From NCBI RefSeq assembly GCF_000746845.1, contig NZ_KN050846.1, positions 1,442,963-1,506,962 of the forward strand: a stretch of 64,000 bases of DNA, written 5' to 3'. The translations under genes were made by a program, and so were the position numbers. The notes beneath the pieces were generated by a model. The model saw only the letters and a list, made by a program, of their open reading frames with translations. It did not search any database and was not told the DNA's origin. The stretch is from Altibacter lentus. Its GTDB lineage: Bacteria > Bacteroidota > Bacteroidia > Flavobacteriales > Flavobacteriaceae. Shown one piece after another: positions 1 to 64,000 of the stretch. Positions within the stretch are counted from its first letter, which is position 1, and every line of letters begins with the position of its first letter.

Positions 1-568
1 GAAACGCCCCCCTTTGATTATACGCATAGGGTTGTCGCGCTTTTACCAGATTGTGAACCGTCATGCTCTTAAATGAAAAGATAAGGCTCGGAAACTGTTG
101 TAAGAGTACGGCTTTGAACTTGTAGGCCCAAATATCCACTACCGGTTGAGAGAGAAACCCGTTTTTGAACGCCAAACTTTCGTTGGCGGGGTAACGGCCC
201 ATTCCATCCTTTACATGCGGGAGGTATTCTTCAAAACGGCTCAACAGGTAAAATCCGGCCGAAAAGATATCGAACGGCAGGTCGCTCTTTTCTCCTGTTG
301 CAAAAAAACATTTGGTCGCCTCCCATTCTTTTACGGTAATTTCCTCACTGTCGATACCTTGCTGTGTGAGCAGACCATGACTTTGAATAAAAAGTTCGTT
401 TCCCATGGGTTGTTTCCCATACGATAGTTTTGCTCCGTCAAAAGCTATAAAATCTTCGATCTGTGATGTAAAATTCACCTCCAACCCTAGGATTCTGGTA
501 CAAATATGCTTAAAGATGTAGGTGATCCTGGGTGTGACCTTTTGGGTGTAAACTAATAATATGGACAC
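1..568 (-). CDS. polysaccharide deacetylase-like protein, N-terminal part (cut by window edge)
   Basis: The first 189 codons are visible, read leftward from a GTG at 568 directly after the radC stop codon; the rest lies outside the window. The opening SILLVYTQKVTPRITYIFKH and the later segments LPFDIFSAGFYLLSRFEEYL and QPVVDIWAYKFKAVLL match, as I recall them, the N-terminal domain (DUF7033 type) of Bacteroidota polysaccharide deacetylase family proteins. These are thought to deacetylate surface or capsular polysaccharide. In relatives I expect a DxD-type metal motif just before PYAYNQRG; here the residues are KAR, so this copy may be altered at its active site. Family assignment is fairly safe, activity is not. 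The TAA-GTG junction suggests translational coupling to radC. Confidence 0.72.
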   Translation of the reverse strand, partial: MSILLVYTQKVTPRITYIFKHICTRILGLEVNFTSQIEDFIAFDGAKLSYGKQPMGNELFIQSHGLLTQQGIDSEEITVKEWEATKCFFATGEKSDLPFDIFSAGFYLLSRFEEYLPHVKDGMGRYPANESLAFKNGFLSQPVVDIWAYKFKAVLLQQFPSLIFSFKSMTVHNLVKARQPYAYNQRGAF

Positions 569-1267
569 TTATAGAAGGTTTTCGTCTGCAAAGCTAAAGT
601 ACGCTTTTTCGGTAATTATAAGGTGGTCCAATACCTTAATGTCCAAACTTTCTCCTGCTTTTTTGAGTTTCTGGGTCAAATCCTTATCGGCCTGACTTGG
701 GTGTAGCGTCCCTGACGGATGATTATGTGCTAGTATAAGTGCTACAGCTCCCAGCTGCAAGGCATTCTTAAAGGCCAACCGCACATCCACCAAGGTCCCT
801 GTAATACCTCCTTTGCTCAATTGAGCGGTCTGTAAGACCTTGTTGGCATTGTTCAAATAAATGATCCAGAACTCCTCATGGGGAAGTTCTGAAATGATGG
901 GTTGCATCAGTTCAAAAACCGAAGTACTGGAATTTATCTTCTTTTTTTGAAGTGCTTCTCCCATACGACGACGGCGTCCTAATTCTAGGGCTGCCAAGAT
1001 GGTAACAGCTTTTGCTTCTCCAATCCCCTTGAACTGCAAGAGATCGCTTAATTCCAGCTTACCCAGTTCGTTCAAGTTGTTCGCTGTCGACGCCAATATA
1101 CGTTTACAGAGCGCTACGGCACTTTCATTGCGACTTCCCGATCCAATAAGGATCGCAAGTAACTCGGCATCACTTAAAACAGCATGCCCCCTTTGAAGTA
1201 ATTTTTCCCGTGGTCGGTCCTTTTCACTCCAATGTTTTATCGAAAATGGTGATGACGTTTTCCCCAT
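569..1267 (-). CDS. radC: RadC family JAB/MPN-domain protein
   Basis: A 232-residue protein of the usual RadC length. The N-terminus FSIKHWSEKDRPREKLLQRG is the family start; a helix-hairpin-helix (LLQFKGIGEAKAVTILAALE, about residues 78-97) is followed by the JAB/MPN metal-binding domain with HNHPSG (about residues 181-186) and a downstream Asp. RadC was named for DNA repair but its real role is unsettled; the domain resembles metal-dependent isopeptidases. The neighbouring gene downstream starts on the very next base. Upstream lies a 150-bp gap with a divergent DUF1569 gene. Confidence 0.95.
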   Translation of the reverse strand: MGKTSSPFSIKHWSEKDRPREKLLQRGHAVLSDAELLAILIGSGSRNESAVALCKRILASTANNLNELGKLELSDLLQFKGIGEAKAVTILAALELGRRRRMGEALQKKKINSSTSVFELMQPIISELPHEEFWIIYLNNANKVLQTAQLSKGGITGTLVDVRLAFKNALQLGAVALILAHNHPSGTLHPSQADKDLTQKLKKAGESLDIKVLDHLIITEKAYFSFADENLL

Positions 1268-1416
1268 ATTTTATTCGTTTCTGAAAAATGAATACGATTT
1301 GAATAAAAATAGTATCGGGGAGTTGTTACCAACTAGTATATAGAAGGCTGAAGTATTTCAAAGATATAAAACTAAAATTTTGTTCGTACCTTTCCTATTC
1401 ACTAAATTTTTAATCG

Positions 1417-1866
1417 ATGAAATCAATATTTGAAGAAGATGCTTATAATGAACTCCTCTCACGCATTGAAAAATTAAGTCCTTCGTCAGAACGCCAATGG
1501 GGCAGTATGGATGCAGCTCAAATGTTGCACCATTCACAAAAACCTTTTGAGATCCCGCTTGAAAAAACGACCATTAAAAAGCCCAATATTTTAATGAAGT
1601 TGATGATCAAAAGCTTTAAACCGCTGCTGTACAATGATAAACCCTGGAAGAAGAATTTGCGGACGGCAAAAGAATTTGTAGTGACGGCGCCCAAGGATTT
1701 TGACAAGGAAAAGCAATATCTGTTGGACCTTATGGCCGAATATTATGCTGAACGCAACCGTGAATCATGGAAACCGCATCCCGGATTTGGTCATTTCACC
1801 AACGCACAGTGGGGGCAAATGCAATACAAACATCTTGACCATCACTTACGCCAATTTGGTGTTTGA
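1417..1866 (+). CDS. DUF1569 domain protein (DinB-like fold)
   Basis: A 149-residue cytoplasmic protein with no signal peptide. The pattern LSPSSERQWGSMDAAQMLHHSQK near the start, then NDKPWKKNLRTAKEFVV and a C-terminal HPGFGHFTNAQWGQMQYKHLDHHL, fits the DUF1569 family, whose members are predicted four-helix DinB-like proteins with conserved histidines that may bind a metal. Its function is unknown. It is transcribed alone, divergent from radC. The 220 bp after it contain only AT-rich sequence and no gene I can support. Confidence 0.85.
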   Translation: MKSIFEEDAYNELLSRIEKLSPSSERQWGSMDAAQMLHHSQKPFEIPLEKTTIKKPNILMKLMIKSFKPLLYNDKPWKKNLRTAKEFVVTAPKDFDKEKQYLLDLMAEYYAERNRESWKPHPGFGHFTNAQWGQMQYKHLDHHLRQFGV

Positions 1867-2087
1867 GGACCCGACTGAAACGGGTACAAGCTCCTAAACT
1901 GTCGTTTATGCCAAATTGGGGATTGTACTTTAGAGAGGTGTGCAGCGACCGCTTTGTTAGGGGCCTATCAATAATTGATTCCTGCTATAAAAAATTTTTC
2001 TTTAAATATTTTAAATATTATCGTAAACAGTATAGCATACAAAGCGTAGTTGTATTTTTAATTTTAATTTGAATAGAAAACCTTGTC

Positions 2088-2684
2088 ATGTATCCGCCGC
2101 CTTATCATCAATCTACCGATATTCAAAAAATGATCGCCCTTATTCGGGCGTATCCTTTGGGAATGCTCGTTTCTGCACTCGAAAGCAAGCCTTTTATTAC
2201 TCATATCCCAATCATCTATAATCAGGCAAGCGGTGCGTTGATCGCTCATATTGATAAATACAATCCGCAGGTTGAAACCCTTAAAGAGGGTGCCGAGGTT
2301 ACCGTTGTCTTTCGGGGTCCTGATGCCTATATATCTCCCAGCATCTATACAACAGAGCAATTACCCACGTGGAATTACATCATCGCCCATATAACGGGTA
2401 CCGTGAGTTTGATCAACGACCCTGAAGCCGCTAAAGAGACCATGATCGCTATGACTAAGTTTTTAGAAGGTCCCCAACAACGTTTTATTTTAGAACGGGA
2501 CAATGAACGGATGGACCGCGCCGTGAATTACATTCAAGCTTTTGCAATTACTATTACAAAGTGGGAGGGAAAATTTAAATTATCGCAGGATAAGATCGAA
2601 GCCGATCAACAGAATGCCAAAGAAGCACTTATAAAAAAATCCGGCGAAAGTGCTGCCGGATTTATTGATAGTATATATCACTAA
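2088..2684 (+). CDS. PaiB-type FMN-binding negative transcriptional regulator family protein
   Basis: A 198-residue protein that begins MYPPPYHQSTD, the hallmark start of the PaiB family, followed by ALIRAYPLGMLVSAL and THIPIIYNQASGALIAHIDKYNPQ, the flavin split-barrel core. ERMDRAVNYIQAFAITITKWEGKFKLSQ near the C-terminus is the conserved family end. In Bacillus, PaiB is linked to repression of sporulation and protease genes; in Bacteroidota these proteins may simply be FMN-binding oxidoreductase-like proteins, so the regulatory label is inherited from the family name. It ends 2 bp from the convergent lipoprotein gene. Confidence 0.9.
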   Translation: MYPPPYHQSTDIQKMIALIRAYPLGMLVSALESKPFITHIPIIYNQASGALIAHIDKYNPQVETLKEGAEVTVVFRGPDAYISPSIYTTEQLPTWNYIIAHITGTVSLINDPEAAKETMIAMTKFLEGPQQRFILERDNERMDRAVNYIQAFAITITKWEGKFKLSQDKIEADQQNAKEALIKKSGESAAGFIDSIYH

Positions 2685-2686
2685 AG

Positions 2687-3331
2687 CTACTCTATCAGTT
2701 CATAGCTCATAAGTCGCTTTTCCAAAATATGTTGTGGGTTATTAACGGTTGAAGATTTTCTAAAAACATAACCTATACCTTCTGAATAGTAGATCTCATC
2801 GCGTCCTTGGGAAGTAGTTCCATCATTTAATATGGCATACAACTCATTATTTAAACAAGTAAACTGTCCCGCCGGGACTTCTATCGAAAAGTCCTCCGGT
2901 TGTAAAACGCCGTAGACATTCCCCCAATCATATTCATCTATTAAATAGTCACTTACACTTTCTCTGGAATAGTAGATCGTTCCTGTTTCATCTACGAGAA
3001 ACCCAAGAGAGTCTCTCAATTTTTGATTGGTAACACCTTCGTCAGGACATAAGGGACAATTGGTAGTATCCCCGGTTGTTGTACTCGTAAAAACAAAATA
3101 TGTTTCTGAGTTTTCGGTTGTGGTACCTGTGATCTCTACCTCTTCTGTTACATTTAAATTTTCAAAATCGTTTGAGTCTCCAATTCTGCTGAAATAATTA
3201 TAGGTCCAAGTATTGCCAATTTTTAAGGCATAAAAATTTTCCGTATCTGATTGCTCTACCGAGGAATCATCATCTTTGCATGACGTGAATAAAGATAGTA
3301 GCACTACTAAAAAACACGATATTCTTAGCAT
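2687..3331 (-). CDS. hypothetical lipoprotein
   Basis: A 214-residue protein with a hydrophobic start and an SPII lipobox LFTSC (Cys18), followed by an acidic KDDDSSVEQSD stretch, so it is probably anchored in the outer membrane. The rest is rich in Thr, Tyr and acidic residues and looks like a beta-rich secreted domain (YALKIGNTWTYNYFSRIGDS). A CPLC pair sits in the middle. I recognise no family. It is a single gene, convergent with the PaiB-like gene and separated from mpl by about 90 bp. Confidence 0.75.
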   Translation of the reverse strand: MLRISCFLVVLLSLFTSCKDDDSSVEQSDTENFYALKIGNTWTYNYFSRIGDSNDFENLNVTEEVEITGTTTENSETYFVFTSTTTGDTTNCPLCPDEGVTNQKLRDSLGFLVDETGTIYYSRESVSDYLIDEYDWGNVYGVLQPEDFSIEVPAGQFTCLNNELYAILNDGTTSQGRDEIYYSEGIGYVFRKSSTVNNPQHILEKRLMSYELIE

Positions 3332-3424
3332 AATTTTTAAGGTTTAATGGTTAGGTAGAACTCTATTATAGGCGGTACGGTTAGTCCTTTTTTAACGGAA
3401 GTAAGAATCAATTTATTGTATTCT

Positions 3425-4777
3425 TTAAAAATATGTCTTTACTTCATTAAAATCCAGACCTCCGTAATTACCGCTGCTCATAAGTAGAAGCGCAGTATTT
3501 TGAAAGTCCTGTGAATACAAGTACGTCTTGAAATCGGCGGGATTTGTGAAGACCATAAGATCATCCCGTCCAAAAGCTTCATCGATCTGTTCCCCTTTTA
3601 TCTCTTCCAGTTTCTTTATCATCACTGCGTGCGGTGAATAAAACACCACGGCACTGTCTGCCGCATCCAGGGCACCTTGATATTCCTTTAAAAATTCGGG
3701 GTTTAAACTGCTGTAGGTGTGTAACTCTAAACAGGCTATTAGTTTTCTATCGGGGTATTGATCCTTTACAGCCTGTGTAGTTGCCTTTACCTTACTGGGC
3801 GAATGGGCGAAATCCTTATAAGCCACTGCAGTGCCACTTTCGGCAATTTTCTCTAGTCGTTTACTCGCTCCGCCAAAAGTGGCGATGGCTTCATAAAAAT
3901 CATTAGCATCCACCCCCATCAACTGACAGATCCATCGGGCGCCTTCCAGATTGTTTAGGTTGTGTTTTCCAAAGATCTCTATAGGCATAGGTCCTTCGGG
4001 GGTTTCGAGAAGCGTTTGGCCGTTTTCGATGGTATACGAAGGCGTACGGTAAGGGTACTTTTTTATAAGACTGGCGGTGCGACCCACTACTTTTTTTACC
4101 TCAGGGTCTTCTTCATTGTAAATGATTGCTCCTCCGTCTGTGATCTGCTCCAGGAAAACATCGAACTGCTCCACATAATTCTCAAATGTTGGAAAGACAT
4201 TAATATGGTCCCATGCAATGCCACTAAGCAAGGCAATGTTGGGTTTATACAAATGGAACTTTGGACGGCGATCGATGGGTGAGGATAGATACTCATCTCC
4301 TTCCAGTACAATGAAATCGTTGTCATCTGTAAGTTTTACCATGACGTCGAAACCTTCCAGCTGAGCTCCCACCATATAATCGACCTCTTTGTGGTGATAT
4401 TGAAGTACGTGTAGGATCATGGACGTAATGGTGGTCTTTCCGTGCGAACCTCCAATAACTACACGGGTTTTGTGCTTAGACTGCTCATAGAGAAACTCCG
4501 GATAACTGTAGATCTTTATGCCTAATTCCTTGGCACGAAGTAACTCCGGATTATCGTTCTTGGCATGCATTCCAAGGATTACGGCGTCCAGTTCCTTAGT
4601 AATCTTTTCAGGAAACCATCCATAGGTTTGAGGAAGAAGTCCGCGATTTGCCAATCGACCCTTGGAGGGTTCGAATATTTCATCATCACTCCCTGTTACC
4701 TGATCTCCTTTATCATGCAGGGCCATTGCCAAATTGTGCATGGCACTACCGCCTATGGCTATAAAATGTATGCGCAT
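3425..4777 (-). CDS. mpl: UDP-N-acetylmuramate:L-alanyl-gamma-D-glutamyl-meso-diaminopimelate ligase (Mpl)
   Basis: A 450-residue Mur ligase. The start at 4777 gives MRIHFIAIGGSAMHNLAMAL, the usual Mpl N-terminus; an upstream in-frame ATG at 4864 would add 29 residues drawn from an intergenic hairpin element and is rejected. The ATP-binding loop VVIGGSHGKTTITSMI lies near residue 110, and the C-terminal domain carries YKDFAHSPSKVKATTQAV. The HNLAMAL segment and length of about 450 separate it from MurC. The enzyme joins recycled murein tripeptide to UDP-MurNAc in the cytoplasm. This fits anmK elsewhere in the window, another cell-wall recycling gene. A near-consensus promoter element TATCTTTA lies at 4795-4802 on the same strand. 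Confidence 0.93.
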   Translation of the reverse strand: MRIHFIAIGGSAMHNLAMALHDKGDQVTGSDDEIFEPSKGRLANRGLLPQTYGWFPEKITKELDAVILGMHAKNDNPELLRAKELGIKIYSYPEFLYEQSKHKTRVVIGGSHGKTTITSMILHVLQYHHKEVDYMVGAQLEGFDVMVKLTDDNDFIVLEGDEYLSSPIDRRPKFHLYKPNIALLSGIAWDHINVFPTFENYVEQFDVFLEQITDGGAIIYNEEDPEVKKVVGRTASLIKKYPYRTPSYTIENGQTLLETPEGPMPIEIFGKHNLNNLEGARWICQLMGVDANDFYEAIATFGGASKRLEKIAESGTAVAYKDFAHSPSKVKATTQAVKDQYPDRKLIACLELHTYSSLNPEFLKEYQGALDAADSAVVFYSPHAVMIKKLEEIKGEQIDEAFGRDDLMVFTNPADFKTYLYSQDFQNTALLLMSSGNYGGLDFNEVKTYF

Positions 4778-4811
4778 TCGCTCTATTTTTTTTGTAAAGA
4801 TATATATTCTA

Positions 4812-4900
4812 AATCGCAATAGCGATTGCGGCAGGTAGCTTTTGCACAGCAAAACTACAGCCAAAAGCGCGCCCTTACTTTTACTTAAAGTAAGGGATTG
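4812..4900. repeat. intergenic element with three consecutive hairpins
   Basis: Three inverted repeats follow one another between the TPR gene and mpl: CGCAAT/ATTGCG (4815-4820 and 4825-4830), a 10-bp stem with one bulge at 4835-4845 and 4849-4858 with a 3-base loop, and a perfect 10-bp stem CCCTTACTTT/AAAGTAAGGG (4872-4881 and 4887-4896). The sequence resembles, from memory, an interspersed intergenic element of flavobacteria. It does not look like a simple terminator because no T-run follows on either strand. Confidence 0.6.
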
Positions 4901-4911
4901 CCCAAAAAAAT

Positions 4912-5877
4912 TTACAAGGCCAGAATACGTTCTTTCTCTTTTTTGGCTTCTTCAAAATTGGGTCGCTCGGCCAATGCTTTGTCTATCCATTGCAGGGCCG
5001 TTGCTTTTTTTCCCAAATTTTTGTAGATCTGTGCCAATCGATAGTAGGCCCAGTCCTTGGGAACACCGTCTTTGGCAGAGTGATTCTTGATATATGCCTG
5101 TAAACTGTTAATGCCGAGTTCTGCATCGAGATTGTATTGAGCCGCTATCTTGCCAATTTGATAGTTCAACTGATTGCGTTTGTGGACCTGCAACGAGCGG
5201 GAGGTCGTTTCTAACGCCTCCTTAGGCTGGTTGTTCTTTTCGTAGTAGTTGGCGAGCTTCTCATACGTATGTTCAGACCCACCCACCTCAATGGCCTTTT
5301 TGTAGAAACGTTCTGCGTCTTTGGGACGATCGCTGTATTCGGCCACGTAGCCATTGGCCAAGAAGCCATCTACAGGCGAAATTCGGGCGAGCTCGTTTGC
5401 ATACTTTATGGCCTTCCGCTCACTTCCGCCAATAATGCCGGGTAACTGTATGTAAAATTCCACAAGAGCCCAACGCACTTCTATATGGTTGGGATCCAAT
5501 TTAGCCGCTTCCTCAAAATGGTATTTTATATCTCCAATATACGTTACTGCCCGGATTCGGCTTATCTCAAGAGCCTTCATCCCCATGGCGCCACCGTATT
5601 TAAAATGGTAATTAGCACTCTTTTGGTCTGCATCTACCAGCGACTTGTAGTATTCCATGGCCGTATCCCAGTCTTTCTTATATCCCGCAATGTCTCCCAG
5701 GTATTCTTGCGTTTTACGATGGTCCGGATGTTCCTTGAGGTATCGCTCGAAAATAGGTTGTGCTTTACTGAATTTTTCCTGCTTAAAGTAGTTTTCGGCC
5801 TGGGAGTAAGTATCTTGGGCATGGATTGCCGGCGTGAGAACACTACAAAGGATTAAGAAGGAAATGAAATTTTTCAT
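4912..5877 (-). CDS. secreted TPR-repeat protein
   Basis: A 321-residue protein with a signal peptide (MKNFISFLILCSVLTPAIHAQ, cleavage probably after HAQ) followed by tandem tetratricopeptide repeats, for example YSQAENYFKQEKFSKAQPIF, RKTQEYLGDIAGYKKDWDTA and AYYRLAQIYKNLGKKATALQ. It is probably periplasmic and acts as a protein-binding scaffold; no specific partner can be named. I chose the ATG at 5877 over the one at 5886 because it gives a standard signal peptide. It lies in line with the DUF4136 lipoprotein gene upstream (35 bp). Confidence 0.85.
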   Translation of the reverse strand: MKNFISFLILCSVLTPAIHAQDTYSQAENYFKQEKFSKAQPIFERYLKEHPDHRKTQEYLGDIAGYKKDWDTAMEYYKSLVDADQKSANYHFKYGGAMGMKALEISRIRAVTYIGDIKYHFEEAAKLDPNHIEVRWALVEFYIQLPGIIGGSERKAIKYANELARISPVDGFLANGYVAEYSDRPKDAERFYKKAIEVGGSEHTYEKLANYYEKNNQPKEALETTSRSLQVHKRNQLNYQIGKIAAQYNLDAELGINSLQAYIKNHSAKDGVPKDWAYYRLAQIYKNLGKKATALQWIDKALAERPNFEEAKKEKERILAL

Positions 5878-5912
5878 TGTTAACATTATATAAAAATGGA
5901 TTGCGTATGGAA

Positions 5913-6437
5913 TTAATTCTCCTTAGGAGGAAACTTTTTAAGTGCCTTAGAGATCACCGTGTAATAATAGCTCTCTTTTTGGGCAGGTGTCGCTCTTTCT
6001 TTGAAGGAACCATCCACAACGGCCTGCCATACCAGTTGATCTGTTTGAGCGTCAATAAAATCGATGGTAAGTGTTTGATTTACTTCTTTGCCTCCTATAG
6101 GAATGCCGCCACTTACACCCACTCCTACATTACCGCCTCCTCCGCCAACACCTATACCTATCGTATTCCTTGAATTTGAGAGGTATTCTTTCGCAAAAAA
6201 ATTGATCAAGAGTTGGGGATCTTCTGTTTTTTTAAAGTTTGGTCGCTGTGCCAGTACGCTGTCGACAGCCTTCATTATTCGATTATCATCAAGATCGTTT
6301 AAGCCAGAATCGATAGTAGGGTAAAAAGCGTAGGTCTTATAGGAACTGAAATCTGCTTTTTTGTCGTAATCTATTGCAACTGCGGCACCGCAGGACATTA
6401 GCAATAGGGCAAAAAAACAAAGAAATAGGTTTCTCAT
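5913..6437 (-). CDS. DUF4136 family lipoprotein
   Basis: A 174-residue protein starting MRNLFLCFFALLLMSCG, with an SPII lipobox at Cys16. The body (DYDKKADFSSYKTYAFYP, RIMKAVDSVLAQRPNFKKT, QTLTIDFIDAQTDQLVWQAV) is typical of DUF4136, a family of envelope lipoproteins of unknown role. A glycine-rich stretch IGIGVGGGGGNVGVGVSGG sits in the middle, as in many members. The ATG at 6437 is preferred to the one at 6476 because it begins the lipoprotein signal. Probably cotranscribed with the TPR gene downstream. Confidence 0.87.
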   Translation of the reverse strand: MRNLFLCFFALLLMSCGAAVAIDYDKKADFSSYKTYAFYPTIDSGLNDLDDNRIMKAVDSVLAQRPNFKKTEDPQLLINFFAKEYLSNSRNTIGIGVGGGGGNVGVGVSGGIPIGGKEVNQTLTIDFIDAQTDQLVWQAVVDGSFKERATPAQKESYYYTVISKALKKFPPKEN

Positions 6438-6509
6438 GGCAAATCTTTCAATAAAAGTACGCAAAAATCCAGCCAAGAGTTTTTAACAAAGGGTTAAAAT
6501 TCCCCTGTC

Positions 6510-7511
6510 CTAGGCATTAAGCATCGCCCACAATTTGTCTTTGAGTTCTATTAAGCCTTGTTGCGCCACCGAAGAAATAAAAAGATAGGGAATGCCTTTA
6601 AACTCCTTATCCAGCAAAGCCTTCATCTCGGTCTTTAGTTCTTCATCCAGCATATCACTTTTGGAGATAGCGACCAGGCGTTGTTTATCCAGCAATTCGG
6701 GGTTGTAACGTCGCAACTCGTCCAGTAGGATCTCATACTGTTCTTTAATATCCTTAGCGTCGGCGGGAATCAAAAAGAGCAACGTAGAATTACGTTCAAT
6801 ATGACGCAGAAAATAATGCCCCAGTCCTTTTCCTTCGGCAGCACCTTCAATAATCCCCGGAATATCGGCCATGACAAAGGTTTGATAGTCACGATACTTT
6901 ACAATGCCCAGATTCGGTTTCAGCGTAGTGAATTCGTAATTGGCGATTTTGGGTTTGGCAGCGGTCACGACCGACAACAAGGTAGATTTTCCAGCATTGG
7001 GAAACCCTACCAGCCCTACATCGGCCAGAACCTTCATCTCTAAGGTGATATCCATTTCTTCGCCTTCCAGCCCCGGTTGTGCATATCGGGGTGTCTGCCG
7101 GGTCGCACTTTTAAAGTGGTCATTCCCCAGACCTCCTTTACCTCCTTTGGCAATAATACGCTCTTCCCCGTCTTCGGTAAGTTCAAAAAGTATGTCTTGT
7201 GTGGCGGTATCTCGAATAACCGTTCCCAAAGGCACATCGACATAGACATCTTCCCCATCGGCACCTGTGCTAGTTTGTTTACCTCCGGATTCCCCGTGTC
7301 CTGCCCGAAAATGACGCTTGAACTTTAAATGATATAAGGTCCATAGATTCTTATCGGCTCGAATGATCACATGACCTCCACGTCCGCCGTCACCACCATC
7401 GGGGCCACCTTTAGGCAGATATTTCTCTCTACGCATATGCGCACTTCCTTTTCCTCCTTTTCCGGAAGTTACGTGGATCTTTACGTAGTCTACAAAATTG
7501 CCTTCGGTCAT
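6510..7511 (-). CDS. obgE: GTPase Obg
   Basis: A 333-residue ribosome-associated GTPase. The glycine-rich Obg domain ([32 protein letters not shown]) covers about residues 1-157. The G domain follows: G1 [10 protein letters not shown]3 DIPG (in [17 protein letters not shown]), G4 SKSD and G5 SSV. It lacks the extra C-terminal OCT domain, as is usual in Bacteroidota. It acts in late 50S subunit assembly and stress control. I set the start at [14 protein letters not shown] (7511), the usual N-terminus. adk lies 71 bp upstream on the same strand, a pairing common in this phylum. Confidence 0.96.
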
Positions 7512-7582
7512 AAAAGTATTAAATACAAAAGGTAACATTCAAGAACTATTTGACTCAACTCTTGAATTTTACGTTTATCGGT

Positions 7583-8155
7583 TTATAGTTTATCAATTAC
7601 TTTACTCAAACGTTCAGTAATATCTTCAATACTGCCCACACCGTCTACGCCGTGGTATTTGTTTTGGTTTTGATAATATTCCTTTAAAATATCGGTCTTG
7701 CGATAATATTCTGCAATACGTTCGCGAATTACGGCCTCATTGGCATCGTCTGCCCTTCCACTTACCTTTCCTCTTTCCAAAAGGCGTCCTACCAGGATCT
7801 CGTCGTCTACTTCCAGAGCGACCATGGCGTTGATCTGTGAATTCATATCGTCCATTAAGTGAGACAATGCTTCAGCCTGTGCTGCGGTTCGTGGGAATCC
7901 GTCGAAGATAAAACCGTTTGCCTGCGGGTTCTTTTCCACTTCGGCTTTTAACATGTCGATGGTAACCGTATCCGGCACCAGATGTCCTTTATCCATGTAC
8001 GATTTTGCCAAGGTTCCCAGCTCGGTCGCATTCTTTATATTATATCGAAATACATCACCTGTAGAAATATGTACGAGTTGGTATTTCTGCTTTAAAATTT
8101 CAGCTTGTGTTCCTTTTCCTGCCCCCGGTGGGCCAAACAATACTATATTCTTCAT
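7583..8155 (-). CDS. adk: adenylate kinase
   Basis: A 190-residue short-type adenylate kinase converting ATP and AMP to two ADP. It begins MKNIVLFGPPGAGKGTQAEI with the P-loop at residues 8-15, followed by the AMP-binding ISTGDVFR and FIFDGFPRTAAQAEAL, and RLLERGKVSGRADD in the short LID; there is no zinc LID insertion. The reading frame remains open for 75 codons upstream, but these overlap the purK promoter and start and are not credible. In many flavobacteria an hpt gene precedes adk; it is absent here, where the divergent purK takes its place. Confidence 0.96.
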   Translation of the reverse strand: MKNIVLFGPPGAGKGTQAEILKQKYQLVHISTGDVFRYNIKNATELGTLAKSYMDKGHLVPDTVTIDMLKAEVEKNPQANGFIFDGFPRTAAQAEALSHLMDDMNSQINAMVALEVDDEILVGRLLERGKVSGRADDANEAVIRERIAEYYRKTDILKEYYQNQNKYHGVDGVGSIEDITERLSKVIDKL

Positions 8156-8295
8156 ATTCGTTTTTGATCTTTCGTTTCCTTCTGAAATGGCTGTTATGGG
8201 CGCTCCTTCTGAAGGGTTCTGTTTACGATTGAATAATGATGATAAAAATCGCCACATAATTAAAAGTGCAAAGATAACAATTGCAAAGAAGATTG

Positions 8296-8303
8296 TACCT
8301 TTG
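8296..8303 (+). promoter_or_regulatory. promoter -7 element of purK
   Basis: TACCTTTG matches the Bacteroidota -7 consensus TANNTTTG and ends 15 bp before the purK ATG. No clear -33 TTTG lies at the usual distance. Confidence 0.6.
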
Positions 8304-8318
8304 TGCAAAGAAACCTTT

Positions 8319-9476
8319 ATGACAGACTTTTTTTCTTCAGACTTCACTTTAGGAATTCTTGGCGGCGGCCAATTGGGCAAAATGATGCTCTACGAAACGC
8401 GCAAGTTCGATATTAAAACCCATGTCCTTGATCCCAGTGCTCAGGCGCCTTGCCGTATTGCCTGCGACCATTTTGAACAAGGGGATCTCATGGATTACGA
8501 TACGGTGTACCGCTTCGGAAAAAAGACCGATGTACTCACATTCGAGATCGAAAATGTGAATGTTGATGCCTTGGCCGCACTCGAAAAAGAAGGAAAAAAA
8601 GTGTTTCCTTCTTCTGAAACTCTAAAAAACATTCAAAATAAAGGGATTCAGAAGCAGTTTTACAAAGACCATAAGATACCCACCGCTCCCTTTATAGTCT
8701 ACGACAACAAGAACCAACTCAATGAAGCGATCGTCCGAAAGGAATTGCATTTTCCGTTCGTTTGGAAAAGTTGCACAGGCGGCTACGACGGAAAAGGGGT
8801 GAGCATCATTAGAGATGCCGAAGCAGTTATTCCCTTGCCGGACACTGCCTGCATCGCTGAAAAACTGGTGCCCTTCAAGAATGAACTTGCCGTGATCGTA
8901 GCGCGCAATGTTTCGGGTGCTGTAACTACCTATCCGGTGGTCGAAATGGAATTCCATCCGGAAGCCAACCAAGTAGAATACGTGATCTGCCCGGCCCGTA
9001 TCGACGAAACTGTAGCGGCCAGAGCAAGAACCGTTGCCACCCACGTTTCCGAGGCGTTCCAGCACGTAGGACTGTTAGCGGTAGAACTATTCCAGACCGA
9101 AGACGATGATATTCTGGTCAATGAGGTGGCACCACGTCCTCACAACAGCGGACATCACACCATCGAATCCTCTTATACCAATCAGTTTGAGCAGCATCTT
9201 CGTGCTATCTTGGACCTTCCGTTAGGCAGGACCGACAGCAAGGTGGGGGGAGTGATGGTGAACTTAGTAGGCGCAGAAGGTCATACCGGCGAGGTACAAT
9301 ACCAAAATATAGAATCTATCTTAGCCATGGAAGGGGTTACACCGCATATCTATGGTAAAAAAGAGACGCGTCCGTTTCGAAAAATGGGCCACGTGACTAT
9401 AGTCGATGAAAACCTCAGCAAAGCGAGACTGGTCGCCGAAGAAGTTAAGAAAACTATTAACGTTATTAGCAAATAA
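8319..9476 (+). CDS. purK: N5-carboxyaminoimidazole ribonucleotide synthase
   Basis: A 385-residue ATP-grasp enzyme of de novo purine synthesis that converts AIR, ATP and bicarbonate to N5-CAIR. The N-terminus FTLGILGGGQLGKMMLYETR is the PurK dinucleotide-like fold; the ATP-grasp part includes FPFVWKSCTGGYDGKGVSII and EVAPRPHNSGHHTIE, the metal-binding loop. The start at 8319 follows a TACCTTTG promoter and is preferred over more distant in-frame ATGs, which lie inside adk. purE starts 8 bp after its stop, so the two consecutive pathway steps form an operon. Confidence 0.96.
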   Translation: MTDFFSSDFTLGILGGGQLGKMMLYETRKFDIKTHVLDPSAQAPCRIACDHFEQGDLMDYDTVYRFGKKTDVLTFEIENVNVDALAALEKEGKKVFPSSETLKNIQNKGIQKQFYKDHKIPTAPFIVYDNKNQLNEAIVRKELHFPFVWKSCTGGYDGKGVSIIRDAEAVIPLPDTACIAEKLVPFKNELAVIVARNVSGAVTTYPVVEMEFHPEANQVEYVICPARIDETVAARARTVATHVSEAFQHVGLLAVELFQTEDDDILVNEVAPRPHNSGHHTIESSYTNQFEQHLRAILDLPLGRTDSKVGGVMVNLVGAEGHTGEVQYQNIESILAMEGVTPHIYGKKETRPFRKMGHVTIVDENLSKARLVAEEVKKTINVISK

Positions 9477-9484
9477 TTACAGAT

Positions 9485-9970
9485 ATGAGTAAAGTAGGAA
9501 TCATTATGGGAAGTACCAGCGATATGCCGGTCATGCAGGAAGCGATCGACATCCTTAAAGGATTTGACGTAGAAGTAGAGGTTGATATCGTTTCGGCACA
9601 CCGCACCCCCGATAAACTCTTCAACTATGGAAAAAATGCCCATACACGGGGTATCGCCGTGATTATTGCAGGCGCCGGTGGTGCAGCCCATCTTCCGGGT
9701 ATGATCGCATCACTTTCGCCACTACCCGTTATTGGTGTTCCGGTTAAGTCGAGCAACTCAATCGACGGCTGGGATTCTATCTTGTCTATTCTTCAAATGC
9801 CGGGCGGCGTTCCTGTTGCGACAGTTGCCCTCAACGGCGCTAAGAATGCAGGTATCCTAGCGGCTCAGATCATCGCTTCCGGCGACAGTTGTATGCTCGA
9901 CAAGGTCCTCGCCTACAAAGAAGGTTTAAGACTAAAAGTTGAAGAAGGTGCCAAGAAAATAAATCCATAA
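9485..9970 (+). CDS. purE: N5-carboxyaminoimidazole ribonucleotide mutase
   Basis: A 161-residue class I PurE that converts N5-CAIR to CAIR, the step after PurK. Family signatures are GIIMGSTSDMPVM, SAHRTPDKLFNYGK, IIAGAGGAAHLPGMIA and VPVKSSNSIDGWDSILSILQ, which holds the substrate-binding loop. Length and residues are normal. It is the second gene of the purK-purE operon; a 52-bp gap separates it from the metallopeptidase gene. Confidence 0.97.
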   Translation: MSKVGIIMGSTSDMPVMQEAIDILKGFDVEVEVDIVSAHRTPDKLFNYGKNAHTRGIAVIIAGAGGAAHLPGMIASLSPLPVIGVPVKSSNSIDGWDSILSILQMPGGVPVATVALNGAKNAGILAAQIIASGDSCMLDKVLAYKEGLRLKVEEGAKKINP

Positions 9971-10022
9971 ACATACCATGGACTTCCTCCTTCTCTATTT
10001 ATTTTAATACACATCATATTAC

Positions 10023-12044
10023 ATGAATCCCCTACTACACCCTTTCGACACAGCTCCTTTTTCAAAGATCAAGAATGAGCACTTCCTTCCTGCCATTGAG
10101 GAATTGATCAAAAAAACGAAGTCGGAGATCGAAACCATTGCAACTAATCCAATGCCACCCACTTTTGAGAATACGGTGGAAGCGCTTGAGGATTCGGGAC
10201 GGCAGTTGGATAGGGTGACCAGCATTTTTTTTAATCTGAATAGCGCAGAAACGAACGACGATATTCAGAAGATCGCTCAGGAAGTCTCACCGCTCCTTTC
10301 TAATTTCAATAACGATCTTTTACTCAATAAACCCTTATTTGAAAGAGTGAAGGCCGTATATGAAGAAAAAGACTCGTTAGGGCTCGATGCCGAGCAACAA
10401 ATGCTCTTGGATAAGCAGTACAAAAGTTTTTCACGCAACGGGGCCAACCTTTCAGAAAAAGACAAAGAAACCCTTCGTAAGATCGATGCAGACCTTGCTA
10501 AGCTGAAACTAACTTTTGGAGAAAACGTCTTGGCCGAAACCAACAAGTTTCAGCTGGTAATCACAAATGAAGAAGACCTTTCCGGACTTCCCGACGGGGC
10601 TAAAGAAGCAGCGGCTCAAACAGCCTCCGAAAAAGGAATAGACGGCTGGGTCATTACCTTGGATTACCCCAGTTACATTCCCTTTATGATGTATGCCGAT
10701 AAGCGCGAACTTCGAAAAGAACTGGCCATCGCTTTTGGAGCGAAAGGATTTCACAATGATAAACTGGACAATCAGTTAAACGTGCTGACCATCGTAAATC
10801 TTCGCCATCAAAGAGCACAACTTCTGGGCTATAAATCACACGCACATTTTGTACTTGAAGAACGGATGGCAGAGACACCCAAAAAGGTACAGTCCTTCCT
10901 CCTTGAACTTCTGGAAAAGGCCAAACCGGCTGCCTTAAGAGAGTTTAGTGAATTAGAAACATTCGCAAAGGAACGGGACGGGATTGACAAATTACAGAAA
11001 TGGGATGGTGCCTATTATGCCGAAAAACTAAAGCAGGAGCGTTTTAATCTTGACGATGAAAAATTAAAACCTTATTTTGAACTAAAGAATGTGATCAATG
11101 GTGTGTTTACCGTGGCAGAAAGGCTCTACGACCTACAGTTTAACCCTATTGACGATATAGACGTCTATCATCCGGATGTAAAGACCTATCGTGTTACAGA
11201 CAACAACAATGAGCCGGTTGCAATTTTCTACGCCGATTTCCATCCTAGACCTGGAAAACGAGGAGGCGCATGGATGACCTCGTACAAATCTCAAGAGATT
11301 CGTGATGGCGTGAACGAAAGACCCCATGTTTCGATTGTATGTAATTTTACAAAACCTACCTCCAGCAAACCTTCCCTCCTAACATTTAACGAAGTGACAA
11401 CGCTCTTTCATGAGTTTGGACATGCCCTTCATGGCATGTTGGCGAACACACGGTACAAAGGACTGTCCGGGACGAGTGTTTACTGGGATTTCGTGGAATT
11501 ACCCAGCCAGATTCTGGAAAACTGGTGTTACGAAAAAGAAACCCTCGAACTGTTCGCTACCCATTACGAAACCGGCAAAGTGATCCCGATGACCTATATT
11601 GAAAAGATCAAAGAATCGGCTACGTTTCACGAAGGTATGCAGACCTTGCGCCAATTAAGTTTTGGCATGCTGGATATGGCATGGCATGGCAGTGATCCTT
11701 CCCACGTTAAAGATGTTAAAGCATTCGAAAAAGGCGCTTTCGCGCTCACAAAATTATATCCCGACGTTCCGGAGAATTGCATGAGCACTTCCTTTTCACA
11801 TATCTTTCAGGGTGGGTACTCTGCCGGGTATTATAGTTACAAATGGGCCGAAGTGTTGGATGCCGATGCCTTTGCGTATTTTCAGCAAGAAGGCATTTTC
11901 AGTAAAACCATCGCGAATAAATTTAAGGAATTTATCCTTTCCCAAGGAGGCACGCAGGATCCCATGGAATTATATGTTAAATTCAGAGGGCAGGAACCCG
12001 ACCCTGAAGCCCTGCTCAAGCGGGCCGGATTAATAGAACGTTAA
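10023..12044 (+). CDS. M3 family metallopeptidase (oligopeptidase A / Dcp type)
   Basis: A 673-residue zinc peptidase. The thermolysin-like motif HEFGH (residues 463-467, in TLFHEFGHALHGMLA) binds zinc, with the third ligand in the following helix (SQILENWCYE). The C-terminal ENCMSTSFSHIFQGGYSAGYYSYKWAEVLDADAF is the signature of peptidyl-dipeptidase Dcp and oligopeptidase A. No signal peptide is seen, so it probably degrades short peptides in the cytoplasm. Which of the two specificities it has cannot be decided from sequence alone. Confidence 0.93.
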   Translation: MNPLLHPFDTAPFSKIKNEHFLPAIEELIKKTKSEIETIATNPMPPTFENTVEALEDSGRQLDRVTSIFFNLNSAETNDDIQKIAQEVSPLLSNFNNDLLLNKPLFERVKAVYEEKDSLGLDAEQQMLLDKQYKSFSRNGANLSEKDKETLRKIDADLAKLKLTFGENVLAETNKFQLVITNEEDLSGLPDGAKEAAAQTASEKGIDGWVITLDYPSYIPFMMYADKRELRKELAIAFGAKGFHNDKLDNQLNVLTIVNLRHQRAQLLGYKSHAHFVLEERMAETPKKVQSFLLELLEKAKPAALREFSELETFAKERDGIDKLQKWDGAYYAEKLKQERFNLDDEKLKPYFELKNVINGVFTVAERLYDLQFNPIDDIDVYHPDVKTYRVTDNNNEPVAIFYADFHPRPGKRGGAWMTSYKSQEIRDGVNERPHVSIVCNFTKPTSSKPSLLTFNEVTTLFHEFGHALHGMLANTRYKGLSGTSVYWDFVELPSQILENWCYEKETLELFATHYETGKVIPMTYIEKIKESATFHEGMQTLRQLSFGMLDMAWHGSDPSHVKDVKAFEKGAFALTKLYPDVPENCMSTSFSHIFQGGYSAGYYSYKWAEVLDADAFAYFQQEGIFSKTIANKFKEFILSQGGTQDPMELYVKFRGQEPDPEALLKRAGLIER

Positions 12045-12072
12045 TAGTTTCAATTACTTAGCGAAACTTTTC

Positions 12073-12080
12073 TATTTTTG
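12073..12080 (+). promoter_or_regulatory. promoter -7 element of the sigma factor gene
   Basis: TATTTTTG matches TANNTTTG and ends 21 bp before the sigma factor ATG at 12102. No clear -33 element was found. Confidence 0.5.
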
Positions 12081-12101
12081 GTAAAACTAGTTGCCTAAGG
12101 T

Positions 12102-12653
12102 ATGTCTCAAGTCGAATTGGACCCTAATTTATGGGTTGACCGTTATTCCGATTATCTCTACAATTACACCATTGTACGTGTGAACGATCATGAAATGGCG
12201 CAGGACCTTATTTCAGAAACATTTCTTGCCGGCTTGAAGTCTAAAAAGAACTTTAAAGGTGAGGCCAGTGAGCGCACGTGGCTCATTTCGATCTTAAAAC
12301 GAAAGATTATAGACCATTATCGTAAGTCCAATAGTCGCAAAGGCAAGGCAGAGGTACGTATGACCTATTCCGATGATGATGCCGAAGGGGACTGGCTTGA
12401 AGAGCGCGTAGAGGACCTTTCGGATAAAACTGCCGAAGACACAATGGAAAATGAGGAATTGGGGCTTGCGATCTTAAATTGCTTAGAAGGACTCAACGAT
12501 CGTCAGGCGACCATTTTCAAGATGAAGACCATAGATGGTTTCGACACAGAGGCTATATGTAATGAATTTAATATCACACCGTCTAACCTTTGGGTGATCA
12601 TTCACAGGGCACGTACTGCCATGGCCGATTGCCTACAAAAAAACTGGTTATAG
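12102..12653 (+). CDS. ECF-type sigma-70 family RNA polymerase sigma factor
   Basis: A 183-residue sigma factor. Region 2 covers about residues 10-75 (YLYNYTIVRVNDHEMAQDLI, then TFLAGLKSKKNFKGEASERTWLISILKRKIIDHYR); region 4 covers about 125-180 (AILNCLEGLNDRQATIFKMK, then TIDGFDTEAICNEFNITPSNLWVIIHRARTAM). The acidic linker DDDAEGDWLEERVEDL joins them. It starts 57 bp after the M3 peptidase, under its own TATTTTTG element. A small cysteine and histidine-rich protein gene follows after 4 bp, the arrangement expected for a sigma and anti-sigma pair. Its target genes are unknown. Confidence 0.93.
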   Translation: MSQVELDPNLWVDRYSDYLYNYTIVRVNDHEMAQDLISETFLAGLKSKKNFKGEASERTWLISILKRKIIDHYRKSNSRKGKAEVRMTYSDDDAEGDWLEERVEDLSDKTAEDTMENEELGLAILNCLEGLNDRQATIFKMKTIDGFDTEAICNEFNITPSNLWVIIHRARTAMADCLQKNWL

Positions 12654-12657
12654 TAGT

Positions 12658-12903
12658 ATGAAGATACACATGAAATGCAACGAAGCAACCCACGTATGCG
12701 ATAAAGCTCAATATAAAGAGGCAGGTTTTTGGGAACGGCTTTCGATGAAAATACACCATATATATTGTCGCATTTGCAGACAGCACGCCATAAGAAACAC
12801 GAAACTCACGCACCTTTTTCAGCGTGCTAATCTTAAAACACTCACAGCTTCAGAAAAAGAAGCCATTAAACAACGTCTAGGCCAAGATCTGGATCGCCAA
12901 TAG
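12658..12903 (+). CDS. small Cys/His zinc-finger-like protein, candidate anti-sigma factor
   Basis: An 81-residue protein with CNEATHVCDKAQ near the start and H-x3-C-x2-C (in KIHHIYCRICR, about residues 35-45), the zinc motif of ZAS-type anti-sigma factors. There is no membrane segment. It begins 4 bp after the sigma factor stop codon, so I infer that it binds and controls that sigma factor or helps it sense zinc or redox state. Its last 27 bases overlap the end of the convergent UbiA-like gene. MKIHMK offers a second possible start at 12670. Confidence 0.75.
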   Translation: MKIHMKCNEATHVCDKAQYKEAGFWERLSMKIHHIYCRICRQHAIRNTKLTHLFQRANLKTLTASEKEAIKQRLGQDLDRQ

Positions 12904-13701
12904 TAATAGCAAATACCACACAATAGGAATGCCTTCTACCCAAAACGATGCGTAATATGCGGGTTGTTTTTTTTCAGAAAAAAGGATCAAAACAGCCGTT
13001 AGTACACAAACGATCAACAAGCTTACCGCATAGGGCAAGAACACGTCCTCTTTAAAATACTCGATCAAAAAGCAGACACCTAAAAGTACACTCCCTAAAG
13101 TCTTTGTAGCAAAAACACCTATTCGTTGCGGCAGGGTTCCCAAGGTTTTTTTATCGAACGGAAGGTCTCTTATCTCAAACGGAATTGTAAGTGCAATAAC
13201 GATCATGATGCGTTGTAGCGTACTGATCCATACACCTAGGTCAATGGTTTCTTCGGAAGCGATCACCGGCAGGATCACGGTGACGCCTGCCCAGACAATA
13301 GCCACAATAAAGATCTTTATTCCGCTGAAATTCCTCAAATTTTTTTTCCGGATCAACGGAATAGCATACAGGAGTGTAAGGATGCCAAATATGGTAGAAA
13401 CCGCGAGCACTTGAAACGATTGCTGAAGCGCGAAATAAAGCAATAATACGAAGCAACCCAGGGAGAAGATCTGTATCGATTTTAATGAATCTGTGAGCCG
13501 GCGATGGTGCAACCCGGCGATCGCGGCATACTTTACAAAATTATAACCGGTTATCGTCCCAAAAAAAACATAGCCCAGCAACGAAAACTGCAGTTCCAGC
13601 TCCAATTCAACTTGGGTGACCAAGAACAGTGCGAGTACGGCCAAAGCAACGTGAATACTGCTTTGAATGTAAAAACTAAAAACACGCTTAAGGCCCTTCA
13701 T
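12877..13701 (-). CDS. UbiA-like polytopic membrane protein
   Basis: A 274-residue integral membrane protein with about eight hydrophobic segments (for example VALAVLALFLVTQ, IFSLGCFVLLLYFAL, VSLLIVCVLTAVLILF). The layout and the IPFEIRDLPFDKKTLGTLPQ segment resemble the second conserved Asp-rich loop of UbiA prenyltransferases, while the usual first NxxxD motif is replaced by GYNFVKYAAIAG. It may therefore be a degenerate UbiA homologue with unknown activity. The ATG lies only 4 bp after a TATTTTTG promoter element, so the mRNA may be leaderless. Confidence 0.75.
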   Translation of the reverse strand: MKGLKRVFSFYIQSSIHVALAVLALFLVTQVELELELQFSLLGYVFFGTITGYNFVKYAAIAGLHHRRLTDSLKSIQIFSLGCFVLLLYFALQQSFQVLAVSTIFGILTLLYAIPLIRKKNLRNFSGIKIFIVAIVWAGVTVILPVIASEETIDLGVWISTLQRIMIVIALTIPFEIRDLPFDKKTLGTLPQRIGVFATKTLGSVLLGVCFLIEYFKEDVFLPYAVSLLIVCVLTAVLILFSEKKQPAYYASFWVEGIPIVWYLLLLLAIQILA

Positions 13702-13705
13702 ACTA

Positions 13706-13713
13706 CAAAAATA
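13706..13713 (-). promoter_or_regulatory. promoter -7 element of the UbiA-like gene
   Basis: On the minus strand TATTTTTG ends 4 bp before the ATG. This places the expected transcription start at or very near the start codon. Confidence 0.5.
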
Positions 13714-13798
13714 GACAAAGTGTTAGCAACCCGGATTTTTGGTTGAAAAGTTATGGTTGCTCAACGTTAAAATAGCCTTTTTTGTCCATTAAAATATG

Positions 13799-13806
13799 TA
13801 GTTTTG
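13799..13806 (+). promoter_or_regulatory. promoter -7 element of gcvP
   Basis: TAGTTTTG matches TANNTTTG and lies 23 bp before the gcvP ATG. A TTTG at 13781-13784 is a possible -33 element, but its 14-bp spacing is shorter than the usual 19. Confidence 0.55.
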
Positions 13807-13829
13807 CACCTTAAATTTAATAGCAACAA

Positions 13830-16679
13830 ATGAATACAGATTCTTTTGCCCTTAGACATATTGGTCCTAGAAGAAGTGACCTCCCTGAAATGCTAAAAAC
13901 CGTTGGTGCAGAAAGCCTTGAGCAACTTATTCTGGAGACCATCCCTAACGAGATATTGCTTCAAAAGGAACTCAAGCTCGACACCGCTATGAGCGAGAAT
14001 GAATATCTGGAGCACATCACCGAATTAGCAGCAAAGAACAAAGTGTTCAAGACCTATATTGGCTTAGGATACCATCAATCCATTACCCCTCCGGTGATAC
14101 AGCGGAACATTCTTGAAAATCCGGGTTGGTATACGGCTTACACCCCCTATCAAGCAGAGATCGCCCAAGGGCGTTTGGAAGCCTTATTGAACTTTCAGAC
14201 CATGGTCACCGATCTTACAGGCATGGAACTCGCCAATGCATCACTTCTGGACGAAGCCACCGCTGCAGCCGAAGCAATGACCTTGTTATTCGCGGTGCGG
14301 GAACGAGAGCAAAAGAAGAACAATGCATCAAAATTCTTTGTTTCGGAAGAGATCCTTCCGCAAACTTTGGATCTATTAAAGACACGAGCTACGCCCATAG
14401 GCGTGGAACTGGTTGTTGGCAATCATGAAACCTTTGATTTTTCTTCAGAATTTTTTGGTGTAATCCTACAATATCCCGGCAGAACCGGTCGTGTCCACAA
14501 CTTCAAAGATTTTATAGCAAAAGCCAAAGAAGCACAGATAAAAGTTGCTGTTGCCGCAGACATTTTAAGTTTAGTGAAATTAGAATCTCCCGGGCATTTT
14601 GGAGCCGATGTAGTTGTGGGAACTACCCAGCGTTTCGGAATACCCTTAGGATATGGAGGACCACATGCGGCTTATTTTGCCACAAAAGATGAATACAAGC
14701 GTAGTATCCCGGGTCGTATTATTGGTGTAACCAAAGACACAGACGGTAACCGTGCGTTACGCATGGCCCTTCAAACAAGGGAACAACATATAAAACGTGA
14801 CAAGGCTACCTCCAATATTTGTACGGCACAGGTCTTACTCGCTGTAATGGCCGGAATGTATGCAGTCTATCATGGTCCAAAGGGATTGGAACATATCGCC
14901 AGTAAAGTCCACAATACTGCCGCGACACTTGCCGATGCACTGGAGCGTCTGGGCTTCTACCAAGCAAACGATACTTATTTCGATACGATTGCGATCAAGA
15001 CTGATGCTACTAAGATCGAATATCTTTCAGAAGGAAAAGAAGTGAACTTCTATTATCCGGACAATGAAACAGTATCGATTTCGGTGAACGAGACCACGAC
15101 TCTTAAGGATCTCAATAAAATTATTCAGGTTTTTGCTGAAGCCTTCAACAAGGAGACCATTAAAGTGACCGAGTTGCTAACGGGGAATAAAATTCCGAAG
15201 GAAGTAAACCGAAAAACCCTGTTTCTTCAAAACGAGGTCTTCAACACCTATCACAGTGAGACCGAGTTGATGCGTTACATAAAGAAACTAGAGCGTAAGG
15301 ACCTTTCATTGAACCATAGCATGATCTCTCTTGGCTCTTGTACCATGAAGCTAAATGCTGCCGCCGAAATGCTACCCTTAAGTGACCCACAGTGGGGAAA
15401 TATGCATCCATTTGTTCCTGTTGAACAAGCAGAAGGATATCAACAAATGTTGAAGAAGTTAGAAAATCAACTTACCGAGATCACAGGTTTTGCCGGCACC
15501 TCATTACAGCCCAACTCGGGAGCTCAAGGTGAATATGCCGGATTAATGGTCATTCGTGCCTATCACGAATCTCGCGGGGATGCACACCGTAATATTTGCT
15601 TGATTCCTTCTTCAGCACATGGTACCAATCCGGCCAGTGCCGTTATGGCAGGAATGAAGGTAGTAGTGACAAAAGCAACGGAAGACGGCAACATTGATGT
15701 CGATGATTTGCGTGCCAAGGCCATTGAGCACAAAGAAAATCTTTCGTGTCTCATGGTAACCTACCCTTCCACTCACGGGGTTTACGAATCGGCCATCCGC
15801 GAAATTACTGGTCTTATCCATGAGAATGGCGGACAAGTATATATGGATGGGGCGAATATGAATGCCCAAGTCGCATTGACCAATCCCGGGGCGATTGGTG
15901 CCGACGTGTGCCATTTGAATTTGCATAAGACCTTTGCCATCCCTCACGGAGGTGGCGGTCCGGGTGTAGGCCCTATTTGTGTTGCACAACAATTGGTGCC
16001 GTTTTTACCCTCAAACCCGGTCATAGAAACCGGAGGCTCACACGCCATTACAGCAATCTCTGCAGCACCTTGGGGTAGTTCCCTCGCATGTTTGATTAGC
16101 TACGCCTATATCTGTATGCTGGGAGAGAACGGCTTGAAGAAAGCTACCCAATACGCTATCCTTAATGCTAACTATATTAAAGAGCGACTTAAGGGACAAT
16201 TTGATGTTCTCTATACCGGAGAGAAAGGAAGAGCAGCTCACGAGATGATCGTTGATTGTCGTCCGTTTAAAGAAAAAGGCATTGAGGTAACCGATATTGC
16301 AAAGCGACTAATGGATTATGGGTTTCATGCGCCAACAGTGTCCTTCCCTGTAGCAGGTACCTTAATGATAGAGCCAACAGAAAGTGAAAGCAAAGAAGAA
16401 TTGGACCGTTTTTGTGATGCGATGATCTCCATACGCAAAGAGATCGACGCTGTGGACAAGGATGAACCCAATAATATATTAAAGAATGCGCCACACACCC
16501 TTACTATGGTGACAGGTGATAGCTGGGAATTCCCGTATACAAGAAAAGAAGCCGCATATCCGCTAGACCATATCCTTGATAATAAGTTTTGGCCTACGGT
16601 ACGCCGTGTGGATGATGCATACGGAGATCGAAATCTTATTTGCACCTGTGATGCCATTGAGGCCTATATGGAGGCGTAG
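13830..16679 (+). CDS. gcvP: glycine dehydrogenase (aminomethyl-transferring), P protein
   Basis: A 949-residue single-chain P protein of the glycine cleavage system; it decarboxylates glycine with pyridoxal phosphate and passes the aminomethyl group to lipoyl-GcvH. It begins FALRHIGPRRSDLPEMLKTV, as usual, and the C-terminal half carries the PLP-binding lysine in LNLHKTFAIPHGGGGPG (Lys700) with SCTMKLNAAAEM and NPASAVMAGMKVV before it. Both ancestral halves are intact. gcvT and gcvH are not in the window. It has its own promoter and is followed after 103 bp by the KAS III-like gene. Confidence 0.97.
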   Translation: MNTDSFALRHIGPRRSDLPEMLKTVGAESLEQLILETIPNEILLQKELKLDTAMSENEYLEHITELAAKNKVFKTYIGLGYHQSITPPVIQRNILENPGWYTAYTPYQAEIAQGRLEALLNFQTMVTDLTGMELANASLLDEATAAAEAMTLLFAVREREQKKNNASKFFVSEEILPQTLDLLKTRATPIGVELVVGNHETFDFSSEFFGVILQYPGRTGRVHNFKDFIAKAKEAQIKVAVAADILSLVKLESPGHFGADVVVGTTQRFGIPLGYGGPHAAYFATKDEYKRSIPGRIIGVTKDTDGNRALRMALQTREQHIKRDKATSNICTAQVLLAVMAGMYAVYHGPKGLEHIASKVHNTAATLADALERLGFYQANDTYFDTIAIKTDATKIEYLSEGKEVNFYYPDNETVSISVNETTTLKDLNKIIQVFAEAFNKETIKVTELLTGNKIPKEVNRKTLFLQNEVFNTYHSETELMRYIKKLERKDLSLNHSMISLGSCTMKLNAAAEMLPLSDPQWGNMHPFVPVEQAEGYQQMLKKLENQLTEITGFAGTSLQPNSGAQGEYAGLMVIRAYHESRGDAHRNICLIPSSAHGTNPASAVMAGMKVVVTKATEDGNIDVDDLRAKAIEHKENLSCLMVTYPSTHGVYESAIREITGLIHENGGQVYMDGANMNAQVALTNPGAIGADVCHLNLHKTFAIPHGGGGPGVGPICVAQQLVPFLPSNPVIETGGSHAITAISAAPWGSSLACLISYAYICMLGENGLKKATQYAILNANYIKERLKGQFDVLYTGEKGRAAHEMIVDCRPFKEKGIEVTDIAKRLMDYGFHAPTVSFPVAGTLMIEPTESESKEELDRFCDAMISIRKEIDAVDKDEPNNILKNAPHTLTMVTGDSWEFPYTRKEAAYPLDHILDNKFWPTVRRVDDAYGDRNLICTCDAIEAYMEA

Positions 16680-16782
16680 TAAGAAATGTAAATTTTTCAA
16701 TATTGTAAGAAGGATTTATTTCAGTAAGTTTTACAAGGGTACCTACGTACTTTTCAGTATTTTAGTCAAAATTTAATTAAAC

Positions 16783-17841
16783 ATGGGTGTTATCATAAAA
16801 GGTACTGGGAGTTATATCCCCGAAGGCATCGCCAGAAATGACGCCTTCGAGAATCATCGTTTCTTTAATGAAGATGGCACACGTTTCGATTACGAGAATG
16901 ATGTTATCATCGAGAAGTTCAAGGCGATCACGGGAATTGCAGAACGCCGTTACATTAAAGATAGTTTGACCACCTCCGATATTGCTTCCTTTGCTGCAAT
17001 TAAAGCTATCGAAGACGCCGGTATCGATAAAGAGGAACTTGATTATATCATCGTCGCACATAATTATGGCGACGTCAAGCACGACTCTGTACAAAGTGAT
17101 ACGGTACCGAGCATTGCCAGCAGGGTAAAACACAATCTTAAGATCAAGAATTCTGCTTGTGTGGCCTACGATATGCTCTTCGGGTGCCCTGGCTGGGTAG
17201 AATCTGTGATTCAAGCTAATGCCTTTATTAAAGCCGGCATGGCAAAGAAATGCCTTATTATTGGCGCTGAAGCTTTATCGAGAGTTGTCGACCAGCACGA
17301 TCGTGATTCCATGATTTACAGTGATGGTGCCGGAGCAGCAGTAGTAGTTTACGATGAAGGATCACACGGTATCCTTTCTCATAAAAGTGCCACCTTTACT
17401 TACGACGAGGCGCACTTTATCTATTTTGGAGAATCGAACAATCAAGAATTGACCGATGCGCGGCGGTATATAAAAATGTATGGCAGGAAGATCTATGAGT
17501 TTGCCTTAAATAATGTCCCCTCGGCAATGAAGGAGTGTCTGGACAATGCGGGAATCGATATTAAAGAACTTAAAAAGATCTTTATTCATCAGGCCAATGA
17601 AAAGATGGATGACGCCATTGTAAAACGCTTCTATAAAATGTATGGAGAAACGCCACCACCCGATGTGATGCCTATGACCATCGATAAACTTGGTAATTCT
17701 AGTGTGGCCACTGTTCCAACACTGTATGACCTGGTTCGTCGAAAGGAACTTGGAGCACACAGTGTTTCAGAAGGCGATATCGTGATCTTTGCAAGTGTAG
17801 GCGCCGGCATGAACATCAATGCTATAGTCTACAGAGTTTAA
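16783..17841 (+). CDS. 3-oxoacyl-ACP synthase III family protein (KAS III / FabH-like)
   Basis: A 352-residue thiolase-fold condensing enzyme. The catalytic triad is complete: Cys135 in DMLFGCPGWVESVI, His269 in FIHQANEKMDD and Asn305 in DKLGNSSVATVP. The N-terminus MGVIIKGTGSYIPEGIARND and the 20-30 extra residues compared with E. coli FabH mark it as a divergent FabH-like enzyme, perhaps not the main fatty acid initiator. A methyltransferase gene follows after 2 bp and a glycosyltransferase after that, so I infer a role in a methylated or glycosylated lipid or small metabolite. The substrate is unknown. Confidence 0.88.
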   Translation: MGVIIKGTGSYIPEGIARNDAFENHRFFNEDGTRFDYENDVIIEKFKAITGIAERRYIKDSLTTSDIASFAAIKAIEDAGIDKEELDYIIVAHNYGDVKHDSVQSDTVPSIASRVKHNLKIKNSACVAYDMLFGCPGWVESVIQANAFIKAGMAKKCLIIGAEALSRVVDQHDRDSMIYSDGAGAAVVVYDEGSHGILSHKSATFTYDEAHFIYFGESNNQELTDARRYIKMYGRKIYEFALNNVPSAMKECLDNAGIDIKELKKIFIHQANEKMDDAIVKRFYKMYGETPPPDVMPMTIDKLGNSSVATVPTLYDLVRRKELGAHSVSEGDIVIFASVGAGMNINAIVYRV

Positions 17842-17843
17842 GT

Positions 17844-18365
17844 ATGTACGAAGGAAAGTACCCAAAAAAGAGATATAAGCATACGCTGCGTTTTTTAAAG
17901 GAAGTAATTCCCTCATCTGCCAAGATCTTGGACCTTGGCGTGGAAAATCCTTTTTCAGATATCATGAAACAACAGGGTTATTCGGTAACGAACACCCAAG
18001 GTGAAGATCTGGATACGAATACTTTGGCAGTCCAAAAGGAGGGTTTCGATGTGGTCACAGCTTTTGAGATTTTTGAACATCTGGTTTCTCCATATAATGT
18101 AATCAAGGATATTAAAGCTAAGAAACTGGTTGCTTCCGTACCGCTCACTTTATGGTTTGCTTCGGCTTATAAAAGCAAGACCGATGAACGAGATCGTCAT
18201 TATCATGAATTTGAAGATTGGCAATTTGATTGGTTATTGGAAAAAGCGGGTTGGACCATAAAGAAACGTGAGAAATTTACCAATCCTGTTAAAAAGATCG
18301 GAATCCGGCCTATTCTCCGTCGCTTTACTCCCCGTTATTATTTGGTATATGCAGAAAGAAGGTAA
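17844..18365 (+). CDS. SAM-dependent methyltransferase
   Basis: A 173-residue class I methyltransferase. Motif I is SAKILDLGVENPFSDIM (about residues 25-41), an unusual form lacking the standard GxGxG; a motif resembling the ubiE/methyltransferase type 11 acidic strand follows (FDVVTAFEIFEHLVSPYNVI). The protein is shorter than most free-standing members. It starts 2 bp after the KAS III-like stop codon and 33 bp before the glycosyltransferase gene, so the three are probably cotranscribed. The methyl acceptor is unknown. Confidence 0.85.
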   Translation: MYEGKYPKKRYKHTLRFLKEVIPSSAKILDLGVENPFSDIMKQQGYSVTNTQGEDLDTNTLAVQKEGFDVVTAFEIFEHLVSPYNVIKDIKAKKLVASVPLTLWFASAYKSKTDERDRHYHEFEDWQFDWLLEKAGWTIKKREKFTNPVKKIGIRPILRRFTPRYYLVYAERR

Positions 18366-18398
18366 ATTAATATATTCTTTAATACATATTTTTATCGA

Positions 18399-19247
18399 AT
18401 GAAAATATGTGTGGTCATTCCAGTGTATAATGAAGGGAAGTATCTGGAGCGCTGTCTTAGCTCATTCACAAAACAAACGCATGTTCCCGATAGGGTCGTT
18501 ATCGTCAATGATAATTCAACTGACAATACTCAGCAAATCATAGATTCCTTCTCAAAATCATATCCTTTTATTTCTTCAGTCTATAACACATCTGCTAAAA
18601 ATCATTCCCCGGGAAGCAAAGTAATTCAAGCCTTTAATAAGGGACTCTCCATTCTAGAGGAAGATTATGATCTTATTGGAAAATTTGATGGCGATATTGT
18701 CTTGCCTCCAAACTATTTTGAAGAAATGATACGCCTCTTTTCTTCAGATAACTGTATTGGAATCGCTTCAGGCAATCTCTACATTGAGACGAATCAAGGC
18801 TGGAAATTTGAAAATATATCTGCCAAAACAAAAACACGAGGTCCTATCAAGTTATATCGATCTTCCTGTTTTGAGGCTATTGGCGGGCTCAAAATTTCTA
18901 TTGGCTGGGATACTGTAGACGAACTATTGGCACAATACCATGGCTGGAGTGTAATAACCGAACCTTCCCTTCACGTCAAACACTTAAAACACACGGGAGC
19001 AAATTACAGCGTCGATGCGGCGGTCAAGCAAGGGGTTGCTTTTTACAAAATGCGATATGGATGGACTCTCACCAATATCGCGTCGGCCAAACTGGCTTGG
19101 AAAAAGAAGCGTTTCTCAATTTATGTGGATGCCCTAAAAGGTTATCGCAGAGCAAAGCGAGACAAGCTTGCGTATATAGTTTCAGAAGATGAAGGGGCGT
19201 TTATTAGAGCACTTCGCTGGAAAAATATTAAAAAGAAGGTTTTTTAA
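18399..19247 (+). CDS. family 2 glycosyltransferase
   Basis: A 282-residue GT-A glycosyltransferase. It opens with the GT2 signature CVVIPVYNEGKYLERCLSSF, followed by VIVNDNSTDNT (nucleotide-sugar binding) and the DxD-like FDGDIVLP near residue 105. GWDTVDELLAQYHGW in the second half fits the acceptor ED motif region. There is no membrane anchor. As the third gene of the KAS III - methyltransferase - glycosyltransferase set, it probably transfers a sugar to a lipid or envelope acceptor; donor and acceptor are unknown. Confidence 0.9.
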   Translation: MKICVVIPVYNEGKYLERCLSSFTKQTHVPDRVVIVNDNSTDNTQQIIDSFSKSYPFISSVYNTSAKNHSPGSKVIQAFNKGLSILEEDYDLIGKFDGDIVLPPNYFEEMIRLFSSDNCIGIASGNLYIETNQGWKFENISAKTKTRGPIKLYRSSCFEAIGGLKISIGWDTVDELLAQYHGWSVITEPSLHVKHLKHTGANYSVDAAVKQGVAFYKMRYGWTLTNIASAKLAWKKKRFSIYVDALKGYRRAKRDKLAYIVSEDEGAFIRALRWKNIKKKVF

Positions 19248-19290
19248 TAATATCTAACATTCCCTTAACAGCTGCCCGGTTCTTTCTGCG

Positions 19291-19298
19291 TATTTTTG
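19291..19298 (+). promoter_or_regulatory. promoter -7 element of the alkaline phosphatase gene
   Basis: TATTTTTG matches TANNTTTG and ends 21 bp before the ATG at 19320. Its placement supports that start over the upstream in-frame one. Confidence 0.5.
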
Positions 19299-19319
19299 AA
19301 GTCCTCAAGAATACCAAAC

Positions 19320-20417
19320 ATGAATCATCTTCTATCCCTACTTTGTGCTTTGCTTTTTTTGCTGAAAAGTGCATCGTTCTTTGCACAAATACCCTCCGAT
19401 AATATTAATAATGCAACCACCGGAAAACCACAGAACATCATCCTTCTTATAGGTGATGGTATGGGTTTGAGTCAGGTTTCTGCTGGTTTCTTTTACAGTG
19501 ACCAGCCTTCCAATTTCGAACAATTCCCCGTTGTTGGATTGTTAAAGACCTCTGCTTCCAGCGACCTTATCACCGATTCGGCAGCAAGCGGCACAGCATA
19601 TGCAAGCGGGATCAAAACATACAACGGCGCAATAGGAATGACACAAGATACCTTAGCCGCAAAAACCATTGTGGAACTTGTTTCTGAAAGAGATATGAGC
19701 ACAGGGTTGATCGCAACCTCAAGCATCACACATGCCACGCCGGCCAGTTTTTATGCCCATGTTGCTTCCCGAAGATCTTACGAAGCAATTGCCACGTTCT
19801 TGCCGCAATCTGATGTAGATTTTTTTGCCGGTGGCGGACTTAAATTCTTTTCTGAAAGACAAGATGGGCGAGACCTAATCTCCGAATTGGAACAGCATGG
19901 TTTTGAGCTTAGCACACAATCGCTTCCAAAGCAACCTTCAGAAAAAAAACAAGCGATCCTTCTGGCCAAAGATGCATTGCCTACTATGCTGGAAGGCCGC
20001 GGCGATTTTTTACCAGGAGCGACACAACTTGCACTGAAGCATCTTTCTAAAAACACCAATGGATTCTTCTTAATGGTGGAGGGATCTCAGATCGATTGGG
20101 GCGGACATTCGAACGACGCCGATTATCTGATCGCCGAACAACTGGATTTTGATAAGACCATAGGGGTTGTCTTGGCTTACATAGAAGAAAATCCCGACAC
20201 CTTGTTGATCGTTACTGCCGATCATGAGACCGGTGGGTTTACACTTGCTACAGATACAGGCGATTATAATAAGATCAAACCTTCGTTTTCAACCACAGGT
20301 CATTCTGCCACATTAATTCCAATATTCGCCAAGGGGCCCGGTGCAGGACTTTTTGGCGGCGTGTATGAGAACACCGGTGTTTTTCATAAAATCATGGAAT
20401 TATTGGAAACCCGGTAG
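19320..20417 (+). CDS. secreted alkaline phosphatase
   Basis: A 365-residue metal-dependent phosphomonoesterase of the PhoA superfamily. A signal peptide (MNHLLSLLCALLFLLKSASF, then FAQ) leads to a periplasmic enzyme. Metal and catalytic motifs are all visible: LLIGDGMGLSQV, nucleophile Ser in ITDSAASGTAYASG, EGSQIDWGGHSNDA, VTADHETGGF and TTGHSATLIP. It lacks the Arg-based long insert typical of E. coli PhoA and is shorter, as common in Bacteroidota. I chose the ATG at 19320, which starts the signal peptide, over 19296. It probably scavenges phosphate from organic esters. Confidence 0.92.
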   Translation: MNHLLSLLCALLFLLKSASFFAQIPSDNINNATTGKPQNIILLIGDGMGLSQVSAGFFYSDQPSNFEQFPVVGLLKTSASSDLITDSAASGTAYASGIKTYNGAIGMTQDTLAAKTIVELVSERDMSTGLIATSSITHATPASFYAHVASRRSYEAIATFLPQSDVDFFAGGGLKFFSERQDGRDLISELEQHGFELSTQSLPKQPSEKKQAILLAKDALPTMLEGRGDFLPGATQLALKHLSKNTNGFFLMVEGSQIDWGGHSNDADYLIAEQLDFDKTIGVVLAYIEENPDTLLIVTADHETGGFTLATDTGDYNKIKPSFSTTGHSATLIPIFAKGPGAGLFGGVYENTGVFHKIMELLETR

Positions 20418-20450
20418 TTTCCTCTTCGTACTTATAGATCAACAGTCGGT

Positions 20451-20458
20451 TAATTTTG
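20451..20458 (+). promoter_or_regulatory. promoter -7 element upstream of the MlaE-type gene
   Basis: TAATTTTG matches TANNTTTG. It lies 110 bp before the permease ATG, so the transcript would have a long leader; the match could be chance. Confidence 0.35.
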
Positions 20459-20568
20459 TTACTTTAGCAGAACTAACTTTTAAATATTTTACACTCCCAA
20501 AATCAACCCATTGTTCATGACCCATTTGATGATCCAATCTCCTAATCACTTAAAAAGTTAAGTTGCCA

Positions 20569-21306
20569 ATGAAACAACTTAAAGACATCGGCTCCTACTT
20601 TTTAATGCTTAAAAAGGTGTTCAGCAGTTTCACCAAGGGCTCTGTATTGCGTGAGCTTATCTTTAAAGAGATAGACGATCTGGTAATTGGTTCTATGGGA
20701 ATTGTGGCGTTTATCTCATTTTTTGTGGGAGGAGTGATTGCCATACAAACGGCATTGAACCTGGATAATCCCTTGATCCCAAAATCCTTGATCGGGTTTG
20801 CCACAAGACAATCGGTCGTTTTGGAGTTTGCCCCTACTTTTATTTCTATCATCATGGCGGGGAAAGTAGGATCTTTTATCACTTCAAGTATTGGTTCGAT
20901 GCGTGTTACCGAACAGATCGATGCGTTAGAAGTAATGGGTATCAATTCTCTCAATTATTTGGTCTTTCCAAAGATCGTTGCGCTCATGCTGTATCCGTTC
21001 GTAATAGCGATCGCCATGTTTCTGGGCATCATGGGCGGTTATGTAGCGGGTGTCTACGGCGGATTTACCTCTTCCCCGGAGTTTGTTGCAGGATTGCAGG
21101 ATTCCTTCGATCCATTTCATCTTACCTATGCCTTCGTGAAAACCTTTGTATTTGCATTTATTCTGGCCACGGTTCCTTCCTGGCAGGGATATTACATGAA
21201 AGGTGGCGCCTTAGAGGTTGGAAAGGCAAGTACCAATTCGTTTGTTTGGACTAGTGTGTTGATCATATTATCAAATTATATAGTGACCCAATTACTCCTT
21301 AGCTAA
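20569..21306 (+). CDS. MlaE-type ABC transporter permease
   Basis: A 245-residue inner-membrane permease of the MlaE family (lipid transport between the membranes). It has about five membrane segments; the family signatures are FFVGGVIAIQTALNL, RQSVVLEFAPTFISIIMAGK and GSMRVTEQIDALEVMGINSL. I chose the ATG at 20569, giving MKQLKDIGSYF; an upstream TTG is unlikely. It overlaps the ATPase gene by one base (TAATG), so the two are translationally coupled. No MlaD-type substrate-binding gene follows, so that partner must lie elsewhere. Confidence 0.93.
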   Translation: MKQLKDIGSYFLMLKKVFSSFTKGSVLRELIFKEIDDLVIGSMGIVAFISFFVGGVIAIQTALNLDNPLIPKSLIGFATRQSVVLEFAPTFISIIMAGKVGSFITSSIGSMRVTEQIDALEVMGINSLNYLVFPKIVALMLYPFVIAIAMFLGIMGGYVAGVYGGFTSSPEFVAGLQDSFDPFHLTYAFVKTFVFAFILATVPSWQGYYMKGGALEVGKASTNSFVWTSVLIILSNYIVTQLLLS

Positions 21307-22070
21307 TGATTAAAGTTGAAAATGTACATAAGCGATTTGGCGAAGAAGAGATCCTTAAGGGTATTTCTACTGTCTTCCACAAAGGCAAGACCAACCTTAT
21401 CATTGGCCAGAGCGGTAGCGGAAAAACCGTAATGCTTAAATGCTTATTAGGGCTTTTTAAACCTGAAGAAGGTTTTATTTATTACGAAGATAAAGCAATA
21501 CAGCACATGAACGACGAGGAGCAACGAGCGCTTCGGGAAGAGATAGGGATGTTGTTTCAAGGAGGAGCCCTTTTCGATTCTATGACCATAGAAGAGAATG
21601 TTATGTTCCCCCTCCGAATGTTCACCAAACAGAAAAAAAGTGAGATGTTGCACCGGGTCAATGAGGTCTTAGCTCGTGTAAACCTTGAAAATGTGAATAA
21701 AAAATTCCCGGCGGAGATCTCCGGGGGTATGCAAAAGCGGGTTTCGATCGCCCGGGCTATTGTAAATAAGCCTAAATACCTTTTTTGTGACGAACCAAAT
21801 TCGGGTCTAGACCCCAAAACAGCAACGGTAATCGATAATTTGATCCAAGAGATCACACACGAATATAACATTACGACTGTCGTTGTATCTCACGATATGA
21901 ATTCGGTTATGGAAATTGGGGAAAACATTGTCCTTCTGAAAAACGGACAACTGGTGTGGCAGGGTACAAATGAAGATATCTTTAAAACTGACAACGAAGA
22001 TGTCACAGATTTTGTCTATTCTTCAGATTTATTCCGAAAAATACGAGAAATTCAGAATAAAGAGAATTAA
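21306..22070 (+). CDS. MlaF-type ABC transporter ATP-binding protein
   Basis: A 254-residue ABC ATPase. Walker A is IGQSGSGKTV, the signature ISGGMQKRVSIARAI, Walker B KYLFCDEPNSGLD and the switch VVVSHDMNSV. The signature form SGGMQKR and the NSGLDPKTATVID segment are typical of MlaF-like ATPases of lipid transporters. It starts on the last base of the permease stop codon and powers that permease. The gene ends the two-gene operon. Confidence 0.95.
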   Translation: MIKVENVHKRFGEEEILKGISTVFHKGKTNLIIGQSGSGKTVMLKCLLGLFKPEEGFIYYEDKAIQHMNDEEQRALREEIGMLFQGGALFDSMTIEENVMFPLRMFTKQKKSEMLHRVNEVLARVNLENVNKKFPAEISGGMQKRVSIARAIVNKPKYLFCDEPNSGLDPKTATVIDNLIQEITHEYNITTVVVSHDMNSVMEIGENIVLLKNGQLVWQGTNEDIFKTDNEDVTDFVYSSDLFRKIREIQNKEN

Positions 22071-22082
22071 TTTTTTAGTCTG

Positions 22083-22090
22083 TAACTTTG
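22083..22090 (+). promoter_or_regulatory. promoter -7 element of the T9SS cargo gene
   Basis: TAACTTTG matches TANNTTTG and lies about 50 bp before the ATG at 22142. No clear -33 TTTG is at the expected distance. Confidence 0.5.
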
Positions 22091-22141
22091 TATTTATCAA
22101 ATATTTTAACTTATTTTTAGCGTCATTAAAATTAATCTACT

Positions 22142-23755
22142 ATGAAAAACCCTTTACTTTTCTGCACATTTCTTTTGTGTAGTGCGTCCCTAATGGCGCA
22201 GGTTTCTTTTACCAATCAAAATAGTGCTATTGGTTCTTACCCTGATTATTCTGAAGTAGGCGTGGACATGAACGGTGACTACCTCGATGATTATGTTCGT
22301 GTTAGCGATAACGGAATTGGAATTGATTACCAGCAACCTGATGGCAGCTTTATATCTACATTTATCACCATGCCCATTGCAAATGTTCCCAACTGGAGCG
22401 TTGCAGCAGCCGATATCGACGGAAACGGTTACAACGATCTTCTGTTAGGAAACGGACAACGAGTTTCCTTTTTATTTGCAAATTCTGATGGAACCGCTTA
22501 TACCGAAGATGCAAGACCTGAATTCATTTTTTCACAGCGTTCCACATTCTCCGATATAGATAACGACGGAGACATAGATGCTTTTGTTTGTCATGATATT
22601 GACGAAAGCCATCCTTATAGAAACGACGGCGGACAAACTATGACATTGGATCAAGACTTTTTTCTAACCTTAGACAGACCCGGGAACTATGCCGCTATCT
22701 GGGTGGATTATGATAACGACGGTGATCAAGACATGTATCTCACCAAGTGTCGCGGGGGTGCTTCTCCGGGCGACCCTAACAGAGATAACGCCATGTACAC
22801 CAACAATGGGGACGGCACATTCACAGAGAACGGGCAGGATATTAATATGCGCGATAATGCACAGTCGTGGGCAACGGTATTTGAGGACTTCGACAATGAC
22901 GGTGACTTCGATGCATTTATAGTAAATCATGATTTCCAGAACCGTTTTATGCTTAACGACGGCACCGGGGTGTTCACAGATATTATCGCCACAACCAATA
23001 TCAATGCAAACGATTTAGGCGCATGGGAGAACCAGTCGGGTGATTTTAACAACGACGGGTTTGTCGATATTTTTTCTGAACTATCAAGAGAACTGTACTT
23101 GAACAACGGTAATTTAACCTTTACAGGTGTTGATCTTCCTTTTGACGAAGGCGCCATAGGCGACTTCAACAACGACGGATTCTTAGATGTTGCCAATGAT
23201 GGTGATCTATGGATCAATAACGGGAACTCGAATAACTGGATCAAAGTTGCTCTGGAAGGTGTTGCAAGTAATTTGAATGGTATTGGTGCCCGTATCGAGA
23301 TCTATGGAGACTGGGGAATGCAAATACGTGAGATCCGTTCGGGACAAGGCTTTAGTCACATGAACTCATTAATGGGACACTTCGGGATCGGGACCAGCAC
23401 GACCATCGATCAGATCGTAATTCATTGGCCTTCCGGAACTGTGGATGCCATCGATAATCCAAACATCAATGAAACGTTGATCGTTGTAGAAGGAAGTAAT
23501 CCGTTGGCCGTAACAGACTTTGAGATCGAAGGAATACGCGTTTTCCCGAATCCAACCAGTGATATTCTTAATTTCTCACTTAAGGGGCTGGAGAACACGC
23601 CTGTTAGTATTGTAGACATTACCGGAAAAGTGGTTAACCAAACTACGATAAGCACCGGAAACAGTATTAGTGTCGCTGCTCTTAAAACCGGCGTATACTT
23701 TGCCAAGTTTGAAGTAGAAAATCAGGCTGTAAGCTATAAGTTCATTAAACGATAG
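22142..23755 (+). CDS. FG-GAP/VCBS repeat protein with ASPIC/UnbV and T9SS sorting domains
   Basis: A 537-residue secreted protein. After a signal peptide (MKNPLLFCTFLLCSASLMAQ) come FG-GAP/VCBS beta-propeller repeats with Ca-binding Asp-rich loops (DIDNDGDIDAF, DYDNDGDQDMY, DFDNDGDFDAF, DFNNDGFVDIF, DFNNDGFLDV). An ASPIC/UnbV-like domain follows (IREIRSGQGFSHMNSLMGHF, IDQIVIHWPSGTVD). The last 75 residues are a type A sorting domain (VFPNPTSDILNFSLKG to AVSYKFIKR), the signal for export by the type IX system; PorU and PorV of that system are encoded 8-14 kb away. Its ligand is unknown. A strong terminator follows. Confidence 0.93.
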   Translation: MKNPLLFCTFLLCSASLMAQVSFTNQNSAIGSYPDYSEVGVDMNGDYLDDYVRVSDNGIGIDYQQPDGSFISTFITMPIANVPNWSVAAADIDGNGYNDLLLGNGQRVSFLFANSDGTAYTEDARPEFIFSQRSTFSDIDNDGDIDAFVCHDIDESHPYRNDGGQTMTLDQDFFLTLDRPGNYAAIWVDYDNDGDQDMYLTKCRGGASPGDPNRDNAMYTNNGDGTFTENGQDINMRDNAQSWATVFEDFDNDGDFDAFIVNHDFQNRFMLNDGTGVFTDIIATTNINANDLGAWENQSGDFNNDGFVDIFSELSRELYLNNGNLTFTGVDLPFDEGAIGDFNNDGFLDVANDGDLWINNGNSNNWIKVALEGVASNLNGIGARIEIYGDWGMQIREIRSGQGFSHMNSLMGHFGIGTSTTIDQIVIHWPSGTVDAIDNPNINETLIVVEGSNPLAVTDFEIEGIRVFPNPTSDILNFSLKGLENTPVSIVDITGKVVNQTTISTGNSISVAALKTGVYFAKFEVENQAVSYKFIKR

Positions 23756-23780
23756 GAATACTTCATTCATTCAAAATATA

Positions 23781-23811
23781 AAAAAGGCACTCGATCGAGT
23801 GCCTTTTTTAT
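23781..23811 (+). terminator. intrinsic terminator
   Basis: A perfect 18-base palindrome (GGCACTCGA/TCGAGTGCC) preceded by A-run and followed by a T-run. It ends the T9SS cargo transcript and, being symmetrical, can also stop the convergent DUF389 operon. Confidence 0.9.
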
Positions 23812-25248
23812 TTAAGGGTATTCCGCAACACTTATAGTGTCCAGCTTCATTTTAAACTTAAGCCAAGTCTCAAGCCGTTTCATTTGTTCACGTCGTGACC
23901 TGCTGGAAACACCGTTCTTCCATTTAACATTGATTACAGGTAGTGTATCGGTCTTTTTAAAATTGGTTGTAATCTTGTTAGAATAACTGAAGGTCTCGAT
24001 ATCCTGATAATTGATCTTCACTTCTTCGCTCAATTCCTGAAATGGAACATTCTTGATCTTCAAATTAGCGATCTCATTCTCCAGGAACGAGATACGATCA
24101 TCCTTGTCTCTAATTACCTGTTCATTCTTTACGTAAAGATCTTCCAGTATCCCTGCTTTTACTTCCCCTGAAAGCTTTTCAGCAAAAGCACCACTTTGAT
24201 CAGTTCCCTGAAAGATACGAAGGTTCACATCGCTTAATTGCTCGGTTTCTTTTAAGGTTGCATTCCACTCGTTGATCTTGGTCTGTGGAACAGGCTGACC
24301 AATAAGGTATACATCGATGGTTTGAGTTTCGAAATCTTGTGTGGCTTTTACGATCTCTGCCCCGTCATAGGTAATCGTTTCTTTTACAAACTCTTTCGCC
24401 CTGTTTTCGTACACTTGGACCTTTAGTAGATTCAAGAACAAAATAATACTGGGAACCATCACCACCAAGGCAATAAGTGATGCTACTTGAGCGATTCGTT
24501 TTCTGCGTTTTGAATTGGCATAGCGAACCAATGGAAAACGCAGTAGTTTAGAAACTATAAAAGTGGAAAGTGCTATAAAAGTAGCATTGATCGAAAACAG
24601 ATACAGGGCACCACCGGCGTATTGCAAGTTCCCAATGGCCAGTCCGTATCCCACCGTACATAAAGGCGGCATAAGCGCTGTGGCGATAGCCACACCAAAG
24701 ATCACACTCGCAATGGTCCCGCTTTTCGTTTTTGCGACTATCAAGGCCAATCCGCCAAAGATCGCTACCAGTACGTCTAGGATGGTCGGGTAGGTACGCG
24801 CCAGTAGTTCGGGGGTCTCTTCGGTAAGTGGTGACAGCTTAAAATATAAAAAGGCAGTCAATACACTAAGAAACACCATGACACCTAAATTAATGAGCGA
24901 ACGTTTCAAAGTCTCTACGTCGTTGATCGCCACTGAAAGTCCCACACCCACAATTGGACCCATCAACGGGGATATTAACATGGCACCGATCACCACAGCC
25001 GCACTACTTACGTTAAGCCCGATCGAAGCGACGAAGATGGAAAATATAAGGATCCATGCCGTATGTCCTTTAAAGGAAATGTCCTTTTTAACTGCCTCGA
25101 TGGTCGCATCACGATCTGTATCTCCCCGAATGTCTAGCAACTCTCTCAGAAACTTCTTGATCCCTTCCCAGGTCGTTAATTTTACATTATCGAACTGCTC
25201 GTCGTTGGGCGTTACTTTTATGTCATTATTATTTTCTGAAGTATTCAT
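23812..25248 (-). CDS. DUF389 (TIGR00341-type) membrane protein
   Basis: A 478-residue protein. About residues 50-290 hold six or so membrane segments with the DUF389 core AAVVIGAMLISPLMGPIVGV and ATALMPPLCTVGYGLAIGN. A long soluble C-terminal region follows with a coiled-coil-like stretch (VKNEQVIRDKDDRISFLENE). Family members are of unknown function. It is the last gene of the operon SDR - SprT-like - manC - DUF389, starting 3 bp after the manC stop. Confidence 0.9.
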   Translation of the reverse strand: MNTSENNNDIKVTPNDEQFDNVKLTTWEGIKKFLRELLDIRGDTDRDATIEAVKKDISFKGHTAWILIFSIFVASIGLNVSSAAVVIGAMLISPLMGPIVGVGLSVAINDVETLKRSLINLGVMVFLSVLTAFLYFKLSPLTEETPELLARTYPTILDVLVAIFGGLALIVAKTKSGTIASVIFGVAIATALMPPLCTVGYGLAIGNLQYAGGALYLFSINATFIALSTFIVSKLLRFPLVRYANSKRRKRIAQVASLIALVVMVPSIILFLNLLKVQVYENRAKEFVKETITYDGAEIVKATQDFETQTIDVYLIGQPVPQTKINEWNATLKETEQLSDVNLRIFQGTDQSGAFAEKLSGEVKAGILEDLYVKNEQVIRDKDDRISFLENEIANLKIKNVPFQELSEEVKINYQDIETFSYSNKITTNFKKTDTLPVINVKWKNGVSSRSRREQMKRLETWLKFKMKLDTISVAEYP

Positions 25249-25251
25249 AAA

Positions 25252-26331
25252 TTACGTGTATGTTTCACCAAACTTTTGCGCGACTTCCTGAAGCAAGGCC
25301 TTGATGTCTTGTTCCTTTTTCTTCGGAAAGATAAGCAACACTTCGTCCTTATCCACAATAATATAATCACTAATACCATCCACTACCACTAATTTTTCTG
25401 AAGCAGAATAGATCATATTTCCATTCGTATTCTTAAGGTGTGGGATAGCGCGTACTACAGCATTCTCTGTACTTTCAGTAGTCATTTTATCGTACAGGGC
25501 TCCCCAAGTACCCAGATCATTCCAATCAAAGCTAGCCGCTTTTACAAATACATTCGTTGCATTTTCCATAATACCGTAATCGATCGAAATATTATCGGCA
25601 TTGGCATACTTCGCTGCAATAAAAGACGACTCGGCCTCTGTATTAAGGGACGAGATGCCTTCAGCAAAAAGAGCATGCATTTTGGGCATGTGCTGTTCAA
25701 AAGATTTAACGATACTTTTAACGCTCCATAAAAAGATTCCGGCATTCCATAAAAAATTTCCGTCTGCAATAAATTGCTTTGCCGTTTCATAATCCGGCTT
25801 TTCCCGAAACTGCTTTACTTCTTTAATAGGGCTTGCTGCTTTTTCTACACTTTCAATATATCCATATCCGGTATTGGGAAAAGTAGGCTGTATGCCTAAA
25901 GTAAGCAATATATCCTGACGTTGACAGGCGTCAAAGCCCATTTGCACATCCTCAATAAAGGCAGCTTCATCTTCTATCCAATGGTCACTGGGAGCAACCA
26001 ACATGAGCGCATCCGGATTCTCCTTTTGGATCTTTAAGGCCGATAACAAAATGCAAGGTGCTGTGTTTCGCATTGCCGGCTCAAGGACGACCTGCGAGGC
26101 ATTGATCTCCGGTAATTGTTCGAGTGTAAGATCTAAGTATCGTTCGTTGGTAAGTACATAGATGTTTTGAGACGGAATGAGGCGATTCAATCGAGAAAAG
26201 GTCTTTTGCAACAGACTTTGCCCCGTTCCTAACATATCGTGAAATTGTTTGGGAAATGCAGTAGTGCTCACCGGCCAGAACCGTGAGCCTATTCCTCCGG
26301 CCATGATCACGGCATAATAATTTGTATTCAT
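25252..26331 (-). CDS. manC: mannose-1-phosphate guanylyltransferase
   Basis: A 359-residue nucleotidyltransferase that makes GDP-mannose from GTP and mannose 1-phosphate for surface polysaccharides. The N-terminus AVIMAGGIGSRFWPVSTTAF followed by PKQF is the nucleotide-binding signature; FREKPDYETAKQFI and FLWNAGIFLW are the sugar-binding strands. It lacks the C-terminal cupin (phosphomannose isomerase) domain of long ManC proteins. MNTNYYAVIMAGG (start 26331) is the natural N-terminus; the longer frame would overlap the SprT-like gene. It begins 4 bp after that gene. Confidence 0.95.
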   Translation of the reverse strand: MNTNYYAVIMAGGIGSRFWPVSTTAFPKQFHDMLGTGQSLLQKTFSRLNRLIPSQNIYVLTNERYLDLTLEQLPEINASQVVLEPAMRNTAPCILLSALKIQKENPDALMLVAPSDHWIEDEAAFIEDVQMGFDACQRQDILLTLGIQPTFPNTGYGYIESVEKAASPIKEVKQFREKPDYETAKQFIADGNFLWNAGIFLWSVKSIVKSFEQHMPKMHALFAEGISSLNTEAESSFIAAKYANADNISIDYGIMENATNVFVKAASFDWNDLGTWGALYDKMTTESTENAVVRAIPHLKNTNGNMIYSASEKLVVVDGISDYIIVDKDEVLLIFPKKKEQDIKALLQEVAQKFGETYT

Positions 26332-26335
26332 TCTT

Positions 26336-26932
26336 TTATTGTATAAATTCAACTTCGGCATTAGGGTTAAACAAATACACACGCCCCGTAGCTACTTCCA
26401 GACATTCGTATCGTTTCACTCTTTTATTACCGCGTTTAAATACCTTTCCATTATGTAACCTAAAAAGTCCGTTTGGAGGTATTTCAAAGATATAGTTTTT
26501 ATCGTTGGCAGGGTCGTATTGTTTTAAAGCCAAGGCCAACGTAGCATCCGTATCGCTCGTGGCTTTCGGGTTCTTAAAATGAAGTGCTAACAGGGGTAAT
26601 AATTGTTGTGGGAAAATTTCAGGTCTTAAAAATGGCAGCATGAGCTGTTGGAAGGTAAATTTCCATTCTTTTCCATGGGGCTTGATCCTTCGACCATATT
26701 TTTGAAAAGCCACCAAATGTGCGATCTCGTGGACAAGCGTGATCAAGAAACGATATTTATTGAGGTTCGCGTTTACCGTAATTTGATGATGGCCATTGGG
26801 CAACTTCCTGTAATCCCCGTGCCGCGTTACTCGTTCGTTCACAATCTTTAAATGCACATTGTTAACTTTAATCAGTTCAAATACGGGTTGAACAGCAATT
26901 TCCGGCAGATATGTGCTAAGAATTTTGGTCAT
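26336..26932 (-). CDS. SprT-like zinc metallopeptidase domain protein
   Basis: A 198-residue protein with a SprT-like domain. HEIAH (in LVHEIAHLVAFQKYG, about residues 87-91) is the zinc site and PHGKEWKFTFQQL the conserved continuation. The C-terminal part YIFEIPPNGLFRLHNGKVFK, then RVKRYECLEV, lacks clear zinc-ribbon cysteines. Substrates are unknown; relatives such as Spartan digest DNA-protein crosslinks, but this bacterial branch is not well defined. It sits 3 bp after the SDR gene and 4 bp before manC. Confidence 0.88.
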   Translation of the reverse strand: MTKILSTYLPEIAVQPVFELIKVNNVHLKIVNERVTRHGDYRKLPNGHHQITVNANLNKYRFLITLVHEIAHLVAFQKYGRRIKPHGKEWKFTFQQLMLPFLRPEIFPQQLLPLLALHFKNPKATSDTDATLALALKQYDPANDKNYIFEIPPNGLFRLHNGKVFKRGNKRVKRYECLEVATGRVYLFNPNAEVEFIQ

Positions 26933-26935
26933 TCA

Positions 26936-27619
26936 TTAAGGGGTTGAACTAGACACTTGAAGGATTTTTCCGTTGTAGAACGTATGACCATTCTTGGCAA
27001 ACTCTGTAATATACTGTGCCATTTCCAATGCTGAGACTGGCGGCTCGTATCCCGGGAAAGCTTCTTCCAGCATTTCGGTCTTTACGGCACCAAGTGCAAG
27101 CACATTAAAGGAAGGACCCTTCTCTTTATATTCCTCTGCTAAAAGCTCAGTAAGTGTACAAAGGGCTCCTTTGCTGCTGCTATACGCACTAAGTCCCGAG
27201 AATTTCACACTTCCTTGCACCCCTCCCATACTACTAATGTTCACGACATGACCGTCATGTTTCATAAAGGGCAACATTTTTTGGATCAACGCAGCAACAC
27301 CAAATACGTTCACTTCGTAAGATCTTTGAAACGCTTCCATGCTTATTTCAGCAAAAGGAGCATTTACCAAATAACCGGCATTATTGATAAGCAAATCGAC
27401 ATGACCCCAGTTTTCTTTTACGTAAGTTGTCACCTTTTCTAGATCGTTGACATTTGTAATATCAAATGAAATTGCTTTACAGGATTTCAAATTCAAACCG
27501 GAGACCGGCGTTTCATTTCGAGAAAGTGCCAATACATTGTGCCCCTCTTTCGCAAACAATTGAACCATTTCAAAACCAATACCTCGGCTCGTTCCTGTAA
27601 TAATGATGTTCTTCTTCAT
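26936..27619 (-). CDS. short-chain dehydrogenase/reductase
   Basis: A 227-residue classical SDR oxidoreductase. The cofactor site is TGTSRGIGFEM (residues 8-18), the structural NNAG is in LLINNAGYLV, and the catalytic Ser-Tyr-Lys are in NISSMGGV and YSSSKGAL. It is at the short end of the family length. The first gene of a tight operon with a SprT-like peptidase, manC and a DUF389 protein; that context does not reveal a substrate. Confidence 0.92.
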   Translation of the reverse strand: MKKNIIITGTSRGIGFEMVQLFAKEGHNVLALSRNETPVSGLNLKSCKAISFDITNVNDLEKVTTYVKENWGHVDLLINNAGYLVNAPFAEISMEAFQRSYEVNVFGVAALIQKMLPFMKHDGHVVNISSMGGVQGSVKFSGLSAYSSSKGALCTLTELLAEEYKEKGPSFNVLALGAVKTEMLEEAFPGYEPPVSALEMAQYITEFAKNGHTFYNGKILQVSSSTP

Positions 27620-27636
27620 ATTCTAAATATACACAA

Positions 27637-27671
27637 ATCCCGCTATTTTCATGACACTAGAAAATAGCGGG
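27637..27671 (-). terminator. terminator of the porU-pdhC transcription unit
   Basis: A 13-bp perfect stem (TCCCGCTATTTTC and its complement) with a 9-base loop follows pdhC on the minus strand; the downstream T content is only modest (TTTGTG). Confidence 0.7.
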
Positions 27672-27694
27672 ACGGCTTTCATGGCAACATAGCT

Positions 27695-29371
27695 CTATAC
27701 AAACATGGTTACCGGATTCTCTATATATTGTCGCAGGGTTTGTAAGAATTGTGCTCCCGTAGCACCATCTACTGTACGATGGTCACAGGCCAAAGTTACG
27801 GTCATTGTATTGCCAATTGCGATGGCTCCGTTCTTTACCACAGGTTTCTCCACTATAGCCCCGACCGATAAGATTGCGGAATTGGGTGCGTTGATAATAG
27901 ATGTAAATTCTTTAATACCGAACATCCCCAGATTGGATACGGTAAAGGTACTTCCTTCCATCTCCTGCGGAGTGATTTTCTTGTTTCTTGCTTTACCGGC
28001 CAGTTCTTTTACGTTAGCACCTATTTGCGAAAAGGTCATCTGGTCTGCAAACTTTAATACAGGCACCAATAAGCCTTCGTCCACAGCTACGGCTACCCCA
28101 ATATGAATATGCTTTGCTATTCGGGTGGCTTCTCCTGTCCATTGACTGTTGACTTGAGGATGTTTACGAAGCGCCATAGCACATGCCTTAACCACCATGT
28201 CGTTAAAAGATATCTTGACCTCCGGATTTGAATTGATCGCCGTACGTGCCGCAATAGCATGATCCATATCCAGTTCTATGGTTAAGTAGTAATGCGGTGC
28301 TGTGAATTTTGACTCTCCCAGACGTTTCGCAATGGTCTTTCGCATTTGAGAGTTCTTGATCTCCTCAAAACGTTCTTCTCCTACCGGGGTATAGGCTTCT
28401 GCGCCTCCCGTTGCGGGTTGGTAATTCTCGATATCACTCTTTATGATACGTCCGTTCTCGCCACTGCCCCGTACCCTGCTTAGATTGATCCCCTTCTCTT
28501 CTGCCATCTTTTTAGCCAAAGGAGAAGCGAAGATACGACCCCCATCTTGGCTAGTTGTCGGTTGGGTTTGTGCTGGTTTCTCGGTTTTCTTTTCGGTTGT
28601 TTCTGAAGTCTTTTTTGCTTCGGAAGAAGGTTGTGATGCTTCTTCTTTTTCTGAAGGTTTTGAAGCGGATTTCTTAGAAGGTCCCTTTTTGTAATTCTCT
28701 AAAATACCTGAAACATCGGTCCCTTTAGGTCCGATTACAGCGAGCAAGGCATCTACCTTCGCTGTTTCTCCTTCAGCAATACCAATTTTTAAAAGGGTTC
28801 CGGCATAGAAGGATTCAAACTCCATAGTGGCCTTATCGGTTTCTATTTCGGCAAGAATATCACCTTCTTCTACGGTGTCGCCTTCTTTCTTTAACCAACT
28901 CGCCACCGTTCCCTCTTCCATGGTATCGCTTAAGCGTGGCATGGTAATGATCTCCACACCCTCGGGCAGCTCGGATTTTCCGTCGTCTGAACTTTCAGAA
29001 TCCTCGGTATTGTTTTCTTCGGAAGCAGTTTCAGGTTTTTCTTCCTGTTTTGAAGATGCTTCAGCTTTGGAACTGTCTTCTTTCGCTTCAGAAGCCGATG
29101 AACCACCTTTTACAAGCTCGGAAATATCTTCATCCTTATCGCCAATGATCGCCAGCAAGGTATCTACTTTAGCTGTTTCCCCTTCAGCAATACCAATATG
29201 TAACAAGGTCCCTTCATAGAAGGATTCGAATTCCATGGTTGCTTTATCGGTTTCGATTTCAGCTAAAATATCCCCTTCAGCAACGGTATCGCCTACTTTT
29301 TTCAACCAGCTGGCTACGGTTCCCTCTTCCATGGTATCGCTTAATCGCGGCATGTTTATTACTTCGGCCAT
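27695..29371 (-). CDS. pdhC: pyruvate dehydrogenase E2, dihydrolipoamide acetyltransferase
   Basis: A 558-residue E2 with two lipoyl domains: residues 1-77 and about 140-216, each with the lipoylated Lys in EIETDKATMEFES. Flexible linkers rich in Ser, Glu and Lys separate them. A peripheral-subunit-binding domain (IFASPLAKKMAEEKGINLSR) follows near residue 280, then the catalytic core ending in DHRTVDGATGAQFL (His and Asp of the active site). It transfers acetyl from E1 to CoA. It starts 3 bp after pdhA. The E1 beta gene is not in this window, and lipB at 57685-58407 can supply its lipoyl groups. Confidence 0.96.
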   Translation of the reverse strand: MAEVINMPRLSDTMEEGTVASWLKKVGDTVAEGDILAEIETDKATMEFESFYEGTLLHIGIAEGETAKVDTLLAIIGDKDEDISELVKGGSSASEAKEDSSKAEASSKQEEKPETASEENNTEDSESSDDGKSELPEGVEIITMPRLSDTMEEGTVASWLKKEGDTVEEGDILAEIETDKATMEFESFYAGTLLKIGIAEGETAKVDALLAVIGPKGTDVSGILENYKKGPSKKSASKPSEKEEASQPSSEAKKTSETTEKKTEKPAQTQPTTSQDGGRIFASPLAKKMAEEKGINLSRVRGSGENGRIIKSDIENYQPATGGAEAYTPVGEERFEEIKNSQMRKTIAKRLGESKFTAPHYYLTIELDMDHAIAARTAINSNPEVKISFNDMVVKACAMALRKHPQVNSQWTGEATRIAKHIHIGVAVAVDEGLLVPVLKFADQMTFSQIGANVKELAGKARNKKITPQEMEGSTFTVSNLGMFGIKEFTSIINAPNSAILSVGAIVEKPVVKNGAIAIGNTMTVTLACDHRTVDGATGAQFLQTLRQYIENPVTMFV

Positions 29372-29374
29372 AGC

Positions 29375-30373
29375 TTATAGTTTGTGAGGTAAAAATGGAT
29401 AATCTTCCTGTTCGTATACGGTATCGTACATCACATTCTTTTCGGGATATGGTGAATTCTCGGCAAATTCTTCACACTCGGTCACCAAGTCCTTAACGCG
29501 TTTGTCTATTTTTTTGATATCGGCTTCCGTGGCCCATTTCTTTTCGTAGATCTTGTTGAGCACATACGAGATAGGATCTTCTTCCTGCTTTTTTGCGACT
29601 TCTTCCTTGGTGCGGTAATGCTGTGCATCACTCATGGAATGACCGCGATATCTGTAGGTACGTATCTCCAAGAAGGTAGGTCCGTCACCGCGTCGTGCTC
29701 GTTCAATAGCTTCGTCCATTTCTTTGGCAACTACTTCGGGCTTCATTCCATCTACGGGCTTACAGGGCATTTCGTATCCAAGACCCAATTTCCAGATATC
29801 GGTGTGATTTGCCGTACGGGCCACAGATGTTCCCATGGCATAACCGTTATTCTCCACACAGAAGACTACCGGCAATTTCCACAACATGGCTAAATTGAAG
29901 GTTTCATGCAGTGCTCCTTGTCTTGTTGCTCCATCTCCCATAAAGGTAAGCGTCACAGCGTCACGCTCGAAATACTTGTCGGCAAAAGCGATTCCTGCCC
30001 CCAATGGAATTTGACCGCCTACGATGCCGTGGCCGCCGTAAAAACGGTGTTCTTTTGAGAATATGTGCATAGAACCTCCCAATCCTTGCGAGGTGCCGGT
30101 GGCTTTCCCGTAAAGCTCTGCCATGACACGCTTAGGATCCACGCCCATGCCAATAGGCTGTACGTGATTTCTATAAGCGGTGATCATTTTATCCTTGGTT
30201 AGATCCATGGCGTGTAAGGATCCGGCCAGAACAGCCTCCTGACCGTTATAAAGGTGCAAAAAGCCTCTTACTTTTTGATTGATATAGACTTGCGCCAGTT
30301 TGTCTTCGAACTTTCGCCAAAAGAGCATGTGTTCGTACCAGTCAAGATACGTTTGCTTTGTGATTTTTTTCAT
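29375..30373 (-). CDS. pdhA: pyruvate dehydrogenase E1 subunit alpha
   Basis: A 332-residue TPP-dependent E1 alpha. Motifs are QEAVLAGSLHAM, GGSMHIFSKEHRFYGGHGIV and the TPP/Mg site FMGDGATRQGALHETFNLAM. The phosphorylation-loop region RYRGHSMSDAQHYRTKEE is that of the family. It pairs with E1 beta, encoded elsewhere. An excellent promoter (30419-30448) lies just upstream, so pdhA-pdhC can be expressed apart from porU-porV-cdd. Confidence 0.97.
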   Translation of the reverse strand: MKKITKQTYLDWYEHMLFWRKFEDKLAQVYINQKVRGFLHLYNGQEAVLAGSLHAMDLTKDKMITAYRNHVQPIGMGVDPKRVMAELYGKATGTSQGLGGSMHIFSKEHRFYGGHGIVGGQIPLGAGIAFADKYFERDAVTLTFMGDGATRQGALHETFNLAMLWKLPVVFCVENNGYAMGTSVARTANHTDIWKLGLGYEMPCKPVDGMKPEVVAKEMDEAIERARRGDGPTFLEIRTYRYRGHSMSDAQHYRTKEEVAKKQEEDPISYVLNKIYEKKWATEADIKKIDKRVKDLVTECEEFAENSPYPEKNVMYDTVYEQEDYPFLPHKL

Positions 30374-30418
30374 GTACCAGTTGTCATCGTTCCATTACGG
30401 AATCTATTGCACGAATAA

Positions 30419-30448
30419 CAAAAATACTATATTCTGAAGGACTACAAA
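30419..30448 (-). promoter_or_regulatory. promoter of pdhA-pdhC
   Basis: On the minus strand TTTG (30445-30448) is followed after 18 bp by TATTTTTG (30419-30426), the full Bacteroidota -33/-7 pair, 45 bp ahead of the pdhA ATG. Confidence 0.8.
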
Positions 30449-30477
30449 ACAGCTATCTCTTAATTTTAGTCGAATAA

Positions 30478-30960
30478 TTAAAGATAAGAGCTGTCGAATA
30501 TAAGCGGCAGTAGTTCTTTGACCGAAGTAGCCTTTACCACAGGTCCTGTTTCTCCCATAAAATAGATAGCGAGGGGATTTTTCTGGTTTACTTCATATTC
30601 GGCCAAGGCTTGCCTGCATGCACCACAGGGAGGTGTAGGGGTATTCACCGTATGCGTTAGGGACCGCACTGTAAGTGCTATATGTTTGATGGTTTGCCTT
30701 GGATAATTAGCCCCTGCATGAAATACGGCCACGCGCTCTGCACAAAGACCTGAAGGAAAGGCTGCATTCTCCTGGTTGTTTCCTGTGACTGTTTCACCGG
30801 ATTCCAGTTGCAGCGCCGCACCTACCATAAAACGCGAATAAGGCGCATAAGCCTTTTCACGAGCTTGCTGCGCCTTATTCATAAGATCTTGTATGTCTTT
30901 TGGAAGTTCTAGAAGCGAATCATAGACCTCCAAATGAGTTTCAATCTTTATTTTTTTCAT
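30478..30960 (-). CDS. cdd: cytidine deaminase
   Basis: A 160-residue zinc-dependent deaminase of cytidine and deoxycytidine. Substrate and zinc motifs are AAFPSGLCAERVAVFHAGAN (Cys and catalytic Glu) and TPPCGACRQALAEY (two Cys). Length fits the homotetrameric short class with a Bacteroidota N-terminal extension. It starts 2 bp after porV, a linkage often seen in flavobacteria but with no functional link known to me. Confidence 0.95.
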   Translation of the reverse strand: MKKIKIETHLEVYDSLLELPKDIQDLMNKAQQAREKAYAPYSRFMVGAALQLESGETVTGNNQENAAFPSGLCAERVAVFHAGANYPRQTIKHIALTVRSLTHTVNTPTPPCGACRQALAEYEVNQKNPLAIYFMGETGPVVKATSVKELLPLIFDSSYL

Positions 30961-30962
30961 TT

Positions 30963-32126
30963 CTAATATTCGTCATACTCATCCCCAAAATTGAAGGTAA
31001 GTCCGAAACGGAGTGTCCCTTCTAAAGGGCTTACTACATTTGAAGTAGAGAAAAGGTACGACAGATCGATGTTAATTGCAGTATACTTAAAGCCGGCACC
31101 TAAAGAAAGGAACTTTCTAGATCCTTTTACGTCACTTTCGTTGAAATATCCTGTTCGGAAAGCAAACACATCGTTGTACCAATACTCGGCACCTAAAGCC
31201 CAGGTGAATTCTTTCAGTTCTTCGCTAAAGCCGTCGGGAGCATCGTTAAAGGATTTAAAAACTCCTTCAAAGAAACCAATTTGCTCGTACTCTTGGTCAT
31301 CTTCAGCATCAATATCACCATCACCGTCAAAATCTTGCGGTGTAGGAACAAGTAGTTTATTCAATTCAAGAGACACACCTACCTTATTGTATTCGTCTAA
31401 GATAAAGTCGAAACCACCTCCTAATGCAAGATTGGTTGGAAGGTTGTTCTCTTGTCCTGTTTCGTCGTACTTAAGTTTTGGTCCTAAGTTAGAAATATTA
31501 AATCCGGCTCTCCATCTTCCGTCAAAATCGTTATAAGCAATTTCCTCACTCTGGTAATATCCTGCAACATCCACAGCAAAGGTGCTTGCCGCACTGGCGT
31601 CACCTGAAGTTTGTGAAGGGAATCTCAAATTAGAGTTAATGTAACGTCCTGCAACAGCCATTGAGAAACGCTCACTTAAGCGTAGCGAATAGGATACATC
31701 AAACAAGAATTCGTTAGGATTTACGATCAATGGCTCCTGATCTGCCGTTTCACGTAACTCGATTTCTCCGGTACTGAAATATCTCAAGCTTGCCGCTACC
31801 GCACTACGCTCGTTGATCCTGTTATAATAGGTAAGATTTCCTAAAAATATGTCATTTACCAATTTGCTAAGGTAGGGTGTATAAGTAACCCCAACCCCTT
31901 GCTTTGAAATGGCAAAGGCATATTTTGCCGGGTTCCACTGTTGTGAGAATGCGTCTGCTGACGTTGTTACCCCAATATCTCCTAAACCTGCTGCACGTGC
32001 ATCGGCTGCTATTAGTATAAAAGGCACCGCTGTGGTGATAACTCGTTGTTCTTCTGTGGAATTGTCTTGTGCTGAAAGGTTACATACTACTAAACCAACC
32101 AATATTGGTATCAGAAATTTCTTCAT
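30963..32126 (-). CDS. porV: type IX secretion system outer membrane protein PorV (LptO)
   Basis: A 387-residue FadL-like beta-barrel protein. After a signal peptide (MKKFLIPILVGLVVCNLSAQ) the conserved PorV N-terminus VITTAVPFILIAADARAAGL appears, and the strand pattern continues to the C-terminus LRFGLTFNF. PorV carries cargo from the Sov translocon to the sortase PorU. An Asp-rich loop DFDGDGDIDAEDDQEYEQIG resembles a Ca-binding loop inserted in one surface loop. It lies 35 bp after porU, its functional partner. Confidence 0.95.
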   Translation of the reverse strand: MKKFLIPILVGLVVCNLSAQDNSTEEQRVITTAVPFILIAADARAAGLGDIGVTTSADAFSQQWNPAKYAFAISKQGVGVTYTPYLSKLVNDIFLGNLTYYNRINERSAVAASLRYFSTGEIELRETADQEPLIVNPNEFLFDVSYSLRLSERFSMAVAGRYINSNLRFPSQTSGDASAASTFAVDVAGYYQSEEIAYNDFDGRWRAGFNISNLGPKLKYDETGQENNLPTNLALGGGFDFILDEYNKVGVSLELNKLLVPTPQDFDGDGDIDAEDDQEYEQIGFFEGVFKSFNDAPDGFSEELKEFTWALGAEYWYNDVFAFRTGYFNESDVKGSRKFLSLGAGFKYTAINIDLSYLFSTSNVVSPLEGTLRFGLTFNFGDEYDEY

Positions 32127-32161
32127 GAGGTATAAATTTTGACAAATATAATTTTTAATAT

Positions 32162-35100
32162 TTAAAGGATAACCAGTTTTTCGAATTTTTCAACCCGCTG
32201 ATTGGTTAACGTAGATTTCACTGTAATCTTGTATACATAGACTCCTTTTCCAATTTTATCCCCAAAATCATCCAGTCCATTCCATACAATATCACGCGAC
32301 AGGAACCCATCGGTAGTGACCATTTGATTCTTTGTCCAGACCACTTTTCCGGTAACCGTAAAGACCTGAACCTGTACTTCAAGCGGCTCGAAAGGACGAT
32401 TGTGATTGAACCAGAATTCGGTATAATTTACAAAAGGGTTTGGATAGTTTAACACCCGAGTAATTTCCAGAGAGTCATCTCCCGCTACTATAAATTGGAT
32501 CTCGGCTGTAGAACTATTGTTATACACATCCCAAGCCTTAAAGGTTAGGGTATGTAAACCTTCTTCCAAATCCCTGAGTCTATAGGTCGCTTTTCCTTTC
32601 GTAAAATCATCGACCTCGGCTTGATAGTATTCATTGACCACAAAAGGATTCGCTTCATCACCATCTAAGATAGCGATCATGTCATGCCCGATACCACTCG
32701 CTGTATTGATCCCGTTCTCGTCCTCCAGTTTTGCGATCAATATAGGTGAATCGTTGGTAACCCCACCGGATACAAAACTCTCGTCGTTCATGAACAACCT
32801 TATAAGCGGCCCTTCATTATCTTCGGCAGCATTTTCATTTAACCCTCCCACTTGAAGGTCTAAATTATAACCCGTTTGATCGACCAATGCGTTATTTTGT
32901 TGAGAATACAAACTAAGACGACCCGTGCCTATAGGTATTTGAGTATCTCGCGGCATTACAAACTCAAATTCGAAGACTCCATTGGTAGCCGTTGCTTGAC
33001 CGTTGAAAAGGATCTCACCCAAGGTGGTGAAATTCAAAATGAGCAGAGGACCGTTTGGCGGGTTTTCACGCACACCGTCATTCCCTAAGGTCTGCCGTTG
33101 AACTTTCTTATCGAAAAGTTTTACCTCCACCACCCCATTATAGTCTGAAAGTAAGGCCCCGGATTCATCCACGACTTCACCCTTCATACGAACGCGTCCC
33201 AAGGCTTTAAGTGTATCTGTCGCCTGGCCAATGGGTACTCCGTTCAACTCGGTTAAACGTACTTCCGGAGCCGGAAAAGCCAGATGTAATGCAGGGTCTC
33301 CTATGTAAAACACCACACGTCTTAGGTTATTCGATATTCTGTTTTTGGAACGACGTAATGATTCGGCAGGGGTATTATAATCGGTAGTGCCAAATCCGAA
33401 GAGTTCGGATGCCAGTTTTTGATTGAACTCCACACCCAATGAAACAAAGATGGACCTTGTAGTTGTGATAAGGCTAATCGCTCCCCCTTCTCGATTCCAG
33501 AAGGTAAGTTCTCCCGCCGTGACACGAAATGGATTATCAAACTTTGTGAATTCACAAGTTACGGTAATGATGCAGGGATAGCGATCCTTATTTCTGAGTC
33601 CGGTGGCCACTTCCTTCGTATAAATAAATTCTTTTGCCAAGCCGTCCTCACCTCCATGTCCAAAATAATTCACTACCAGCGCTCCTACTTCAATAGCATT
33701 CTTGATGGCTTCCTTAACTTCCGGATAGCGATCGCCGCCTGCCGAGCTTTCCTGCTGATAGGCATCACTGTGAATTTTCTTCACATTAATAAATGGTTTC
33801 TCAGCGGAGATGGTGTCCCCCAATCGATCGAGGTTCACTTCTAAATCTTCGTACTCATACTCTTCATCCACATCATCTGAGATCAACACAAAGTTAGTAC
33901 GCCAATTCCCGTAAGAGCTCTTAGAGAGATAATTTTCCACCTTGTCCACCAGCTGATTTGCTACGAGGACCTCATCAGCAATCATTCTTCCCACAGCAAT
34001 ATCCAATTTGTCACGATCGATAAGTCTGTCGTTAGTAAAAGGAATAGGGACTTCTCCACCAATGGTTCCTTCGTTACTATCTAAGTTTCCGAAGTAATCA
34101 TCACTCATAAATGAATTGGATGAACTTGTGCTTAGAAGCGTATGAAATGTGGGAACAATGTTGTTATTATTAGCAAACCTATTCTTGTAATCCACCGAAG
34201 TGTCGCCAAACAGGCACAGATACTTCAACCGTTTATCGGGGGAAGACGCATTCTTGTAGACGTATCGAACAAAGTTTCGAATGGCGGCGATATCTTGTTT
34301 CCCAGAATTGAATTCTTCATAAATACGGTCGGTAGTAACCACCTTAACATTTAAGCCGTTGACTGTTTGGTGAAGGTTAGCAAGGCGCAAAGCCGGTTGA
34401 ATTAAGAAAGGTGCCGTAACGATTATGTAATCTACATCTTTAAAATTCCCGGACCCATCTGAAAAAATCGTCCCTTTTAAGTTTTGATTGGCCACACGAG
34501 TCTCACTTCCTTTGCTGGGCGAATAATAATCGTTTGGGTTGATGGCGACATAGTTTCTAAGTTCTCCCATAGCAGCTTTAAAAACGAAAGAAGAACTATT
34601 GCCCTCATTTTGTTTTGCTGAAATTGCTTCAGGATTGGTCACATCCCATACTTGTGTAAACTGTGATGCATTCCCAATTTGGTACTCACTAATGCCCGAA
34701 AGGGTTCTTACCGAATTATTTTTGAACTGCAATTGACCGTCTACACCCACCAATTGGCGTAAAGCTTCCACGCTTATATAGTCTAAGTACCCGATACTTG
34801 ATGGATTACCTCCATTATTGTACGTAAGATCAACGGTCACGGTTTCTGACGAAGCAGGAATGACCACTTGATCTGCCATGGTGTCAAAACTGGCAGTAGA
34901 CAAGTAAAGTGTAGACCCTAATGCCGAAAACATTAAAGGGTTCAGGCTGCTACCATTGATCGTTAAAGCCATTGAGGTGCTGTTTTCTCCCGCCGCGGCC
35001 GCTTTTACCTTAATATGAAGTGGCGCTCCGGATACTATATTTGGAAAGGTAAACTCAAACGATTGTTCACTCTCAATATCAAAACGATTACCAAACCAGC

Positions 35101-36070
35101 GTCGTCCAAGCTTAGAAGGGCTTTCTTCATTTTCCTCAAAAAATTTGTAATCGTGAAATGTAGTGATGGGTGGATTGTTCGCCGGTGCACTTGGCTCTAC
35201 TAGTGTTTGAACGCGTCTTCCGGGACTTCCATCGGCCGTCACGTAATAATAGGTTTCATCGGCATACGGATTCTCATTGGTATCATTTTGAAGATCATAC
35301 CCCTTTGTCCCGATTCCATAAAATAGAATATGGTCTCCGGCATCGAAAGAACCATCTTCCTCACCTATTACTTGTATAGCGGTCTCCGGCAGATCAATGG
35401 GCTCATTGTCTGCATTTAGTTGCGAAAGCGCCCTCCCACCATGACCGTATATTTTCAAATTCCTGGGATCAATCCCGTCGGTATTCATACCCAGATCGGC
35501 CAGAAAACTTTTATCTACTCTATATACGCCGGTTTCTTCGATCTTGAATTTGTACCAATTCCCGGACGCCAACACCGAATTTGTTAAGGGCATTCTATTA
35601 ACAGAACGGTTCTCACTTCTATAATTATAAGATACCGAAAAGGAGCGGACTTTCCGAAGTCCGCTGTTACCATTGACCACCGGAGAAATTGAAAGCATGG
35701 TATAGATAACATCTCCTCCTCTGGAACTTTCAATGGTGTACGTAAGTTCTTTAGGGACTTGCTGCACATCGATCATTTTCAATTCATCGGCCGACAGTGC
35801 CTCATATTGAATACCGGTGACAGAAACAGAATTTGGATCTGCAAAACCTGTATCACGCCACTGTTGTTCGTAGTTGAGCCGGGTTTTAGTGACCGTGAGA
35901 TTTATGGTAGCGATCTGCTCCCTGGCAATAACAGTACCGTTATTTCGTTTTATAGTGTTGACAAAGGAATCTTCTTTTGAAGCTTCCCAATTTATTGTGA
36001 AGTTTTTTTGCTGCGCCAGTATACTGAATGGCAGCGCCATAAAAAGCAGTAAAAATAATTTTCTTTTCAT
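32162..36070 (-). CDS. porU: type IX secretion system sortase PorU
   Basis: A 1302-residue gingipain-fold cysteine peptidase at the cell surface that cleaves T9SS sorting domains and attaches cargo to A-LPS. Signal peptide MKRKLFLLLFMALPFSILAQ. The caspase-like domain has the catalytic His in VVNYFGHGGEDG (about residue 805) and Cys in TVTCEFTKFDNP (about residue 838). A C-terminal FlgD-like/sorting-like segment (NYPNPFVNYTEFWFNHNRPF to GVYVYKITVKS) follows. The ATG at 36070 or 36073 are both possible. It is divergent from gldJ, the classic Bacteroidota arrangement. Confidence 0.95.
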   Translation of the reverse strand: MKRKLFLLLFMALPFSILAQQKNFTINWEASKEDSFVNTIKRNNGTVIAREQIATINLTVTKTRLNYEQQWRDTGFADPNSVSVTGIQYEALSADELKMIDVQQVPKELTYTIESSRGGDVIYTMLSISPVVNGNSGLRKVRSFSVSYNYRSENRSVNRMPLTNSVLASGNWYKFKIEETGVYRVDKSFLADLGMNTDGIDPRNLKIYGHGGRALSQLNADNEPIDLPETAIQVIGEEDGSFDAGDHILFYGIGTKGYDLQNDTNENPYADETYYYVTADGSPGRRVQTLVEPSAPANNPPITTFHDYKFFEENEESPSKLGRRWFGNRFDIESEQSFEFTFPNIVSGAPLHIKVKAAAAGENSTSMALTINGSSLNPLMFSALGSTLYLSTASFDTMADQVVIPASSETVTVDLTYNNGGNPSSIGYLDYISVEALRQLVGVDGQLQFKNNSVRTLSGISEYQIGNASQFTQVWDVTNPEAISAKQNEGNSSSFVFKAAMGELRNYVAINPNDYYSPSKGSETRVANQNLKGTIFSDGSGNFKDVDYIIVTAPFLIQPALRLANLHQTVNGLNVKVVTTDRIYEEFNSGKQDIAAIRNFVRYVYKNASSPDKRLKYLCLFGDTSVDYKNRFANNNNIVPTFHTLLSTSSSNSFMSDDYFGNLDSNEGTIGGEVPIPFTNDRLIDRDKLDIAVGRMIADEVLVANQLVDKVENYLSKSSYGNWRTNFVLISDDVDEEYEYEDLEVNLDRLGDTISAEKPFINVKKIHSDAYQQESSAGGDRYPEVKEAIKNAIEVGALVVNYFGHGGEDGLAKEFIYTKEVATGLRNKDRYPCIITVTCEFTKFDNPFRVTAGELTFWNREGGAISLITTTRSIFVSLGVEFNQKLASELFGFGTTDYNTPAESLRRSKNRISNNLRRVVFYIGDPALHLAFPAPEVRLTELNGVPIGQATDTLKALGRVRMKGEVVDESGALLSDYNGVVEVKLFDKKVQRQTLGNDGVRENPPNGPLLILNFTTLGEILFNGQATATNGVFEFEFVMPRDTQIPIGTGRLSLYSQQNNALVDQTGYNLDLQVGGLNENAAEDNEGPLIRLFMNDESFVSGGVTNDSPILIAKLEDENGINTASGIGHDMIAILDGDEANPFVVNEYYQAEVDDFTKGKATYRLRDLEEGLHTLTFKAWDVYNNSSTAEIQFIVAGDDSLEITRVLNYPNPFVNYTEFWFNHNRPFEPLEVQVQVFTVTGKVVWTKNQMVTTDGFLSRDIVWNGLDDFGDKIGKGVYVYKITVKSTLTNQRVEKFEKLVIL

Positions 36071-36087
36071 CATAAGCAATAACGCTT

Positions 36088-36095
36088 CAAAGATA
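36088..36095 (-). promoter_or_regulatory. promoter -7 element of porU
   Basis: TATCTTTG on the minus strand matches TANNTTTG, 14-17 bp before the porU ATG. No clear -33 TTTG was found. Confidence 0.55.
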
Positions 36096-36285
36096 CACTT
36101 AGTATTGTTTTTGTTTTAAACTTTTTTATGCTAACATTTGCACATAATAAATATTGAAGTAGTACGTTACTATCACGGTCGCTTTTAGGCGGTCGAACCT
36201 TACAGTGCATTAATGTGTAAAATATTATTGCACTTTTATCGTTAATTGTTATATTGCGAACCCAATTTTTTCATATTTTGAAACT

Positions 36286-37962
36286 ATGAACTTTAGAAAA
36301 AACCTAGCATTACAGCTATTTATTGCAGTAATTGCAGTATCACTTTTAGTAAGTTGCAACAAGTCTAGAGACTACAAAAACAGTTCAAGGGCTACCGGTT
36401 GGAAAATGAACGCCAAAGAAGGTGGTTTCCAGTACAACCCTAAAGCAAAGGAACAAGAAACCGGCCCCGGTTTGGTCTTTATTGAAGGTGGAACATACAC
36501 TATGGGAAAAGTGCAGGATGATCCTATGCACGATTGGAACAACACCCCAACACAGCAGCACGTTCAATCTTTCTATATGGACGAGACTGAAGTAACCAAC
36601 TTGATGTATTTGGAATACTTAGACTGGATCAAAGGAGTATTTCCTCCGGAAGACGAAAACTTTAGAAGAATTTATGAAGGAGCACTGCCCGACACCCTTG
36701 TGTGGAGAAACCGTTTGGGTTATAATGAAGTAATGACCAATAATTACCTTCGTCACCCAGCCTATGCCGATTATCCGGTAGTTGGTGTGAGTTGGATCCA
36801 GGCCGTAGAGTTCAGCAACTGGAGAACAGATCGCGTGAACGAACTTATCTTGGAAGAAGAGGGAATTACTGCTCGTAATGCCCGATATGATGTAGAACCC
36901 GGTCAAACTTTCAACACAGATACCTATCTAAATGCCCCTACCCAAACCTACGGCGGAAGCGATTCTATTACTCGTGGTGGTAAGCGTTCGGAAGCATTGC
37001 TGAAAAGAAGTGAAGACAGTACCAACCTGTATATTCAAAGAAAAGACGGATTGCTTTTACCGGATTACCGTCTTCCAACTGAAGCTGAGTGGGAATATGC
37101 CGCTTTAGGCCTTGTTGGATTACGTAGTTACAATGTATACAGAGGTAGAAAGAAATATCCATGGGATGGTCAATACACACGTTCCGGTTCCAGAAGAACT
37201 CGTGGCGATCAATTGGCAAATTTCAAACAAGGTGATGGTGATTACGGAGGTATTGCAGGATGGAGTGATGACGGAGCTGATATCACTGCGGAAGTAAAGT
37301 CCTACGAACCTAATGATTACGGACTCTACGACATGGCCGGAAACGTTGCAGAATGGGTGGCCGATGTATATCGTCCTATTGTTGATGATGAGTTCAACGA
37401 TTTTAACTATTATCGCGGAAACGTATATACCAAGAATGCCATTGACAAAGATGGAAAGGTAAAGATAATCACCGCAGATTCTATTGTCTATGACACATTG
37501 AGTAACGGAAAAATTATAGCAAGAAATCTTCCCGGAGAAATCCTGCAGGTTCCGGTAGACGAAACTGAAACGTACTTAAGAACTAATTTCTCAGACAGTG
37601 ATAACAGAGATTATCGCGATGGTGATAAACGCTCAACACGATACTATCAGTCGTTCGCAGATGACAGTGAAGGAGAAGAAGAAGATACGAAGCGAATGTA
37701 CAACTCTCCTAAGCACAAAGTATACGCAGACAGCACCGGTACTTTGGAACGAAAGTACGATGAATCTTCCAGCAGAACCACTTTGATCGACAACGAGGTT
37801 CGCGTTTACAAAGGAGGCTCATGGAGAGATCGTGATTATTGGTTAGATCCGGCGCAACGTCGTTATTTCCCTCAGGACATGGCAACCGATTATATCGGAT
37901 TCAGATGTGCAATGTCGCGTGTAGGATCAAAATCCAAAAAAGGAAAACGTCCAAGAAATTAA
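36286..37962 (+). CDS. gldJ: gliding motility lipoprotein GldJ
   Basis: A 558-residue lipoprotein with lipobox LLVSC (Cys24). It has a formylglycine-generating-enzyme-like (SUMF1) fold: GPGLVFIEGGTYTMGKVQDD, MDETEVTNLMYLEYL, YPVVGVSWIQAVEFSNWRTD, LPTEAEWEYAALG, YDMAGNVAEWVADVYRP and a C-terminal VYKGGSWRDRDYW. A long insert of acidic and Tyr-rich sequence lies between. GldJ is needed for gliding and for the T9SS motor (GldK stability). It starts 216 bp from the divergent porU, with no canonical -7 element visible upstream. Confidence 0.95.
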   Translation: MNFRKNLALQLFIAVIAVSLLVSCNKSRDYKNSSRATGWKMNAKEGGFQYNPKAKEQETGPGLVFIEGGTYTMGKVQDDPMHDWNNTPTQQHVQSFYMDETEVTNLMYLEYLDWIKGVFPPEDENFRRIYEGALPDTLVWRNRLGYNEVMTNNYLRHPAYADYPVVGVSWIQAVEFSNWRTDRVNELILEEEGITARNARYDVEPGQTFNTDTYLNAPTQTYGGSDSITRGGKRSEALLKRSEDSTNLYIQRKDGLLLPDYRLPTEAEWEYAALGLVGLRSYNVYRGRKKYPWDGQYTRSGSRRTRGDQLANFKQGDGDYGGIAGWSDDGADITAEVKSYEPNDYGLYDMAGNVAEWVADVYRPIVDDEFNDFNYYRGNVYTKNAIDKDGKVKIITADSIVYDTLSNGKIIARNLPGEILQVPVDETETYLRTNFSDSDNRDYRDGDKRSTRYYQSFADDSEGEEEDTKRMYNSPKHKVYADSTGTLERKYDESSSRTTLIDNEVRVYKGGSWRDRDYWLDPAQRRYFPQDMATDYIGFRCAMSRVGSKSKKGKRPRN

Positions 37963-37982
37963 GCAATATATATTTTAAAAAG

Positions 37983-38018
37983 AAAGCCCTTTGAGCATTA
38001 TGCTCAAAGGGCTTTTTT
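37983..38018 (+). terminator. intrinsic terminator of gldJ
   Basis: AAAGCCCTTTGAGCA pairs with TGCTCAAAGGGCTTT around a short loop, followed by TTTTTTAG. The stem is about 15 bp. Confidence 0.9.
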
Positions 38019-38032
38019 AGTATTTTTAATCC

Positions 38033-39316
38033 ATGCGAATAGAATCTCTTTACAAAACTTTTTTAAATAGTTCGGGTGTTTGTACAGACACACGTGTCAT
38101 CACTAAAAAATGCTTGTTCTTTGCGCTTAAAGGCGATAGTTTCAATGGAAACGAGTTTGCTCAAGAAGCTTTGGACAAAGGTGCTTACAAGGTAGTTGTC
38201 GATGACATGCGCTATCACAAGAACACAGGCGAGACCATTCTGCACGGAGATGCACTTGCTCTTTTACAAAAACTTGCTGCTTACCACCGTAAGAAACTAG
38301 GACTTCCTGTAATTGCACTTACCGGGAGCAATGGTAAGACAACTACCAAAGAACTCATCAATGCTGTCTTATCCCAAAAGTTCAATACCGTGGCTACCAA
38401 AGGCAACCTTAACAATCATATTGGTGTACCGCTCACCTTACTTACCATGAATGCATCTACGGAAATTGGTATCGTTGAGATGGGGGCAAACCACAGGAAA
38501 GAGATAGCCGCACTCTGCGAGATCGCACAGCCGGATTTCGGGTATATCACAAATTTTGGAAAGGCTCACTTAGAAGGTTTTGGTGGTATCGAAGGAGTAA
38601 TTAAAGGTAAATCTGAACTCTATCAATACCTCAATGCCCACAAAAAGACGGTCTTTGTGAACGCACAGGATGAAAAACAACTTGAACTCACAAGAAAAAT
38701 GCGCCGTGTCACCTTTGGCGAATCCGAACAGGACATGACTATTAAATTAAAGGAAGCATCCAATAAACTGGTGGTAGCGTATAATAAACTGAAGATCCAA
38801 ACCAATCTTATCGGTTCCTATAATTTTCATAATATCGCCGCAGCCATAAGTATGGGGGAACACTTTGGTGTTTCTTCAGAAAAAATAAAACAGGCAATAG
38901 AAGCGTATATTCCTACAAATAACAGATCACAACTCATCGCAAAAGGAACCAATACTATTATTATGGATGCCTATAATGCGAACCCTACGAGTATGTTAGC
39001 GGCTCTTGAAAACATGAAACAGGCTAAAGGCGCCAATAAAGTGATGTATTTGGGTGATATGTTTGAATTAGGTGATGACGCCCCAACCGAACATCAGTTT
39101 ATCGCTTCTTATCTGGAACGACATGCATTTGGAGAGGCATACCTCATTGGCAGTAATTTTGCTAAAACAAAGACCACTGCATCGTCTATACATCGTTTTG
39201 AAACGTTCGATGCGTTTAAAAAAGCATTCCCGTCAATAAAACCAAAGGACAGCCTCATTCTTATTAAAGCTTCAAGAGGGATGGCCTTAGAGCGAATTCT
39301 GGAACTATTACAGTAG
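38033..39316 (+). CDS. murF: UDP-N-acetylmuramoyl-tripeptide--D-alanyl-D-alanine ligase
   Basis: A 427-residue Mur ligase that adds D-Ala-D-Ala in cytoplasmic peptidoglycan synthesis. TDTRVITKKCLFFALKGDSF starts the N-terminal UDP-binding domain; the ATP loop is ALTGSNGKTTTKELI (about residues 93-107). EMGANHRKEIAALCEIAQPD and MDAYNANPTSMLAALENM are MurF signatures. It is close to the gldJ terminator (15 bp) and therefore starts close to a hairpin. A bidirectional terminator follows at 39339. Confidence 0.95.
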   Translation: MRIESLYKTFLNSSGVCTDTRVITKKCLFFALKGDSFNGNEFAQEALDKGAYKVVVDDMRYHKNTGETILHGDALALLQKLAAYHRKKLGLPVIALTGSNGKTTTKELINAVLSQKFNTVATKGNLNNHIGVPLTLLTMNASTEIGIVEMGANHRKEIAALCEIAQPDFGYITNFGKAHLEGFGGIEGVIKGKSELYQYLNAHKKTVFVNAQDEKQLELTRKMRRVTFGESEQDMTIKLKEASNKLVVAYNKLKIQTNLIGSYNFHNIAAAISMGEHFGVSSEKIKQAIEAYIPTNNRSQLIAKGTNTIIMDAYNANPTSMLAALENMKQAKGANKVMYLGDMFELGDDAPTEHQFIASYLERHAFGEAYLIGSNFAKTKTTASSIHRFETFDAFKKAFPSIKPKDSLILIKASRGMALERILELLQ

Positions 39317-39338
39317 AAATGTTTGTCTTCGTAAATAA

Positions 39339-39369
39339 AAAAATCCATCCTTTTCAGGATGGATTTTTC
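39339..39369. terminator. bidirectional terminator between murF and tRNA-Val
   Basis: A 10-bp stem (AAATCCATCC/GGATGGATTT) is flanked by A-run and T-run, so it can stop both the murF transcript (plus) and tRNA-Val(GAC) (minus). Confidence 0.85.
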
Positions 39370-39371
39370 GT

Positions 39372-39445
39372 GGGCCATATTGGATTCGAACCAATGACTT
39401 CCACGTTGTCGACGTGACACTCTGAACCAACTGAGTTAATGGCCC
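39372..39445 (-). tRNA. tRNA-Val (anticodon GAC), with an unusual C33
   Basis: A 74-nt cloverleaf on the minus strand. Acceptor GGGCCAT pairs with ATGGCCC, D stem ACTC/GAGT, anticodon stem TCACG/CGTGG (first pair T-G), T stem ATTGG/CCAAT with the usual TTCGAAT loop. The 7-base anticodon loop is TCGACAA, so the anticodon GAC reads Val codons GUC/GUU, and position 33 is C instead of the near-universal T. The CCA end is not encoded. It has its own promoter (39458-39465) and terminator. Confidence 0.9.
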
Positions 39446-39457
39446 TCTACAGATCTT

Positions 39458-39465
39458 CAAAGATA
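39458..39465 (-). promoter_or_regulatory. promoter -7 element of tRNA-Val(GAC)
   Basis: TATCTTTG on the minus strand ends 12 bp before the mature 5' end of the tRNA. It lies between the tRNA and the repeat array, so the tRNA does not depend on the array for transcription. Confidence 0.65.
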
Positions 39466-39540
39466 TCGAAAATAAAAAATCCCCGAAACATCTTATCCTA
39501 TAATTTAATTCAAATATTCAGTTATTTAAATACTCTCTGT

Positions 39541-40084
39541 ACGACTGCAAATACAATCACAAGTGCTACGCACTATAGATTTTTATTTTCTCAATTCTCT
39601 CGAACTTTCAGTTCGGGAATCTTAGGGATTACCCTGTGATCCCTACAATGAAACCACGACTGCAAATACAATCCCAAGTGCTTCGCACTATAGATTTTTA
39701 TTTTCTCAATTCCATCGAACTTTCAGTTCGGGAATCTTAGGGATTACCCTGTGATCCCTACAATGAAACCACGACTGCAAATACAATCACAAGTGCTTCG
39801 CATTATAGATTTTTATTTTCTCAATTCCCTCGAACTTTCAGTTCGGGAATCTTAGGGATTACGCTGTGATCCCTAAAATGAAACCACGACTGCAAATACA
39901 ATCCCAAGTGCTTCGCACTATAGATTTTTATTTTCTCAATTCCCTCGAACTTTCAGTTCGGGAATTTTAGGGATTACGCTGTGATCCCTACAATGAAACC
40001 ACGACTGCAAATACAACCCCAAGTGCTGCGCACTATAGATTTTTATTTTCTCAATTCCCTCGAACTTTCAGTTCGGGAATTTTG
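39541..40084. repeat. tandem array of a 115-bp unit, four full copies and a partial fifth
   Basis: Copies start at 39541, 39656, 39771, 39886 and 40001, each exactly 115 bp apart; the last stops after about 84 bp. Copies differ by only a few bases. On the plus strand each unit can form hairpin 1 AGTGC/GCACT with a 3-base loop (about unit positions 22-34), hairpin 2 ATTCC..CGAAC/GTTCGGGAAT (about 55-80), and hairpin 3 TAGGGAT/ATCCCTA (about 83-105). No ORF runs through it with coding character, and no spacers separate the units. It fills the 685-bp gap between two tRNA-Val genes. I recognise no function; it could be a structured RNA, a DNA-binding array or a passive duplication. Confidence 0.9.
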
Positions 40085-40087
40085 AAA

Positions 40088-40120
40088 ACAAAAATCCCGA
40101 TGAGTTTCTCATCGGGATTG
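40088..40120 (-). terminator. terminator of tRNA-Val(TAC)
   Basis: On the minus strand AATCCCGATGAG pairs with CTCATCGGGATT around a 3-base loop and runs into TTTTTG. It lies 11 bp after the tRNA and separates it from the repeat array. Confidence 0.85.
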
Positions 40121-40130
40121 TGCTTGATGT

Positions 40131-40204
40131 GGGCAATGAGGGATTCGAACCCCCGACCCCCTCGGTGTAAACGAGGTGCTCTGAACCAACTGAGCTAATT
40201 GCCC
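40131..40204 (-). tRNA. tRNA-Val (anticodon TAC)
   Basis: A 74-nt cloverleaf on the minus strand. Acceptor GGGCAAT pairs with ATTGCCC, D stem GCTC/GAGC, anticodon stem CCTCG/CGAGG, loop TTTACAC (anticodon TAC, normal T33), T stem GGGGG/CCCTC with loop TTCGAAT. It reads GUA/GUG valine codons. The CCA end is not encoded. A full -33/-7 promoter precedes it and a terminator follows. Confidence 0.95.
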
Positions 40205-40220
40205 CACTTGTTAGCGGTTG

Positions 40221-40251
40221 CAAATATAAGTTAGTTTTTATTTCCCGCAAA
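40221..40251 (-). promoter_or_regulatory. promoter of tRNA-Val(TAC)
   Basis: On the minus strand TTTG (40248-40251), 19 bp, then TATATTTG (40221-40228): an exact Bacteroidota -33/-7 promoter 16 bp before the tRNA. Confidence 0.85.
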
Positions 40252-40382
40252 TTAATAATGTGAAAAAAAGTAAAAAATGCAGCATTTTATTCCATCACCT
40301 CCAATACGTCTTATAAAGTTACGTTAAAACGCTGTGAGTCCCTCCTTCTATTGCTTTATTTTGCAGCACCCAAAGGACATAA

Positions 40383-42632
40383 ATGCACTTCACGAAGAAA
40401 CTTAAAAAGCCATTAGGCTATCTAATTAAAGGTATAGGAATCCTTATGCTTTTAGTTAGTCTGTTTGTGGCTACAGTCTATTTTGGAGGGTGGGGCCCTA
40501 TTCCGTCATCTAAAGAATTACAGGAGTTATCACAATATAAAGCTTCAGAAATATACGATGTCAACGATGAATTGTTGGGTAAATTCTATCTGGCAGATCG
40601 TCAACCCATCGCTTTCGACCAAATTCCGCAGCATACTGTCGATGCTTTGATCGCAACCGAGGATGTGCGTTACTACGAACATTCCGGAGTGGATCTAAAA
40701 AGTTTCTTAAGGGTCTTTTTCAAAACCATTTTATTGCAAGATGCCAGCAGTGGAGGCGGCAGTACCCTCACCCAGCAACTTTCGAAAAATCTCTTCAGCA
40801 GAAAGGACTACGGGTTTTTAACACTCCCGGTGGTGAAGACCAAAGAGATCATTATCGCCCGGCGTTTGGAGCGATTATACAATAAGGAAGAAATTTTGGA
40901 GCTGTATTTCAACACTGTACCGTTTAGCGGTAATACCTATGGTATTGAGAGTGCCGCATTAAAATTCTTCAACAAACACACAAAGGAGCTTTCTGTTTCT
41001 GAAGCAGCCACGCTTATAGGAACCTTAAAGGCGAGTTCTACCTACGATCCTCGAAATCATCCCGAACGAAGTCGCTCCAGAAGAAATACAGTGCTCTTTC
41101 AAATGAAAAAATACGGATTTTTGAGTGACCTATCCTACCAAAAATTCGTTTCAGACTCCCTAAAGCTTAACTACGGTGCTTACGATGAGGAACGGGGTAT
41201 TGCCACCTATTTTAGAGAAGAAGTGCGGAATCATCTGCTGAAATGGACCGAAGAGCAGTCAAAGTACGGCACAAAACTCAATTTGTATACAAGCGGGTTA
41301 AAAATTTACACCACACTTGATAAGACCTTGCAACTGTATGCCGAAGAAGCCGTGACAACGCACATGACGCAACTTCAGAAAAGTTTTGAAAAAGAATACG
41401 GAAATACGGCTCCGTGGTTAACGAATAAAAAGATCATCACCGATGCCATCCAAAGATCTTATCATTACAAGCGACTGAAACACCAAGGGTACACAGAGAA
41501 TGCTATTAGCGATTCTTTGGAGAAACCAAGGAAAATGTGGTGGCGCGGCATTCCCAAAGATTCAACTGTCATGGCCAGTACCGTCGACAGCATTAAACAC
41601 AGCTTAAAGTTTTTGAATACCGGCATGTTATCGCTGGATCCTGTTTCAGGAGCGATTCGAACATGGGTGGGCGGTGTCGATTTTGAACAATATAAGTTTG
41701 ATCATATCAGCAAAAGCAAACGACAAGTAGGGTCTACCTTTAAACCTATAGTATATGTAACAGCGCTGGAACAAGGTGTATCGCCCTGCGATTATTTTTC
41801 GGCACAGGAAGTAGTATATGAAAATATGGAGGGCTGGTCTCCGTCTAATTCGGGTAATGTGGACGAAAAATATATGAATTACAACATGACAGCCGCCTTA
41901 AGTAAATCGATCAATACAGTCTCAGTAAAGATCTTGGAAAAAGCCGGTATTCAAAATACGATCAACATGGCCTCTGCCTTAGGTATTAAAACCAGCTTGC
42001 CCGAAGTGCCTTCGTTAGCGTTAGGAACTGCTGAAATATCATTGCTCGAAATGGCAAGTGCCTACACCGCTTTTGCCCATAAAGGCATTGCTGCGACCCC
42101 GTACTACTTACGGAAAATTGAGGACAGCCAAGGCACGGTTCTTGCCCAATTCGCGCCGGAAGAAACCGCGACTCCTGTTTTTTCGGAAACCAATCAACAA
42201 CTCATGATCTCCATGATGCAAGCCGTAGCTACGTCCGGAACAGCACAGCGCTTAAAAAGCACCTATGGCTTACCTAATGATATCGCCGCCAAGACTGGTA
42301 CGACACAATCGAACAAAGACGCATGGTTTGTTGCACTTACTCCTAACCTGGTGGCTCTTACTTGGGTGGGTCATGATGATCACCGCATTGGGTTTAAAAC
42401 CACTGCTACGGGACAAGGAGCAAATGCAGCCTTACCCATTGTAGCAGAATTTTTTCAGAAAATAAATAAAGACTCCTCTTTTAACTCAATCTCAAAAGCC
42501 CGTTTTGACACTCCTTCTCCTTCTGTTCGTCAATTATTGGATTGCCCGCCGACCAAACGGGATGGATTCTTAAAACGGCTGTTCACTAATCCGGATAAAA
42601 AGAAGAAAAAGCGGTTCAAGACCAAAAACTAG
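40383..42632 (+). CDS. penicillin-binding protein 1A family transglycosylase/transpeptidase
   Basis: A 749-residue bifunctional class A PBP that polymerises and crosslinks peptidoglycan outside the inner membrane. One N-terminal membrane segment (residues 16-38). GT51 glycosyltransferase domain: catalytic Glu93 in IATEDVRYYEHSGVD, then GGGSTLTQQLSKNLFS. Transpeptidase domain: Ser451 in VGSTFKPI (SxxK), SIN in LSKSINTVSV, and KTGTTQSNKDAWF. The C-terminus ends in a Lys-rich tail. It has its own 5' region and ends on the base before folC ends on the opposite strand. Confidence 0.95.
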   Translation: MHFTKKLKKPLGYLIKGIGILMLLVSLFVATVYFGGWGPIPSSKELQELSQYKASEIYDVNDELLGKFYLADRQPIAFDQIPQHTVDALIATEDVRYYEHSGVDLKSFLRVFFKTILLQDASSGGGSTLTQQLSKNLFSRKDYGFLTLPVVKTKEIIIARRLERLYNKEEILELYFNTVPFSGNTYGIESAALKFFNKHTKELSVSEAATLIGTLKASSTYDPRNHPERSRSRRNTVLFQMKKYGFLSDLSYQKFVSDSLKLNYGAYDEERGIATYFREEVRNHLLKWTEEQSKYGTKLNLYTSGLKIYTTLDKTLQLYAEEAVTTHMTQLQKSFEKEYGNTAPWLTNKKIITDAIQRSYHYKRLKHQGYTENAISDSLEKPRKMWWRGIPKDSTVMASTVDSIKHSLKFLNTGMLSLDPVSGAIRTWVGGVDFEQYKFDHISKSKRQVGSTFKPIVYVTALEQGVSPCDYFSAQEVVYENMEGWSPSNSGNVDEKYMNYNMTAALSKSINTVSVKILEKAGIQNTINMASALGIKTSLPEVPSLALGTAEISLLEMASAYTAFAHKGIAATPYYLRKIEDSQGTVLAQFAPEETATPVFSETNQQLMISMMQAVATSGTAQRLKSTYGLPNDIAAKTGTTQSNKDAWFVALTPNLVALTWVGHDDHRIGFKTTATGQGANAALPIVAEFFQKINKDSSFNSISKARFDTPSPSVRQLLDCPPTKRDGFLKRLFTNPDKKKKKRFKTKN

Positions 42633-43823
42633 CTACACAACTTCGGCGACGGTAAAGGTGCTTCCTCCTATAAAAACAAGGTCCTCGGGCATGGCATTGT
42701 TCAGTGCGGCCTGCTGTGCTTCACTCACACTCGCATAGGCCATACCCAACAGTGCATAATTCTTGGCGGCTTCCTCTAAGATTTTTGATGACATACCTCT
42801 GGGAACATTGGGAGTGCAAAAATAGTAACGGGCTGTTGTAGGAAAGAGCGGAAGTATACTATCAAGGTCCTTGTCGTTCACGACTCCCAGAACGATATGC
42901 ATTTGTTGAAAGACTTCCTTTTTTAGTTGTTCGAGTACCAGCCGAATCCCATCTTTGTTATGGGCCGTGTCACAAATGATCTTTGGGCGTGTACCTAGCA
43001 ATTGCCACCTTCCCATCAAACCGGTATTACGTACCACTCGGCCCATGCCTTTGATAATGGATTCTTCAGAAATGTTCCATCCTTGTTCTTGAAGGATTCT
43101 TAACGCAGTGATCACCGTGTGTTTGTTCTTTTGCTGATAGGTCCCCTTAAGATCTGAAGCATAGTCGCGATACGGGATGTCTTCGGCAAAAACTATTGGT
43201 GCATTTTTCTCTCCAGCGATCTGCTCGAATACAGTTGTAGTAGCCTCATGTCGTTCCCCGATCACCACAGGTATATTTTTCTTTATTATACCAGCTTTCT
43301 CTCCGGCGATCCGTCTCAAGGTGGTTCCCAAGAATTGGGTGTGATCTAAACCAATATTCGTGATTACTGAAACTTCCGGGGTGATTATGTTCGTGCTGTC
43401 CCAACGTCCTCCCATCCCTACTTCCACCACAGCAATATCTACTTGTTCGCTTCGGAAGTGATCGAAGGCCAATCCTACCGTCATTTCAAAAAAAGAAAGA
43501 CTGTGTGACTCAAAGAAGGGTTTGTGTTGTTTTACAAAGGAGGCGACCTTGTGTTTAGGGATCATGGTCCCGTTGATCTTTATGCGTTCGCGAAAGTCCT
43601 TGAGATGCGGTGAGGTATAGAGACCTACCTTATATCCTGCTTCCTGCAAGACCGAAGCCAACATGTGACTTGTGGAACCTTTACCATTGGTCCCGGCGAC
43701 ATGAATACTTTTAAAGCTACCTTCTGGGTGATTGAGGTAGTCTGCCAGCTGCAGGGTATTGTCTAAATTGGCTTTATAGGCCGATTGTCCCACGCGCTGG
43801 TACATGGGAAGCTGTTCGAACAA
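42633..43823 (-). CDS. folC: bifunctional folylpolyglutamate / dihydrofolate synthase
   Basis: A Mur-ligase-fold enzyme that adds glutamate to folates; the canonical-start protein is 396 residues. Signatures are SIHVAGTNGKGSTSHMLASV (ATP loop), LYTSPHLKDFRERIKING and VEVGMGGRWDSTN. The first usable codon by normal rules is TTG at 43823 (or ATG at 43805), but the reading frame continues upstream as NYTKTIAWLFEQLPMYQR, which matches the expected family N-terminus MNYQET...LPMYQR as I recall it. This points to an ATT start at 43850 (405 residues). It follows the TonB-like gene by 28-55 bp. Confidence 0.94.
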   Translation of the reverse strand: MFEQLPMYQRVGQSAYKANLDNTLQLADYLNHPEGSFKSIHVAGTNGKGSTSHMLASVLQEAGYKVGLYTSPHLKDFRERIKINGTMIPKHKVASFVKQHKPFFESHSLSFFEMTVGLAFDHFRSEQVDIAVVEVGMGGRWDSTNIITPEVSVITNIGLDHTQFLGTTLRRIAGEKAGIIKKNIPVVIGERHEATTTVFEQIAGEKNAPIVFAEDIPYRDYASDLKGTYQQKNKHTVITALRILQEQGWNISEESIIKGMGRVVRNTGLMGRWQLLGTRPKIICDTAHNKDGIRLVLEQLKKEVFQQMHIVLGVVNDKDLDSILPLFPTTARYYFCTPNVPRGMSSKILEEAAKNYALLGMAYASVSEAQQAALNNAMPEDLVFIGGSTFTVAEVV

Positions 43824-43878
43824 CCACGCTATGGTCTTAGTATAGTTAATAGGTATACAGGGTTTAGAGGCCCTAAAT

Positions 43879-44700
43879 TTACTCAGAAAGTTTGAATCGG
43901 TAGATGATCTTCCCTATCTGTTTTGCCGGAGCTTTATCGTCGGCATTAAACCGTGTGGCCAGGGCTGCCCGCTTCGCCGGTTCCTTAAGACAATCAGAGT
44001 TATTGGTCGTACCTCTCACACCGGGAGTTGCACTTATAACTCTTCCGCTTCGGTCTACCTCAATACTTACCACCACAATTCCGGCTTCGTTGCAATCCTG
44101 TACAAATTTTTCTTTGTTGAGTGCTTTTCGGCCTCCTAAGAGGTAATTCCCGTCTCCATCCAAACCTTTACCGGTACCGTAATAGCTGCTTGCATTGGGG
44201 TCACCATTGGGATCTCCTTTATCCCCGGGCTTATTGTCGTCTCCTTCACCCCCTTTTGCCGTACCCTCGCTCTTTGGACCGTTAATTAGGCTTGAGAGTG
44301 CATCGCTGGTCGATTTATCGGGTTTGGGATCGGGTTTTTTTGGCGGTTCCTTTTTAGGCTCGATCTTTTTGGGTGTTTCTTTCTGCTCCTTCTTGGTCTC
44401 TTCCTTTTTAATCACGGGTGCGTCCTCGTTATCCTGAGTAACGACTTCCTCCTTGATCTCGGATTTGGGTTGAGCAACCGGTTCCGGCTCGGATCGCTTG
44501 GGAGCTGAGTTGATCGCTTCGGTAGGCTGAATGTTTCCGCTGCCCTCATCGGTCGTCCCGAAATTAACCGCAATTCCCTGTTCCAAAGGCGGATCCAAGT
44601 AGGTCATCCCTACATAAAAAAGCAGCAAGAGTATGATGAGATGGAGGACCACCGTGATCGTCATGCTCTTTCTTTTATGTTTGGTGTCTAAAAGGCTCAA
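43879..44700 (-). CDS. TonB/TolA-like energy transducer
   Basis: A 273-residue protein with one N-terminal membrane helix (MTITVVLHLIILLLLFYVGM), a long periplasmic linker rich in Pro, Glu and Lys (residues about 60-135; KKEPPKKPDPKPDKS), and a C-terminal domain KEKFVQDCNEAGIVVVSIEV, then GRVISATPGVRG with two cysteines. Architecture and position directly downstream of exbB-exbD indicate that it transmits proton-motive energy to the outer membrane, as TonB or TolA does. The exact receptor partners are unknown. Confidence 0.85.
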   Translation of the reverse strand: MSLLDTKHKRKSMTITVVLHLIILLLLFYVGMTYLDPPLEQGIAVNFGTTDEGSGNIQPTEAINSAPKRSEPEPVAQPKSEIKEEVVTQDNEDAPVIKKEETKKEQKETPKKIEPKKEPPKKPDPKPDKSTSDALSSLINGPKSEGTAKGGEGDDNKPGDKGDPNGDPNASSYYGTGKGLDGDGNYLLGGRKALNKEKFVQDCNEAGIVVVSIEVDRSGRVISATPGVRGTTNNSDCLKEPAKRAALATRFNADDKAPAKQIGKIIYRFKLSE

Positions 44701-44763
44701 GGTCTCAAATTTTGATCGTTGAAGTAATTACATTTATTATGCCATTTTTTACTGATAGGGACC

Positions 44764-44831
44764 GCGTTAAGGATTGAGCTAAGCTACCGTGTAGCAGCGA
44801 AAGCCTGACCCTGCCGGCGGCGGGGTAACGC
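44764..44831. repeat. intergenic inverted-repeat element next to exbD
   Basis: The 68-bp element has terminal GCGTTA (44764-44769) and TAACGC (44826-44831), with two inner hairpins, GCTAC/GTAGC and CCCTGCCG/CGGCGGGG. It lies in the 132-bp gap between exbD and the TonB-like gene and abuts the exbD stop codon. From memory it resembles interspersed palindromic elements found in many flavobacterial genomes. It could attenuate or stabilise the polycistronic transcript. Confidence 0.65.
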
Positions 44832-44832
44832 C

Positions 44833-45225
44833 CTAATTGGGACGAACAGCGAGTACTACCTTAAAATTATTCTTATTGGCGATATCCATGACGAAGACGG
44901 CATCTTCGATTGGCACGCCTTCTTCGGCCCGAAGGATGATGGTAGGCTCCTCCTGCCCTGCGAGGGCGTTCTTTAGTTCGGTTTCGATGTTATATTCGGA
45001 AACACGTTCTTTATTTACATAATATGCTCCATCTTTCGTGATGCTCACGGAAGCTTTTTGCACATTGGAACTTTTCCCTTTGGCTTTAGGAAGGATAAGA
45101 TCCAGTGCGTCCGGAGTCACGGCCGGAGACGTGAGCAGGAAGAACACCAGTAACAGGAAAACGATGTCTGTCATGGAACTCATACTGAACTCGGCACTTA
45201 CTTTATTTCTCCCTCGTAAATTCAT
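44833..45225 (-). CDS. exbD: biopolymer transporter ExbD
   Basis: A 130-residue ExbD/TolR-type protein. A single membrane helix near residues 17-37 (SSMTDIVFLLLVFFLLTSPA) carries the proton-path Asp at residue 20. The C-terminal periplasmic domain includes TIILRAEEGVPIEDAVFVMD. It overlaps exbB by one base (TAATG). With ExbB it forms the proton-driven motor that powers the TonB-like protein. Confidence 0.93.
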   Translation of the reverse strand: MNLRGRNKVSAEFSMSSMTDIVFLLLVFFLLTSPAVTPDALDLILPKAKGKSSNVQKASVSITKDGAYYVNKERVSEYNIETELKNALAGQEEPTIILRAEEGVPIEDAVFVMDIANKNNFKVVLAVRPN

Positions 45226-45926
45226 TATGCAGGTTCGTTTAACAGGTCTAAGAAATCTACAGCATTCGCTTCCATTTGGTGAACGACCTTATCGGTACGC
45301 ACGACAATATGGTTGTAACCAATATAGGCGATGATCCCTACAATAAGTCCTGCCACCGTGGTGGTCATGGCTGTATAGATCCCTTCGGCAAGTGTTCCCA
45401 TTTCTGCTTGTCCGCTACTTGTCGCCAGTTGATGGAAAGCAAGTACCATTCCAATCACCGTTCCTAAGAACCCTATCATGGGTGCCGCTCCGGCGATGGT
45501 TGCCAGAATACTTACATTCTTCTCCAGTTTGTAAACTTCCAGGCGTCCGGCATTTTCAATAGCCGTATTGATATCTTCTAAGGGACTTCCAATACGTGAG
45601 ATCCCCTTTTCGGTAAGACGTGAGACAGGACTATTTTGCTGCGCACACAGTACCTTCGCTGCCTGAATGTTGCCTGTAGCCACATTATCCCGAATTTGAT
45701 TCATGAAGTTGCTGTCCATTTTAGAAGCTGCCTTGATGGCAAACAAGCGTTCGAAATAGATGTATACTGCAACAAAGAGCAGGACAAAAAGTACTCCTAT
45801 AATAATTTGTCCTCCAAGGCCTCCATTCATAAGGAGTTCCATGATAGACAGTGTCTTTTCGGTTACTTCAGGTTCCAATTCTTGTAAGGCGGGGTCGACA
45901 CCCTCCTGAATAAAGAAGTTTAGCAT
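45225..45926 (-). CDS. exbB: MotA/TolQ/ExbB proton channel family protein
   Basis: A 233-residue protein with three membrane segments (GQIIIGVLFVLLFVAVYIYF and two in the C-terminal half). The family signature APMIGFLGTVIGMVLAFHQL and TAMTTTVAGLIVGIIAYIGY line the channel. It starts 48 bp after nhaD and overlaps exbD by one base. Together with ExbD it supplies the energy for the downstream TonB-like transducer. Confidence 0.94.
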   Translation of the reverse strand: MLNFFIQEGVDPALQELEPEVTEKTLSIMELLMNGGLGGQIIIGVLFVLLFVAVYIYFERLFAIKAASKMDSNFMNQIRDNVATGNIQAAKVLCAQQNSPVSRLTEKGISRIGSPLEDINTAIENAGRLEVYKLEKNVSILATIAGAAPMIGFLGTVIGMVLAFHQLATSSGQAEMGTLAEGIYTAMTTTVAGLIVGIIAYIGYNHIVVRTDKVVHQMEANAVDFLDLLNEPA

Positions 45927-45974
45927 AGATTGTTTTTAATTTAATTGAATAACGTGATATGATACCAGAAATTG

Positions 45975-47357
45975 TTACACGTGATGAAATATCACCCGCT
46001 CGAACAACAAGAATACACCAGCACCGGCAATAAACCCTATAAAGGCCAGCCAAGCTATTTTCTTAAGATACCAAATGAAATCGATCCTTTCCATACCCAT
46101 AGCGGCAACCCCTGCGGCAGAACCAATGATGAGCATACTTCCTCCGGTACCGGCCGAATACGCAATAAAGTGCCATAGCACCGAATCGGTAGGAGATTCA
46201 TACATTCCCATAGAAGCTGCTACCAGCGGTACATTATCGATGATTGCGGAGAGGATACCCAAAAGGATCACAACCACATCCTGATTAGGAATTGCAGCTT
46301 GCAGTACTTCTGCCAGATAGCGAAGGGTTCCCACGGCTTCCCCGTCTACCACTCCGTACACCATAGTTTCCAAACCTGCCACGGCCAATAAGATCCCCAG
46401 GAAGAACAATATACTTGAGATTTCGATTCGGGAAAGTGCTTTATGTGCCGAATAAAGATGTCTGCGTTCTTTGCTGAAATCCTCTTCGGGATGGATGTAT
46501 TCTGAAACCAACCAAACGACACCCAAGGCCAACATCATTCCTATATATGGTGGCAAGTGTGTAAGTGTTTTAAAGATCGGCACTGAAACGATCATCCCAA
46601 GCCCTAGGAAAAGCATCGTGCGACTGCTTAACAGCCTTCCGGCTTCTTCATCCTCGGGACTATCATCTACTTCAATATATCCTTTAAAGGGTTTTAGGTA
46701 GCTTGCAATCCAGAATGGCAGCACAAAGCATACAATGGATGGCAGCACGACGAACTCAATAAGTCCGGCAGCCGTTACCTTATTGGCGATCCATAACATG
46801 GTGGTGGTAACATCTCCAATAGGTGACCAGGCACCTCCGGCATTGGCAGCGATCACTACCATGGCCGCATACCAGATACGGTCTTCCTTTACATGAATAA
46901 GTTTACGAAGTAAGGTAACCAATACGATGGTGGCGGTTAGGTTATCGATAATAGCCGATAGTATAAAAGCTAACACCCCAATGATCCAAAGGAGTCTGCG
47001 TTTACTCTTTGTCTTCACGGCAGATTTCAACACCTCAAATCCGCGGTGCAGGTCGATGATCTCTACGATGGTCATCGCTCCAATCAAGAAGATCAGGATC
47101 TCTGCGGTTTTTCCAAGGTGGTGCAACAAGGTGCCGTTAAAACCTTCGGCAGCCACTTCGCCGCCACTTAAGAAATTAAAGGCCTCCTCCTCTGTGTTGA
47201 TCACATCGAACCACCCACTGTGAAATCCAATGGCGAGTACCGCCCAAATAAGGGCCGCCATGATCAAGGCCGGCACTGTTTTATCAAGTTTTAAAGGATG
47301 CTCCAGGGTGATGGAGAGATAGCCAATTACAAAAATTAAAATGATGATTGATTCCAT
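45975..47357 (-). CDS. nhaD: NhaD family Na+/H+ antiporter
   Basis: A 460-residue polytopic membrane protein of the NhaD type (IT superfamily). Two inverted halves each carry the conserved DN pair: SAIIDNLTATIVLVTLL and SAIIDNVPLVAASMGMY. A GGAWSPIGDVTTTMLWI segment is typical of the family. It exports sodium at alkaline pH, which fits a marine or salt-tolerant host. It starts 28 bp after the glutamate-type dehydrogenase stop. Confidence 0.94.
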   Translation of the reverse strand: MESIIILIFVIGYLSITLEHPLKLDKTVPALIMAALIWAVLAIGFHSGWFDVINTEEEAFNFLSGGEVAAEGFNGTLLHHLGKTAEILIFLIGAMTIVEIIDLHRGFEVLKSAVKTKSKRRLLWIIGVLAFILSAIIDNLTATIVLVTLLRKLIHVKEDRIWYAAMVVIAANAGGAWSPIGDVTTTMLWIANKVTAAGLIEFVVLPSIVCFVLPFWIASYLKPFKGYIEVDDSPEDEEAGRLLSSRTMLFLGLGMIVSVPIFKTLTHLPPYIGMMLALGVVWLVSEYIHPEEDFSKERRHLYSAHKALSRIEISSILFFLGILLAVAGLETMVYGVVDGEAVGTLRYLAEVLQAAIPNQDVVVILLGILSAIIDNVPLVAASMGMYESPTDSVLWHFIAYSAGTGGSMLIIGSAAGVAAMGMERIDFIWYLKKIAWLAFIGFIAGAGVFLLFERVIFHHV

Positions 47358-47385
47358 AGCGAGTGAGATTGTGGCGTACCACTTT

Positions 47386-48612
47386 CTAAATTAGTTGATT
47401 CAAAGCAATTTCAAAAGCTGTTTTGCTGATGTTTGTTTTTGTACTGTTATTATCGAATGTATTTCTAATGGCATTCTTGATGGTCATTGAGGTATCATTA
47501 AAAATAGCCTCATCGGTCATTTGCACCTTGCGTTCCATGAAGTATGCGAACACCCGTGCCATACCGCAGTTACTAATAAAATCCGGGATAAGACTTACCC
47601 GTTCGTCTGTAAATTCCATGATTGGTCCGAAGAAAATCTCTTTATCGGCAAAAGGCACATTGGCACCACAGCTTATTACTTCCAGACCGGATTCGATCAT
47701 GGTGGCGATCTGTTGCTTGGTGATCAATCGGGAAGCGGCACAAGGGGCGAATATCTCACATTCCAAAGACCATATTTTTTCATTGATCTCATTAAAGGGG
47801 ATCATGTTGGCGGTCTTCAACGTATTTCCGTCCTTTTGGAGAAACAATTGTTTTATTTCTTCAAAAGTAAACCCTTCCTTTTTTATGATACCCCCGGCTC
47901 GATCGATGATGCCCACTACTTTGGCACCCATCTGGGCCAAATAATAGGCTGCGGCAGCACCCACATTCCCGAAGCCTTGAACCACAGCACGTTTTCCTTC
48001 TACATTTCCACCGTAGATGTCGTAATAATGGCGCACCGCTTCGGCAACACCATAGCCTGTGATCATATCGGCTACGGTATATTTACGTGAAATATCCGGA
48101 GAGTAATTTATATTTTCCAATACTTTAATCACTCCTTGACGCAATTGTCCAATACGATTGATCTTATCTGCTTCGGTAGGTGAGAAATGCCCGTTGAAAA
48201 CACCTTCCTGAGGATGCCAGACCCCACTTTCCTCGGTAATAGGAATCACTTCATGGATTTCATCCACATTAAGGTCGCCGCCGGTTCCGTAGTATGCTTT
48301 CAGCAAAGGGGAAACAGCTTTGTACCAGCGTTCCAGCACACCTTTCTTTCTAGGGTCATGCGGATCGAAGTTAATACCCGATTTTGCGCCCCCAATGGCT
48401 GGTCCGGATACGGTAAATTTCACCTCCATGGTTTTTGCCAAGGACAGCACCTCGTTCATGTCAAGTCCTTCCCGCATACGTGTTCCGCCTCCGGCAGCAC
48501 CACCGCGCAGCGAATTTATTACTGTCCAGCCTTCGGCTTCAGTCTCTGGGTCATTCCAATGAAAAACAATCTCGGGTTCCTTATTCTCGTACTTAGTAAG
48601 TAGCTCCTTCAT
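47386..48612 (-). CDS. Glu/Leu/Phe/Val family dehydrogenase
   Basis: A 408-residue amino acid dehydrogenase, probably catalysing reversible oxidative deamination of glutamate or a branched-chain amino acid. The catalytic Lys lies in PAIGGAKSGINFDPHDPRKK, the second in KAYYGTGGDLNVDEIHEV, and the Rossmann domain in VVQGFGNVGAAAAYYLAQMG. The substrate cannot be decided from sequence. It has its own promoter (48633-48640) and precedes nhaD by 28 bp. Confidence 0.92.
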   Translation of the reverse strand: MKELLTKYENKEPEIVFHWNDPETEAEGWTVINSLRGGAAGGGTRMREGLDMNEVLSLAKTMEVKFTVSGPAIGGAKSGINFDPHDPRKKGVLERWYKAVSPLLKAYYGTGGDLNVDEIHEVIPITEESGVWHPQEGVFNGHFSPTEADKINRIGQLRQGVIKVLENINYSPDISRKYTVADMITGYGVAEAVRHYYDIYGGNVEGKRAVVQGFGNVGAAAAYYLAQMGAKVVGIIDRAGGIIKKEGFTFEEIKQLFLQKDGNTLKTANMIPFNEINEKIWSLECEIFAPCAASRLITKQQIATMIESGLEVISCGANVPFADKEIFFGPIMEFTDERVSLIPDFISNCGMARVFAYFMERKVQMTDEAIFNDTSMTIKNAIRNTFDNNSTKTNISKTAFEIALNQLI

Positions 48613-48632
48613 TCAATGGGTAAGTTAAGAGG

Positions 48633-48640
48633 CAAATATA
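48633..48640 (-). promoter_or_regulatory. promoter -7 element of the glutamate-type dehydrogenase gene
   Basis: TATATTTG on the minus strand matches TANNTTTG, 20 bp before the ATG. No clear -33 TTTG at the expected spacing. Confidence 0.55.
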
Positions 48641-48696
48641 AAAAAATGCAATAGGCTTTGTATTATTTTAAGTTTATTTTAAACCAAGGAAGTGAA

Positions 48697-49119
48697 TTAT
48701 TTACGCACAGGTGAATCCGTACGTTCCCATAGTTTATCGGTGGTCAATTTAAAACTGCCTAAATGCTTAAAATTGCATTCGGAAGGTGCAATGATGGAGA
48801 GAAATGGCTCCTCTCCTTTATTGGCATAGAGATACTGCTCTCCTACCACAGGCTCAAAACTGAATTTTGCTCGATAGATCAAATTGTTATATTCAAACTG
48901 GTCCATCATCTCTTGGTAGCTTGCTTTAATCGCTTCGAACTGCGTCTTAAAATGATGGTTCACCTTTTTAACGTTCGCATTCTTCCAAGTAGTTACGTCT
49001 TCCATCACTATCGCCGGTGCTCCCACATTGGTCGCATAAGGCTTGATCCCGGCTTCGTACGAATTTGTTTCTTCGTTGAATACCACCTGATCGGGTTTTT
49101 TCGTTTTTTCCTTTTCCAT
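48697..49119 (-). CDS. DUF2452-type cytoplasmic protein
   Basis: A 140-residue protein without signal peptide or membrane helix. KPDQVVFNEETNSYEAGIKP, YATNVGAPAIVMEDVTTWKN, HHFKTQFEAIKASYQEMMDQ and the C-terminal ECNFKHLGSFKLTTDKLWER fit the DUF2452 family, found in Bacteroidota and eukaryotes, function unknown. It begins 3 bp after anmK, so the two are cotranscribed, but no shared pathway is evident. Confidence 0.8.
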   Translation of the reverse strand: MEKEKTKKPDQVVFNEETNSYEAGIKPYATNVGAPAIVMEDVTTWKNANVKKVNHHFKTQFEAIKASYQEMMDQFEYNNLIYRAKFSFEPVVGEQYLYANKGEEPFLSIIAPSECNFKHLGSFKLTTDKLWERTDSPVRK

Positions 49120-49122
49120 CCT

Positions 49123-50184
49123 CTATTTAAATATAATCCCTGAAGAGTGGTCCTTGGCCGCTCCTGTAACACTGGCGAGACAATTGATATCTTCTCTAAG
49201 CCGCAACACTCCCAGAAGCCCAAAAATAATAGCTTCTTTAAACTCAACAAGTGTATTTTCAGGAATCTTAACATTTAAAGCCGCATGGGACAGCAATCTT
49301 TCGATCAAAAATTGGTTGTAGGCACCTCCTCCTGTTATAAGGACGGTACTTTTTTCTGAAAACTGAGCCGCAAGTTGCATGGCTATATGCTCTGTCATGG
49401 TTCGCAAAATGGTCCTTGGCGTTGCTTCTGAAGCAGCTAGCACAGGGAATATGTGTTGCCGTACCCATTCAATTCCCAGTGATTTAGGTGCCGACCGTTT
49501 ATAGTATTCCAGTGCATTGAGCGTATCGAGCAATTCGCGATCCAACGTTCCTGAAGCCGCCAGCATGCCTCCCGCATCGTACGCTTGTCCTTCCATTTCG
49601 GCATATCGGTTCAGCACAATGTTCACGGGGCATATATCGTACGCAGCTCTTTCTTTATCGCGTTCACAAGAAACGTTTGCAAAGCCGCCCAGGTTCAAGC
49701 AGTAGTCGTACTCTGAAAAAAGCAATCGATCGCCTACGGGAACCAGAGGTGCGCCTTGTCCGCCCAAAGCGACATCCTGCACCCTAAAGTCACAGACAAC
49801 CGTTTGTTGTAATTCTTGCGCCAGTTTCGGGAGATTGCCAATTTGTAAAGTAAGCCCTTGTTCCGGTTGATGCAGAATGGTATGACCGTGACTACACACC
49901 GCATCCAGACCTGAAATATCATGTTTTTTGATGAAGCGGTTTATGACTTCTGAAAGGTACCGGGTATAGTCCTCGTTCAACTGAAGCAATCGTGCTTCAG
50001 AATACGCAACAGCCTTTTGCAGGCGCTTTTTCCAGCCTTCGGGATAAGGAACTGTCTCAGCCTCCCCCAGCGTATACGCCCAAGTACCATCCTTTTTCAG
50101 AAAAAAAGATACTTCAGCAAGATCCATCCCATCCAGCGATGTGCCGCTCATAACTCCCAATACGTGATACAGCTCCTTTTTCAA
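49123..50184 (-). CDS. anmK: anhydro-N-acetylmuramic acid kinase
   Basis: A 353-residue sugar kinase of the ASKHA fold that phosphorylates and opens 1,6-anhydroMurNAc from murein turnover. Key motifs are VMSGTSLDGMDLAEVSF at the start, CSHGHTILHQPEQGLTLQIG, FRVQDVALGGQGAPLVPVGD with NLGGFANVS, and VLITGGGAYNQFLI. This complements mpl at 3425-4777, which recycles the peptide part. It heads a minus-strand run with DUF2452; a divergent acyl-CoA dehydrogenase gene lies 174 bp away. Confidence 0.95.
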   Translation of the reverse strand: MKKELYHVLGVMSGTSLDGMDLAEVSFFLKKDGTWAYTLGEAETVPYPEGWKKRLQKAVAYSEARLLQLNEDYTRYLSEVINRFIKKHDISGLDAVCSHGHTILHQPEQGLTLQIGNLPKLAQELQQTVVCDFRVQDVALGGQGAPLVPVGDRLLFSEYDYCLNLGGFANVSCERDKERAAYDICPVNIVLNRYAEMEGQAYDAGGMLAASGTLDRELLDTLNALEYYKRSAPKSLGIEWVRQHIFPVLAASEATPRTILRTMTEHIAMQLAAQFSEKSTVLITGGGAYNQFLIERLLSHAALNVKIPENTLVEFKEAIIFGLLGVLRLREDINCLASVTGAAKDHSSGIIFK

Positions 50185-50290
50185 TTTCTAAATTTTTCAA
50201 TAAAAGTACCATTCAAAACTCATAAATACCAATCCTTTGTAATCAAAAGCATTTTGCAAGCGTCATTTGCCTTTAAATTGGTATTTATCA

Positions 50291-50321
50291 TTTGAGTTTT
50301 CCTTTTTTAAAGGTATCTTTG
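50291..50321 (+). promoter_or_regulatory. promoter of the acyl-CoA dehydrogenase gene
   Basis: TTTG (50291-50294), 19 bp, then TATCTTTG (50314-50321), the complete Bacteroidota promoter, 37 bp before the ATG. Confidence 0.85.
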
Positions 50322-50358
50322 CAGCTCTTTTTTATAAATAGATAACTCGTTTAGCACT

Positions 50359-51501
50359 ATGGATTTCAGTCTTTCCGAAGAACATTTAATGATACGCGAC
50401 GCAGCTCGTGATTTTGCCAAAACCGAATTATTACCCGGGGTGATCGAGCGTGATACGCATCAAAAATTTCCACATGAACAGGTAAAGAAAATGGGGGAAT
50501 TAGGATTTCTGGGAATGATGGTAGATCCAAAATACGGCGGTGGCGGTATGGACACTGTTTCCTATGTACTCGCCATGGAAGAGTTAAGCAAAGTCGATGC
50601 TTCTGCATCGGTTATTGTTTCGGTGAACAATTCGTTGGTGTGTTACGGTCTTCAGGCCTACGGTTCGGAAGAGCAAAAACAAAAATACCTTACCAAACTT
50701 GCAACGGGTGAATCTATCGGTGCTTTTTGTTTAAGTGAACCCGAAGCCGGAAGTGATGCTACTTCGCAAAAAACAACCGCTATTGACAAAGGAGATCACT
50801 ACGTCTTGAACGGTACTAAGAACTGGATCACGAATGGCGGTACGGCAGACTATTACCTTGTAATTGCACAGACCGACAAGGAAAAAGGACATAAAGGGAT
50901 CAATGCCCTTATTATTGAAAAAGGCTGGGATGGTTTTGAGATCGGCCCAAAAGAAGATAAGTTAGGAATTCGAGGAAGCGACACCCACTCATTGATCTTC
51001 AATGACGTTAAAGTCCCTAAGGAAAACAGGATAGGAGAAGATGGCTTCGGATTTAAGTTTGCAATGAAGACACTTAGTGGCGGCCGAATTGGCATCGCTG
51101 CGCAAGCACTGGGGATCGCCTCCGGTGCCTATGAACTGGCTCGAGAATACTCCAAAGTACGTAAGGCTTTCGGGACCGAGATCTGCAACCATCAGGCCAT
51201 AGCATTTAAACTTGCCGATATGCATACGTCTATTACTGCGGCGCGTCATTTGGTCATGAAAGCGGCCTGGGACAAAGACCAAGGAAACAACTACGACATG
51301 AGTGGTGCAATGGCAAAACTATATGCTTCGCAGGTAGCGATGGATGTGACGGTTGAAGCGGTGCAGGTGCACGGCGGTAACGGTTATGTGAAAGAATACC
51401 ATGTGGAGCGTATGATGCGGGATGCTAAGATCACTCAGATCTATGAGGGCACGAGTGAAATACAAAAGATCGTTATATCAAGAGGATTGCTTAGAGATTA
51501 A
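50359..51501 (+). CDS. acyl-CoA dehydrogenase
   Basis: A 380-residue FAD-dependent dehydrogenase of short-chain or branched acyl-CoA. FSLSEEHLMIRDAARDFAKT starts it; AFCLSEPEAGSDATSQKTTA and YVLNGTKNWITNGGTAD bind FAD; the catalytic Glu is in QIYEGTSEIQKIVISRGLL near the C-terminus. The length fits butyryl- or short-chain acyl-CoA dehydrogenases. It stands alone under a strong promoter. Probable role is fatty acid or branched-chain amino acid breakdown. Confidence 0.95.
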   Translation: MDFSLSEEHLMIRDAARDFAKTELLPGVIERDTHQKFPHEQVKKMGELGFLGMMVDPKYGGGGMDTVSYVLAMEELSKVDASASVIVSVNNSLVCYGLQAYGSEEQKQKYLTKLATGESIGAFCLSEPEAGSDATSQKTTAIDKGDHYVLNGTKNWITNGGTADYYLVIAQTDKEKGHKGINALIIEKGWDGFEIGPKEDKLGIRGSDTHSLIFNDVKVPKENRIGEDGFGFKFAMKTLSGGRIGIAAQALGIASGAYELAREYSKVRKAFGTEICNHQAIAFKLADMHTSITAARHLVMKAAWDKDQGNNYDMSGAMAKLYASQVAMDVTVEAVQVHGGNGYVKEYHVERMMRDAKITQIYEGTSEIQKIVISRGLLRD

Positions 51502-51515
51502 GGCGATGTAAACGT

Positions 51516-51539
51516 ACGCTGAGTCAAGCTCAGTGTGAC
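51516..51539. repeat. short palindromic repeat fragment
   Basis: CTGAG/CTCAG stem with a 5-base loop. From memory this matches a common short interspersed repeat of Bacteroidota intergenic DNA. It lies between the acyl-CoA dehydrogenase and the convergent porin gene and may act as a weak terminator. Confidence 0.45.
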
Positions 51540-51578
51540 CAACAGAAAAAGCCGTTGTCTATTTGACGTAAGCAGCAA

Positions 51579-53465
51579 TTACAAAAAGAAATCCCAGACC
51601 AATCCGAAGCGGATTACCGGATCACGATACGGGTATCCCGGAGCCGAAAAATAATCATTTTTATTAGTGAACAAGGCATTAACGTGTTCATACTTAAAGT
51701 AGATTCGTGTTTGGCGTATCTTCGCATTGAAGAAAAGATCCACTAAAGGAAAACCTCCCAGTTCCTCATTGTTCTGAACATAAAATTCGGCCAATACAGG
51801 ATCGTAGCCGTTCATGTTATAGCTCGTAAAATACTTAAAAGTGACCCCCGTTTGCAAAAATAGTGCACGCTTGAACCAATGGTCCTGGTAGTATAACGAA
51901 TTGCGTGTAACGAATTGAGGAATGTTGAAAACCTCGTCACCACCAACCGCTTCTTGATATAACAAAGTGTTCATCAAAGCAAATTTCCCATACGTAAACG
52001 CTCGTTCTACCTTCACTTTTAAATAATCCACCCGCTCACCATATTGCTGGGGTGTAGGCGTAGAATCGTTGGGTTGAATCTTGAAATAAGTATAATCATC
52101 AATTCCTGTATAGCTCACAGAAGCATCTGCCCATTTCTTAGATTGAAGTTCGAACTTTAACTCCTGTGTTTTTACATTGTCAAAATTGTTCTGCCAATTG
52201 TAATTGACATAATCGCTTTGATTAAGAAGAAAGTTAAAATTGGGTGCTACGGAATGGATAGTGATGGAGGCTTCGGCCTTATTCTCTTTGTCGAATGCGA
52301 ACGATGCCGCCCCGCTTAGGTAATTACCGTCAAAATCCCCGGAAACATTGATCGCTCCCTTTCCGTGGAGCTCAAATCCGCGATATTGCTTTTTATAGAC
52401 AGCTCCCGCTTCGACGATCGATCCTTTTAAGCGGTTCGTTATAATTCCATCGTCGAGTATGAGTAAAGCGTTGTATCCATAGTTGTAATCGGTATAACCC
52501 ACAAAACCCGTTAAACTTCCCAATACCGAGTTGTCGAAGCGCGCCCATGCCTTGGCTTGAAAATCCTCCAGTTTTACTTTGGTTTTCAAATTGGTACTGT
52601 TGTACGCTTCACCAAATCCCAAGTAAGCCGTTCCTTGCTTATACTGGTAGAACTTGTCCTCGTACATGATGCTTGTCCCCAGCGTTACTATTGAATAATC
52701 AAGACTGTCTTTTTTTGAGATAAGATCATACTCCTGGTCACCATAGAACCGAAGTCCTTCCAATTTATTTTCTCCGTCCTCGAAAAGCACATCCAATCGT
52801 CCTCTATCCTCAAACTGGGGGTCGTCATTTTGAAACAATACAATAGAGTTTGGTGTGAGACCACCATTCTCTTCATTTAAAATATCTTGCGCAGCCACAT
52901 GTGTACGAAGGCGATACCTTTTGTCTTTGGTGTAATAATTTGTAGTAAACCTAAAATTTCCTGTACTTGTTAAAATATTCTGGTAATTTCCCAACGAGCG
53001 CACGCCTTTGTACGCGATGGAAAAATTAAACTGTTCAGAAGTGTTTACCGTAAAAAATGCATCCAACTGCTGCCCTTGCTCGAATGCCGTTTTAAAGTAC
53101 AGTTCCGTTAAGGGTGTAGGGACATGGTAATAGGACATGTCGGTCACCTCCATATAATTGTAATGATGTGATTGGGCTGCGAATAGCGGTTTTAAATGGG
53201 TTGAATTGAAATTATACGCCAGGCGATTGTAGGTTTGTCCTACATTAGAAAACGGCACCAGTTCGAATGTGTCTTCCCTTAAGTAATTGAATTTATATTC
53301 CTTCTGAATAGAGAGCGTCGTATCCACATAGGTTGTATCACGATCTGCTGAAATGATCCGGTAGAGATCGATTGGCGGTTTTTCGACCGGATCTGAAGGC
53401 GTCGTTTGAGAATACACTGATGCCGAAGCACCTAACAAAAGTAATAGCAAAAGTGTTGATCTCAT
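51579..53465 (-). CDS. putative outer membrane porin (Porin_10-like)
   Basis: A 628-residue protein with a signal peptide (MRSTLLLLLLLGASASVYSQ) and a body of alternating amphipathic strands rich in Tyr, Asn and Phe, ending in an aromatic residue (RFGLVWDFFL), as outer-membrane barrels do. Segments such as NVGQTYNRLAYNF and FYQDHWFKRALFLQTGV fit the Bacteroidota putative porin family. Its cargo is unknown. I set the start at 53465 because the longer frame (to 53552) would overlap the divergent rnhB start. The promoter TACCTTTG lies 20 bp upstream. Confidence 0.83.
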   Translation of the reverse strand: MRSTLLLLLLLGASASVYSQTTPSDPVEKPPIDLYRIISADRDTTYVDTTLSIQKEYKFNYLREDTFELVPFSNVGQTYNRLAYNFNSTHLKPLFAAQSHHYNYMEVTDMSYYHVPTPLTELYFKTAFEQGQQLDAFFTVNTSEQFNFSIAYKGVRSLGNYQNILTSTGNFRFTTNYYTKDKRYRLRTHVAAQDILNEENGGLTPNSIVLFQNDDPQFEDRGRLDVLFEDGENKLEGLRFYGDQEYDLISKKDSLDYSIVTLGTSIMYEDKFYQYKQGTAYLGFGEAYNSTNLKTKVKLEDFQAKAWARFDNSVLGSLTGFVGYTDYNYGYNALLILDDGIITNRLKGSIVEAGAVYKKQYRGFELHGKGAINVSGDFDGNYLSGAASFAFDKENKAEASITIHSVAPNFNFLLNQSDYVNYNWQNNFDNVKTQELKFELQSKKWADASVSYTGIDDYTYFKIQPNDSTPTPQQYGERVDYLKVKVERAFTYGKFALMNTLLYQEAVGGDEVFNIPQFVTRNSLYYQDHWFKRALFLQTGVTFKYFTSYNMNGYDPVLAEFYVQNNEELGGFPLVDLFFNAKIRQTRIYFKYEHVNALFTNKNDYFSAPGYPYRDPVIRFGLVWDFFL

Positions 53466-53484
53466 GTATTGTTTTCTTTCATAG

Positions 53485-53492
53485 CAAAGGTA
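53485..53492 (-). promoter_or_regulatory. promoter -7 element of the porin gene
   Basis: TACCTTTG on the minus strand matches TANNTTTG. A 12-bp palindrome ACGGAATTCCGT (53502-53513) lies just upstream, roughly where the -33 region would fall. Confidence 0.6.
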
Positions 53493-53527
53493 TATTTTTA
53501 AACGGAATTCCGTATTTTTAATTTTCC

Positions 53528-54127
53528 ATGCTATCCTTAAAAATTCATTCACACTTATTAGAATGCGGAACCGATGAAGCCGGACGTGGTTGCCTCGCGG
53601 GGCCGGTCACGGCGGCGGCTGTCGTTCTTCCCAACGATTTTCACCACCCTTTCCTGAATGACTCAAAGCAGCTTTCAGAAAAAAAAAGGGCCCTCCTAAG
53701 AACGGTAATCGAAACCGAAGCCCTTTCTTTTGCCGTGGCTCATGTAATGATGGAGGAGATCGATCAAATTAACATCCTTAATGCCTCAATCCTGGGTATG
53801 CACAGAGCGATCGCCCAATTAAAAACAACACCTCAATTTATTGCCATAGATGGCAACAGATTTAAACCGTACCGCAAAGTCCCTTACCAATGTGTGGTGA
53901 AAGGGGACAGCAAATATTTACATATCGCCGCGGCATCCATCCTCGCCAAGACCTACCGTGACGAATATATGCACATCCTTCATGAAGAGTTCCCTGTTTA
54001 TAACTGGCAAAAGAATAAAGGTTATCCAACGGCAGAGCATCGCGAGGCGATCAAGGAATACGGCCCAACTCCATACCACCGGAAAAGCTTCAAATTACTT
54101 CCCGAACAATTAAAACTAAAACTTTAA
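53528..54127 (+). CDS. rnhB: ribonuclease HII
   Basis: A 199-residue RNase H that removes ribonucleotides from DNA. DEAGRG (residues 16-21) provides two catalytic acidic residues, followed by [11 protein letters not shown], the central [12 protein letters not shown] and [20 protein letters not shown] with the third acid. Length is normal. It is divergent from the porin gene across a 62-bp gap. Confidence 0.96.
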
Positions 54128-54232
54128 CGGATATTGTGCCTTTCTGTAGCAAATGGCCGCCTGCATGTGTCTTTGTTGAAAACACGTCAATAAACTCTTT
54201 TCTTTCTCACCGTAATGCCTCGTATTGTTGTC

Positions 54233-54240
54233 TATTTTTG
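54233..54240 (+). promoter_or_regulatory. promoter -7 element of the large lipoprotein gene
   Basis: TATTTTTG matches TANNTTTG and ends 4 bp before the ATG at 54245. The transcript would then start at or near the start codon. Confidence 0.55.
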
Positions 54241-54244
54241 TGTT

Positions 54245-56710
54245 ATGAACATAGGTAAGTACATCTTTTTAGTGCTCATGGCACTGCTTGTTTGGGGTTG
54301 CGGTGATAGTGCTTCAGATAAAAAGGAACTCATTGATTTTGTCCCCAAAGATCCGGTCTTGGTTATCTCCATAGGGAATTCTTCTGCGGGGCAAGCAGCG
54401 TTTGAGACCTTTAAAAGGGATCTGGCCAGTAACAATTTATTTTCAGCCTATAAGAACACGCAGCCCTATCGCTACTTTTCCGAAGCGAACTCCCTGCTAC
54501 ACCATCTTAAACCCGCGTCTCAAAGTTTATTTTGTATCAATACCCCTACCGACAGCACCACGGTGTATACTTTTATCACTCGCCACACACCTCAACTCTT
54601 TAAAACCGATTCTTTAAAGAATATAAGTGTGGAGACCCTCACTTACAATAATATTTCATTACAACGGGTTACCCTTAGCGACCAGGTGGCATTTACTGCT
54701 GTGCAAGACAGTATCTTTATCGCTTCCTCTTCCCAGACCGTACTCCAGCAGATCCTCGAAGGCACTACCGAAAAGGATCCTACGTTCAAGAAGATCGCTA
54801 CACTTAATTCCGGGGGGGAGGTTACCACAATGCTACGGGCGGAAACGGTTGCGCTAAACGACAGTACGTTGGTCAATTTTGCCTCTTGGACAGCTTTGGA
54901 AACACAATTCACCCCAGATGGTATTGCTGCAACCGGCGTGGCGTTGGCACGCGATAGTGTTCCTCAATTGCTCTCGGTATTTAAAGGTCTTTTGCCAAGA
55001 CAAAATGAGATCGCCAAGGTGATCCCAAAAGATGCAGTTGGAGCGGTGTCTTTTACCTATAATGATGCCGAACAATTTTACAACAACCTCCGCACATTTA
55101 ATGGGGTTGAGAATACAAGTACTGTGAACCCTCTGTTCGAATCGGTCAATGAGATCGGCTTGATACAGCTTTCAGAAAGCAAGGCCATTGCCATAAAAAG
55201 TATTGACCCCATGCTAACTGAAGAAAGTTTATTGAAATATATGTCTGAGCACAGTAGCTTTCGGGAAGAAACCATTAGTAGTTTTAGTGAACCAGCCTTG
55301 TTTACAGATGCCTTTGCTCCTTTGGTGAATGATATTGCTCCGGTATTTGTATTCCAACTGGACCAGTTCTTTATTTTTTCTGAAAGTGAGGCTGCTGCAC
55401 AAGAGATCATCACGGCTTTTCACAGCAATACCGTTTTACAGAAATCTGGATATTTTGAACGGGCAACAGCGCGGTTAAGCACCTCTTCTTCGCTTCTTAT
55501 CTATAAAATGAACGGAGCGATCTCCACGGCGATCGCTTCTTTTTTCAATCCTGCAGTGAAATCTGAGATCGCTTCGGTATCCCCCAAAAACTTTCCGTTT
55601 GCTGCACTTCAATTTAGTTATGACCGTGATTTCGCACATGTCAATCTAGTATGCAAGGAACTTTCAAAAGGAATCGAAAATCCGGGAGGCATTACCCAAC
55701 AAGTTAGTGCTCAATTGGATTATGAGCTGCTTGGCCCTCCTCAATTGTTTAGCAATCACCGTACTCAGGGAACCGACATTGTGGTTCAGGATATTCGTAA
55801 CACACTCTATCTTATTTCTGAAAGCGGGAAGATCCTTTGGACAAAAAATCTGGAAGGTCCCATCCTTGGAAAGGTCCATGAGGTCGATTTACTTCGGAAT
55901 GGGAAAAAACAACTTGCCTTTGTCACGAAGAATACATTTCACGTCCTGGACCGAAACGGAAATGCCGTTGCTCCCTTCCCGCTGAAGTTCAAAGATAATA
56001 TCACACAACCACTGGCTGTTTTTGATTACGATAACAACCGAAAATACCGCTTCTTGGTGACCCAAGGAAAAAATGTGCTGATGTATGATTCTAACGGCAA
56101 AATTGTAAATGGATTCACATTTAAAAAGGCAAAGACAGACATCGTACTCACACCGCAGCACATACGCATGGGGAACAAGGATTATATCGTGATCGCCGAA
56201 TCCAACGGAACACTCAATATTTTAAGCAGGGTTGGGAAACCTCGTGTGAATGTGTCCAAAAAGTTCGACTTTTCTGAACTACCCATCGCCGAAGAAGATA
56301 ATGCCTTTGTTGTCATCGAAAAGGATCGATCTAAGATAAAGATCGATCAAAACGGCAAGACCTCTACCCAAACCCTGGACGTGAGCAGCAGCTATTCCTT
56401 TTTGATCGAAGGAACAACCAAGGTCACCATGGACGACAATAAGCTTCGCATTAACGGAAAACTAATTGAACTTCCTTTTGGAATCTATTCACGCCCCGAA
56501 GTGTTCAATGCAAATAGGGAGACCTATGTCTCAGTTACAGAAATGCAAGAGAACAAAGTATACGTCTATACAAAAGCAGGGAAACTATTAAATGGCTTTC
56601 CGGTGTTTGGATCTTCCGTTGCCCGTCTCGGGAACGCTTCAAAAAAAGGAGCCAACAGTTTAGTGGTACAAGGCGGACCCAAAGAAGTGGTGATTTATAT
56701 TCTAAAATAG
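54245..56710 (+). CDS. large lipoprotein with C-terminal propeller-like region
   Basis: An 821-residue protein with SPII lipobox VWGC (Cys19). The first ~480 residues lack any motif I know; they show repeated patterns such as DKKELIDFVPKDPVLVISIG and AKVIPKDAVGAVSFTYNDAE, perhaps two related domains. The last ~320 residues contain PQQ- or WD-like strands (VVQDIRNTLYLISESGKILW, LAFVTKNTFHVLDRNGNAVA, KNVLMYDSNGKIVNGFTFKK) like a beta-propeller. I chose the ATG at 54245 because it starts the lipoprotein signal and follows the promoter element. It is probably surface or periplasmic; its role is unknown. Confidence 0.8.
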   Translation: MNIGKYIFLVLMALLVWGCGDSASDKKELIDFVPKDPVLVISIGNSSAGQAAFETFKRDLASNNLFSAYKNTQPYRYFSEANSLLHHLKPASQSLFCINTPTDSTTVYTFITRHTPQLFKTDSLKNISVETLTYNNISLQRVTLSDQVAFTAVQDSIFIASSSQTVLQQILEGTTEKDPTFKKIATLNSGGEVTTMLRAETVALNDSTLVNFASWTALETQFTPDGIAATGVALARDSVPQLLSVFKGLLPRQNEIAKVIPKDAVGAVSFTYNDAEQFYNNLRTFNGVENTSTVNPLFESVNEIGLIQLSESKAIAIKSIDPMLTEESLLKYMSEHSSFREETISSFSEPALFTDAFAPLVNDIAPVFVFQLDQFFIFSESEAAAQEIITAFHSNTVLQKSGYFERATARLSTSSSLLIYKMNGAISTAIASFFNPAVKSEIASVSPKNFPFAALQFSYDRDFAHVNLVCKELSKGIENPGGITQQVSAQLDYELLGPPQLFSNHRTQGTDIVVQDIRNTLYLISESGKILWTKNLEGPILGKVHEVDLLRNGKKQLAFVTKNTFHVLDRNGNAVAPFPLKFKDNITQPLAVFDYDNNRKYRFLVTQGKNVLMYDSNGKIVNGFTFKKAKTDIVLTPQHIRMGNKDYIVIAESNGTLNILSRVGKPRVNVSKKFDFSELPIAEEDNAFVVIEKDRSKIKIDQNGKTSTQTLDVSSSYSFLIEGTTKVTMDDNKLRINGKLIELPFGIYSRPEVFNANRETYVSVTEMQENKVYVYTKAGKLLNGFPVFGSSVARLGNASKKGANSLVVQGGPKEVVIYILK

Positions 56711-56964
56711 GTTGTAATCAAGAAACACATATTGGTTACAAGAGCACCAAGGCAAATGCTCTAATTTCTATATAATTGCGTATCTTTAAGTAACTTATAG
56801 CCGTTTAATCTAAATAGGCATGTCGGATCCATATCACAATTAAAGTTTAGATATTAGGAAAAAATGGATGGGTTTGACCTTGTTCATCGTTTTATACAGA
56901 AGGATGTTTAAATAATCAATGTTTGTACAAAAATGCGGAATCTAATCACTGTAAAATACTCCAT

Positions 56965-57651
56965 ATGAAAACTTTATTTGTACTATTACTATCGCTCTTT
57001 TCAATGAATTTTGCCCTCGCTCAAACTGAGTGCAGCAAATTCTATCCTTTTTCTGAAGGTGTTACATCTCAAATAACAACCTACGATAAGAAAGGAAAAA
57101 CGGCCGCAGTCGTAAATTATACGGTTATCAATGTGAATAATAATGGTAATGCGGAAGTGGCTTCCGTCAATTCAACAATTAAGGATGATAAAGGAGCACT
57201 CATTGCCGAAACTACCTACGACATCATTTGCAGAGATAATATGGTCTCCATTGATTTCAAATCCATGATGAATCCACAGATTTTTGAGCAATTCGGGGAG
57301 ATGAAATATGACATTAGTGGCACTAATATCGACCTTCCCAACGATCTTTCGGTAGGGCAATCCTTACCCGATGCTGATATGCAAATGAAGATCGATATGG
57401 GAGGAATCAATATGAACATGAATGTTGCGATGAAAGATCGTAAGGTGATTGGAAAAGAAAATGTCACCACTCCTGCCGGAACCTTCGATTGTTTTGTGAT
57501 CTCCTATACCTCAGAAATGAAGATGGGAATGAACCGCAGGGGTACTGCAACGCAATGGATTGCCGAAGGCGTGGGCATGGTAAAACAAGAAGACTACAAT
57601 AATAGCGGTAAAGTTTTGAGTAGCAGTTTACTTACGGCATTTAGCCGTTAA
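56965..57651 (+). CDS. TapB-like (DUF3108-related) secreted protein
   Basis: A 228-residue protein with a signal peptide (MKTLFVLLLSLFSMNFALAQ). The beta-rich body (FYPFSEGVTSQITTYDKKGK, ENVTTPAGTFDCFVISYTSE, ATQWIAEGVGMVKQEDYNNS) resembles the TapB/DUF3108 family of periplasmic proteins, as judged from memory. Members are of unknown function. The 254-bp gap before it holds only a weak TATCTTTA and no gene I can support. A hairpin after the stop runs into T-rich sequence. Confidence 0.75.
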   Translation: MKTLFVLLLSLFSMNFALAQTECSKFYPFSEGVTSQITTYDKKGKTAAVVNYTVINVNNNGNAEVASVNSTIKDDKGALIAETTYDIICRDNMVSIDFKSMMNPQIFEQFGEMKYDISGTNIDLPNDLSVGQSLPDADMQMKIDMGGINMNMNVAMKDRKVIGKENVTTPAGTFDCFVISYTSEMKMGMNRRGTATQWIAEGVGMVKQEDYNNSGKVLSSSLLTAFSR

Positions 57652-57673
57652 TCCCGGCAACTAATGTTCCCTG

Positions 57674-57709
57674 AAAAACCGTCTCTACTTGAAAGTGGGG
57701 GCGGTTTTT
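57674..57709 (+). terminator. terminator of the TapB-like gene
   Basis: AAAAACC pairs with GGTTTTT and the stem continues with several pairs that are G-U only on the plus-strand RNA, so it suits this gene. It overlaps the lipB stop codon at 57685. Confidence 0.7.
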
Positions 57710-58407
57710 ATATAAACCTCTGCGTCAAACAATCGTATAAAATGCTTCAGTAACTTTTCCTTTACCTCAGTCATGGAAACTTCGCTCTTTCCCAATTCCA
57801 CATGGAGGGAGGTAACGGCTTTCCCCTTGATTCCGCAGGGTATCATATGGTCGAAATAGCCAAGATTCGAATTTACATTGAGTGCAAAACCGTGCATGGT
57901 CACCCAACGACTGGCACGAACACCCATGGCGCAGATCTTTCGGGCAAAGGGTGTACCAACATCCAGCCAAACCCCGGTCTCTCCTTTAGAGCGCTCGGCT
58001 TTCAGGCCATATTCCGCGAGGGTGAGAATCACCATCTCCTCCAAAAATCGAAGGTATTTGTGGATATCGGTAAAGTAATTCTCCAGATCGATAATAGGGT
58101 ACCCCACGATCTGGCCGGGCCCGTGGTACGTAATGTCCCCGCCGCGGTTGATCTTGTAGAAGGTAGCGTCGATCTCGTTCAATTTCTCTTCAGAAATAAG
58201 CAAATTGGAAATGTCCCCGCTTTTCCCCAATGTATATACATGTGGATGCTCCACGAACAGGAAATAATTAGGTGTTTCCAGCGTTGTGCCCTCTCTTCTG
58301 TTCTTGATCTTGATGTCAAGGATCTCTTTAAAAAGCCGTTCCTGATAGTCCCAGGTGACCTTGTAATCCTTTCTGCCCAGTTCTTGTATCTCTATGTGTT
58401 TGTTCAA
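57685..58407 (-). CDS. lipB: octanoyltransferase LipB
   Basis: A 240-residue enzyme that moves octanoyl from ACP to lipoyl domains. Signatures are the Lys of RKICAMGVRASRW and the acyl-accepting Cys of HMIPCGIKGKAVTSL, with RGGDITYHGPGQIVGYPIID in between. It can supply the lipoyl groups needed by PdhC (27695-29371) and the glycine cleavage system. It starts 2 bp after a lipoprotein gene. Its stop codon lies inside the terminator hairpin of the convergent gene. Confidence 0.95.
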   Translation of the reverse strand: MNKHIEIQELGRKDYKVTWDYQERLFKEILDIKIKNRREGTTLETPNYFLFVEHPHVYTLGKSGDISNLLISEEKLNEIDATFYKINRGGDITYHGPGQIVGYPIIDLENYFTDIHKYLRFLEEMVILTLAEYGLKAERSKGETGVWLDVGTPFARKICAMGVRASRWVTMHGFALNVNSNLGYFDHMIPCGIKGKAVTSLHVELGKSEVSMTEVKEKLLKHFIRLFDAEVYIKTAPTFK

Positions 58408-58409
58408 AT

Positions 58410-59144
58410 CTATTTTTCTAATACTACTTTAAGGTCCAAAATATCCGGATCCTTCATATAATCCAAAAAGCTCCGCTCTACTTCAATGGTCTTTCCGTCT
58501 GCTGAATATTTGGCGTTCTCAATACTCGATCGCTTTATTTTCTTCGGAAAGGTATAACGCAATGTATACATGGTCCCCGAAAGGAACATTTCGGAACTTT
58601 TTAAACTATCCAACTGGTTTTGATGTTTTACTTTGTCCTTAATGAAGGCATCCCTCACAAAGGTATTCTTTGCAAACGAATAGGAAACACCCATAAAATC
58701 TTCAGAATCTGTTTGTTTCTCTTCTGAAGATGGCTTTATTCCGGGCATGAAGCCCGAGGATTCACCCAGTCCGTTCATCAATTCGTTCGCTTCGTTCACA
58801 TTTTTGAAATCGGTAAAGATATTGATGAACATATCGTTGGTATCCGGATCGATAAAGAGCTTCATCATGAAGTTCTCCATTTTCTTCAATTGTGTTTGTT
58901 GTGCTACCGGAAGGCGTGCAATACTGTCCTTTTTCTCTGCAAGTACCTCTTTGAATGAAATGATGGTGTCGGTTTTGGTAAGCGTACTGTCCATTCCTGC
59001 GCCAAAGGCCATCATCTCTTTCATATCCATCTCGAGCGTCATACGACCGCTACCGTCCTCTTGCAGCTCCATTGTTTCGGTAAATTGACAACTCACCAAA
59101 CACAGGGCCATGATACCTCCTAAAAGTAATTTGTATACTGTCAT
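58410..59144 (-). CDS. hypothetical lipoprotein
   Basis: A 244-residue protein with lipobox LVSC (Cys19) and a beta-rich body of unknown type (FTETMELQEDGSGRMTLEMD; FMGVSYSFAKNTFVRDAF). It resembles no family I can name. It is wedged between YqaE (overlap of one base, TAATG) and lipB (2 bp), so the three form an operon, although their functions do not obviously match. Confidence 0.75.
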   Translation of the reverse strand: MTVYKLLLGGIMALCLVSCQFTETMELQEDGSGRMTLEMDMKEMMAFGAGMDSTLTKTDTIISFKEVLAEKKDSIARLPVAQQTQLKKMENFMMKLFIDPDTNDMFINIFTDFKNVNEANELMNGLGESSGFMPGIKPSSEEKQTDSEDFMGVSYSFAKNTFVRDAFIKDKVKHQNQLDSLKSSEMFLSGTMYTLRYTFPKKIKRSSIENAKYSADGKTIEVERSFLDYMKDPDILDLKVVLEK

Positions 59145-59299
59145 TATTTCGGATTATTTAAGATTATTAGTGCAGCGATAACGCCCGGGATCCACCCACA
59201 GATCGTTAGGATCAACACGATTAAGATCGAACCACAACCTTTATCGATCACCGCTAAAGGCGGAAAAAGGATAGAAAGCAATACTCTCCAAATACTCAT
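59144..59299 (-). CDS. YqaE/Pmp3 family small membrane protein
   Basis: A 51-residue protein with two membrane helices. It reads MSIWRVLLSILFPPLAVIDK, then GCGSILIVLILTICGWIPGV, then IAALIILNNPK; the PPLAV and the GCG/CGWIPG segments are the YqaE/Pmp3 (UPF0057) hallmark. Such proteins are linked to membrane potential and stress. It is short enough to be missed by most gene finders. It overlaps the following lipoprotein gene by one base and has the promoter element TAAATTTG only 5 bp upstream. Confidence 0.9.
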   Translation of the reverse strand: MSIWRVLLSILFPPLAVIDKGCGSILIVLILTICGWIPGVIAALIILNNPK

Positions 59300-59304
59300 G
59301 AATA

Positions 59305-59312
59305 CAAATTTA
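59305..59312 (-). promoter_or_regulatory. promoter -7 element of the YqaE - lipoprotein - lipB operon
   Basis: TAAATTTG on the minus strand matches TANNTTTG and ends 5 bp before the YqaE ATG, giving at most a very short leader. Confidence 0.55.
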
Positions 59313-59408
59313 CGATTAATACTTTAGTTATAAGTAGCTGATTATTGGTTTTGTTACAGCTATTGGTTGAGAACCGGAGAGTCACTATATTAGTCTTTTA
59401 AAACGACC

Positions 59409-60491
59409 ATGCGCTTTTTAATTTGTGCTCTTTCCTGCTTCCTATTGTGTGCCTCCACAACACTGGCGCAATACACTTTTACCGGCTATGTAGCTGCAGA
59501 ACGTGTGGATGCCGATATTTACCTATCGGTCGTGGAGGATTACCGTAAGATCTCGGGTGTCTACCCGGAACAGATCCTTGCAAAGACCCAAGCAGACAGC
59601 ACAGGGTTCTTTTCATTTTCGGGCAATAACCTGTCATTGGAGAATAAGATCTATCGTATTCATATCGACACCTGTTCCGATGACATACAAGCGACCACGC
59701 ATTTTGACGGGCATTGTATTAATAGCAAAGAGATCATTTTTATTGCTAATAATTCTACAGCCGTATTCCTACCGTTCTCTTTCGACAATGAAATGTTCTG
59801 CAGGGTAATTTCTAAAGATGAACGCGCCAGCGCTTTCTTAAGAATTGATTCCTTAAAACACGATATGCGTTTTGCGTTTGGGAGTTACCGAAGTGAAGCC
59901 AATAGAAAATTGAATTCAAAGAAGTGGTTCACCATCTTCCAGAATTATGGAGAACAACTACAGGAACCCTTGGCCGAACTGTACAGCTATGCTTTTCTTT
60001 CAGATCGCACCCATAATCTGTACGCCTATTATCTGGAAGATCTAAAAACCAACTCCTATTATAACGAGCTATTACTGCGATTACAAGAAAAGTACCCGAA
60101 CGCTCCCTATACCCGGCAATACGAAAGCGAATTAGCAGCCGATCGTTTCTTGGTTGCTTCAGAAAAACCGGCAGCCAACAACCTGTGGTTCTATCTTGCG
60201 GGAATTCTTGCTTTGGTATCTTTGGCGGTTAATATTTATTTATTCCGAAGGATAGCCCGCTTGAAACAACGGTCCGTTTCCGAAGAATCTACCCTTAGCG
60301 AGCAAGAGAAGAAAGTGCTCGAACTTATTCTTGCAAATAAGACCAATAAAGAGATCGCCTCTTTGTTATTTGTGAGTGTAAGTACGGTAAAGACCCATAT
60401 CAACAACCTCTACAAAAAACTGAAGGTCACCTCCCGCGAGGAAGTGAAGCAGCTTTTTCCGCAGGGAGTGCAATTTCAACCGGGGGTCTAG
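59409..60491 (+). CDS. membrane-anchored LuxR-type transcriptional regulator
   Basis: A 360-residue protein: signal-like start MRFLICALSCFLLCASTTLA, a periplasmic domain of about 240 residues with four cysteines or so, one membrane helix (NNLWFYLAGILALVSLAVNI, near residue 260), and a C-terminal cytoplasmic LuxR/FixJ-type helix-turn-helix (TLSEQEKKVLELILANKTNK, then EIASLLFVSVSTVKTHINNL). The order suggests that it senses a periplasmic signal and controls transcription without a separate kinase. The neighbouring thioredoxin-fold gene 83 bp downstream may be linked. No ligand can be named. Confidence 0.87.
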   Translation: MRFLICALSCFLLCASTTLAQYTFTGYVAAERVDADIYLSVVEDYRKISGVYPEQILAKTQADSTGFFSFSGNNLSLENKIYRIHIDTCSDDIQATTHFDGHCINSKEIIFIANNSTAVFLPFSFDNEMFCRVISKDERASAFLRIDSLKHDMRFAFGSYRSEANRKLNSKKWFTIFQNYGEQLQEPLAELYSYAFLSDRTHNLYAYYLEDLKTNSYYNELLLRLQEKYPNAPYTRQYESELAADRFLVASEKPAANNLWFYLAGILALVSLAVNIYLFRRIARLKQRSVSEESTLSEQEKKVLELILANKTNKEIASLLFVSVSTVKTHINNLYKKLKVTSREEVKQLFPQGVQFQPGV

Positions 60492-60574
60492 TCCTCTTTT
60501 CAACCCTGTAGATCTTTCCATTTTCTTTTCATTTTCTGAATCTTCGGTGATCTAATCACAAAATTTGAACATCG

Positions 60575-61471
60575 ATGAGAACATTCCTTTTTTTCAGTTT
60601 TTTAATCCTATGGTCCGGCATCACGGTCCTGGGGCAATCGTTTAATAAGGAGATCGCGACCGAAGGTACAACACCCTTACTTATTGGAAAGATCAATAAT
60701 GAGGCTCTTTCCCAAAATTCCTATGCTTCATGGTATGTAGAGAATTTTCAAAATTACCATCCTAATACCGTTGTAGTAGATAGCTTTAAAGAAACGCTAT
60801 CTCAATACACCATCACGGCATTTATGGGTACCTGGTGCGGCGACAGTAAACGCGAAGTGCCACATTTTTATAAGATCTTGGAAGCAGCACAATTTCCCTT
60901 GGACCGACTTACAGTCGTAGCTGTACACAACGAACAGGATAATTACAAGCAAAGTCCGGGCGGGGAAGAAGAAGGTCTTAATATCCACAGAGTACCTACC
61001 TTTATCTTCTACAAGGACGGCAAAGAGGTCAACCGTATTGTGGAATCTCCGGTGGCTTCCTTAGAAGAGGATATTGCTGCCATTGTCCAAAATGGATATG
61101 TGCCAAAATACAGGACGGTACATCTGGTCCATCAACTCATTTCTGAAATGGCTTCGGAAGATGTTGAAGAAAAGATCCTGGAGCTACTTCCACAATTAAA
61201 AGAAACTACCGGCAGCCCGTACGAGCTTACCACCTATTCGAACGTACTATTCTTTGCAGGGAAGACGTGGGAAAGTACGGTGGTTGCAAGAATCAACACA
61301 AAACTCTACCCTGCGGAAGCTTCAGTATTTATGGGTTTGGCGAACAAGTTATATTTCCTTTCAAAATTTCAGGAAGCACTCGAGGTATACCACCAGGCAC
61401 TGTTATTGGATCCTGAAAATGAAAATTTGCGTTCCACCATTGCCCATGTAACACAAAAAGTACAGGAATAG
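60575..61471 (+). CDS. secreted thioredoxin-fold protein with C-terminal TPR-like region
   Basis: A 298-residue protein with a signal peptide (MRTFLFFSFLILWSGITVLG) and a thioredoxin domain: AFMGTWCGDSKREVPHFYKI (Cys88) and the cis-Pro segment IHRVPTFIFYKDGKE. The active-site motif is CGDS, so only one redox Cys remains where thioredoxins have CxxC. The C-terminal third (ANKLYFLSKFQEALEVYHQA, LLLDPENENLRSTIAHV) is TPR-like. It may bind or reduce peptides rather than act as a dithiol oxidoreductase. It follows a LuxR-type regulator and precedes lysS. Confidence 0.85.
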   Translation: MRTFLFFSFLILWSGITVLGQSFNKEIATEGTTPLLIGKINNEALSQNSYASWYVENFQNYHPNTVVVDSFKETLSQYTITAFMGTWCGDSKREVPHFYKILEAAQFPLDRLTVVAVHNEQDNYKQSPGGEEEGLNIHRVPTFIFYKDGKEVNRIVESPVASLEEDIAAIVQNGYVPKYRTVHLVHQLISEMASEDVEEKILELLPQLKETTGSPYELTTYSNVLFFAGKTWESTVVARINTKLYPAEASVFMGLANKLYFLSKFQEALEVYHQALLLDPENENLRSTIAHVTQKVQE

Positions 61472-61515
61472 CTGTATTTTTTGATTCTTTTAGGAAATAA
61501 AATTAACAAATAGGC

Positions 61516-61523
61516 TAATTTTG
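61516..61523 (+). promoter_or_regulatory. promoter -7 element of lysS
   Basis: TAATTTTG matches TANNTTTG and lies 18 bp before the lysS ATG at 61542. It favours that start over an upstream in-frame one. Confidence 0.55.
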
Positions 61524-61541
61524 CAGCTTAAATTAATAAGC

Positions 61542-63239
61542 ATGCAACTTTCTGAACTGGAACTCATCCGAAGAGAAAAACTGAATCAATTGCGCGCCTT
61601 GGGCATCGATCCATATCCGGCGGCCTTATATCCCGTTACCCACACTTCCAAAACCATAAAAAAGGATTTTGAAGAAGGAAAACAGGTTACTATTGCGGGA
61701 CGGTTAATGTCACGACGTATACAAGGGAAAGCTTCGTTTGCAGAGTTACAGGATGCCGAAGGACGCATACAAGTGTACTTCAACAGGGATGAGATTTGTC
61801 CGGGTGAAGATAAGACACACTATAACGAGGTCTACAAGAAACTATTGGACATTGGTGATTTTGTGGGTGTGGAAGGAGAGTTGTTCACGACACAGGTGGG
61901 AGAAAAAACAGTATTGGTTAAAAGGTTCACACTCCTTTCCAAAGCATTAAAACCACTCCCACAGCCCCGGGTTGATTCGGAAGGAGTAGTGCACGATGCC
62001 TTCACCGATTCTGAACAACGGTATCGTCAACGATACGCAGACATGGTCGTGAATCCACATGTAAAGGAGGTCTTTAAGAAACGCACCAAGCTTTTCAACG
62101 CCATGCGAACTTTCTTTAACGAACGCAATTATTTTGAAGTTGAAACACCAATTTTACAACCTATTCCAGGAGGTGCTGCGGCACGCCCTTTTGTGACCCA
62201 TCATAACGCTTTGGATATTCCGTTGTACATGCGTATTGCCAATGAATTGTATTTGAAGCGATTGATCGTGGGAGGTTTCGATGGTGTTTATGAGTTCTCT
62301 AAGAATTTCAGAAATGAAGGAATGGATCGTACGCATAATCCGGAATTTACTGCTATGGAGATTTATGTGGCGTACAAAGACTACAACTGGATGATGGATT
62401 TTTGTGAAGAACTGCTGGAATTTTGTGCCACGGAAGTGAATGGAACCACAAAAGCGACATTTGGAAAATACGAGATCGATTTTAAAGCGCCCTACCCGCG
62501 TATCACTATGGCCGATGCCATTGAGAAGTATACCGGATTCGATATCACCGGAAAAACGGAGGACGAGATTCGTGCCGCCGCCAAAAAACTGGGGGTGGAA
62601 GTGGACGATACCATGGGGAAAGGAAAATTGATCGATGAGATCTTTGGTGAAAAATGTGAGGGTAATTTTATACAGCCTACTTTTATCACCGATTACCCCA
62701 AAGAGATGAGTCCATTGTGTAAGGAGCACCGCGACAATCCCGAGCTTACCGAGCGATTCGAATTGATGGTCTGCGGAAAAGAGATCGCCAATGCCTACAG
62801 TGAGTTGAACGATCCAATCGACCAAAGAGAACGATTTGAAGCCCAGCTGAAACTTGCCGAAAAAGGCGATGATGAGGCGACCCAATTCATCGACTTCGAT
62901 TTCTTACGCGCTTTAGAGTACGGGATGCCGCCAACTTCGGGAATGGGAATAGGAATGGACCGATTGGTCATGTTCTTGACCAACAATGCTTCTATACAAG
63001 AGGTACTGTTCTTCCCGCAAATGCGCCCGGAGAAGAAAGCGGTGCAGGTCGAGCTCAACGAAGAAGAGAAAGCGGTCCTTGCACTACTAAAAACACATTC
63101 GCCCATAGACCTTAACGCATTAAAAGAAAAAAGCGGGTTGAGCAACAAAAAGTGGGACAAGAGCATCAAGCATCTCACAAAGAATAAGCTCGCAAAGGTA
63201 GAAAAGACAGGGGAAGGATTATTTGTGGAACTAGTATAA
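61542..63239 (+). CDS. lysS: lysine--tRNA ligase (class II)
   Basis: A 565-residue class II synthetase charging tRNA-Lys. It has an OB-fold anticodon-binding domain ([20 protein letters not shown]), then catalytic motifs 1-3: [40 protein letters not shown] and [20 protein letters not shown]. After the usual end an extra C-terminal extension of about 60 residues ([20 protein letters not shown], then [20 protein letters not shown]) looks like a winged helix; I recall it in other Bacteroidota LysS. The start is at 61542, [17 protein letters not shown]. Confidence 0.96.
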
Positions 63240-63277
63240 AAACACCGCCCTCACCTTTTAATAAGGGAGAACGGTGT
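63237..63277 (-). terminator. terminator of the squalene-cyclase-like gene
   Basis: ACACCG/CGGTGT stem (63242-63247 and 63272-63277) with inner pairing of CCCT/AGGG; on the minus strand it is followed by TTTTTAT. On the plus strand no T-run follows, so it probably serves the minus-strand gene. Confidence 0.55.
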
Positions 63278-63300
63278 CTTCCACCAACCTAAATCCTATT

Positions 63301-64000
63301 TTATTCGCCTACCTTGCTCAGGTATTCAATATCGTTTTCAACCGTAAGAAGTAAAATGCTTGTGGCTGTACAAAACACCGGACTCGTGATGCAATGATGT
63401 CCGTTCCAACTTCCATCCTCGTTCTGGATCTTCAGGATACGCCCGCTCATATCGTTATACCATTTCTTCCAATCCTTGTCTTGATTCACCAAAAGTGATT
63501 CTCCGGTTTGTAAGAAGCTCAGGAACTCCTCTCCTCCATTATTCCCAAAGCCATTTAGTACGTCTTCGCGTTGGGCAGTTTCTTTTGCGGCCTTATAGAC
63601 ATTATAGGAAGTATTGTAATCGATTGCCTCTGCTTCTGAAAAGCCTGCTTTTTTAAGATTCTCCACAGAAATAGGAGCATCTGTCTTAATTTTACCCTCT
63701 CGTTTGGCCTTGTTGAGCATCTCTTCGGCTTTACGTGCTTCTTTTGCGCTGGCTCGAACACTCCCGCTTACCGCATAGAGCATTACACCGGCGCCGTCCT
63801 CGGTATTTACATTTCCGGTCTTTTCATCGTAATTGTCTTTTTGATAAGTTCGGGTGCGCTCTAAGACCGCCTTATCGACATCGGCACCCACCGACTCTGC
63901 CGCTTCCAATGCGCTATTGGCCAGACCACTTTGCAAAACACCTGCCCAACCTGCTCCGGTCTGTTTCCCTGAAGCATCGGTACCCTGCTGTATCTTGGCT
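63301..64000 (-). CDS. prenyltransferase/squalene oxidase repeat protein, C-terminal part (cut by window edge)
   Basis: The last 232 codons of a protein whose start lies beyond the window. The C-terminal repeat IQNEDGSWNGHHCITSPVFC, then TATSILLLTVENDIEYL, is the QxxDGSW-type repeat of the alpha/alpha-toroid fold found in squalene-hopene cyclases and prenyltransferases. An upstream segment IQQGTDASGKQTGAGWAGVL, then helical segments rich in Ala and Glu, fit the same fold. No catalytic DxDD motif is in the visible part. It may be a secreted scaffold protein rather than a cyclase; its substrate is unknown. Confidence 0.8.
   Translation of the reverse strand, partial: AKIQQGTDASGKQTGAGWAGVLQSGLANSALEAAESVGADVDKAVLERTRTYQKDNYDEKTGNVNTEDGAGVMLYAVSGSVRASAKEARKAEEMLNKAKREGKIKTDAPISVENLKKAGFSEAEAIDYNTSYNVYKAAKETAQREDVLNGFGNNGGEEFLSFLQTGESLLVNQDKDWKKWYNDMSGRILKIQNEDGSWNGHHCITSPVFCTATSILLLTVENDIEYLSKVGE

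Follow-up and report, generated by a model that had tools for sequence, protein, structure and literature searches.

In Altibacter lentus, a composite element begins at the 3' end of the tRNA-Val(tac) gene, and a tandem array of a 115-bp unit makes up its distal part. The unit of this element measures about 170 bp and lies directly after the RNA gene. Elements with the same plan occur behind tRNA-Val, tRNA-Ala(ggc), tRNA-Arg(acg), tRNA-Arg(tct), tRNA-Met and tmRNA genes in many genera of Flavobacteriaceae, on the strand of the gene. From its sequence features, we tentatively read the structure as a long-resident, gene-less, non-coding element that would have been inserted at tRNA and tmRNA 3' ends and that, here, was amplified in tandem in its distal part.

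Results

The 115-bp array is joined to a tRNA-Val gene

In the window, by which we mean the whole 64,000-nucleotide stretch analysed, TRF lists two arrays. One of them is the 115-bp array at 39541-40080 on the minus strand (4.7 copies, 96% matches, without indels, score 996). Its TTTGCA core stands on the minus strand at 39551, 39666, 39781, 39896 and 40011, a step of exactly 115, which bears out the period and the copy starts (39541, 39656, 39771, 39886 and 40001) given by an earlier sequence-only reading. The three inverted repeats per unit that it described are also present in the sequence (AGTGC..GCACT, AATTCCC..CGAACT..AGTTCG..GGGAATT and TAGGGAT..ATCCCTA), and the folds of two single units, computed for both strands, exceed those of dinucleotide shuffles in stability (z -3.1 to -4.3). 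No ORF of at least 80 aa overlaps the array, in agreement with the claimed lack of a coding frame. Near the array, only tRNA models of Rfam reach their gathering score and the other matches (E up to 10) fall far below theirs, which fits the earlier failure to name a repeat family.

By sequence, the 115-nt unit occupies one locus in the genome under study (G000; 3.16 Mb, 13 contigs), the other matches being nine fragments of 14-28 bp with E of at least 0.3. The genome-wide copies that would mark a known interspersed element are thus absent as far as sequence goes. In a looser sense they exist: the same plan, in different sequence, is found at five RNA genes of this genome, namely tRNA-Val(tac), tRNA-Pro(ggg), where it forms an array of about 100 bp x 5, tRNA-Arg(tcg), tRNA-Arg(acg) and tmRNA.

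A Pfam run on the neighbours identifies a Mur ligase (murF-like; 38033-39316) and a penicillin-binding protein (40383-42632). The flanking tRNA-Val(gac) gene (39370-39445, minus strand) has no intact element behind it; in two other genomes of the genus, G101 and G302, the element is present at tRNA-Val(gac). At tRNA-Val(tac), the array has 4.7, 2 and 1 copies in three genomes of the genus. The sequence-only reading had set the array apart from the tRNA genes, but it is joined to the 3' side of tRNA-Val(tac): the trailer of this tRNA supplies one strand of the closing helix, and the T-stem is mirrored in hairpin C. Overlooked in that reading was the larger structure of which the unit is a part, and which includes the trailer and terminator of tRNA-Val(tac) (40084-40128).

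Anatomy of the element

Along the direction of the RNA gene, the element runs from the gene's 3' end through the trailer ATCAAGCA, the terminator hairpin h1, a T-tract, hairpin B, an A-tract, hairpin h2 and the core TTTGCAGnAGnGG to hairpin C. In the window, these parts lie on the minus strand. The host gene, tRNA-Val(tac), whose T-stem is mirrored by the element, occupies 40129-40204. It is followed by the trailer ATCAAGCACAATCCC (40114-40128), which is the left end of the element and the 5' strand of the closing helix P0, and by the intrinsic-terminator-like hairpin h1 of tRNA-Val(tac) (40093-40119), the outer part of which is ceded to P0 and P2 in the predicted closed fold. The T-tract TTTTTGTTTTC (40084-40094) pairs with the A-tract GAGAAAATAAAAATC (40038-40052) in helix P2; the B hairpin of the first unit lies at 40053-40083. 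Next come hairpin h2 (TATAGTGCGCAGCACTTGGGG, 40017-40037), the segment GGGGTTGTATTTGCA (40006-40020) with the 3' strand of P0, called P0', and the TTTGCA core, the conserved core TTTGCAGTCGTGGTTTCATTG (39991-40011) and hairpin C (TAGGGATCACAGCGTAATCCCTA, 39968-39990), a mirror of the T-stem of tRNA-Val(tac) (AATCCCT). The repeated part of the array is the stretch from B to C (B, A-tract, h2, core and C), while the trailer (left strand of P0), h1 and the T-tract occur once. Of the tRNA 3' end, the window unit keeps only AATCCCT; full 3' ends occur in other genomes.

Across elements, the trailer is mostly ATCAAGCA or CACTCA, the core TATTTGCAGnAGnGG and the C hairpin GGATCA..TAATCC, and in some elements the gene's 3' end appears again after the C hairpin (AATCC...CCAC). 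A small hairpin of type CCGCCTnnnGGGCAGG or CCGCCTnnnGGCCGACAGG, inserted immediately before TTTGCA, forms a second repeat within the element at two loci (L083 and L098).

The window element contains one terminator-like site on the minus strand, h1, and four on the plus strand. The latter span 39562-40034, and all but one of the five h2 hairpins have one (stems at 39562, 39677, 39907 and 40022); on the plus strand, the A-tract is the T-rich tail of such a site. A sigma-70 scan, which does not extend to Bacteroidota promoters, found no promoter. Bacteroidota promoters carry the motif TAnnTTTG, and by eye we compared it with TATTTGC in the core; the second base does not fit and there is no TTG at the expected place. 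The core of CTnDOT, GTAnnTTTGC, was likewise set aside for its spacing. A tRNA primer-binding site of a retroelement was dropped as an idea since complementarity at the CCA end is inexact. In two copies (39623-39645 and 39738-39760, minus strand), the C hairpin reads TAGGGATCACAGGGTAATCCCTA, which is one base off the 18-bp I-SceI site; we take this to be a coincidence.

Distribution across genes and genomes

A DNA search of 299 family genomes returned two further tandem arrays, with periods of about 121 and 103 bp (G283 and G090), both immediately behind a tRNA-Val pair. Profile R1, built from nine units, matched 87 of 397 family genomes and 70 of 237 genera at E up to 0.01, some of these matches being due to chance. 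Among 70 loci fetched from the R1 search, 55 lie downstream of a tRNA or tmRNA gene on their own strand (25 of 30 in one batch, three of the 25 coming from R1 training genomes, and 30 of 40 in another). The remaining 15 comprise three at contig ends (L025, L040 and L042), one preceded by a T-arm and 3' end that resemble those of a tRNA but were not called by ARAGORN (L049), five orphans that begin with a tRNA 3' end (L095, L107, L119, L128 and L029, the last being the same place as L128) and six that were rejected as chance matches (L094, L113, L118, L124, L125 and L129). L017 in G067 was rejected likewise; the stretches read at these rejected loci contain no tRNA remnant. Profile R2, built from 39 of the 59 elements described below with short or expanded C hairpins excluded, added tRNA-Arg(cct), tRNA-Ser and tRNA-Phe as host genes.

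In a scan of 196 genomes of the order, 19 gave matches. Seven matches in other families are single and weak (best E 4.6e-4); the one that was read (L156 in G551) is located behind tRNA-Arg(acg) and combines a palindrome of T-tract and A-tract with a GGATCAACGGAGTTAATCC hairpin, which suggests that the element may extend beyond Flavobacteriaceae.

Presence is patchy. When loci were fetched by gene, as the 30 best matches out of 60 genomes per gene, the element was found at 3 of 28 tmRNA and 6 of 45 tRNA-Val flanks, the window's own gene included in the latter, versus 64 of 6000 random positions; these rates are rough because of the best-match sampling and because some known elements were missed (e.g. 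L276). Most genes without the element also lack the trailer motif, with some exceptions. No autonomous long version appeared among the flanks with the left motif but no core, two of which were read at length. Four pattern scans of viral contigs returned no element, and the exact pattern of the window's C hairpin gave 0 matches in genome and viral collections, this pattern being too specific.

At least two matching genomes were found in 16 genera, a pattern closer to persistence than to recent movement; in other genera, a single genome matched among those sampled (e.g. g3, g11, g15 and g51). When units from different RNA genes within a genome are compared, they score no higher than units of different genera do (median 13 in both). 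Only 2 of 31 within-genome pairs lie above the 99th percentile, in a comparison whose automatic detector missed some elements accepted by reading, and spread within genomes was discarded as an explanation because so few pairs stand out.

Spacing and the mirrored T-stem

For closer comparison we used 59 elements. In 138 loci, a TTTGCA-like core was found at 95-150 nt from an upstream tRNA or tmRNA gene in 64 candidates; five candidates were then excluded on visual inspection (L057 Ser, L102 gac, L110 gac, L028 tac and L047 tac). Outside this set is the tRNA-Pro(ggg) array of the genome under study, which has its core at 81; the tRNA-Pro elements of G025 have a different core, TTGGCA. Conservation of the core is partly selected, since most loci were found with profile R1, which includes it; the distance, P0, P2 and the agreement with the T-stem were not selected for by this profile.

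The core lies at a median distance of 121 nt from the gene (interquartile range 119-125, range 113-146), within a search range of 95-150 nt that itself limits this distance. In all 55 elements that can be scored, the C-arm base immediately before GGA is complementary to the T-stem of the host gene (35 T, 17 G, 2 A and 1 C); four further elements lack GGA. The dinucleotide before GGA is complementary in 45 of the 55. Host genes with ATCC-AG have CT before GGA in 31 of 33 cases, and those with ATCC-CT have AG in 10 of 17. Two sites in the helices are kept in a form other than a Watson-Crick pair: a G.U where CAAG faces TTTG (43 of 59), and a C facing an A in hairpin C, conserved in 90% or more of the 39 elements of alignment A3, from which short or expanded C hairpins were excluded.

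A second copy of the gene's own 3' end (at least 13 of 17 positions) within 1200 nt of the core was found for 11 of 59 elements versus 7 of 363 control queries; such copies are also seen at tRNA-Ser and tRNA-Phe. It is absent in 48 of 59, so that the direct repeat expected of a tRNA-integrated element is seen in a minority only and, in the window, not in full. Following units that start with the gene's 3' end are complete at L119 and L122; at L107 and L207 the start of such a unit was seen.

Fold, covariation and strand

The first 123 nt of the window element are predicted to fold into a closed four-way junction that is closed by P0, the pairing of the trailer with the segment before the core. 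On the tRNA strand, this fold has -50.5 kcal/mol (z -7.48) and on the other strand, as RNA, -41.8 (z -6.50). As DNA, z is -6.46 and P0 is absent from the centroid. Over the 59 elements, mean z is -7.82 on the tRNA strand versus -7.24 on the opposite one, and 58 of 59 lie below -3. The tRNA strand has the lower MFE in 51 of 59 elements but the lower z in only 35. P0 appears in the predicted fold of 42 of 59 elements on the tRNA strand and 47 of 59 on the opposite strand; with the P0' part swapped between elements, it drops to 18 of 59.

P0, in which the tRNA trailer pairs with a segment about 90 nt away, shows strong covariation. Run unguided on the 59 elements, RNAalifold returns P0 as the consensus, with two-sided changes at all nine pairs. 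(A structure from the first alignment of 9 sequences was discarded, its hairpin stems being misaligned.) Taken together, P0, CAAG/TTTG and the T-stem/C arm helix are paired in 91.5% of cells, with 171 double-change cells versus 47.3 in shuffles and no more than 39 after a shift of one to three columns. For h1 and P2, 84.4% of cells are paired, with 150 double-change cells versus 60.8 in shuffles and no more than 97 after a shift. All of these counts come from related sequences in a MAFFT alignment. Swap tests give P0 its own score of 7.85 versus 4.78 and P2 9.59 versus 5.20, with 0 of 2000 permutations each. The element thus shows the covarying structure expected of a structured RNA, a signal that DNA palindromes also yield.

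Wobble pairs bear on the strand. On the tRNA strand, G.T exceeds A.C in P0 (22:10), h1 (22:8) and P2b (18:7), with no clear excess in P2a (9:5) or the T-stem helix (5:7); a second count gives 8:1 in h1, 7:0 in B and 2:1 in h2. GNNA loops divide into GNRA and GNYA as 17:2 in h1, 5:5 in h2 and, counting distinct loops, 9:6 in C. In the C hairpin, the kept mismatch is A.C on the tRNA strand (18 A.C to 0 G.T), which speaks against an RNA of this strand. Loops of the type cGNAg or cGNNAg are stable in DNA; they occur in 22 of 55 h2 and 13 of 58 h1 hairpins, a difference that is suggestive only. The folded strand is more likely the tRNA strand, as RNA or as single-stranded DNA.

Islands, orphans and other arrangements at tRNA genes

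In G101, which belongs to the same genus, the tmRNA gene is separated from its element by an 8.2-kb island that encodes a Phage_integrase protein (PF00589), and the element now stands behind a repeated tmRNA 3' end. The island entered at the tmRNA end, upstream of the element and not inside it. In G366, a Phage_integrase protein adjoins an array whose first part is a tRNA-Val 3' end, next to a folC-like gene. Since the 19 kb fetched revealed no tRNA, we infer an island here as well. Orphan copies had been considered as evidence of transposition, an idea discarded after the G101 island: the only orphan with a located RNA gene was displaced by that island, so orphans are not proof of mobility. 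They show islands using these 3' ends, not movement of the element itself.

Several other arrangements were seen at tRNA genes. At L132 (G025) and L133 (G359), a tRNA-Val that has an element is separated from an orphan element by 8 and 12 kb of other genes, sulfatase-like in the case of L132; by eye, no integrase was recognised among the ORFs of at least 120 aa in these intervals. Behind tRNA-Leu(caa) of the genome under study (L075, C1:1787496 region), the tRNA is followed by a GIY-YIG nuclease ORF (PF01541) and then by a 20/20 direct repeat of its own 3' end, an arrangement that resembles a small tRNA-end element with a gene. At tRNA-Gln(ttg) of the same genome (L069, C1:1686566 region), the 3' end and terminator are repeated (20/20 at +124, 18/20 at +269) with AAAATGTCCACCGGACATTTT remnants. 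Behind a tRNA-Gly(tcc) gene (L052), a tandem repeat of about 43 bp in four copies contains the tRNA 3' end CTCCCGCTC.

Discussion

Origin and possible roles of the element

We tentatively favour insertion at tRNA and tmRNA 3' ends because one plan is common to several gene types, the C arm mirrors the host T-stem, the gene's 3' end is repeated at some loci, presence is patchy and, as the G101 island indicates, these 3' ends serve as sites for islands. Like integrative elements that target tRNA genes, an ancestor may have recombined into the T-loop; the tRNA would then have stayed intact, with its former 3' end moved to the distal side. In that case the mirrored arm would represent the second core site within the attachment site, which would have to match the T-stem of each host gene. 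With its self-complementary arms, the excised unit could fold compactly into a long hairpin with its apex in C, plus h1, B and h2. The recombinase would be supplied from elsewhere, the element having no recombinase gene of its own; present copies would be old residents, and arrays such as the 115-bp one may have arisen later by unequal exchange or slippage between units. The departures from tRNA sequence (TTTGCAGnAGnGG and GGATCA..TAATCC) are common to several gene types and argue for one origin. No recombinase linked to the element was identified: the array has no ORF of at least 80 aa and the viral pattern scans found no relative. In a CIME, too, the integrase gene may be absent. Against insertion count the 48 of 59 elements without a second 3' end and the finding that units within a genome are no more alike than those of different genera. 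The strong covariation of P0, h1 and P2, not expected of a plain attachment site, also counts against it.

A more active version, in which a gene-less mobile element moves as a small folded single-stranded molecule and is placed by a host or helper recombinase, seems to us quite improbable. The excised unit would be nearly all self-paired, with a stem of core, T-stem and trailer, an apex in the C loop and h1, B and h2 as side arms. If the recombinase were to align this hairpin with the T-arm of a tRNA or tmRNA, the end of the element would have to mirror the T-stem of each target.

Two other readings were weighed. The structure could belong to the RNA: read-through transcripts of the tRNA or tmRNA gene would fold into the four-way junction and so control 3' processing, stability or termination, and on the opposite strand the h2 hairpins would terminate convergent transcription from the murF side, which would make the array a bidirectional insulator with several reverse terminators. 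The near-fixed distance on the strand of the RNA gene, the lower z of the window element and the generally lower MFE on this strand, the G.T excess in P0, h1, P2b and B, the GNRA loops of h1, and the terminator-like sites on both strands all point this way. The junction lies past the terminator, however, so that only read-through RNA could form it, and most of the sampled tRNA-Val and tmRNA flanks do without it. Neither h2 nor C shows a clear preference for GNRA, P0 is predicted more often on the opposite strand, z favours the tRNA strand in only 35 of 59 elements, the C mismatch is A.C, and the T-stem mirror and the repeated 3' end are left unexplained. Insulator part included, we consider this model possible but rather unlikely. 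The other reading, a passive relic without function or mobility, would start from template switching at the terminator hairpin, which would leave a direct-inverted-direct copy of the tRNA 3' end; repeated self-templated (quasi-palindrome) correction would keep the arms complementary, and slippage would produce arrays. It fits the order of direct 3' end, inverted copy and direct 3' end as well as the variable copy number at tRNA-Val(tac), and under such correction the compensatory changes would need no selection. Correction would, on the other hand, erase the conserved non-complementary sites (the G.U and the C opposite A), the core is common to unlinked genes, and functionless DNA should not hold a spacing of 119-125 nt over many genera. 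We regard a relic as unlikely.

Least probable, and in our view very unlikely, is that the elements are remnants of attachment sites that pile up after islands leave, or decoys that divert integrases from the tRNA. The Phage_integrase proteins beside the elements at tmRNA (G101) and beside the detached tRNA-Val array (G366) would suit such a role, and accretion and CIMEs have been described (PMC5704250). But the G101 island entered the tmRNA end upstream of the element rather than the element, and a plan common across gene types is too regular for independent scars.

Relation to known systems

The rtT repeats of E. coli tyrT, which we take to be tandem repeats of about 100-200 bp with a piece of the tRNA 3' end, resemble the array in being a tandem repeat behind a tRNA gene, although the window unit carries AATCCCT only. 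We know of no mirrored T-stem in rtT and of no closing helix with the trailer, and no curated Rfam model gave an rtT-type match, only tRNA models reaching the gathering score. REP/BIME- and MITE-type repeats are short, non-coding, intergenic palindromes that occur in groups. In contrast, our element is not scattered by sequence, lies behind RNA genes and has arms that vary with the host gene; many scattered copies of one sequence, as in REP/BIME or dispersed MITEs, were not found in the genome, where the unit has a single locus. The GIY-YIG unit behind tRNA-Leu(caa) shares with the element a flanking direct repeat of the tRNA 3' end but contains a nuclease gene, and neither core nor C hairpin was seen in the stretch read. 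In the literature searched, with most subscription papers outside the search, we found no description of the element, and to our knowledge no described family combines these features.

PMC5704250 describes tRNA-integrated IMEs that target the 3' end of a tRNA gene and leave the gene undisrupted, with a direct repeat that includes the gene end, and CIMEs that have lost their integration genes and kept attL and attR. Targeting of tRNA 3' ends, direct repeats that spare the gene and elements lacking integration genes are thus already on record. Our element differs in its length of about 170 bp, in having neither genes nor a known integrase and in being strongly palindromic. It also recalls attC sites, which are short palindromes able to stand in series and have strand-specific features in the folded strand, integron integrases acting on the folded bottom strand of attC, as described in PMC3053210. 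The element is instead tied to tRNA and tmRNA genes, and neither cassette ORFs nor a linked integron integrase (intI) was seen, the neighbours being the murF-like Mur ligase and the penicillin-binding protein.

Implications

The element may break assemblies: contigs end at three of the fetched arrays (L025, L040 and L042). If our interpretation is correct, the 3' ends of tRNA and tmRNA genes in a large bacterial family harbour a class of short folded elements that is undescribed in the literature searched, at the same spots that mobile islands use. Such elements would offer tests of termination, processing and invasion at tRNA 3' ends, and the mirrored T-stem would be a natural experiment in the co-evolution of an element with its host gene.
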